This document shows positions 1 through 36,029 of a DNA stretch of 36,029 nt, in pieces; positions within the stretch are counted from its first letter, which is position 1; every line of letters begins with the position of its first letter. The stretch covers positions 1 through 36,029 of the forward strand of contig JAMOVG010000246.1 of NCBI GenBank assembly GCA_027061725.1, read 5' to 3'. The DNA is from Desulfobacteraceae bacterium (lineage in GTDB: Bacteria > Desulfobacterota > Desulfobacteria > Desulfobacterales > JALSRD01). Position numbers and translations under genes: made by a program. Below the pieces are notes generated by a model, which saw nothing but the letters and a program-made list of their open reading frames with translations, did not search any database and had not been told where the DNA came from.

Positions 1-1
1 G

Positions 2-331
2 AGCATCGCCTTCTTCGTCATGATGATGACCAACTTCATCATGAACGTGGCGGCCATCGCCATCTCGCTGCCGGTGGCGCTGGTCATCGCCCCTTACCTG
101 GGCGTGGCCGGCGAGGTGATCCTGTTCGTCGCGCTGGTGGCCGCCGGAATGCCGTTCCTGCTGCTGGTGGGTGCGGCGCCCAACGCCATCGCCTATGACT
201 CGGGGCAGTTCACCACGGGCGAGTTCTTTCTCTACGGCATACCGGCCTCCATCCTGCTGATGGCGGTGACCGGCTTCGCCGTCTATTTCCTGTGGCCGCT
301 GATGGGCATGAACATCCGGCTGGCCGGCTAG
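2..331 (+). CDS. SLC13/DASS-like anion:Na+ symporter, C-terminal fragment (truncated by left window edge)
   Basis: Frame open to the left edge; hydrophobic TM segments; 'GAAPNAIAYDSGQFTTGEFFLYGIPASILL' resembles the C-terminal SLC13 signature. Confidence 0.75.
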   Translation, partial: SIAFFVMMMTNFIMNVAAIAISLPVALVIAPYLGVAGEVILFVALVAAGMPFLLLVGAAPNAIAYDSGQFTTGEFFLYGIPASILLMAVTGFAVYFLWPLMGMNIRLAG

Positions 332-361
332 TGGCGGTGCTTCGCAAGGAAAGGAGGATTC

Positions 362-1783
362 ATGAAGCTTCTGGAGAACCTGATCGAACGCATCGTTCAG
401 CGCACCAATATCAACCTGCGGGAGCAGAGCTTCGATGTCGGCCCCTACATCCGTGACCTCATCGAGCCGGAGAAGTTCCTGAAATTCTATGCCTTCTACG
501 GCGTCACGCAGCACCATCCCCTCAACCTGGAGTTTGTCGGCTCCAGTCTGTCGGGCAGCTATTTCATGGGCAACTGCCGCACGCACCGCGCGGTGCTCTA
601 CAAGACCGACGTGCGTGGTGACGAGCTCAAGCGCCGCGGCGACCATTTGCGGGCCGGGGGCTTCGACATTGTGCTGGAAAGCGACGAACAGATCCGCATC
701 AGCAACAGCTTCCTGGTCAAGAACCTGGTGCACAATTTCTCCCACGACCCGGAGAGCGCCGAAGAATTCTTCATCCGTGACAGCGTGTCCCTGCACCACG
801 CCAACATCCACGGGGCGCCCACCGCCGGTGCTTTTCTGGGCCCCCTGGCCACCGTCGACCTGACTACGGTGTACGACGCCATCATCGGCAGTTTTGCCTA
901 CGTCAACGCCGGCGAGGTGGACCACCAGCGGGTCGAGCCGGGCACGGTGTGGATCGAGCAGCGCGATGTCTTCAGGTTCCTGTACCGCTATCCCCCCGAA
1001 GTACTCCAGAAGTACGTTCGCTACGAGGCCGGGCAGCCGCCCCAGGGGATCCTGCCGGAATTCATGGACGCCCACGAGGAGGAATTCCAGCGCCTCTTCG
1101 ACGTGGTCGACCTGGAATTCGACGGCAACGTGCCCGAGGACGCCTCGCTGGACCGCTACGCCGTCGTGAAGCCGCGCACCACCATCGGCCGCAACGTGCT
1201 CATCTCCCAGCGGGCCTACCTGCAAAACTCGACACTTGGGGACGGGGCCAACGCCCAGGAGAACTGCTTTCTCATCGATGCGCAGTTGGCGGGGCGCAAT
1301 GTCATGGCCCATGGGGCCAAGGTGATCGGCGCCCGGCTGGGAGAGGGGGTTTTCGTGGGGTTCAATTCCTTCCTGCGCGGGTCGGTCGAGGCGCCCCTGC
1401 GCATCGGTGACGGCAGCATCGTGCTGCCGCACACGATCGTGGACCTGGCCGAGCGCGTGGAGATCCCGGACCACCACCTGGTATGGGGGTACATCACCCG
1501 CCCCGGCGACCTGGAGACGCACTGCATGGCACTGGAGGCCCTTTCAGCCGTGGACGGGGAAGTGGTGCGCGGCAACATGCACTTCAACGGCAGCGGCGCG
1601 GCATTCGTGGAGGGGTTCCGGGCGCGCGTGGAGCACATCCTCGAGGCCAACGGCGCTTTTTTCGACGGGCACAACCAGCGGGGCCACGCCCAGGAGCACC
1701 GGAACATCTCCTTCAACACCATCCGGCCTTACCTGGAAGGCGAACGACAGGGCATCTTTCCCACCATGGTGATTACGCCCTGA
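362..1783 (+). CDS. Left-handed beta-helix (hexapeptide-repeat) protein, putative acyl/nucleotidyl-transferase-like
   Basis: Good SD (aaaggagg) before ATG 362; the C-terminal half has hexapeptide-like periodicity (IGRNVLISQRAYLQNSTLGDGANAQENCFLIDAQLAGRNVMAHGAKVIGARLGEGVFVGFNSFLRGSV). Confidence 0.6.
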   Translation: MKLLENLIERIVQRTNINLREQSFDVGPYIRDLIEPEKFLKFYAFYGVTQHHPLNLEFVGSSLSGSYFMGNCRTHRAVLYKTDVRGDELKRRGDHLRAGGFDIVLESDEQIRISNSFLVKNLVHNFSHDPESAEEFFIRDSVSLHHANIHGAPTAGAFLGPLATVDLTTVYDAIIGSFAYVNAGEVDHQRVEPGTVWIEQRDVFRFLYRYPPEVLQKYVRYEAGQPPQGILPEFMDAHEEEFQRLFDVVDLEFDGNVPEDASLDRYAVVKPRTTIGRNVLISQRAYLQNSTLGDGANAQENCFLIDAQLAGRNVMAHGAKVIGARLGEGVFVGFNSFLRGSVEAPLRIGDGSIVLPHTIVDLAERVEIPDHHLVWGYITRPGDLETHCMALEALSAVDGEVVRGNMHFNGSGAAFVEGFRARVEHILEANGAFFDGHNQRGHAQEHRNISFNTIRPYLEGERQGIFPTMVITP

Positions 1784-2098
1784 GAAGCCGGCCTCCGGCC
1801 TGCGTCTGCGTCGGCCGGCCACTCCCCCTGCTGCACCATCTTCAGGGCCGAGCCAATCGGGGCCGCTGCGAGGCAACATGTCGTTAAGGGCCTTTTTTGC
1901 CGCATACCGGGCCAAAGATAAAGCCAATTGGGAGTCCGCTGCGGGGCCTCTTTTGACAGGTCGTCGGGGGTTCTTATTTTGACTTAACCTTGCGGGCCGT
2001 GTTATTGGACGAATGCGTGAAGTCAACACCGGGCGCTTTTTTGGGGCCGTAGGAGCCCGCGGGTGGATGCCCGGGACTCCCCAGAGCGGAGTTTACTC

Positions 2099-3352
2099 AT
2101 GGAAATAAAACCGGATTCCAACGGCAGGCTGCCTGAGAAGGCCCGCTTGCTGCGTTTCCTCAAGAACCGGCGCTTCAAGGTGCCCGAGTGCATCTACGTA
2201 CCGGCCGAGAAATTTCAGAACGAGGATTTCGAGGAACTCAAGGCTTTCCTGGACAGACACCAGGAGAGCTTCAAGATCATTGTGCGCAGTGCCCACCCCA
2301 TGGAGGAGTACTACAAAGGTGGTACTTTTGACTCCCTGGAAACATACGCTGACGTGGGCGGGGTGATTTACGCACGCAAGAAGATCATCAACCTGGCCCG
2401 GACCACCAAGCGGCTTTCCATCAAGCGTCAGCAGCGTTTCAACAACGCGCCGCCCATTGACCTGGAGGAGATGGGGGTCATCGTGATGCCCTTCATCGAA
2501 GGCGCCAGCGTGATGGCCAAGCAGATTGGGGACCAGTGGGAATTCGGATACTGCCGCAACCGCCTGCAAAAAGTGCAGAGCGAACCCTACATCACCCGCA
2601 CGCCCCACGACCGGCGGTTGCTCCAGCTTTCCCGGGAAATCCAGAAGGCCCTGGGTTTCCGCTGTGAAATCGAGTACATCATCAGCCCCGAGGGGACCAT
2701 TTACGTAGTCCAGGCCAAGGACATCTCCCACGTCGAGATCCTGGAGCAGAAGGAGGGTGAACGCTCCATCCGGCTGGACGGCATCCGGCGCATCCGCAAG
2801 CGGCGCAATTACCGTGAACGTCCGGTGTATGTCATGGACACGCGGCTGTTCTACATCGACCTGATCGGAAAGTGCGAGGACATCGTGCAGGGCTGCACGC
2901 GCCAGCGCACCGGCATCCGGGAGGCCATCGACACGGTGCGGGCCTACGAGGCCGAGCTGGAGGCTTTCGCTTTGCGCCACCAGCGCTTCGCCGTCATCGG
3001 GCTGTCCATCCAGAACCCCGACGACCTCTACCAGGTGGCCAATCACTACCTGGATGAAATGCCCGAGCTTCAGGCGCAGCTGTCCAAGGCGCTTCACGAA
3101 AACTTATACAGCATCGACATTTTCCTGGCCGAGGCCGACACTCTCATCGCCAAGGACAAGTTCCGCATTAACCTGGGCAGCCACGACGCATACGGCATCG
3201 ACACCGTGCGCAACCCGCCATGGACCGTCTACTGGCACGTGGAACGCGACATCGAGGTGGTGCGTACGTTCCGCCAGCTGGGCTTCAGGACCGGTGACAC
3301 CATCGGCATCGACATCTGCACCGAGGAGAAGCCGCTGGTCTACCGCCTCTAG
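2099..3352 (+). CDS. PEP/pyruvate-binding (PPDK N-terminal-like) domain protein
   Basis: ORF 2063-3352 with probable ATG at 2099; 'IIVRSAHPMEEYYKGGTFDS' and 'EYIISPEGTIYVVQAKDISH' resemble PEP synthase/PPDK nucleotide-binding motifs. Confidence 0.6.
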   Translation: MEIKPDSNGRLPEKARLLRFLKNRRFKVPECIYVPAEKFQNEDFEELKAFLDRHQESFKIIVRSAHPMEEYYKGGTFDSLETYADVGGVIYARKKIINLARTTKRLSIKRQQRFNNAPPIDLEEMGVIVMPFIEGASVMAKQIGDQWEFGYCRNRLQKVQSEPYITRTPHDRRLLQLSREIQKALGFRCEIEYIISPEGTIYVVQAKDISHVEILEQKEGERSIRLDGIRRIRKRRNYRERPVYVMDTRLFYIDLIGKCEDIVQGCTRQRTGIREAIDTVRAYEAELEAFALRHQRFAVIGLSIQNPDDLYQVANHYLDEMPELQAQLSKALHENLYSIDIFLAEADTLIAKDKFRINLGSHDAYGIDTVRNPPWTVYWHVERDIEVVRTFRQLGFRTGDTIGIDICTEEKPLVYRL

Positions 3353-3390
3353 CGGAAACGGTGTTCTGTCTTCAATGTCAGGGGCGGATC

Positions 3391-4026
3391 TCAGTGCCTG
3401 TCGCGTGCGATGCCGCGCTGAAAGATTTCGAAGGCCAAGTCCAGGGTGGGCTTGAGGTAGTCCTTGCTGTCGTCGATGATGCGTTTGCTGGCCTCCCAGA
3501 GCACCACACCGGAGAAAAGCGACCAGAGGATGTCCGCCAGCGCCACCGGGTGGTGGTCGATGAAGCGGCCGGCGGCGATGCCGTCTCGGAAAACGTCGGC
3601 AATGGTGGTGAGGGCCTGGCGTGAAAGCGTTTCGATTTCGGCTTTCAGCGCCGGGGAGAGGCGCTTGAGGGTCTCGCTGGACTGCAGGTGGAACATGTTG
3701 ATAATAATGAGTGGATCGAATTCGTACACGTCGTGCATGGCCTCGACGAGGCGTTCCAGCCGCAGGTCGGCGTCCTCTTCACGGTCTTTGACTTCTTCCA
3801 GGCGCATGTTAATATAGTTGAGAATGCGCAGGGAAAGGGATGCGTAGAGCTCTTCCTTGTTTTTGAAGTAGAGGTACAGCGTACCGGGACTCAGTTCGGC
3901 TTCACGGGCGATATCCTCCATGGTGGCGCGGTTGAAGCCTTTGCTGGAAAAGACCCGTTTTGCGGCCAGCATGATCTGCTGGCGTCTTCGCTCCCGCTCT
4001 CTTTTCTTTCTTTCCTTGATACCCAT
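3391..4026 (-). CDS. TetR/AcrR-family transcriptional regulator
   Basis: N-terminal HTH 'RRQQIMLAAKRVFSSKGFNRATMEDIAREAELSPGTLYLYFKNKEELY' is a textbook TetR motif. Confidence 0.95.
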   Translation of the reverse strand: MGIKERKKRERERRRQQIMLAAKRVFSSKGFNRATMEDIAREAELSPGTLYLYFKNKEELYASLSLRILNYINMRLEEVKDREEDADLRLERLVEAMHDVYEFDPLIIINMFHLQSSETLKRLSPALKAEIETLSRQALTTIADVFRDGIAAGRFIDHHPVALADILWSLFSGVVLWEASKRIIDDSKDYLKPTLDLAFEIFQRGIARDRH

Positions 4027-4259
4027 AGGCCTCCCGATGAAACCTGTTTAATTAAAAAATGACACTATAAGTAATATTATTCGTTTAGTCAAGTAATTGG
4101 GAGCAAAACGCTATGGATATCAAATTTTTTTTCTGTTAATTCAAAAGGTTTTCTGGTAAAAGACAGCTTCTCCGAAAAAATCCGCCGTTCTGCCATCAAA
4201 GGCCTGCCGGCACCGGGCCGTTTTCGGGCGGTGCCGACGGGATGACGGGAGCGAATATC

Positions 4260-5717
4260 ATGTACCGAAAAATTGTCTGCCTGATTGTCTTCAGCCTGCT
4301 GCTGGCCGCCGCTTCACCCGCCTTTTGCGCCACCGCCCGGCAGCTGGTCGAAAAGGGGCAGACCTACTTGAAATTCCACCGCTACAAGGCGGCCGTAAAG
4401 GCCTTCAGCCAGGCCATCCAGAAGGACCGCCATTTTGTGGCGGCCTACCTCAACAGGGCCATCGCCTGGTACAATCTCAAGGAGTACGACCTGGCGATTT
4501 CCGATTTCACCCGGGCCATCAAGGCGAATCCCGAGCTGTTCGAGGCCTATCTCGGCCGGGCGGCTTCGCGCTTCGCCCAGGGAAACTACCGTCAGGCCAT
4601 TGCCGATTACGAGTACATTCTGAAGAAAGAGCCCCACCACCCGGATGCCAACAACCAGCTGGCCTGGCTGCTGGCCGTCTGCCCGGACCCCAAATACCGC
4701 AATGGAAAGCGGGCGGTCAAGCTGGCCGAAAGGGCGGTGGCCAGCGAGGCCAGTGCGCACTACCTGGACACGCTGGCGGCGGCTTACGCCGAGGCGGGGC
4801 GCTTCCGGGATGCGGAGCGGACCCAGAAGAGCGTTATATTCCTGCTCATGAAGCACGACCAGACCCGGGGCCTGGACCGCTATGTCAAACGGCTGACGTA
4901 CTACCAGAAAAAACGGCCGTGGCGGGTGAAGCACGTGGCTCGCAAGCCCGACGAGGCTTCGTCGCCGGCCGCGGCCCGGGTGGAGGAGAAACAGCCGTCC
5001 AAAAAGGCTGCGGCTGCGGCGTCGTCGGAAGAAAAGCCCGCCGCTGCGGCGGCAAAGGGTGCATCGCCGGCGGAAAAAACCGGTGGGGAGGCCGCCGAGG
5101 CCAAAACCGCGGACCGGTCTGCAAAGAAGGCGCCACCGGCCGCGGACACCGGGAAAAAGGCCGCAGCGCCGCCACCGGCCGCCGAAAACGCCGCAGAGAA
5201 ACAGACAGCGGCAAAAGCCGCCGCGGCCCCGGCCGCCGTTTCCGGCAAGCAGGCCCGGACCGTCGCCTATCCCTACACCATCCAGGTCGGCTCTTACCGC
5301 GACCCCATGAAATCCATGCGCATTGCCCTGCACTTTCGCAAAAAGGGCGATGCCGCCTTCACCTCTCCGGCCTATCTCAAGAGCGGCCTCTGGCACCGCA
5401 TCTTCATGGGCTTCTACGCAACCCTGGCCGAGGCCCGCAAGGCCGCGGCGGTCCTGAAAAAGCGCCGCTTCCGGCAGTACGACGTCTTCAAGAAGCCCTG
5501 GACCCTGCAGCTGGGGATTTTCAAGACGCGCGAGGGAGCCAGGGCCATGGAGCGCATCATGTACAAGCTGGGGATGGTTCCTTACCAGATAAAGGATCTG
5601 TACGCCACCTCCGACTACCGCATGCTCCTGGGGGCCTTCGAAACCCGCCAGGAGGCCGCGCGCATTGCCGCCATGCTGCGAAAGAAAAACATCGATTCGC
5701 GCATCGTACAGCGCTGA
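4260..5717 (+). CDS. TPR-repeat protein with signal peptide, Ala/Lys-rich linker and C-terminal SPOR-like repeats
   Basis: ORF 4242-5717; signal-like 'MYRKIVCLIVFSLLLAAASPAFCA'; TPR units 'AYLNRAIAWYNLKEYDLAISDFTRAIKANPE'; C-terminal 'YTIQVGSYRDP...' and 'WTLQLGIFKTREGARAM' SPOR-like units. Confidence 0.85.
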   Translation: MYRKIVCLIVFSLLLAAASPAFCATARQLVEKGQTYLKFHRYKAAVKAFSQAIQKDRHFVAAYLNRAIAWYNLKEYDLAISDFTRAIKANPELFEAYLGRAASRFAQGNYRQAIADYEYILKKEPHHPDANNQLAWLLAVCPDPKYRNGKRAVKLAERAVASEASAHYLDTLAAAYAEAGRFRDAERTQKSVIFLLMKHDQTRGLDRYVKRLTYYQKKRPWRVKHVARKPDEASSPAAARVEEKQPSKKAAAAASSEEKPAAAAAKGASPAEKTGGEAAEAKTADRSAKKAPPAADTGKKAAAPPPAAENAAEKQTAAKAAAAPAAVSGKQARTVAYPYTIQVGSYRDPMKSMRIALHFRKKGDAAFTSPAYLKSGLWHRIFMGFYATLAEARKAAAVLKKRRFRQYDVFKKPWTLQLGIFKTREGARAMERIMYKLGMVPYQIKDLYATSDYRMLLGAFETRQEAARIAAMLRKKNIDSRIVQR

Positions 5718-5788
5718 GCACCAGCCTGGCGAAGCGGCCGTTTGCCGGCCGGTGCCGCAGGGTCCCTATAGAGATTCGCGCACGGCCT

Positions 5789-8467
5789 TCAGTGCGCTTC
5801 GGCCCAGTTGTCTCCCAGGGCTACGTTGACCTTCAGCGGCACCTTCAACTCCCAGACGCCCTCCATCATCTCCGTGACCAGGCGCGTGGCGCTGCGGGTC
5901 TCTTCCGGGGGGACTTCCAGCACGAGCTCGTCGTGCACCGACAGCAGCATGACCGTCTGCATGCCGCGCGACCGCAGTTCACGGTGCACCCGGATCATGG
6001 CCACCTTGATCAGGTCGGCGGCCGTGCCCTGGATGGGTGTGTTGATGGCCGTGCGCTCGGCGAACAGCCGCACGTTGCGGTTGGCGCTGTTGATCTCCGG
6101 CAGCAGCCGGATGCGGCCCAGCAGGGTGCTGGTCTTGCCGGTCTGGCGCACGCTCTCGACGGTCTGGTCGATGAAGCGCTTTACACCGGCGTACCGCTGG
6201 AAGTAGTGGTCGATGTACGTCTGGGCCATTTTGCGGCTGATGCCCAGTTCCTTGGACAGGCGGTAGGCGCCCATGCCGTAGATGATGCCGAAATTGATGA
6301 TCTTGGCCTGGCGCCGCAGCTCGGGTGTGATCAGTTCGGGCGCCATCTGGAAGACTTCGGCGGCCGTGCGCAAGTGTACGTCCTCGTTTTCGGCAAAGGC
6401 GCGGATCAGGATGGGGTCGCCGGAGTAATGGGCCAGGATGCGCAGCTCGATCTGGGAATAGTCCGCCGACAGCAGGCGCCAGCCCGGGCGCGGGACGAAG
6501 GCGCGGCGGATCTGGCGGCCCTCCTCGGTGCGCACGGGGATGTTCTGCAGGTTGGGGTCCGAACTGCTCAGGCGCCCGGTGGCCGTCACCGTCTGGTTGA
6601 AGGAGGTGTGGATACGGCCGGTGTCGGGGTTGATCAGCTCCAGCAGGGCGTCGGTGTAAGTGGACTTGAGCTTGGCCAGACTGCGATGGCGCAGGATCAG
6701 GGCCGGCAGTTCGTGCCGCTCCGCCAGGGCCGTGAGGACGTCCACGTCGGTGGAGTAGGCCGTTTTCTTGCGGGTCTTCTTCTGCACCGGCAGCTTCAGT
6801 TTTTCAAACAGGATGGCGCTCAGCTGCTGGGAGGAGTTGATGTTGAAGGCTTCCCCGGCCGATTGGTAGATTTCCTGCTCGAGTTTTTCCAGTTCCCGCG
6901 AGAACTGCCGCGACAGGGCTTGCAGGGCCTCGCGGTCTACCCCGATGCCGGCAAGTTCCATGTCCTTGAGCACCCCGATGAGCGGTATCTCCACTTGCTC
7001 GAACAGTTCCTGCAGCCCCAGTTCCGCCAGTTTTGGCGCCAGCACCCGGCGGGCCAGCAGCGTTATGTCGGCGTCTTCGCAGCTGTAGGGCACGGCCTTT
7101 TCCAGGGGCACCTCGTTGAAGCCACCCGGCTTTTTCCCCTTGGGAAACAAAGACTTGTAAGTCTTCATCTTGTGGTCCAGGAAGTCCAGCGCGATCTGGT
7201 CCAGGCCGTGGGCGCGTTTGGAGGGGTTGAGCAGGTAGGAGGCCACCATGGTGTCGAAGTCCACCCCCGCGAGGCGCACCCCGTTTTGGTGCAGCACGAT
7301 CCAGTCGTACTTGATGTTCTGGCCCGTTTTGGGAATGCCGTCGTCTTCCAGCAGGGGCCGCAGGCGGTCGAGCACCTGTTCCAGAGGCAGCTGGCGGGGC
7401 GCATCCGGGTAGTCGTGACCGCAGGGAATGTAGAAAGCCTCGTGGGGTTCGACGGCGAAGGAGAGCCCCACCAGGCGGGCCCGCACCGGCTGAGTCGAGG
7501 TGGTCTCGGTGTCCAGGGCAAAACGGCCGGCCTTTTCCAGCCGGGTGACCAGGTCGTCCAGGGCGGCCTCGTCCAGAACTGCCCGGTAGCGTTTGGGCTG
7601 CCGGGCGCGGCGCTTTGCGAAGCTCTGCTGCAGCTGGCGAAACTCCAGGCGGCTGAACAGCTCGGACAGCCGGTCGCGGTCCGGCGGCCCGATGCGGAAG
7701 CGATGGCTCTCGAAATCGACAGGCACGGCCGTGTCGATGGTCACCAGTTTCCGGCTCAGGAAGGCCTGATCACGGTACTTGACCAGGTTTTCGTGCAGTT
7801 TCTTCTGTTTGACGGTGTCTATCTGACGGTAGAGCTCCTCCATGGAGCCGTAGGTGCGGATCAGCTTGAGGGCTGTCTTGGGGCCGATGCCGGGGACGCC
7901 GGGGATGTTGTCGGAGGTGTCGCCGGACAGGCCCATGACATCGATCATTTGGTGCGGTTCGATGCCGTAGGTCTCGCGAAGGCTGTCGAGGGTGGTAACC
8001 TTGTCCTTCATGGGGTCCCAGATGACGGCGTGCTCGGTGACCAGCTGCATGAAGTCCTTGTCGCCGGTGACCATGACCACCTCGAAATCCTCCTGCTCGG
8101 CCCGGCGGGCCAGGGTGCCGATGAGGTCGTCGGCCTCGAAGCCTTCTTTTTCCAGGTTCGGCAGATTAAAGGCCTCCACGACTTGCCGGATGTAGGGCAG
8201 CTGCACAATCATGTCCTCGGGCATGGGTGGGCGGTTGGCCTTGTAGGCCGGGTAAAGCTTGTGCCGGAAGGTGGGGCCCTTGGCGTCGAAGCAGATAGTG
8301 GCGAAGCGCGGTTCGCGGTCCTCGAAAAGTTTGAGCAGCATACGGGTGAAGCCGTAGACGGCGTTGGTCGGCAACCCGCTGGAGGAGGACAGGTGCCGGA
8401 TGGCGTGAAAAGCGCGGTAGATGTAGGCGCTGCCGTCAATAAGAAAAATGGTTTTTTCGGAACTCAT
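5789..8467 (-). CDS. polA: DNA polymerase I (5'-3' exo, 3'-5' exo and polymerase domains)
   Basis: Start MSSEKTIFLIDGSAYIYRAFHAI; 'FALDTETTSTQPVRARLVGLSF'; 'LLSADYSQIELRILAHYSGD'; 'RRQAKIINFGIIYGMGAYRLS'; 'LLSVHDELVLEVP'. Confidence 0.98.
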   Translation of the reverse strand: MSSEKTIFLIDGSAYIYRAFHAIRHLSSSSGLPTNAVYGFTRMLLKLFEDREPRFATICFDAKGPTFRHKLYPAYKANRPPMPEDMIVQLPYIRQVVEAFNLPNLEKEGFEADDLIGTLARRAEQEDFEVVMVTGDKDFMQLVTEHAVIWDPMKDKVTTLDSLRETYGIEPHQMIDVMGLSGDTSDNIPGVPGIGPKTALKLIRTYGSMEELYRQIDTVKQKKLHENLVKYRDQAFLSRKLVTIDTAVPVDFESHRFRIGPPDRDRLSELFSRLEFRQLQQSFAKRRARQPKRYRAVLDEAALDDLVTRLEKAGRFALDTETTSTQPVRARLVGLSFAVEPHEAFYIPCGHDYPDAPRQLPLEQVLDRLRPLLEDDGIPKTGQNIKYDWIVLHQNGVRLAGVDFDTMVASYLLNPSKRAHGLDQIALDFLDHKMKTYKSLFPKGKKPGGFNEVPLEKAVPYSCEDADITLLARRVLAPKLAELGLQELFEQVEIPLIGVLKDMELAGIGVDREALQALSRQFSRELEKLEQEIYQSAGEAFNINSSQQLSAILFEKLKLPVQKKTRKKTAYSTDVDVLTALAERHELPALILRHRSLAKLKSTYTDALLELINPDTGRIHTSFNQTVTATGRLSSSDPNLQNIPVRTEEGRQIRRAFVPRPGWRLLSADYSQIELRILAHYSGDPILIRAFAENEDVHLRTAAEVFQMAPELITPELRRQAKIINFGIIYGMGAYRLSKELGISRKMAQTYIDHYFQRYAGVKRFIDQTVESVRQTGKTSTLLGRIRLLPEINSANRNVRLFAERTAINTPIQGTAADLIKVAMIRVHRELRSRGMQTVMLLSVHDELVLEVPPEETRSATRLVTEMMEGVWELKVPLKVNVALGDNWAEAH

Positions 8468-8592
8468 GGCAACTGTCCTGTGTGAAAGTGGCGATGGATG
8501 TGCATTGACAGAAAACCCGCCCTGCATTACCCTGATGCCGACCGACTGCCGGGAATTTTCACGCGAGCCCGAAAACAGGAAAGCCCGAAGAA

Positions 8593-8817
8593 ATGAACTC
8601 CGAAGCCACTAGGCGCACCTTCGGCCGTCGACGCCGACGCAGTCTCACCGAGTGCCACTGCTGCCGGCAACGCTTTCCCTTCTGCTGGCAGTGCCGGCAC
8701 TGCGGGTTTTCCATCTGCCAGGATTGTATCCAGGAGAACCTGTGGGGCATGTCCTGCAACGGCATCACCTGGCAGTGCCCGGACTGCGGTGAGCAAAACG
8801 GCTTCGGCAACCAGTAG
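8593..8817 (+). CDS. Small Cys-rich zinc-ribbon-like protein (74 aa)
   Basis: Multiple CxxC pairs: CHCC, CWQCRHC, CQDC, CPDC. Confidence 0.6.
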   Translation: MNSEATRRTFGRRRRRSLTECHCCRQRFPFCWQCRHCGFSICQDCIQENLWGMSCNGITWQCPDCGEQNGFGNQ

Positions 8818-8820
8818 GCC

Positions 8821-8836
8821 GGCGCCTGCAGGCGCC
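8821..8836. terminator. Perfect palindrome between convergent genes, possible bidirectional terminator
   Basis: GGCGCCTGCAGGCGCC; lies 3 bp after the stop of the 8593-8817 gene and 17 bp beyond the stop of the converging gene; no clear U-tract. Confidence 0.35.
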
Positions 8837-8852
8837 GCGTACGGGCCTTTGC

Positions 8853-9332
8853 TCAGGGAGAGGCCTCGGGGCGGTAAGGCTTGCCGCACTCGCGGCAGCG
8901 GCCGTCGGGACCGATGACGCCGATGCAGCTCTCGTCGCTGCACAGGGTGCGCTGTTGCCACTCTTCGTCATCGATGACCAGGTCGTCGTCGAGATCCTGC
9001 GCTTGCCCGTTCCCGGTTTGCCCGTCTTCGTGTGCTTCGGATGCCTGCGGCGACGACTCGGACGCCGGCGCCTCCCCGGCGCTGTTCGGGGCTTGCGCCG
9101 GCGGTGTGAAGCCGGGCCCGGCCGGTTTGCCGCACTCGCGGCAGCGGCCGTCGGGACCGATGACGCCGATGCAGCTCTCGTCACTGCACAGCACGCGTGA
9201 ATCCCAGTCTTCGTCCGAGGACGGCAGGTCTTCGGACGCCTGTGCCGCGTCTTCCGGTTCACCTGCCTGCACCGGCTCTTCGGGCGCTTCGGCCGGTGGC
9301 GTCATAGGCGCTTTTTTCTCCTCACTTTCCAT
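8853..9332 (-). CDS. Acidic linker protein with two near-identical zinc-ribbon motifs (CSDESCIGVIGPDGRCRECGKP x2)
   Basis: ATG at 9332 overlaps the nadE stop (ATGGAAAGTGA); duplicated Cys4 motif. Confidence 0.75.
   Translation of the reverse strand: MESEEKKAPMTPPAEAPEEPVQAGEPEDAAQASEDLPSSDEDWDSRVLCSDESCIGVIGPDGRCRECGKPAGPGFTPPAQAPNSAGEAPASESSPQASEAHEDGQTGNGQAQDLDDDLVIDDEEWQQRTLCSDESCIGVIGPDGRCRECGKPYRPEASP
8881..8945. repeat. Direct repeat copy A (65 bp), inside the zinc-ribbon gene
   Basis: ttgccgcactcgcggcagcggccgtcgggaccgatgacgccgatgcagctctcgtcgctgcacag; one mismatch to 9127-9191. Confidence 0.95.
9127..9191. repeat. Direct repeat copy B (65 bp), inside the zinc-ribbon gene
   Basis: Same as 8881-8945 except one base (tcGctg -> tcActg). 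Confidence 0.95.
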
Positions 9333-11010
9333 TGCACTTGGCTCCCTTGAATGAATACGCGCCGGGGTATCCCAGGTAGCGTTGCGCCAGGGGGTAGCGG
9401 CGCCCATAGCCGAAAGCCTTGGAGGTCACCTTCAGTCCCGGGGCGGCCTGGTAGCGCTTGTACTCGTTGCGGTCCACCTTGGTGACCACCTGTTTAACGA
9501 TTTCGGGGTCGAAGCCCATGTCCACCAGCTCTGCAGGGCTCTTGAGGTCCTCGATATAGCCCTTGAGGATGGGATCGAGCACCTCGTAGGGCGGCAGGTC
9601 ATCCTGGTCCGACTGGTCGGGCTTGAGTTCGGCCGAGGGGGGCTTGTCCAGGATACGCTGCGGGATGCGTTCCCCGTCGGCGTTGACGTAGCGCGACAGG
9701 TCGTAGACCATGGTCTTGGGCACGTCGGAGATGACCGCCAGCCCGCCGCTCATGTCGCCGTAAAGGGTGCAATAGCCCATGGCCAGCTCGGACTTGTTGC
9801 CCGTGGAGAGCACCAGGCTGCCCGTACGGTTGGACAGCGCCATCAGGATGGTGCCCCGGATACGGGCTTGGATGTTCTGTTCGGTAACGCCGGGCGCCAG
9901 GCGGTCGAAATCCGGCGAGAGGTATTTCAGAAAGGCTGCGAACATGTCGTCGATGGGGATCACGTCGTAGGCGATCCCCAGGTTTTCGGCCAGCCGGCGG
10001 GTATCCTCGTAGTTGTCCTGCGAGGTGTACTGCGAAGGCATGAAGACCGAGGCGACGTTTTCGCGCCCCAGGGCGCTCACGGCGATGCACAGCGTCAGGG
10101 CCGAGTCGATGCCGCCGGAAAGGCCCACCACCACCTTTTCGAAACCGCACTTGCGGACGTAGTCGCGGGTGCCCATCACCAGGGCGCGGTAGACCGACTC
10201 GGCGTCCGAGGCGCTCACGGGGTGCATCTGGCCCTCGTCGGCGCCGTCTTCGGTATCGAACAGCACGAGGTCCTCCTCGAAGTCCCGGGCTCGGCAGACC
10301 ATGCGCCCGGCGGGGTCGAAGGCGGCCGACGTGCCGTCGAAGAGCACCGAGTCGTTGCCGCCCACCTGGTTGGCGAACAGCAGGGGCACGCGGTACTTGG
10401 CGGCGATGGCCGAGAGCATGCGCTGCCGGAAGTCCTGCTTGCCCAGGTGGTACACGGATGCCGAAATGTTGATCAGCAGCTGCATGCCGTCGCGGGCCAG
10501 CAGCTCCACCGGGTCCACGTGGTAGATGCGCTTCTTGAAAACGTCCTTGTCGTTCCAAGCGTCCTCGCAGATGGTCAGGCCCAGGCGCAGGCCCCTGTAC
10601 TCAAAAACCCGGCTGGACTGTCCACCCTCGAAATAGCGGCTTTCGTCGAAAACATCGTAGGTGGGCAGCAGCCGCTTGTGGACGCGATGCAGTATGCGGC
10701 CGTCCTCGAAAAGCACCGCCGTGTTAAACAGCGGCTTTCCCTGGGAGGAGGGGTTGTGCTCCACCACGCCGCAGACGACCCCGATGCCGCGGATGGCGGT
10801 GGTCAGGCAGGCCAGGCAGTCCAGGTTGGTGTCCACGAAATCCCGTTTTTCCAGCAGATCGCGGGGCGGGTAGCCGGGGACGGAGAGCTCCGGGAAAACG
10901 ACCAGCTGGCAGTCCGCCCGGCGGGCGCGGTCTGCCATGGCGATGATCCTGGCGGCGTTGTGCTCGAAATCCCCGATGACGGGGTTGGTCTGAACGATGG
11001 CGATTTTCAT
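9322..11010 (-). CDS. nadE: Glutamine-dependent NAD+ synthetase (nitrilase domain + synthetase domain)
   Basis: 'MKIAIVQTNPVIGDFEHNAARI', 'LVVFPELSVPGYPPRDLL', 'VVGLSGGIDSALTLCIA', 'STGNKSELAMGYCTLYGDMSGG'. Confidence 0.97.
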   Translation of the reverse strand: MKIAIVQTNPVIGDFEHNAARIIAMADRARRADCQLVVFPELSVPGYPPRDLLEKRDFVDTNLDCLACLTTAIRGIGVVCGVVEHNPSSQGKPLFNTAVLFEDGRILHRVHKRLLPTYDVFDESRYFEGGQSSRVFEYRGLRLGLTICEDAWNDKDVFKKRIYHVDPVELLARDGMQLLINISASVYHLGKQDFRQRMLSAIAAKYRVPLLFANQVGGNDSVLFDGTSAAFDPAGRMVCRARDFEEDLVLFDTEDGADEGQMHPVSASDAESVYRALVMGTRDYVRKCGFEKVVVGLSGGIDSALTLCIAVSALGRENVASVFMPSQYTSQDNYEDTRRLAENLGIAYDVIPIDDMFAAFLKYLSPDFDRLAPGVTEQNIQARIRGTILMALSNRTGSLVLSTGNKSELAMGYCTLYGDMSGGLAVISDVPKTMVYDLSRYVNADGERIPQRILDKPPSAELKPDQSDQDDLPPYEVLDPILKGYIEDLKSPAELVDMGFDPEIVKQVVTKVDRNEYKRYQAAPGLKVTSKAFGYGRRYPLAQRYLGYPGAYSFKGAKCNGK

Positions 11011-11276
11011 GGATAGTCCCGTTCCTGGGGTTCCCCCAGGCGTTGACGTTCACTGCCGCGGCCCGCAGGCGATTCTGTCCGCTGCAGCGGAGCCGAAAAA
11101 TCGGCGCAAGGGTACAATACGACATTTGCGGTTGTCAACAGAGCAAAATTATCCTATTTTAACACTTTACTGCGGTTTCCCTGGTGGTGTTTCCGGGTGG
11201 CGGCAGGTCACCCGGAATACGTCGGGGCGCCGTCGAAGCGCCGCCGCCAAAGCGACCGAAAGAGAGGTGCCCGAGC

Positions 11277-14200
11277 TTGCAAGAATCCCCCCAGCCAATC
11301 GACGACAAGAATATTCCGCCGCTGCCGGAAGCCGATGACGCCGACCTTTCCTTCAAGGTCTTCTTCGACTTGATGGCCCGCAAGGTCAATGAAATCCTTC
11401 TGGTGTCGAGCCCATACGATGCCTTCATCATGGAAGAAGACGGCCGCCTGGCCGAGCGCATCATCCAGGAGTACCAGGGCCTCAACCTCTCCCGTCCGCC
11501 GCGCTTCAACCAGGTGCCCACGGCCGCCGAAGCGCTGGAAGAACTCTCCCACAAACGTTTCGACCTGGCCATCACCATGCCGCGGCTCGACGACATGGAC
11601 GCCTTCGATTTCGGCTGGGCCGTCAAGAAGCTCTACCCCGAGATGCCGGTCTTTCTGCTGACCCACAACACCAGTTCCATCCTCATGGACCAACTCAACC
11701 AAAAGATGCTGGACAACACCTCCATCGACAACATCTTCGTGTGGGGCGGCAACGCGGACCTGCTGCTGGCCCTGGTCAAGAGCGTGGAGGACCGCTGGAA
11801 CGTGGATGACGACACCCGCCGGGCGGGCGTGCGGGTGGTTATCCTGGTGGAGGATTCGCCTTTCTATTTGTCTTCGCTGCTGCCGCTGCTTTACAAGGAG
11901 CTGGTCATCCAGACCCAGGAACTGATCAAGCGTTCGCTCAACGAGGAGCACCGCATCCTGCGCATGCGGGCGCGCCCCAAGGTGCTGGTGGCCGGCACCT
12001 TCGAGGAGGCCATGGAACTCTATCGGCGCTTCAAGCCCTACCTGCTGACGGTCATATCGGACGTGCGCTTTCCCAGGGATGGCAACGTGGACCCCAGGGC
12101 CGGCTACCGGCTGCTGACCCACATCCACGAGGAGTCGCCGGATCTGCCGCTGCTGATGCTCAGTTCCGAGGAGGAGAACCGCCGCCTGGCCGGCAGGGCC
12201 GGGGCTTCTTTCCTGAACAAGAACGAGCCCTCGCTGCACGCCGATATCCGTCTGTTTTTCGAGCAGCGTCTGGGATTCGGCGATTTCGTCTTCCGCATGC
12301 CTGACGGCTCCGTGGTAGGCCGGGCCTCGACCCTGCGGGAGATGGAGGAGATCCTGCCGTCGATTCCCGACGAATCGGTTTTTCACCACGCCCTGCACAA
12401 CGACTTCTCCACTTGGCTGATGGCGCGCAGCGAGATCCGTCTGGCCTCGTACCTGCGGGGTATCCGGGCCACGGATTTTCCCAACCCCGGGGCCATTAAG
12501 GCGCACTTGGTGCGCTGTATCCGTGAGCGGCGGCTGCGCCGCCAGAAGGGCATCGTCACCGATTTCAACGCCGAGGATTTCGATCCGGAGACCGAGTTTC
12601 TCAAGATCGGCAGGGGTTCCCTGGGGGGCAAGGCCCGCGGACTGGCGTTCATGATGACCCTGCTGCGCGAGAGCACCGCCCTGCAGCAGAAATACCCCGA
12701 GGTCACCATCCGAGTCCCCAAAACACTGGTGATCTCCACCGAGGGCTTCGACGCCTTTATTTCCGAGAACGGGTTCGAGGATTTCGCCGAGACCACGCTC
12801 AGCGATGACGAGATCATGCGGACTTTCGTGGAGGGCCGTTTTCCCGATTGGCTGCGCAGCGACCTGGAGCTCTACCTGTCCCACGTGTCCCACCCCCTGG
12901 CGGTGCGCTCATCCAGTCTGCTGGAGGACGCTCAGTTTCGCCCCTTTGCCGGCATGTACCGCACCTACATGCTGCCCAACACCCACCCGGAGCTGGAGGT
13001 GCGCCTGGAGCGGCTCATCCGGGCGGTCAAACTGGTCTACGCCTCGACCTACCTGGAGGTGCCGCGCGTGTACGCCAAATCCACCGGACAGGGGATCCGG
13101 GAGGAGAAGATGGCCGTCATTGTCCAGCAGTTGACCGGCAGCCGGCACGAAGACTACTTTTACCCGGCTTTTTCCGGCGTGGCGCAGTCCTACAACTTCT
13201 ACCCCATTTCGTACATGAAGCCGGAAGAGGGCGTGGCCCACGTGGCCCTGGGCCTGGGAAAGACCGTGGTGGAGGGGCTGACGGCGCTTCGCTTCTCCCC
13301 CAAGTACCCCCAGTTTCTGCCCCAGTTTTCCAGTGTCGATGACATCCTCAAAAACGCCCAGCGTTTCTTTTTCGCCCTGAAAATGACGGTGGATCCCGGC
13401 GAGGACGAATTCGGCCGCGACGGCATGTTGGTCCGGCTGGACGTGGACGATTGCAGCCACCACCCGCCGGTGCGGCAGCTCTCCAGTACGTATAACCCCC
13501 AGGATCACCGCCTGCGGGACACGGCCATCCCCGGCGGCCACCTGGTGCTGACTTTCGCCAGTGTGCTGAAGTACAACGCCTTTCCGTTGCCGGAGATCCT
13601 GACAGACATCCTGGATAAGGGGCGCTGGGGCATGGGCGGGCCCGTGGAGATCGAGTTTGCCGTGGATTTCGCCTACGGCGACCGCTCGCAGCCGGAATTC
13701 GCTCTGCTGCAGATACGGCCCATGGCGCTGAGCCGGCAGATCCAGGAGGTGAACATTGGGCGTGCGGATATCGAGCGGGCCGTCTGCTACTCGCGCCAGG
13801 CCATGGGAAGCAGCCAGGAGGACCGCATTACCGACATCGTCTACGTCAAGCCCGAGGTTTTCGACCCGGGGCGTACGGTGGAGATCGCCCGCCAGATTGG
13901 CGAGATCAACCGCCGAATCACCGCGCACAAGCGGCGTTACATGCTGATCGGGCCCGGACGGTGGGGGTCTGCCGACCGCTGGCTGGGCATCCCGGTGGTC
14001 TGGAACGACATCTCCGGCGTGTGTGCCATCGTGGAGACGGAAACCGAGAACCTCAAGGCCGATCCCTCCCAGGGTTCCCACTTTTTCCACAACATTACAT
14101 CATTGGGAATCGCCTACCTGACGGTGCCCGAAGACGGCACCAACTTCATCGACTGGCAGTGGCTGGCGTCGTTGCCGGTGGAAAACCACACCGCGTTCGT

Positions 14201-14297
14201 GGCCCACGTGCGCTGCCCGGAGGGCGTTGTGCTGAAGATCGACGCGCGCAGTGGACAGGCGGTGCTGCTGCCGCCGGAGGAAACGCAGGCCCCCTGA
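11277..14297 (+). CDS. Tandem receiver-like domains fused to a PEP synthase-like PEP/pyruvate-binding domain
   Basis: ORF 11184-14297; probable TTG start at 11277 after agagaggtg. REC motifs 'VVILVEDSPFY...VISDVRFPRDG...LLMLSSEEE...FLNKNEP'; PPDK motif 'HPLAVRSSSLLEDAQFRPFAGMYRTYMLPN'. Confidence 0.8.
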   Translation: MQESPQPIDDKNIPPLPEADDADLSFKVFFDLMARKVNEILLVSSPYDAFIMEEDGRLAERIIQEYQGLNLSRPPRFNQVPTAAEALEELSHKRFDLAITMPRLDDMDAFDFGWAVKKLYPEMPVFLLTHNTSSILMDQLNQKMLDNTSIDNIFVWGGNADLLLALVKSVEDRWNVDDDTRRAGVRVVILVEDSPFYLSSLLPLLYKELVIQTQELIKRSLNEEHRILRMRARPKVLVAGTFEEAMELYRRFKPYLLTVISDVRFPRDGNVDPRAGYRLLTHIHEESPDLPLLMLSSEEENRRLAGRAGASFLNKNEPSLHADIRLFFEQRLGFGDFVFRMPDGSVVGRASTLREMEEILPSIPDESVFHHALHNDFSTWLMARSEIRLASYLRGIRATDFPNPGAIKAHLVRCIRERRLRRQKGIVTDFNAEDFDPETEFLKIGRGSLGGKARGLAFMMTLLRESTALQQKYPEVTIRVPKTLVISTEGFDAFISENGFEDFAETTLSDDEIMRTFVEGRFPDWLRSDLELYLSHVSHPLAVRSSSLLEDAQFRPFAGMYRTYMLPNTHPELEVRLERLIRAVKLVYASTYLEVPRVYAKSTGQGIREEKMAVIVQQLTGSRHEDYFYPAFSGVAQSYNFYPISYMKPEEGVAHVALGLGKTVVEGLTALRFSPKYPQFLPQFSSVDDILKNAQRFFFALKMTVDPGEDEFGRDGMLVRLDVDDCSHHPPVRQLSSTYNPQDHRLRDTAIPGGHLVLTFASVLKYNAFPLPEILTDILDKGRWGMGGPVEIEFAVDFAYGDRSQPEFALLQIRPMALSRQIQEVNIGRADIERAVCYSRQAMGSSQEDRITDIVYVKPEVFDPGRTVEIARQIGEINRRITAHKRRYMLIGPGRWGSADRWLGIPVVWNDISGVCAIVETETENLKADPSQGSHFFHNITSLGIAYLTVPEDGTNFIDWQWLASLPVENHTAFVAHVRCPEGVVLKIDARSGQAVLLPPEETQAP

Positions 14298-14312
14298 AGG
14301 GCGGCTGGCGGC

Positions 14313-14867
14313 TCAGGAAGTCCCCTTTCGTACCCGTACGGCCTCGATGGCGATGGTGGGATCCCGCGTAATGTTAAAGATGAATCCCTTTTCACGGCAT
14401 ATCTTCAGCCGGTCGCCCACCTGCCAGTACTTGACGACCAGCGGACGCAGCGCTTCGCCGATCTGGTAGACCCAGTTGGCGTTGGTGGTGATCAGGGATC
14501 CGTTGACAGTCTTTTTTTTCAGGAAGCGCTCGTAGCAGGGCCCCAAGTAGCGGTCGATGTCCTCGGGTGTAAGCTGGTTGCGGGGGGGCGCCGCTTCGGG
14601 TGCCGCCGCGGCGGTTTTGGGAGGCGCCGGCGCTGTTTCCGGTTTGGCCGCCGGGGTGCTTTCGGCGGCCGGTTCGGGAGCGGGCGCCGCCGGCGCGGTG
14701 CGCTCCGGAGCGGCTTGAATCACGCGAATATTCTTGATGTTTTCGGGACGCTGATTGGAAAAGTGCTGAATACCGTTTTCGTCGGTCCAGTTGTACAGTT
14801 CACCGCCCCACAGGGAAGCGGGGATCAGCAGGCAAAGGGCGAAGATCAGCGCATTGGCAACTCTCAT
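14313..14867 (-). CDS. DUF4124-domain protein with signal peptide and Pro/Ala-rich linker
   Basis: 'GGELYNWTDENGIQHFSNQRPENIKNIRVI' is characteristic of DUF4124. Confidence 0.8.
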   Translation of the reverse strand: MRVANALIFALCLLIPASLWGGELYNWTDENGIQHFSNQRPENIKNIRVIQAAPERTAPAAPAPEPAAESTPAAKPETAPAPPKTAAAAPEAAPPRNQLTPEDIDRYLGPCYERFLKKKTVNGSLITTNANWVYQIGEALRPLVVKYWQVGDRLKICREKGFIFNITRDPTIAIEAVRVRKGTS

Positions 14868-14923
14868 GGCATCCTCCAGGGTTTCGGGTCAAAATGCGTC
14901 GCCACGGTCCTGCCGGGCGGGCC

Positions 14924-16231
14924 TCAAAATGGTAACAGATTGTCGTTCTCGTCGAACGCCGGCTCCGCTGGCGGACTGACCGCCGCCAGATACGGACGCC
15001 GGGCCAGCTCTTGCGTATAGGCTTCGGAAACCTGCACTTCCGCCAGATCCAGCGTGTGGCGGATGCGCATCACCCGGGCCATGGCAGGGGCGATGTAGCC
15101 CACCGTGCCCAGAGCCGCCTCAATGGCCCCGCGATCCGAGTCGAAGTGCAGGGGGATGGCACCCGCCCGCGGGTTGTTGCCCGTCAGGCAGTTGATGCGC
15201 GTTGTTTGGTAGTCGATTTCGTCCACCAGGCGGCGGTGGGTGTAGTCGGCGAACCCCATGCCGGTGGCGTTGCCGTGGGTTCCGGGCGTCAGGCCGCGCA
15301 CGTAGATGCGAGTGATGCGCGGGCCCTGACCGGGGGCCGCCGGGTTGCGGCCGACCACGTTGGTGTCCAGGCCCGTTCCACTGATGTCCTTGCCGATGGC
15401 GTCGATGATCAGCAGGTCAGCCCGGGAAAAGGGCAGGCGCGGCATCCACTCCCGCGCCTTGGCCAGCAGTGCGGGCTCCGACGAGGCAAAATCCTCAGGC
15501 CACAGGGCGCGGATGAGCCCGGTGGCGTCGTCGGGCGTCTCCACGATGGCCAGCCCCAGCAGGATGGGGCACTTTTCGAGGATGACGCCGGCGATGGACT
15601 TGATCATGTGATCGAATCCGTACCGTACGAAGGTCTTGTGGTAGAGGGCGGCGCCGCGGTGTTTGCCCAGGCCGATGACCATCATCTTGTGCAGCCCGCT
15701 TTCCACCTCGCCACTGAAATCCGTATGCGGCTTGATGCGCCCCACCACCGCGATGTGGTCGGCCGCAAGGGCGTGGCGATCCACGAAAACCGGAATGTCC
15801 TCCGGTGTACGGCCGATTTGCGCCACATCCATGGATGATTTGATGGGGACTCCCATGGTCTGCTCAGTGATGCCGAAACCCTCCACGATGGAACGCTGGC
15901 CTTCGGCCGTCCCGCCGCCGTGGCTGCCCATGGCTGGAATGATGAAGGGTCGGGTGCCGCAGGCCCTGAGTTCTGCGACGAGTTCGCCCGTGATGGCGGC
16001 GATGTTGGCGATGCCCCGGCTGCCGACGGTCACGGCCACCGTGTCGCCGGCACAGAGGCGGTCGCGCAGGGGCAGGCGTCGAAGCTGCGAACGCACCTCC
16101 AGGGCGGGATCGGCCAGCGCCGGGACGCGGGGGGTCTGCCGGATGGTCTGCATGCGGGGCAGGTTCATGAACGTCACCTGTTCTGGAAAAGTCGGTTTAC
16201 CGGAGCCGCTTCGGTCAATCACGTCCTTCAT
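14924..16231 (-). CDS. LarA-like (DUF2088) protein, putative nickel-pincer hydroxyacid racemase/epimerase family member
   Basis: 'IIPAMGSHGGGTAEGQ', 'GRIKPHTDFSGEVESGLHKMMVIGLGKHRGAALYHK'; start may be the internal Met at 16168. Confidence 0.75.
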   Translation of the reverse strand: MKDVIDRSGSGKPTFPEQVTFMNLPRMQTIRQTPRVPALADPALEVRSQLRRLPLRDRLCAGDTVAVTVGSRGIANIAAITGELVAELRACGTRPFIIPAMGSHGGGTAEGQRSIVEGFGITEQTMGVPIKSSMDVAQIGRTPEDIPVFVDRHALAADHIAVVGRIKPHTDFSGEVESGLHKMMVIGLGKHRGAALYHKTFVRYGFDHMIKSIAGVILEKCPILLGLAIVETPDDATGLIRALWPEDFASSEPALLAKAREWMPRLPFSRADLLIIDAIGKDISGTGLDTNVVGRNPAAPGQGPRITRIYVRGLTPGTHGNATGMGFADYTHRRLVDEIDYQTTRINCLTGNNPRAGAIPLHFDSDRGAIEAALGTVGYIAPAMARVMRIRHTLDLAEVQVSEAYTQELARRPYLAAVSPPAEPAFDENDNLLPF

Positions 16232-16366
16232 AGCTTAGCGGCCTCCCGTCCGGGTGTCAACTGCCGCCCGGCGTATCCGCAGGGCAATCGCAAGCCGCCA
16301 TTGGCACGGTTGCTGCGGGGGGCGTCGTCTGCGCCGGGCCCCGCGGCCGTCTATTTTTCTTTTTGC

Positions 16367-16396
16367 TTGACAATTTCGGGGCAGGTTTCCTAACAT
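16367..16396 (+). promoter_or_regulatory. Sigma70-like promoter of the GntR regulator gene
   Basis: TTGACA (16367-16372), 18 bp spacer, TAACAT (16391-16396). Confidence 0.6.
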
Positions 16397-16398
16397 TG

Positions 16399-16417
16399 TG
16401 GTCTGACCAGCAGACCA
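16399..16417. promoter_or_regulatory. Palindromic FadR/GntR-type operator
   Basis: TGGTCTGACCA (TGGTC-T-GACCA, 16399-16409) nested in TGGTCTG-accag-CAGACCA; overlaps the expected transcription start. Confidence 0.6.
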
Positions 16418-16432
16418 GCGCCAGGAGGCCCC

Positions 16433-17149
16433 GTGAACCTCAAACCCATCGCCAAATCCCGCCTATCGGAGGTCGCCATGCAGCAGATCAAGGCGCTGGT
16501 GGCCAGTGAAGGAATGGGCCCCGGCGATCGGCTGCCCACCGAGCGCGAACTGGTGGAGAAGCTGGCCATCAGCCGTTCTTCCGTACGCGAGGCCCTGCGC
16601 ATGCTCGAGATCATGGGTATTGTGGAGGTCAAGCCGGGCCGGGGCGCTTTCATCAAGGACCCTGGCGGTGACCTGGCCGTACCCTTGGCCTCTTGGGTCA
16701 CCCTGAACCGTACAACCCTGTTCAAGTATTTCGAGGTGCGCATGGTGCTGGAGCCGGGCTGCGCCGCTCTGGCGGCCCGCAACGCCACTGCCGACGACAT
16801 CGCGCAGCTCAAATCCAGGCTGGCAGAATTCGCCGCCAGCCAGGCATGCGGCGACATCGTGGGCTGCATCGAGGCCGACATGGGGTTTCACGCCCTCATC
16901 GGATCGGCCACCGGCAACAACATCCTGCGGGAACTGATCGACAACATCGGCGGCATGCTGCTGGACAGTTGGAAAGCGGCCCTGAGGGATGAAAACCGCG
17001 CCCGCCAGTCCGTACGCGAACACCGCGAAATATGCGAAGCCATCGCCGCTCGTGATGAGGCCGCGGCCCGTCGGTTCATGGAGCGCCACCTGGAAAATGC
17101 ACTGGAAACCCTGAGAAAATTGCGTTTGAAAAACCTTGACCCCGTTTGA
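16433..17149 (+). CDS. GntR-family (FadR/FCD) transcriptional regulator
   Basis: 'GDRLPTERELVEKLAISRSSVREALRMLEIMGIVEVKPGRGAFI' wHTH; FCD-like C-terminal domain; GTG start after aggaggcccc. Confidence 0.93.
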   Translation: MNLKPIAKSRLSEVAMQQIKALVASEGMGPGDRLPTERELVEKLAISRSSVREALRMLEIMGIVEVKPGRGAFIKDPGGDLAVPLASWVTLNRTTLFKYFEVRMVLEPGCAALAARNATADDIAQLKSRLAEFAASQACGDIVGCIEADMGFHALIGSATGNNILRELIDNIGGMLLDSWKAALRDENRARQSVREHREICEAIAARDEAAARRFMERHLENALETLRKLRLKNLDPV

Positions 17150-17243
17150 GGGGGGCAGGCGTCGCTGTTTTGTCCGCCCGGCCCGCCCACGTGCCGGCCG
17201 GCAACTGGTAACCACCGGAAAACAGGAAGGGAGGACTTGCATC

Positions 17244-18581
17244 ATGAAAAAAGAACGCCAGGACATGACCAGACGAGACTTCATCAAGACCACGGGCACC
17301 GGGCTGGCCGGTGCGGCTGTTTTGGCAAGCCCCTTCGGGCCCCTTGCCGGCCGGGCGTTCGCCGAGGTGGCGCCCCCCAAGCTGGCCCTTGAAAAGAACC
17401 CCGTGGTGAAGGTGCTGCGCTGGAGCGTCTTCATCGGCACCGACAAAGAGTACTGGGAGAAGAACTGCCGCAAGTGGGAAAAGGTCACCGGCGGCAAGGT
17501 GATCAACGAGTACATCTCCTGGGAGGACGTGCGCCCCAAGGCCGCTATGTCGGCCGCCGTGGGGGGTGGCCCCGACATCGTGCTGGGGTGGCATGACGAT
17601 CCCTGGCTTTACCCGGACAAGCTCCTGGACGTGACCGACATCTGCACCTACCTGGGAAAGAAGTACGGCGGCTGGGAAGACGTCTGCGTCAGGTACGGCA
17701 GCAAGGACGGCAAGTGGATCGCCGTTCCGATGGGCGGCCCCGGTCAGGAGATCGTCTACCGCAAAAGCTGGCTAAACGAGGCGGGTTACGACGAGTTTCC
17801 CAAGACCAACGAGGAGTTCATCAAGTGCTGCAAGAAACTCAAGGAGAAGGGCCACCCGGTGGGCTTCGCGCTGGGGCACGCCGTGGGCGACGGCAACAAC
17901 TGGGCGCACTCCTGGCTGTGGTCCTGGGGGGCCAAGACCGTCAACAAGGACGGTTCCGTGGCCATTAACAGCCCCGAGACGCGCAACGCCATGGAAGGCA
18001 TGAAGGAAATTTACAGCGCCATGATCCCCGGCTGCGCCTCCTGGCTGGACGCCCACAACAACAAGGCCTTCCTGGCCAACCAGATCTCCGTCACCAACAA
18101 CGGCATCAGCATCTATTACGCGGCCAAGAAGAAGTTTCCGGACATCGCCAAGGACACCTACCACTCCAACTTCCCCATCGGGCCCGTGGGACACCCGGCG
18201 GAACTGCACCTGTTCAACCAGGCCTTCATCTTCAAATACAGCCAGGTGCCCAACGCCGCCAAGCACTTCCTCATGTTCATGCTCGAAAAGGACCAGTGCG
18301 CGCCCTGGATCAATGCCATGGAGGGCTATGTGACACCGGGGCTCAAGGCCTACCGGAAGCTGCCCATCTGGACGGCCGACCCCAAAAACACGCCTTACCG
18401 CGACTGCATCAAGAACATGCTCTGGAACGGCTACGAAGGTCCCATCGGGCCGGCCTCGGCCGAAGTCATGGCGGAGTATGTGGTGGTCGACATGTTCGCC
18501 AACTACTGCGCCCGCAATGTTTCCATGGACAAGGCCATCGCACAGGCGGAGAAGGCCATCGCCCGGGCCTACAAGAAGTAG
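17244..18581 (+). CDS. ABC transporter sugar-type substrate-binding protein with Tat signal
   Basis: 'MTRRDFIKTTGTGLAGAAVLASPFGPLAGRAFA' Tat signal; solute-binding family 1-like body; followed by two permeases and an ATPase. Confidence 0.9.
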   Translation: MKKERQDMTRRDFIKTTGTGLAGAAVLASPFGPLAGRAFAEVAPPKLALEKNPVVKVLRWSVFIGTDKEYWEKNCRKWEKVTGGKVINEYISWEDVRPKAAMSAAVGGGPDIVLGWHDDPWLYPDKLLDVTDICTYLGKKYGGWEDVCVRYGSKDGKWIAVPMGGPGQEIVYRKSWLNEAGYDEFPKTNEEFIKCCKKLKEKGHPVGFALGHAVGDGNNWAHSWLWSWGAKTVNKDGSVAINSPETRNAMEGMKEIYSAMIPGCASWLDAHNNKAFLANQISVTNNGISIYYAAKKKFPDIAKDTYHSNFPIGPVGHPAELHLFNQAFIFKYSQVPNAAKHFLMFMLEKDQCAPWINAMEGYVTPGLKAYRKLPIWTADPKNTPYRDCIKNMLWNGYEGPIGPASAEVMAEYVVVDMFANYCARNVSMDKAIAQAEKAIARAYKK

Positions 18582-18601
18582 GACCGTTTCGACAAAACCG
18601 C

Positions 18602-18635
18602 GGGGAGCCGGCCCCTGGCCGGTTTCCCCCCTTTT
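18602..18635 (+). terminator. Intergenic GC-rich hairpin with T-run (attenuator/mRNA-stabilising structure between SBP and permease genes)
   Basis: GGGGAGCCGGCC-cct-GGCCGGTTTCCCCCCTTTT. Confidence 0.6.
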
Positions 18636-18662
18636 CTGCAGCCGAAAAAAGTGGTGAGGGAC

Positions 18663-19586
18663 GTGGAATCTGAGAGCATCTACGATCGTCCGCCGGGCAT
18701 GCGCCAGCGGTTTTCGAGGGCCCTGGAAAATCCCACCGTGCTGGGACTGCTTTTCGTGGCGCCGGCGGAACTGCTGCTGCTGGTCTTTCTGGCCTACCCG
18801 TTCGTGTTGGGCATATGGCTGGGGTTTACCGACACCATCGTCGGCCGCCAGGGGCACTACATCGGATGGCAGAACTACATCGACCTGGTCAACGACACCC
18901 AGTTCTGGCTGACGGCGTTCAACACTTTCTTCTACACCGTTATCGCCGTCATCCTGAAGGCGGTGCTGGGCATCGGCCTGGCGGTGGTGCTCAACCGCGA
19001 TTTCAAGGCCAAGGGACTGGTGCGGGCCATCGTGCTGCTACCCTGGATCATCCCCACGGCCCTGAGCGCCCTGTGCTTCTGGTGGCTCTACGACGCCACC
19101 TTCAGCGGCATCTCCTGGGCGCTGGTCAGGCTGGGGATCATCGACCACTACATCAATTTCCTGGGCGATCCCTGGAACGCGCGCTGGTCCCTGATCGCGG
19201 CCAACGTATGGCGCGGTGTGCCCTTTTTCACCATCGGCCTGCTGGCCGGGCTGCAGACCATCAGCCCGGACCTGTACGAAGCCGCCGACATTGACGGCGC
19301 CGGGTCCTGGAAGAAATTCCGGCGCATCACCCTGCCGCTGCTGACGCCGCTGCTGACGGTGGTGACCGTTTTTTCCACCATCTGGACCTTCGCCGACTTC
19401 CAGTTGGTCTGGATCATCACTAAGGGCGGGCCGGCCGGCGCGACGCACATTTTCGGAACGCTTTCCTACGAGCGCGCCATGCAGGGCGGACACTTCGGCA
19501 TGGGGGCGGCCATCTCCAATTTCATGCTGCCTGTGCTGGTGATCTGCGTGCTGATTGCCTTCATGTTCCTGAAGAAGGAGGATTGA
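18663..19586 (+). CDS. ABC transporter permease (MalF-like, CUT1)
   Basis: ORF 18651-19586; TM protein with EAA loop 'YEAADIDGAGSWKKFRRITLPLL'. Confidence 0.92.
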   Translation: MESESIYDRPPGMRQRFSRALENPTVLGLLFVAPAELLLLVFLAYPFVLGIWLGFTDTIVGRQGHYIGWQNYIDLVNDTQFWLTAFNTFFYTVIAVILKAVLGIGLAVVLNRDFKAKGLVRAIVLLPWIIPTALSALCFWWLYDATFSGISWALVRLGIIDHYINFLGDPWNARWSLIAANVWRGVPFFTIGLLAGLQTISPDLYEAADIDGAGSWKKFRRITLPLLTPLLTVVTVFSTIWTFADFQLVWIITKGGPAGATHIFGTLSYERAMQGGHFGMGAAISNFMLPVLVICVLIAFMFLKKED

Positions 19587-19590
19587 CCAG

Positions 19591-20430
19591 ATGGCCATCG
19601 AACGTTCCGGGAGCAAGCTCTTCAAGTTCTACCTGCCGCTGGTGATGTACCTGGTCTTCCTGCTGTTTCCGTTCTACTGGATGGTGAACACCGTCTTCAA
19701 GTCGGACAAAGAGCTCTATGACATGAGCCTCAATCCTTTCTACATCCACCATCCCACGGTGCACAACATCGTGCGCCTGTTCACAGAAACCATTTTCCTG
19801 AGGTGGATGGCCAACACTTTTTTCGTGGCCATCCTGGCCACCCTGATTTCGCTGGCTGCCAGCCTGCTGGCGGCCTACGCCATCCAGCGGCTGCGTTTCA
19901 AAACATCCGGTCCCACGGGGGTGGCCATCTTCCTGGCCTACCTGATCCCCCAGACCATCCTGTTTATCCCGCTGGCCAGCATCATCTTCAAGCTGAAGCT
20001 GTGGGATTCCCTGTGGGCGCTGGTGCTGACCTATCCCACCTTCCTGGTGCCCTTCTGCACCTGGCTGCTGATGGGATACTTCAAGTCGATCCCCAAGGAA
20101 ATGGAGGAGTGCGCCATGATCGACGGCGCCAGCCGTATCCGGATCTTCTGGAAGATCATTTTGCCTCTGTGCCTTCCGGGGGTCCTCTCGGCCGGCATCT
20201 TCTGCTTCACGCTGTCGTGGAACGAGTACCTCTATGCACTGGCTTTCATCTCCAGTTCGGCCAAGAAGACGGTGCCCATCGGCCTGGTCACCGAACTGGT
20301 GCGCGGCGATATCTACCACTGGGGCTCGCTGATGGCCGGGGCGCTGTGCGCCTCGGTACCCGTGGCCCTGGTCTATTCGTTTTTCGTGGAACAATACGTG
20401 GCCGGCATGACCGGCGCCCTGAAGGAGTAA
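19591..20430 (+). CDS. ABC transporter permease (MalG-like, CUT1)
   Basis: TM protein with EAA loop 'EECAMIDGASRIRIFWKIILPLCLPG'. Confidence 0.93.
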   Translation: MAIERSGSKLFKFYLPLVMYLVFLLFPFYWMVNTVFKSDKELYDMSLNPFYIHHPTVHNIVRLFTETIFLRWMANTFFVAILATLISLAASLLAAYAIQRLRFKTSGPTGVAIFLAYLIPQTILFIPLASIIFKLKLWDSLWALVLTYPTFLVPFCTWLLMGYFKSIPKEMEECAMIDGASRIRIFWKIILPLCLPGVLSAGIFCFTLSWNEYLYALAFISSSAKKTVPIGLVTELVRGDIYHWGSLMAGALCASVPVALVYSFFVEQYVAGMTGALKE

Positions 20431-20437
20431 CGTCCCT

Positions 20438-21532
20438 ATGGCAGAAGTGCGTCTGGAAAACGTGTGCAAACACTACGACAAGGTCGTGGCGGTGGACAAT
20501 TTCAACCTCTCCATCCAGGACAAGGAGTTCGTGGTGCTGGTGGGGCCCTCAGGATGCGGCAAGACGACCACCCTGCGTATGATCGCCGGGCTGGAGACCA
20601 TCACCAGCGGCAGGATTTTCATCGGCGACCGCCTCATCAACGACCTGCCGGCCAAGGAGCGCAACATTGCCATGGTGTTCCAGAACTACGCCCTCTACCC
20701 CCACATGACCGTGCGCGACAACATCGCCTTTTCGCTGGAGATGCGCAAACGGCCCAAGGAGGAGATCGAGCAGCGCGTACGCGAGGCGGCCGACATCCTG
20801 GGCATCGAGCACCTGCTGGACCGCAAGCCCAAGCAGCTTTCCGGCGGACAGCGCCAGCGCGTGGCGGTGGGCCGGGCCATCGTCCGCAAACCCGAAGTCT
20901 TTCTCTTCGACGAACCCCTGTCCAACCTGGACGCCAAGCTGCGCGTGCAGACCCGCCTGGAGCTCAAGAAGCTGCACGAGCGCCTGGCCACCACGGCCGT
21001 TTATGTCACCCACGACCAGGTGGAGGCCATGACCATGGGTGACCGCATTGTGGTCATGAAGGACGGCCTCATTCAGCAGGTGGGATCTCCCATGGAACTG
21101 TACAACACGCCGGCCAACCGCTTCGTGGCCGGGTTCATCGGCAGCCCCGCCATGAATTTTTTCGAGGCTGAACTGGCCGGTGGTACCGACGGCCTGTGCC
21201 TTCAGAGCGGGGAAGTGCGTCTGGACCTGCTGCCCGAGCAGTGCCGCCGACTGGAACGCTACGGGCGCAAACGCATTCTGGTGGGCATCCGGCCGGAGGA
21301 TTTCAGGCCCTGTGAGCGTCACGAACAGGGCCAGACCATATCCGGGGAGGTGGAGGTGGTCGAGCCGGTGGGCAACGAGACCTACGTCAACTTCCGGGCC
21401 GGCGAGCTCAACCTGATCGCCGCGGTGGGCCGCAAGACCATCGTGCAGGCCCACACCCGCATGGTGCTGCAGCCGGCCATGGAGCACCTGCACCTTTTCG
21501 ACATCGACAGCGGAAAATCCATCTCGAAATGA
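20438..21532 (+). CDS. ABC transporter ATP-binding protein (UgpC/MalK-like)
   Basis: Walker A 'GPSGCGKTTTLRMIAGLE', signature 'LSGGQRQRVAVGRAI', Walker B 'VFLFDEPLSNLDAKLR', C-terminal TOBE-like region. Confidence 0.96.
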   Translation: MAEVRLENVCKHYDKVVAVDNFNLSIQDKEFVVLVGPSGCGKTTTLRMIAGLETITSGRIFIGDRLINDLPAKERNIAMVFQNYALYPHMTVRDNIAFSLEMRKRPKEEIEQRVREAADILGIEHLLDRKPKQLSGGQRQRVAVGRAIVRKPEVFLFDEPLSNLDAKLRVQTRLELKKLHERLATTAVYVTHDQVEAMTMGDRIVVMKDGLIQQVGSPMELYNTPANRFVAGFIGSPAMNFFEAELAGGTDGLCLQSGEVRLDLLPEQCRRLERYGRKRILVGIRPEDFRPCERHEQGQTISGEVEVVEPVGNETYVNFRAGELNLIAAVGRKTIVQAHTRMVLQPAMEHLHLFDIDSGKSISK

Positions 21533-23055
21533 ATCCCGAACACGACCGGGTCCTGCGGCTGGACGAGACCGACAATGTCGTTGTGGCCCTCCGCGACCTG
21601 GCCCCGGGAACGCCGGCAGATGGTCAGGTGCGCTGCCGCCAGAGGATTCCCGCAGGCCACAAAGTGGCCGTGGCCGCCATGGATCCCGGAGACGCGGTCG
21701 TCAAGTATGGTCAGCCGATCGGCGTGGCCACCCGTGCGGTGCGGCCCGGTGATCACGTGCACACCCACAACCTGGCGCTTCCCGGGAAAAGCCACCGCAT
21801 GCCCCTGCCACCGACGCCCTCCACAGACACCGTGACCGCGGCCGGCCTTCCCGATACCTTCGACGGTTTCGTGCGCCCCGACGGCCGTGTGGGCACGCGC
21901 AACTACATCGGTGTGCTGGCCACCGTCAACTGCTCCGCGTCGGTGGTGCGCATGATCGCCGACGCCTTCGGACCCGAAGAGCTGGCCGCTTTCCCCGGCG
22001 TGGACGGCGTGGTGGCGCTGCACTACGGCGGCGGGTGCGGTATGGCGGGCAGCGGGGAAGGGTATGAATCGCTGCGCCGCGTGCTGGCCGGTTACCTGAA
22101 AAATCCCAATTTCTACACCGTTCTGCTGGTGGGGTTGGGGTGCGAGGTCATGCAGGTGCAGGCGGTCTCGCAGGCCTTGCCTGATCGCGCGGGCGCTTTG
22201 TTGGGAACCCTGACCATCCAGCAGTGCGGCGGTGTCGAGGCCACCGTGTCGCGCGCCTGCGCCCGTATTCGCGAAATCCTGCCGGCAGCCGACGGTGTGC
22301 GGCGGCAGGCGGTGCCGGCTGCGCGCCTCTGCCTGGGGCTGCAGTGCGGCGGGTCGGATGCCTGGTCGGGTGTCACCGCCAACCCGGCCCTGGGGGCCGC
22401 CGTGGATCTGCTGGTGTCCTGCGGCGGCACGGCCATACTGGGCGAAACACCGGAGATTTACGGCGCCGAACACCTGCTGGCCGGCCGGGCGGTGCGCCCG
22501 GAAGTGGCCGCCCGGCTCATGGCGCGCATCCGCTGGTGGGAGGCGTACACCGAGACCTGGGGCGGCAGCATGGACAACAACCCCTCGCCGGGCAACAAGG
22601 CCGGTGGACTGACCACCATCTGGGAAAAGTCTCTGGGTGCCGCGGCCAAGGGCGGCCGCAGCCCCCTGGCGGCGGTCTACGGCTATGCCGAGCAGGTGAC
22701 GCAGCCGGGCCTGGTTTTCATGGACACGCCCGGTTACGACCCCGTATCGGTTACCGGCATGCTGGCCGGCGGCGCCACCCTGGTGGCGTTCACCACGGGC
22801 TGCGGCTCGGTGTTCGGCGCCAAGCCGGCGCCGGTGCTCAAGCTGGCCACCAACACTGCCATGTACCGCCGCATGCGAAGGGACATGGACATCGACTGCG
22901 GGGGCATCCTGGAGGGGCAAGCCACGGTGGCGCAGATGGGCCGCCGCATCTTCAACGCCATCCTGGAGACGGCCTCGGGAAGCAAAACCTGCAGCGAGCG
23001 CGTCGGCATGGGGGACCTCGAAATGGTTCCCTGGCAGCTGGGGGCGGTGATGTGA
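21529..23055 (+). CDS. UxaA-family (altronate/galactarate-type) dehydratase with N-terminal SAF domain
   Basis: 'GFVRPDGRVGTRNYIGVLATVNCSASVV', 'ALHYGGGCGM', 'GLQCGGSDAWSGVTANPALG', 'DNNPSPGNKAGGLTTIWEKSLGA'; ATGA overlap with the upstream ATPase gene. Confidence 0.93.
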   Translation: MNPEHDRVLRLDETDNVVVALRDLAPGTPADGQVRCRQRIPAGHKVAVAAMDPGDAVVKYGQPIGVATRAVRPGDHVHTHNLALPGKSHRMPLPPTPSTDTVTAAGLPDTFDGFVRPDGRVGTRNYIGVLATVNCSASVVRMIADAFGPEELAAFPGVDGVVALHYGGGCGMAGSGEGYESLRRVLAGYLKNPNFYTVLLVGLGCEVMQVQAVSQALPDRAGALLGTLTIQQCGGVEATVSRACARIREILPAADGVRRQAVPAARLCLGLQCGGSDAWSGVTANPALGAAVDLLVSCGGTAILGETPEIYGAEHLLAGRAVRPEVAARLMARIRWWEAYTETWGGSMDNNPSPGNKAGGLTTIWEKSLGAAAKGGRSPLAAVYGYAEQVTQPGLVFMDTPGYDPVSVTGMLAGGATLVAFTTGCGSVFGAKPAPVLKLATNTAMYRRMRRDMDIDCGGILEGQATVAQMGRRIFNAILETASGSKTCSERVGMGDLEMVPWQLGAVM

Positions 23056-24536
23056 ACGTCCTGGCCGTGGACATCGGCAGCACCTCGGTGCGCGGCGGCC
23101 TGTACGACGGGCAGGGCCGGCGACAGCGGGCGGGGGCCTCGGCGCCTACCGGCATCCGCACCGCCGGCGACGGCACCAGCGAGGTCGATGCCGACGAGCT
23201 GCGGGAGAAATGCTGGCGGATCATCGACCGCGTACTGCAGGCGGCGGAAGCACGCACGGCAGACATCGCCGCCGTGGCGGTGTGCACCTTTGCCGGGAAT
23301 ATTCTGGGCATCGACGCCACGGGGAAGGCGGTCACGCCCCTGCTGACGTATGCCGACAGCCGGGCCCAGGAAGATGCCCGGCAACTGGCCCGCGAGGTCG
23401 ACGAAACGGCCGTGCACCGGCGCACCGGCTGCTACCTGCACGCCAGTTACCTCCCGGCCCGCCTGCGATGGATGGCGCGCACCCGGCCGCGCCTGTTTTC
23501 ACGGGTCGACCGCTGGGTGACCATCGGCGAATACCTGGAGATGGCGCTTTTCGGTGAGACGGCGGTTTCCACCTGCCTGGCTTCCTGGAACGGCATGCTG
23601 GACCGCGCCCGCCTGTGTTGGGATGAAGAACTGCTCTCCCGCCTGCCCATCGACATTTCGCAGCTCTCCCCGCTGACGGACGTCTCGATACCGCACAGGG
23701 GACTGCGCCCGCCTTTCGCCGACCGCTGGCCGGCGCTTTCGCAGGTCCCCTGGTTTCCGGCCATGGGGGACGGCGCGGCAGCCGCCGTTGGCAGCGGGTG
23801 CCTGGATGCCGGCCGCGTGGCCATCACCATCGGAACCGCTTCCGCCGTGCGCGCGGTGGTGACCGATGCGGTGAAGGAGCCGCCCGATGGCCTGTGGTGT
23901 TACGTGGTGGATGAAAAGCGGTCTCTGGTGGGCGGGGCCCTGAACGAGGGTGGGTCGGTGTTCGCCTGGCTGCGCGGGCTGATGGCGATGCCGCCCGATG
24001 CGGAGATGGAGCGGCGCCTGGCCGCCATGGCACCCGACGACCACGGGCTGACGCTGTTGCCCTTTCTGGAAGGGGAACGCAGCCCGGGGTGGGCCGGCGG
24101 GGCGCGGGGGGTGATCTACGGCCTTTCCAGTGCCACCACATCCCTGGAGATCATGCGGGCGGCCCTGGAAGCGGTGGCCTGCCGCCTGTACCTGGTGTGG
24201 TCGGCCCTGCGCCCGCATTTGGCGAATGATCACGAGATTATCGCCGGCGGCGGTGCCGTTCAGGCTTCACCGCTGTGGCTGCAGATCCTGGCCGATGCGC
24301 TGGGACGGCCGGTGCACCTGTATCGGGAACGGGAGGTGTCGAGCCGTGGGGCAGCCCTGCTGGCCGCCGCGGCCCTGGGCCGACCGCTGCGGCCGCAATG
24401 CCTGTCCTGCCTGCCCGTCCGCAGCGTGCGGCCGGACCTGCGGCATCACGCCCGCTACAGGCGTGCCGTCGAGCGCCAGCAGGCCCTTTACCGGGCGCTG
24501 ATCAAAGACCGGCAGCCCGTCGTGGCACAGGACTAG
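23052..24536 (+). CDS. FGGY-family carbohydrate kinase (gluconokinase-like)
   Basis: GTG at 23052 overlaps the upstream stop (GTGA); 'VLAVDIGSTSVRGGLYD', 'ITIGTASAVRAVV', 'IIAGGGAVQASPLWLQILADALGRPV'. Confidence 0.88.
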   Translation: MNVLAVDIGSTSVRGGLYDGQGRRQRAGASAPTGIRTAGDGTSEVDADELREKCWRIIDRVLQAAEARTADIAAVAVCTFAGNILGIDATGKAVTPLLTYADSRAQEDARQLAREVDETAVHRRTGCYLHASYLPARLRWMARTRPRLFSRVDRWVTIGEYLEMALFGETAVSTCLASWNGMLDRARLCWDEELLSRLPIDISQLSPLTDVSIPHRGLRPPFADRWPALSQVPWFPAMGDGAAAAVGSGCLDAGRVAITIGTASAVRAVVTDAVKEPPDGLWCYVVDEKRSLVGGALNEGGSVFAWLRGLMAMPPDAEMERRLAAMAPDDHGLTLLPFLEGERSPGWAGGARGVIYGLSSATTSLEIMRAALEAVACRLYLVWSALRPHLANDHEIIAGGGAVQASPLWLQILADALGRPVHLYREREVSSRGAALLAAAALGRPLRPQCLSCLPVRSVRPDLRHHARYRRAVERQQALYRALIKDRQPVVAQD

Positions 24537-25012
24537 TTGTCCGGCATGTAGACGGTCTCGTACAGACTCTCCAGTTTGTGCAGGTGCTCCTCGGCCTCCT
24601 GGGACAGGCGCCGGAACATGCCTTCCATGGGGGCCCCGCCGCACTGGTCCGCCATCTTCTTGAAAAAGTCCACCAGCCGCTTTTTGTCGTGGATGGCGTA
24701 TATCATAATGTCCTGGTCAGTGGCGTTGTCCTCCAACTGCCGGTCTTCGAGCATGACGGTCAGCTGGAGGCTGGGCCCCGGGTCGTAACCCGTTTCCTGC
24801 AGGGCCACCGTTTCTTCGAAAAAGGCTTTCTCCAGGGTGTACTTGTGCTCCAGCGCCTCCAGGGCGATTTCCTTGATCAGTTTACGGGCCGAACGGTTTT
24901 TGAGGCGCGGATAGGCCTCCTTGTAGCTCTCGAAACTCTTGGTAGCCATCTCCAGGGCTTTGGCAAGCCCGGCTTCCCGCGTGTAACATACTTCTTCCAT
25001 TTCCGAACCCAT
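24533..25012 (-). CDS. Ferritin-like/rubrerythrin-type protein
   Basis: Two ExxH helices 'IALEALEHKYTLEKAFFEE' and 'LSQEAEEHLHKLESLYE'. Confidence 0.8.
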   Translation of the reverse strand: MGSEMEEVCYTREAGLAKALEMATKSFESYKEAYPRLKNRSARKLIKEIALEALEHKYTLEKAFFEETVALQETGYDPGPSLQLTVMLEDRQLEDNATDQDIMIYAIHDKKRLVDFFKKMADQCGGAPMEGMFRRLSQEAEEHLHKLESLYETVYMPDN

Positions 25013-25151
25013 GTATTCCTCCTTGTCAGTAGTGATAGCGATGAGCGGTGCTTCCGCGGCCTTCCGATGGTATTTCCTATCAATATAGGGATCATTTCGC
25101 CGTGATCAATAAAAAAAACACACCGGAGCTCCGAACATCGTCGGGCAGATC

Positions 25152-25175
25152 CGGCAAGCGCGCCCGCGCTTGCCG
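25152..25175. repeat. Perfect 11-bp inverted repeat hairpin in a divergent promoter region
   Basis: C-GGCAAGCGCG-cc-CGCGCTTGCC-G. Confidence 0.8.
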
Positions 25176-25207
25176 AAACCGGCTTGTGCGGGTGATTTCG
25201 GCAGGTG

Positions 25208-25237
25208 TTGACAGGATTGGCGGCGACCGCCTATGAT
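25208..25237 (+). promoter_or_regulatory. Strong sigma70-like promoter upstream of the adenosyltransferase gene
   Basis: TTGACA (25208-25213), 18 bp, TATGAT (25232-25237). Confidence 0.7.
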
Positions 25238-25244
25238 GGATCGC

Positions 25245-25330
25245 ATACGAATCGGAATGCGTCCACCCAAAACGGCCGTCACGGCTTGCCTTCCGCGTTT
25301 TGGGAGCCGTGGGGAGGCGGGTGTTCGTAT
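25245..25330 (+). ncRNA. Candidate structured 5' leader RNA (nested stems) of the corrinoid adenosyltransferase gene
   Basis: ATACGAA(25245-25251)/TTCGTAT(25324-25330), CCCAAAACG(25266-25274)/CGTTTTGGG(25296-25304), GCCG-tca-CGGC(25275-25285), just downstream of the predicted TSS. Confidence 0.4.
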
Positions 25331-25396
25331 TTCTCTTCCAGTCATCGGAGCCGCCAATGCCGGGTGGAGGTAAATGCACAGGCAGGAAATGAATCC

Positions 25397-25912
25397 ATGA
25401 GAGGCTACGTGCAGGTATATACGGGCAATGGCAAGGGCAAAACGACAGCGGCCCTCGGGTTGGCGATTCGTGCGGCCGGTGCCGGCCTGAGAGTCTTCAT
25501 CGCGCAGTTCATCAAGATGGGGGATTACAGCGAAATAAAGGCGTTGAAACGTTTTTCGGATCTGATCACAGTGGAGCAGTTCGGGCTGGGCCGGTTCACC
25601 AACGGCAAGCCCAGGCCGGAAGACATCCAGGCTGCCCAGCGTGGGCTTGAGCGCATAAAGGAAGTCATGTCTTCCGGGAAATACAGCCTGGTCATCCTCG
25701 AGGAAGCCAACGTGGCCGCCAAATACGGCATGCTTGCCGTGCAGGACCTGCTGGGGCTGATCATCAACAAGCCCGACAATCTTGAACTGGTGATTACGGG
25801 CCGTTATGCGTCAGCACGCATCATTGAGAACGCGGACCTGGTGACCGAAATGTGCGATATCAAGCACTATTACCGCAAGGGAGTACGCGCCAGGGTAGGA
25901 ATCGAGAAATGA
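25397..25912 (+). CDS. cobO: Cob(I)yrinic acid a,c-diamide adenosyltransferase (CobA/CobO/BtuR-type)
   Basis: 'VQVYTGNGKGKTTAALGLAIRAAGAGLRVFIAQFIK' P-loop; 'LVILEEANVAAKYGML'; 'ELVITGRYA'. Confidence 0.95.
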   Translation: MRGYVQVYTGNGKGKTTAALGLAIRAAGAGLRVFIAQFIKMGDYSEIKALKRFSDLITVEQFGLGRFTNGKPRPEDIQAAQRGLERIKEVMSSGKYSLVILEEANVAAKYGMLAVQDLLGLIINKPDNLELVITGRYASARIIENADLVTEMCDIKHYYRKGVRARVGIEK

Positions 25913-25913
25913 G

Positions 25914-26252
25914 TCATCCCGTATCGGACCTGCAGCCGAGAGCGTCCTCGATGGCCTCTTCGAGTTCGAAGCGCGGCGGAATGGCATCGAAGTAGAGTTC
26001 GCCGTCGATGAAGAGGGATGGAACCGGTGCCAGGCGCACGTGGCGGTGAACGGCATCCCTGCCGAAAAGCGAATAGGACAGCTCGAGAAACCGCTGTTTG
26101 CCCTTGCCGATCATGAAATCCACCCGCCGGTATTCGACCTGGCCGGAATATTTCGGGATGACCTGCCGCACGGTTTCATCCATGTAGTAGCAGGGCAGGC
26201 AGTAGTCGGCTTTGTACATGACTTCAATGAGAATTTTCTTTTGAGACGTCAT
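25914..26252 (-). CDS. Thioredoxin-fold protein with CLPC active site
   Basis: ORF 25914-26309, likely Met at 26252; 'MYKADYCLPCYYMDETVRQVIP', cis-Pro loop 'VPSLFIDGELYFD'. Confidence 0.75.
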   Translation of the reverse strand: MTSQKKILIEVMYKADYCLPCYYMDETVRQVIPKYSGQVEYRRVDFMIGKGKQRFLELSYSLFGRDAVHRHVRLAPVPSLFIDGELYFDAIPPRFELEEAIEDALGCRSDTG

Positions 26253-26421
26253 GAGGATTCCGTCGGTGGTTGAGGGATCGCCAAATCGATCAAAGCGCGG
26301 CATTTCCAAGTGTTGTCGGCATAAGACGCCTGATTTTTAATAGATTAAGTATACATTGAATTCCTGATTGTTGCAACCCAAAGTCCAATGCCCGTGGATT
26401 TCGGGACAGGGAAGGGCACCT

Positions 26422-27906
26422 ATGAACGACACAGGCCTGTGTTCGGGTTCGGACTATTGGCTTCCCCTGTCGGCGGCCGGAGGAAGTGACCGCGGTCCTG
26501 CCGGTTTCGGTGAGCAGGTCAGCGATTTCCTTCGCCGCCACGGCCGCCGTCCGCGTGTGCTGGTGGCCGACCTGGATGCCGGCTACAGCGAGGATGCCGT
26601 CCGGGGCGTGAGTTCCTGCCTGGCGGACATGGGGTTTGACGTGGATCTCGCGCCCGGCGGCATCTCCGCCCGGGATGCCGTCGAAATGGCGGTGGAAAAC
26701 GGCGATCATTTCATTTTGGTAATGCCGTGCGTCCAGGGGAAAACAGATCCCGCACAGGGGGAAGACCGGCGGTTCGAAGGGGTGAAAGTGGAGGATGTTC
26801 AGTTGGTGAACATCGAGGCCGCCGCGTTTCGGGATCTGTACCGTTCCTCCCAGGCGCCCGAGGTGCGGGATGCGCTGGCGGACCGGCTGGCGCAGGCCTT
26901 TGCTCCCCGGCTTTCACGGCTGCCGGCGAAGGTCCTTTCCGAAAAGTGCTACGTCGAAGGCCTGCTCGCCGGCAACCGGCGTGTCCTTTCCCAGGTGATT
27001 ACACTGCTGGAGAGCCGCCTGCCCGAGCATCGCGAGAAGGCCGAAGAGGTTGTCAGGAGGATACTCCCGAACACCGGAAAAGCGCTTCGTATCGGTATAT
27101 CGGGAGTCCCGGGGGTGGGAAAAAGTACTTTCATTGAGCGATTCGCCGCTAAACTGGTCGATGGCGGCCACCGTGTGGCCGTGCTGGCCGTCGATCCCAG
27201 CAGCACCAAGAGCGGCGGCAGCATTATGGGAGACAAGACCCGCATGTCCGGCCTCTGCCGTCGGCCCGAAGTGTTTATTCGCCCTTCGCCCTCCGGGGGC
27301 GCCCTGGGAGGGGTCGCCACCCGAACGCGCGAGAGCATGACGGTGTGCGAGGCCGCCGGTTTCGACGTTGTCATCGTGGAAACCGTGGGGGTGGGTCAGT
27401 CGGAGACGGCGGTAGCCTCCATGGTGGACTTTTTCCTGGTGCTGATGCTCGCGGGCGCGGGCGACGAAATCCAGGGAATCAAAAAGGGAATCCTGGAGCT
27501 GGCCGATGCCGTGGCCGTCAATAAGGCCGACGGCGACAACCTGGAGCGGGCCGAAGAGGCCCGCAAGGATTATGAATCCGCGTTGGGCCTGCTATTGCCT
27601 CCCTACCGTGCCTGGCGACCGGTGGTGCTGACATGCAGCGCCAAAACCGGGGCGGGGCTGGACGAGATATGGGAGACCATCTGCCGGCATCGCACGGCGC
27701 TGCTGGCCAGCGGAGAACTGGGCGCGAAAAAAAGGAAGCAGGCGGTGGCCTGGATGTGGGATCTGGTGGCCGAGGGGTTGCGGGAGCGCTTTTACCGCCA
27801 CCCCACGGTTGGCGAACGGCTCAGGGAAATGGCCGGGGAAGTGGCCGCCGGAAGATGCCTGCCCACCGAGGCCGCCCTGAAACTGCTTGCCTTGGCGGAG
27901 AAGTAA
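26422..27906 (+). CDS. MeaB/ArgK-type G3E GTPase with N-terminal degenerate B12-binding-like domain
   Basis: 'RIGISGVPGVGKSTFIERFAAKLVDGGHRVAVLAVDPSSTKSGGSIMGDKTRM', 'IVETVGVGQSETAV', 'NKADGDN'; N-terminal 'VLVADLDAGYSEDAVRGVSSCLADMGFDVDLAP'. Confidence 0.9.
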   Translation: MNDTGLCSGSDYWLPLSAAGGSDRGPAGFGEQVSDFLRRHGRRPRVLVADLDAGYSEDAVRGVSSCLADMGFDVDLAPGGISARDAVEMAVENGDHFILVMPCVQGKTDPAQGEDRRFEGVKVEDVQLVNIEAAAFRDLYRSSQAPEVRDALADRLAQAFAPRLSRLPAKVLSEKCYVEGLLAGNRRVLSQVITLLESRLPEHREKAEEVVRRILPNTGKALRIGISGVPGVGKSTFIERFAAKLVDGGHRVAVLAVDPSSTKSGGSIMGDKTRMSGLCRRPEVFIRPSPSGGALGGVATRTRESMTVCEAAGFDVVIVETVGVGQSETAVASMVDFFLVLMLAGAGDEIQGIKKGILELADAVAVNKADGDNLERAEEARKDYESALGLLLPPYRAWRPVVLTCSAKTGAGLDEIWETICRHRTALLASGELGAKKRKQAVAWMWDLVAEGLRERFYRHPTVGERLREMAGEVAAGRCLPTEAALKLLALAEK

Positions 27907-27928
27907 GCGCCGCAGTTTCGGTTGCCCA

Positions 27929-28231
27929 TCAGGTTTTGTCATCCTCCTTCCGGCTCGTTTCGTATCGGCTCCACAGCTGGGCATCCCGGTAGCCGAAGAG
28001 GGTGGCCGCATCCATGTCGGCGGCGGCGCTTCGGTAACGGCCGAGCATGTACTGGCAGGCGCCCCGGCAGAAGTATGCCGCGGCGTATTCGCGGTCGGCA
28101 TCGATGGCGAGGCTGCAGGCCTCAAGGGCCTCTCTGTATTTGCCGGCCTGCATCAGCCGGCGGGCCCGGCGGTACCATTGGCGGGCGTCGCTTTTTCCTT
28201 CAGCGGGAGTGGACATGGGGCCCTTTTTCAT
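27929..28231 (-). CDS. Small TPR-like protein
   Basis: 'YREALEACSLAIDADREYAAAYFCRGACQYMLGRYRSAAADMDAA' TPR periodicity. Confidence 0.7.
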   Translation of the reverse strand: MKKGPMSTPAEGKSDARQWYRRARRLMQAGKYREALEACSLAIDADREYAAAYFCRGACQYMLGRYRSAAADMDAATLFGYRDAQLWSRYETSRKEDDKT

Positions 28232-28273
28232 CCCGGGCCGGGCCGAAAGCGGTCTCCCGGGTGTTCAGTTGTT

Positions 28274-28564
28274 TCATTTTTCCTCGCAAATACGCATCAG
28301 ATGCGCGCGCAGTTCCTCGGCCGCGGGCGTCCGGTCGAAAACCAGTTCATCCTCCACGAGGATGGCGGGCACCGGAGCAGGCCGTCCCAGGCGGCGCGAG
28401 ATGTCGGCATAACGCATGGCCCCGGACAAGTCTTTGGTGTAGACGATATCGACCCGCACCTTCTCACCAAACTCGGGAACTACGGATTCGACCACCCGGG
28501 CCATATAAACGCAGGGAATTCAGTGCTGCCCCTCGTGCAGCACGGTCACTCGAACGGGGTCCAT
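28274..28564 (-). CDS. Candidate selenoprotein: thioredoxin-fold protein with UxxC (U-I-P-C) site; in-frame TGA at 28520-28522 (codon 15)
   Basis: ATG 28564 with SD agaggtg; MDPVRVTVLHEGQH-(TGA)-IPCVYMARVVESVVPEFGEKVRVDIVYTKD...; the ORF track gives only the part downstream of TGA (28274-28504). Confidence 0.85.
28486..28506 (-). promoter_or_regulatory. Candidate bacterial SECIS hairpin for TGA 28520-28522
   Basis: mRNA AUAUGGCC-CGGGU-GGUCGAAU: 5-bp upper stem including wobbles, loop CGGGU starting 22 nt after UGA. Confidence 0.55.
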
Positions 28565-28566
28565 TT

Positions 28567-29484
28567 TCACCTCTGGTTCAGATACGCCATCACGTGGCTG
28601 GCGGCGCGGGCGCCGTCGGCGCAGGCCGTCAGGACCTGGTAGAGGTCCGTGTCGCGTACGTCTCCGGCTGCGAAGAGCCCTGCGAAGGAGGTCATCAAGC
28701 GCCCGCCGGTAATCAGATAGCCCTCGGCGTTCCTGTCGACCGCCATGTCCAGATAATCCGTGTTGGGCTGCCAGCCAACGGCCAGGAAAACGCCGTCCAC
28801 GGGTATTTCCTCCGCCGAACCGTCGGCACGCGTCACCAGCACGGCCTCTACCTGCCCGGAACCCCGCAGCCCGGTAACGGTCGTGCTTTCCATGGTGGTG
28901 ATGTTATCACGCGCGTCCACCTGGGAACGGTGGGCGGCATCCACGGGCATTGACGGCAGGCGGCAGATCATGATGACTTCCCGCGCCACCCTGGCGATCG
29001 TCAGGGCGTGCTGGGCGGCGGCGTTGGTCCCGCCCACGACTGCGAGCACGGCATTCTTGTCGCGGTAAAGCGGACCGTCGCACACCGAGCAGAAGTGGAC
29101 ACCCCGGAGGTCCGTGCCAATGCCCGGCAGCAGTTTCGGTGTTCGGCCGGTGGCGGCGATGGCGGCCGGTGACCGGTATGTGCTTCCGTTGACGTCGATC
29201 CCCCGGAAAAGTCCCTCCCGGAAGGAGAGGCGTTGCAGTCGTGCCATGGGGAAGAAAGCGCCCTCCTGCTGGGCCTGGGCAAACGCCAGCGTCCCGAATT
29301 GCGTGCCCGACACATCCCCCACCAGGCCGGGAAAATTGGTCAGGGCTTCGATCATGTAGACACTGCCGCCGGGCACGTCACCGAAGACCACCGTTTTCAA
29401 TCCCAATCGCTGGGCGAAGACGGCGGCCGTAATGCCTGCTGGTCCCATGCCGGCGACCATGAGGTCATAGCGGCTTTCATCCAT
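28567..29484 (-). CDS. Thioredoxin-reductase-like FAD/NAD(P)-dependent oxidoreductase
   Basis: ORF 28567-29493; 'DLMVAGMGPAGITAAVFAQRLGLKTVVFGD', 'FCSVCDGPLYRDK' redox CxxC, 'GLFAAGDVRDTDLYQVLTACADGARAA'. Confidence 0.9.
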   Translation of the reverse strand: MDESRYDLMVAGMGPAGITAAVFAQRLGLKTVVFGDVPGGSVYMIEALTNFPGLVGDVSGTQFGTLAFAQAQQEGAFFPMARLQRLSFREGLFRGIDVNGSTYRSPAAIAATGRTPKLLPGIGTDLRGVHFCSVCDGPLYRDKNAVLAVVGGTNAAAQHALTIARVAREVIMICRLPSMPVDAAHRSQVDARDNITTMESTTVTGLRGSGQVEAVLVTRADGSAEEIPVDGVFLAVGWQPNTDYLDMAVDRNAEGYLITGGRLMTSFAGLFAAGDVRDTDLYQVLTACADGARAASHVMAYLNQR

Positions 29485-29549
29485 TGGAAACATCCCTCCC
29501 CGGTTGTCGCCGGATTGGCGATGGAGGGCCCATCCCGGAGCGGCGGCGG

Positions 29550-29909
29550 TTATTGCTTGGGTTTTTTGACCACCACCAGCAGCATCTTGAAGGGGGTCAC
29601 CGCCTGGACGGAGTGGGGAATGTCTGCCGGCATCACCACCACCTGTCCGGTTTTGGCGGGCACCTCCTTGCCGCCGATGGTCAGCAGCACCTCACCGTCG
29701 AGCACCTGCACCAGGGCATCGCCGGGTGCCGCGTGCGTGCTCAGCCCCTCGCCCTGGTCGAAGGCGAACAGCGTCACGCTGACGGCGTCGTTCTGGGCCA
29801 GGGTACGGCTGACCACGCGCCCCTGCTCATAGTTGACCAGGTCCACGAGCGTGTGGGCTTCTGAAAAGGGGATATTCTTGATCAACGGCATCTTGTCCAT
29901 AACTTGCAT
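29550..29909 (-). CDS. Cupin-domain protein
   Basis: 'GEGLSTHAAPGDALVQVLDGEVLLTIGGKEVPAKTGQVVVMPADIPHSVQA'; start overlaps the upstream stop (TGATG). Confidence 0.9.
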   Translation of the reverse strand: MQVMDKMPLIKNIPFSEAHTLVDLVNYEQGRVVSRTLAQNDAVSVTLFAFDQGEGLSTHAAPGDALVQVLDGEVLLTIGGKEVPAKTGQVVVMPADIPHSVQAVTPFKMLLVVVKKPKQ

Positions 29910-30946
29910 CACGCGTCTCCCTGTTGCGGCTGAAAGGGCTGGTAAACCCCCCGGTTGATCCAAGGGCCGTCCCTGACGACGGCTTCAATGTCATCCATGA
30001 CCGGCGGCGGTGCGATGAACACAACGGTATTCCGGTTCTCCACCTCGGCGGGCGTCCGTTCCGTCGGTTCGATGGTCCAGTCGCCCATCACGTAGCTGAA
30101 GAGCACCACCCGCCCGTTTTCTTCCAGCAGTCCCTTGGCCCTGAGAACACCGGCCGGCAGCCGCTCGGCCATGGAGCGGACTTCGGCCAGGTCTTCTCCC
30201 GTCCACTGGTAGGCGGCCGAAACGAGCAGGTCCGGCGGTGTGATCTCCAGGTCCGGGCTGTCGAGCATCTCTTCGATAAAGCTTTCCAGTTCTTCATCCG
30301 ACAGCTTTCGCTCTTCGGGGCTTTCGCTACCGGCCGCTGCGGGTTTAGCATAGTCCGGACCGAAGAATTTTTCCAGTGGAATATCCGCGAAGGTCGTTTC
30401 GATGAACAGTGGGTCCGGGTGAAATTCGGCAATCACCTTTTTGGTCTCGGCGATCTGTTCCGCAGAGGCCAGGTCGGTCTTGTTGATGACGAACACGCTG
30501 GAGGACGCGATTTGCTTTTCCAGAGAGGCATAGACCCCGTAGGCGTCCAGGAAGTGGGCCGCATCGATGACGCAGAACTGTTCCTCGAACTGGAAGCGGT
30601 CGTTGAAAATGGGCAGCTTCAGGTCTTTTTTCAGGTCCGAGGGATTGGCCACCCCCGTGGATTCGATGAGCAGTACGTCGGGCTGGAATTTGGTGTTCAG
30701 CTCGTAAAGTCCCTTGATGAAATCGGTCTTAACGCAGACGCAGAAGATGGAACCCTTGCTGATTTCCATCATGTCGATGTCTTCGCCTTCCACCAGGCTG
30801 CCGTCCACCCCGACTTCGCCGAATTCGTTGACCAGCAGGGTAAGCTTTCGCTCCGGCGGGAAGTGTTCGATGATGCGGTTGAGCAGCGTCGTTTTGCCGC
30901 TGCCCAGGAAACCGGTGATCAGGTAAACGCGGGTGACATCTGCCAT
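29909..30946 (-). CDS. CobW/YjiA-type (G3E) metallochaperone GTPase
   Basis: 'VYLITGFLGSGKTTLLNRIIEH', 'DVLLIESTGVANPSDL', 'FVINKTDLA', CxC 'GSIFCVCVKTDF'. Confidence 0.92.
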   Translation of the reverse strand: MADVTRVYLITGFLGSGKTTLLNRIIEHFPPERKLTLLVNEFGEVGVDGSLVEGEDIDMMEISKGSIFCVCVKTDFIKGLYELNTKFQPDVLLIESTGVANPSDLKKDLKLPIFNDRFQFEEQFCVIDAAHFLDAYGVYASLEKQIASSSVFVINKTDLASAEQIAETKKVIAEFHPDPLFIETTFADIPLEKFFGPDYAKPAAAGSESPEERKLSDEELESFIEEMLDSPDLEITPPDLLVSAAYQWTGEDLAEVRSMAERLPAGVLRAKGLLEENGRVVLFSYVMGDWTIEPTERTPAEVENRNTVVFIAPPPVMDDIEAVVRDGPWINRGVYQPFQPQQGDA

Positions 30947-30949
30947 GGG

Positions 30950-31195
30950 TCAGAGTCTTTCTTCGATGATGGTTTTGATCTGGGCGACGGTGGGGACTTT
31001 GCCGGTGGAGACGACTTCCCCGTCGATGACGAAACCCGGCGTCAGAAAAACCCCCTTCTGCGCGAAATACTGAATGTCTTCCACTTTGACGATCTCAATT
31101 TCGGCTTTGTCAGCCAGTTCGGCCGCCGCCGCACGGCAGTTTTCATAGAGCTGGCTGCAGCGCTGGCATCCGGAACCCAGGATTTCGATTCTCAT
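30950..31195 (-). CDS. Thioredoxin-fold redox-active disulfide protein (CQRC)
   Basis: 'MRIEILGSGCQRCSQLYENCRAAAAEL...TPGFVIDGEVVSTGKVPT'. Confidence 0.9.
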   Translation of the reverse strand: MRIEILGSGCQRCSQLYENCRAAAAELADKAEIEIVKVEDIQYFAQKGVFLTPGFVIDGEVVSTGKVPTVAQIKTIIEERL

Positions 31196-31278
31196 TTTTC
31201 GTCCCCCCTCCAGGAGCACCAATGCCGGACGTTGCGGCTGCGGCCTCTATTCACGGCTTGGTGTCCAGGCTCCTTATC

Positions 31279-31572
31279 TCAGGTCTGCAACGGCGTTGCA
31301 ACGCCATTTTGGGCAATGTCGACGATGTTCAGGCAAAACTTGCAGACCCCCAGGCGGGTTTCCCCATCGGCGAGGCGGTCATACAGGTCCCTATAAACCG
31401 AGACGTCTCTTTCGGACAGAGAGGTCAGGGACCCCGGCGGGTCCAGTTTGCGCAGGCGGTCTGATTTTCCACAGTAGGGGCAGGTGACCCCGTAGAGAGC
31501 CATGTCGGTCTGGGGCAATCCGTGATAGATGATGACCTGCCTGAATTTTTCGATGACATCGCTGGGTTTCAC
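31279..31572 (-). CDS. Small zinc-ribbon protein (CPYC...CKFC)
   Basis: 'YGVTCPYCGKSDRLRKL' and 'RLGVCKFCLNIVDIA' form a Cys4 site. Confidence 0.75.
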   Translation of the reverse strand: MKPSDVIEKFRQVIIYHGLPQTDMALYGVTCPYCGKSDRLRKLDPPGSLTSLSERDVSVYRDLYDRLADGETRLGVCKFCLNIVDIAQNGVATPLQT

Positions 31573-31656
31573 GGTTTCCCTCCTGCCGGGCGGGTGAGAA
31601 ATTGAAAGGGGAGGAGCCCCCGGGAAGGGGGCCCCTCGAGCAAGGTAGTTGGGTCT

Positions 31657-32058
31657 CTATTCTACCTTGGAATCCGTGCGGGTGCTGAGGCCGGCACCGG
31701 CTTTCTTCAGGTTCTCCTGGATTTTGTCGAATTCGAACCCGACACCGCGCAGGGACTTGATGCGTTCGCGCATTTCATCCGTCGGCGCGCGCGCGGCCAT
31801 CTCGTCAATGAGTTCCTCGTATTGCGGAATGATGCTTTCGAAGACGAGATCTCCCTCGATGCAGATGGTCGGCAGCACCTTGCCCTTCAACTCCAGGAAC
31901 TTTCCGATGCCGTCTTTGTTTTTAATAGACCACTCCTTGTATACGATCATTTCCTGAACATCGGTGGGCAGGGCGGCAATGGATTCCATCATGTAGCCGC
32001 AGGCCGCGCACTGCACACTGTCGAGCGTCAAGACATCTATGTGAATTTTGTCCGCCAT
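31657..32058 (-). CDS. Thioredoxin-fold protein with CAAC active site
   Basis: ORF 31657-32091, Met 32058 with SD gggagg; 'LTLDSVQCAACGYMMESI', 'LPTICIEGDLVFES'. Confidence 0.8.
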   Translation of the reverse strand: MADKIHIDVLTLDSVQCAACGYMMESIAALPTDVQEMIVYKEWSIKNKDGIGKFLELKGKVLPTICIEGDLVFESIIPQYEELIDEMAARAPTDEMRERIKSLRGVGFEFDKIQENLKKAGAGLSTRTDSKVE

Positions 32059-32084
32059 GATCCGAATCCTCCCTTTTGTGATGT

Positions 32085-33119
32085 TTACCAAGATTCCGGA
32101 TACTTGGCATAGTACTGCTCAAACCAGTCGCGGGCTTCGATGGCCTGGTCCATATGTTCCACCGGAACATCGTAGGGCATATCTCAGCCGGGGGCGAACG
32201 TGTATCCGTGCTGACCTCCTGCAGCCAGGCTCACGATGGCGTCCTCGCGCGGCGACAGCAGGCCGAGGCTCAGGGCCAGCGTCAGCTTGAGGTTTCCGCC
32301 GAACCCGACCTTGTGTTCACGGGCCAGGTCGCGGATGAAGTTCATGTTCATCTGCTCGTCGATGGCGAAGCCGTGGGTGCCGATGGTGCAGACATCCTTC
32401 ATCACCTTGGTGGCGTCGCCGCAGATAAAGAACGAAGAGGTCATGCCGGCGTCGTGGATGACCTTGATGGCCGGCTGTGAGTTGGGGGTCACGTACTTCT
32501 GGAAGGTTTCGGACTTGATCTGGGACGCGACCGGGTCGACGATGGCAATGATCTCGCAGCCCATTTCGGCATAGAAACCCGCGGCGATGGCTCCGATTTC
32601 ACCCGCGAACTTGCACACCTCCGAAGCGAATTCCGGATTCTTGTACACGTCCGTGAAGATCCGCACACCGGCCAGATGGGAGGCCAACGTCAGCGGTCCG
32701 CAGAAGAGGCCCATCAGCACGCAGTCCAGTTCGTCGAGTTGGGGCTTGGCGATTCTGGCCGCCTCGAACAGGATCGGCCAGCGTCCCGAATCCTTGGTCG
32801 GCATCTGCAGGCCGGCCTCGGCGGGCGTTTTGTCTGAGCAGGGGTGGGTTTTGACGGAAGGCACGTTGTCGGGCCACCATTTCAGTTCACACCCCACGGA
32901 GTGGGCTTCCACCGACAGGTCGAACACCAGGGGGATGCCGTCGGCCTTGTAGCGCTTGGCGGTGTGGACGACACCCTTTGCCAGCAGTTCAGGGTCCTGC
33001 AGCATCTTGTCGGCGGGTTCATTGATCAGAAAAGCACAGTGAACACCTGCATAAGGCACCCACGGGGGCTTTTCGGTTCTTTTCCCCCGGTAGGCGTCAA
33101 TGAGCATCTGTTTGGCCAT
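32085..33119 (-). CDS. Candidate selenoprotein: UroD/MtaA-family (uroporphyrinogen decarboxylase-like methyltransferase) with in-frame TGA at 32184-32186 (codon 312)
   Basis: ATG 33119 with SD ggagggg; ...GGQHGYTFAPG-(TGA)-DMPYDVPVEHMDQAIEARDWFEQYYAKYPESW-TAA; the TGA occupies the family's conserved C-terminal zinc-ligand Cys (PGC-x-x-P). Confidence 0.88.
32154..32170 (-). promoter_or_regulatory. Candidate bacterial SECIS hairpin for TGA 32184-32186
   Basis: mRNA AUGUUCC-GGU-GGAACAU: perfect 7-bp stem, GGU loop starting 21 nt after UGA. Confidence 0.75.
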
Positions 33120-33147
33120 TGTTACCCCTCCTTGTGTTGCTGATGAA

Positions 33148-33179
33148 ATGATATCGTGTTGCGGACGACATGATATCAT
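33148..33179. promoter_or_regulatory. Paired palindromic ATGATATCAT-like sites upstream of the UroD-like gene
   Basis: ATGATATCgt at 33148 and perfect ATGATATCAT at 33170; starts 22 bp apart. Confidence 0.4.
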
Positions 33180-33252
33180 AAGGTGAATGGGATCCTTTAC
33201 GTCGGTTTTATCACCCCCTCTCGAGCGTTTCGGCCGGTAACTACCCGGAAGT

Positions 33253-33849
33253 CTATTGCAGCAGAATGATGCCGTAATAGCTGTAGCTTTCGTTCTTGTG
33301 AGACGCCACCCGCGGGGATATTCCCAGGTTCTTCAGGGTGCCGATGACATCGATGGAGAACGATTCGATGGAAGGACGCTTCTCCTGGGGAAAATGACAG
33401 CCCTCGGGATATGCGCAGGTCTTGCACAGCGCACAGCATTCTCCCACCAGGCTGAAGGCCTTGTAGTACCCCTTGAGAAAAAGCATGCGCTCCAGGCTGA
33501 CGGTGCCCTTCCAGCAGCGCACCTGCTTGGTCCGCTTGCGGTTGTTGTTGAGGTAGAAATCCACGCAGCTGGTGCTGCCCACCAGCAGCAGTGCCAACGA
33601 GTACTCGTTAACGATGGCTTGGGCTTTTTCCGGATCCGGCGTGGCCGGCGGACAGCACCAGCTGGTATTGTACCGGCTGCAGCCGTATCGGCACTTGAGC
33701 TGCACCCACTGGGCCACGACGATCTTGCCGGTCGAAAAGGGGAATACGGCGTTCAGTCCGTATTGCTTCCCCTTCTGCAGGAGTTGCTGGACCAACTCTT
33801 GGGAAATTCCCTCTCTGGTTTTGAACGGAATCACTTTCTGAATTTTCAT
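33253..33849 (-). CDS. DUF2284-like Cys-rich metal-binding protein
   Basis: MKIQKVIPFK start overlaps the upstream stop (ATGA); 'KCRYGCSRYNTSWCCPPATPDPEKAQ', 'GECCALCKTCAYPEGCHFPQEKRPSIE'. Confidence 0.85.
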   Translation of the reverse strand: MKIQKVIPFKTREGISQELVQQLLQKGKQYGLNAVFPFSTGKIVVAQWVQLKCRYGCSRYNTSWCCPPATPDPEKAQAIVNEYSLALLLVGSTSCVDFYLNNNRKRTKQVRCWKGTVSLERMLFLKGYYKAFSLVGECCALCKTCAYPEGCHFPQEKRPSIESFSIDVIGTLKNLGISPRVASHKNESYSYYGIILLQ

Positions 33850-34220
33850 TTCGGGTCGTCTTTGCTTCCGACACAGTCTTCGAACCGGATGTGGACCGGC
33901 CTGGGCAGTGCCATTTCCATGGCTACCTCGGCGGTTTTGAGGACAGCCGCCGGCACCACGCACGAAGCATGGCAGCCGGCCTGCTGTGCCGCCAGGTAGA
34001 CCGTGTTGCGGGTAGCAGGTGCAAACAGTTGCTGCAGCGTGATGGTGTCCAGCTTCTCCGCCATCTGCCGGATCTGCTGGCACTCGGTTTCATCGATCCG
34101 CAGGGTCACTTTACGGGCTTCGGTTCTGCGTGCCCGGATCCGGCAGCTGAACCCGCAGACCCCGGCCTCGATGATCGTGCAGCTTTCCGCAGCTGCCGTC
34201 GTTTTCGCATTTTCCGACAT
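33846..34220 (-). CDS. Conserved hypothetical Cys-containing protein (CGFSC motif) in a corrinoid gene cluster
   Basis: 'CTIIEAGVCGFSCRIRARRTEARKVTLRIDETECQQI...GCHASCVVPAAVLKTAEVAMEMALPRPVHIRF'; coupled by ATGA to the DUF2284-like gene. Confidence 0.65.
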   Translation of the reverse strand: MSENAKTTAAAESCTIIEAGVCGFSCRIRARRTEARKVTLRIDETECQQIRQMAEKLDTITLQQLFAPATRNTVYLAAQQAGCHASCVVPAAVLKTAEVAMEMALPRPVHIRFEDCVGSKDDPK

Positions 34221-34237
34221 GGCACCATCCCGGCGAT

Positions 34238-36029
34238 TTACTGATTCAGGATCTCATCGGGCACGATGCCCTTGAGGTGCGGGAATTCGTCCGTCATGTG
34301 GGGAAGCTGCATGGCTTCCATGAACTCCTGCTGGAAATTGGGCTCGACGGTCAGTTCGATGTATTCCACGTTGCGCGAGCACCAGTTGGCTTCCACCCGC
34401 TTCTTGACGTTCAGCAGGGCCGCCCGGCAGCCGTCGCCGGCGGCGTTGCCGACACTCTGGATTTTGTCGATTTCACAATCCGGAAAAAGCCCCATGATCA
34501 ACGCTTTTTCCCGGTCCACGTGGGTGCCGAAGGCGCCGGCGATCTTGACCGTGTCGACTTTTTCCAGGCCCATGCGTTTGACCATCAGTTTGCAGCCGGC
34601 ATACAGCGCCCCCTTTGCCAGCTGGATCTGCCGGATATCCTTCTGGGTGATGACGATGTCCTTGCCGATGCTCGACTCCTCGGCCCAGGCTAGCACGAAC
34701 TCGGGCTGCTTGGTGTCGGGGTTCTTGCGAAAGCGCGGGTGCCCCTTGAGCGCTTTCTTGTTGAACACGCCGCTCTTGAGGATCACGCCGGAGCGGTACA
34801 GCTCGGCCAGAACGTCCAGGATGCCGGACCCGCAGATGCCCTTGGCCTTCATCTCCTTGGGTTCCGAGAACTTTCGCCAGGCCTCACGGCCGATGACCTT
34901 GTAGTCGACCTCCTTGGTCTCGGGGTCGATCTCGATGCGCTCAATGGCCCCCGGCGCCGCACGCATGCCGAAAGCCAGCTGGGCGCCTTCGAGGGCCGGG
35001 CCCGTTGCACACGACGACGAGATCAGCTTGTGGCGGTTTCCGAGCACCAGTTCTCCGTTGGTTCCGATGTCGATGATCAGCTGATTTTCCTCGTGCTTGT
35101 AAGGTTCCTCGGCGATCAGGACCCCCACGTTGTCGGCCCCCACGAAGCCGGCCTCGATGGGCAGTACGAAAAGATACGTGGAGGGGTTGACCTTGATGCC
35201 CAGATCCCGCGCCTTGATGTCCATGCTGTGGTGGATCACCGGCGGGAAGGGCGCCAATCCGACGTATTCAGGGTTCAGGGCCAGGAAAATGTGATGCATG
35301 GCCGTGTTGAATCCGATGGTGATGTCCTCGATGTCCTCGATGCCTAGGCGCAGGTATTCTTTGCCCTCCTCGGGTACTTCGACATACTCGTCCGGACCCT
35401 CCTCGCCCTTTTTCTTTTTCTTCTTTTTCTTGGGCGGGTGGGTGCTGGCCACGGCTTTTGCGATCAGGTCGTTGACCCCTTCTATGATGTCGTCGCTCAT
35501 GCGCTGCAGGCCGTCCGGAGTGGTCATGTGATAGGTGATGCGCGCCATGACGTCCTCGCCGTATTTGCACTGCGGATTCATCATGGAGACGGTTTCGATG
35601 ACTTCCATGGTGTTCAGGTCGCACAGGTAGCCGGCAACCGTTGTGGTGCCCACGTCGATGGCGATCCCGTAAGCGTACTCTGCGCGACCCGGCCGTACGC
35701 GGATGACCTCCTTTTCGTTCCAGACGCTGACCGTGACGCTCCAGTCGCCCTCCCGCAGGGCGTTGGGCAGCTGGCGCAGGGTAAAGATGTCGATGGTCAG
35801 ATTCTTGAGGCCGTAATCCCTTTCCAGGCCGCGGCAGACCCTTTCAAAGTCGGCGGTGGGCTCTTCGAAGGTCGGCGCATCGACTTCCACGTAGTAGGTG
35901 CGCACCGCAGGATTGTGCTCGATGTGGATGTCCCGGGCCGCCTTGCTGACCACCTGCTTTCCGGCCCTGGATTCCTCGGGAACAAATACCAGGATATCGC
36001 CTTCCACCTTGGCGACACAGCCCAGCCGG
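34238..36029 (-). CDS. RACE/RamA-type corrinoid activation protein (ASKHA-domain, DUF4445-like), N-terminus truncated by right window edge
   Basis: 'YGIAIDVGTTTVAGYLCDLNTMEVIETVSMMNPQCKYGEDVMARI', 'LIIDIGTNGELVLGNRHKLISSSCATGPALEGA', 'GICGSGILDVLAELYRSGVI', 'KIAGAFGTHVDREKA'; frame open through 36029. Confidence 0.9.
   Translation of the reverse strand, partial: RLGCVAKVEGDILVFVPEESRAGKQVVSKAARDIHIEHNPAVRTYYVEVDAPTFEEPTADFERVCRGLERDYGLKNLTIDIFTLRQLPNALREGDWSVTVSVWNEKEVIRVRPGRAEYAYGIAIDVGTTTVAGYLCDLNTMEVIETVSMMNPQCKYGEDVMARITYHMTTPDGLQRMSDDIIEGVNDLIAKAVASTHPPKKKKKKKKGEEGPDEYVEVPEEGKEYLRLGIEDIEDITIGFNTAMHHIFLALNPEYVGLAPFPPVIHHSMDIKARDLGIKVNPSTYLFVLPIEAGFVGADNVGVLIAEEPYKHEENQLIIDIGTNGELVLGNRHKLISSSCATGPALEGAQLAFGMRAAPGAIERIEIDPETKEVDYKVIGREAWRKFSEPKEMKAKGICGSGILDVLAELYRSGVILKSGVFNKKALKGHPRFRKNPDTKQPEFVLAWAEESSIGKDIVITQKDIRQIQLAKGALYAGCKLMVKRMGLEKVDTVKIAGAFGTHVDREKALIMGLFPDCEIDKIQSVGNAAGDGCRAALLNVKKRVEANWCSRNVEYIELTVEPNFQQEFMEAMQLPHMTDEFPHLKGIVPDEILNQ

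Follow-up and report, generated by a model that had tools for sequence, protein, structure and literature searches.

The gene at positions 28274-28564 (minus strand) of the window, by which is meant the whole 36,029-nucleotide stretch of Desulfobacteraceae contig JAMOVG010000246.1 that was analysed, encodes a selenoprotein of the HUIPC family, in which selenocysteine (Sec) occupies the nucleophilic position of a redox motif set within a predicted thioredoxin fold. The first-pass annotation, made from the raw sequence, had placed a candidate Sec-containing thioredoxin-like protein at these coordinates, and both its observation and its reading were right, although it left out the strand. The identity is borne out by the NCBIfam model NF047660 ('HUIPC motif thioredoxin-like (seleno)protein'), which the product matches over positions 2-90 of 91 and with a score of 136.7 bits (cut-off 105), and by the presence of the family motif H-U/C-IPC in the form HUIPC. 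The family has already been catalogued, in Table 1 of a 2026 review (PMC13188914) that credits it to Haft and Tolstoy (2025, mSystems 10:e0141724), and the find is therefore correct but not new in kind: motif and length are those of the NF047660 family, both Sec and Cys forms are known, and the protein itself is no different. What is added is a family member with a clear genomic context, and this context links the family with a cluster for corrinoid methyl transfer in which small thioredoxin-like proteins abound, so that a testable role can be proposed. It is also an instance of a first reading of raw sequence picking out a true selenoprotein whose redox motif is dropped by plain ORF calling.

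Translation of the minus strand with the TGA read through yields the 96-residue product that had been predicted, MDPVRVTVLHEGQHUIPCVYMARVVESVVPEFGEKVRVDIVYTKDLSGAMRYADISRRLGRPAPVPAILVEDELVFDRTPAAEELRAHLMRICEEK, the N-terminus of which can be written MDPVRVTVLHEGQH-U-IPCVYM. The ATG (28562-28564) follows the stop codon of a TrxR-like gene (28567-28569) after a gap of two bases, an arrangement that had been described correctly together with the AGAGGTG sequence that precedes it. The statement that the gene is missed by ORF calling holds for plain calling with table 11, which returns just a 76-aa fragment from MARVV and thus loses the redox motif; at NCBI a model for this family exists already. 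The features of the gene are the following.

28274..28564, minus strand: HUIPC thioredoxin-like selenoprotein gene, 96 aa and TGA stop
28520..28522, minus strand: in-frame UGA for selenocysteine at residue 15, which opens the UxxC motif (the codon is TGA in 19 distinct orthologs and encodes Cys in 12)
28490..28502, minus strand: bSECIS hairpin core GGCC-CGGGU-GGUC, its loop beginning 21 nt after the UGA (19/19 UGA genes, 0/12 Cys genes)
28568..28574, minus strand: AGAGGTG, probably the ribosome-binding site, which overlaps the stop codon of the TrxR-like gene (read from the sequence)

The evidence that this UGA is a sense codon is comparative. HUIPC orthologs are present in six of 58 relatives (51-61% identity), and every one of them contains exactly one in-frame stop, TGA in each case and located at this very codon; the CLPC paralogs beside these six orthologs have no in-frame stops. 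Among GTDB genomes 28 loci were detected, of which 16 have UGA at the Sec position and 12 have Cys. With duplicates merged and a phylum sample added, the distinct genes number 19 for UGA and 12 for Cys, and among these the codon at the Sec position is TGA or Cys and nothing else. The same UGA in 19 distinct orthologs from many genomes means that no sequencing error is involved, and a search for Cys homologs, as the annotation had proposed, is answered by the 12 distinct genes with Cys at the UGA codon. Some of these Cys forms come from Bacillota (Desulfofundulus, Desulfotomaculum and others), the rest from a separate group within the Desulfobacteraceae. UGA and Cys forms fall mostly in separate clades, and the tree as built calls for two changes between them, of which the well-supported branches force one only. 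On the 5' side of the UGA, residues H10, E11 and G12 do not vary among the first seven sequences, and for E11 and G12 this holds in 29 of 29. Mismatch at codon positions 1/2/3 is 0.32/0.19/0.62 upstream of the UGA and 0.31/0.24/0.62 downstream (third-position divergence of 0.617 and 0.616, respectively), and the same coding constraint therefore acts on both sides; conserved residues and coding-like divergence ahead of the UGA exclude the notion that homologs start only at MARVV. The claim that TGA replaces the first, nucleophilic Cys also stands: in the alignment that had been offered (C-LPC-YYM, C-AAC-GYM, U-IPC-VYM), which is right, Sec lines up with the first Cys of the CxxC motif in the neighbouring CLPC and CAAC proteins.

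The genome, a MAG of 410 contigs (4.07 Mb, 97.6% complete), holds a tRNA-Sec (76.1 bits, over the Rfam cut-off), SelA (620.9 bits, over cut-off) and SelD (363.4 bits), the last with a Sec UGA of its own in GCGUAAK. The concern that the genome might have no Sec machinery is thus answered by these three components, but SelB was not found in the 410-contig assembly, the SelB winged-helix model likewise giving no match. The best apparent SelB match, on contig C248, turned out to be EF-Tu, and other weak matches, named from their sequences, were IF-2 and further translation GTPases. SelB scored over its cut-off in nine of the ten genomes examined, among them a same-genus genome (387 bits), and only the window assembly was without it. 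Since SelB is present in the same-genus genome and in all eight others checked, its absence is likely an assembly gap; no close orthologs of the genes flanking SelB in the same-genus genome were found in the window assembly either, which fits a gap but is not proof of one. The same-genus genome itself has no HUIPC match although SelB is present, and the gene is therefore patchy even within the genus.

Two other readings of the UGA can be weighed against this background. Were it a true stop or a sequencing error, the gene would start at ATG 28504 and specify 76 aa (MARVV...) without a redox motif, which is the very ORF that plain calling yields, and the lack of SelB in the assembly would be in keeping with it; yet the recurrence of the UGA across many genomes, the conserved and coding-like stretch ahead of it, and the exchange with Cys at that codon in 12 relatives already refute this reading by comparison, and we consider it highly improbable. 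That UGA has been reassigned throughout the genome to an amino acid other than Sec is more improbable still, as it has nothing to its credit beyond the read-through itself, whereas a tRNA-Sec is present and the alternative residue in orthologs is Cys. It was rejected because neighbouring genes in the window end in ordinary UGA stops, past which read-through enters unrelated frames.

The signal that would accompany Sec decoding can be recognised in the coding sequence. The published bSECIS model calls for a stem of at least 4 bp, located 16-37 nt after the UGA, that carries a small apical loop with G within its first two positions, mostly N1-G-[G/U]-N-N2 (PMC13188914). The hairpin of the window gene, a 4-bp stem with the 5-nt loop CGGGU 21 nt past the UGA, conforms to this model in loop and spacing, and in the general form G[GA]CC-[CA]G[GU][GC]U-GGU[CU] it occurs, fully paired and at the fixed place 21 nt after the UGA, in all 19 UGA genes and in none of the 12 Cys genes. 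At this position 100% of cells are paired, compared with 0-63% in slid structures. Codon choice within the hairpin is similarly restricted, residue 22 (A/T) being encoded by GCC or ACC in 19 of 19 UGA genes (background use 0.44/0.52) and V25 by GTC in 18 of 19 (background use 0.29). The stem is short, each of its variable pairs has changed on a single side without a compensatory exchange, and the contrast of 19 to 0 is not phylogenetically independent, since UGA and Cys forms belong mostly to separate clades. Free energy was dropped as evidence because the 56-nt region downstream of the UGA, folded alone, does no better than shuffles (z = +1.16) and because generic bSECIS hairpins also occur in Cys genes, so that generic criteria do not separate the two; the fixed-position hairpin was compared between Sec and Cys genes instead. 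Folding the core by itself (-3.9 kcal/mol, z 0.04) gives no advantage over shuffles, and in the window gene a stretch of 35 nt reaches -8.0 kcal/mol (threshold <= -7.5), but several orthologs have weaker values and shuffles fold equally well. The zero matches returned in the window by Rfam at gathering threshold say little, because bSECIS has no single strict Rfam family.

With regard to the protein, the AlphaFold model (pLDDT 96.6) has elements in the order E-H-E-H-E-E-H, a predicted beta-alpha-beta-alpha-beta-beta-alpha arrangement in which helix 1 begins with the redox motif, as in the thioredoxin fold, and Foldseek searches with this model return thioredoxins at a TM of about 0.7 and 13-23% identity. 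On this modelled structure it is a thioredoxin-fold protein that lies outside the thioredoxin Pfam families proper: PF00085 gives no match at E up to 1, and Thioredoxin_3 (PF13192) and TIGR00411 score 17.3 and 21.2 bits, below cut-offs of 24.8 (gathering) and 92.75. With classical thioredoxin (PF00085, CGPC) and its Sec form it has in common the fold, the N-terminal position of UxxC and an adjacent TrxR-like gene, but it differs in its length of 96 aa, in having UIPC rather than CGPC, in its low identity (about 13-23%) to PDB thioredoxins and in the missing PF00085 match. The nearest solved structures by sequence are the small archaeal thioredoxins 1fo5 and 1nho (5.9e-06), which together with TIGR00411 and PF13192 represent proteins of similar small size, though scores with these models remain below cut-off. 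The CLPC and CAAC paralogs share the fold family and the CxxC-x-YM motif; unlike HUIPC they have Cys in all distinct copies seen (16 and 17, respectively) and fall below the NF047660 cut-off.

The gene lies in a cluster in which the following neighbours were identified.

25914..26252, minus strand: CLPC thioredoxin-like paralog (Cys form), usually adjoining HUIPC in relatives (NF047660 71.3 bits, below cut-off)
28567..29493, minus strand: TrxR-like flavoprotein with a CSVC redox motif, immediately upstream (Pyr_redox_2 1.1e-27; TIGR01292 217.5 bits, below cut-off 343)
29550..29963, minus strand: cupin-domain protein (PF07883 44.2 bits)
29909..30946, minus strand: CobW/COG0523-type GTPase (PF02492 136.7 bits)
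30950..31195, minus strand: Thioredoxin_3 (MTH895/ArsE-type) small protein (PF13192 81.4 bits; TIGR00412 83.5 bits, over cut-off)
31279..31572, minus strand: small Cys-rich protein, conserved in the cluster (ORF list, relatives' clusters)
31657..32058, minus strand: CAAC thioredoxin-like paralog, beside the MtaA-like gene (alignment, NCBIfam scan, neighbourhood comparison)
32184..33122, minus strand: MtaA/CmuA-type (UroD-fold) corrinoid methyltransferase homolog (TIGR01463 112.3 bits, below cut-off 235)
33253..33849, minus strand: DUF2284 metal-binding protein (PF10050 148.4 bits)
33846..34220, minus strand: DUF6951 protein (PF22263 97.2 bits)
34238..36007, minus strand: reductive activator of corrinoid proteins (RACo type), truncated at the end of the contig (PF14574 314.3 bits)

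The TrxR-like gene and the cluster are kept around many HUIPC orthologs, the recurrent members being RACo, DUF6951, DUF2284, the MtaA-like protein, CAAC, the small Cys-rich protein, Thioredoxin_3, CobW, the TrxR-like protein, CLPC and HUIPC. A CobA/CobO-type adenosyltransferase is encoded close to the recurrent cluster, and in Desulfofundulus B12-binding proteins occur within it. On the plus strand of the window, 26422-27906 encodes a MeaB GTPase whose N-terminal part is B12-binding-like, aa 31-100 matching methylmalonyl-CoA mutase, and such a fusion is also seen near some other HUIPC loci. In Desulfofundulus australicus three tandem genes for tiny thioredoxin-like or thioredoxin-sized proteins (CRKC, CPSC and PPCTG; L050:5133-5937) lie upstream of a Cys-form HUIPC gene. 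A viral scan found no relatives. MtaA-type methyltransferase homologs and a corrinoid reductive activase also characterise the type 1 mlp clusters, which have been linked to Sec use and to methyl-sulfur and methyl-selenium metabolism (Kountz and Balskus, PMC10418091). The type is marked by Mlp1-3 methyltransferases with a corrinoid protein and an activase, of which the MtaA-like protein and RACo of the window cluster may be counterparts; the terms Desulfo-, CobW and RACo do not occur in that paper, and 'thioredoxin' occurs once, in a reference title.

Taken as a whole, the explanation that we hold to be very probable is that SelB and Sec-tRNA would read the UGA at 28520-28522 as Sec, guided by the hairpin at 28490-28502 inside the coding sequence, and that the product would act as a thiol/selenol oxidoreductase of thioredoxin fold, 96 residues long, with UIPC as its active site. 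The Sec15 selenol would attack a disulfide or another oxidised substrate, and Cys18 would resolve the resulting selenenylsulfide. Gene order points to the TrxR-like flavoprotein, encoded two bases upstream, as the most likely source of electrons, and it is gene order again that suggests that the substrate has its place in an anaerobic pathway of corrinoid methyl transfer, perhaps one that handles methyl-sulfur or methyl-selenium compounds, of which HUIPC may reduce a disulfide or selenenyl component. A different role could be envisaged for the same Sec-containing protein, whereby HUIPC and its siblings CLPC and CAAC would serve to bind or carry a metal, a corrinoid intermediate or a Se/S group for the methyltransferase cluster, UxxC being the ligand site. 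The embedding of the gene with RACo, the MtaA-like protein, CobW and DUF2284, the presence of several tiny thioredoxin-like proteins in one cluster, and the ties of some other selenoprotein families to organometallic chemistry (families listed in PMC13188914) would all suit such a role, but the UxxC spacing and the predicted fold are those of classical oxidoreductases and a TrxR-like gene lies directly upstream, and we regard a ligand-binding function as unlikely.

In the clusters of relatives HUIPC is accompanied by two further groups of thioredoxin-like genes with an in-frame UGA. A group with the motif QU[AILTV]ACVYM(AE) comprises 23 listed genes (one of them a second, shorter version of another), all with UGA, and includes L083, L023, L036, L049:7193-7468, L051, L055 and L062; the window genome has one such gene (L083), away from the window on contig C244 (10182-10469, minus strand). 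The LLTDQUASGxYM group consists of six genes from Desulfofundulus, Desulfotomaculum and other Bacillota, again all with UGA (0-based positions L049:7536, L050:7525, L051:7539, L052:7536, L056:7638 and L057:4636); it is without the second Cys of CxxC, and its hairpin is of the same type as that of the QU[x]AC group. In the latter, CGGUAAAGGCUUUACCG is an example of the SECIS-like hairpin, and most members have a covarying hairpin. Across 21 aligned sequences, from which the divergent members L081 and L106 were left out as they do not have it, the hairpin at 28-45 nt from the UGA start has 95% of cells paired, against 26-50% in slid versions, and exchanges of A-U to G-C and of C-G to U-A affect nine cells, more than in any of 500 shuffles. 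Neither group is matched by an NCBIfam model at cut-off, the best score being about 44 bits with NF047660 (members with printed scores), far below the cut-off, and in a literature covered in part no paper naming either group was found; for selenoprotein curators these siblings may be a more useful lead than HUIPC itself. In a reading to which we give somewhat less than even chances, HUIPC would be one of at least three Sec thioredoxin-like groups at work for a single conserved cluster of corrinoid methyl transfer, present in Desulfobacterota and in sulfate-reducing Bacillota, and together they would form a dedicated Sec-based redox relay of an uncharacterised methyl-sulfur or methyl-selenium pathway.

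An in-frame UGA was also noted elsewhere in the window genome, in a [NiFe]-hydrogenase large-subunit homolog (L121; contig C22, 10539-12182, minus strand). It is seen in one sequence only and is possibly a sequencing error; a stem CUGUCCUC-GGU-GAGGGCAG follows it, the loop lying 23 nt on, and shuffles of this stem fold equally well. The UGA is codon 64 and falls in the N-terminal motif RSCGV-U-TYTH; in known [NiFeSe] enzymes Sec is located in the C-terminal motif.
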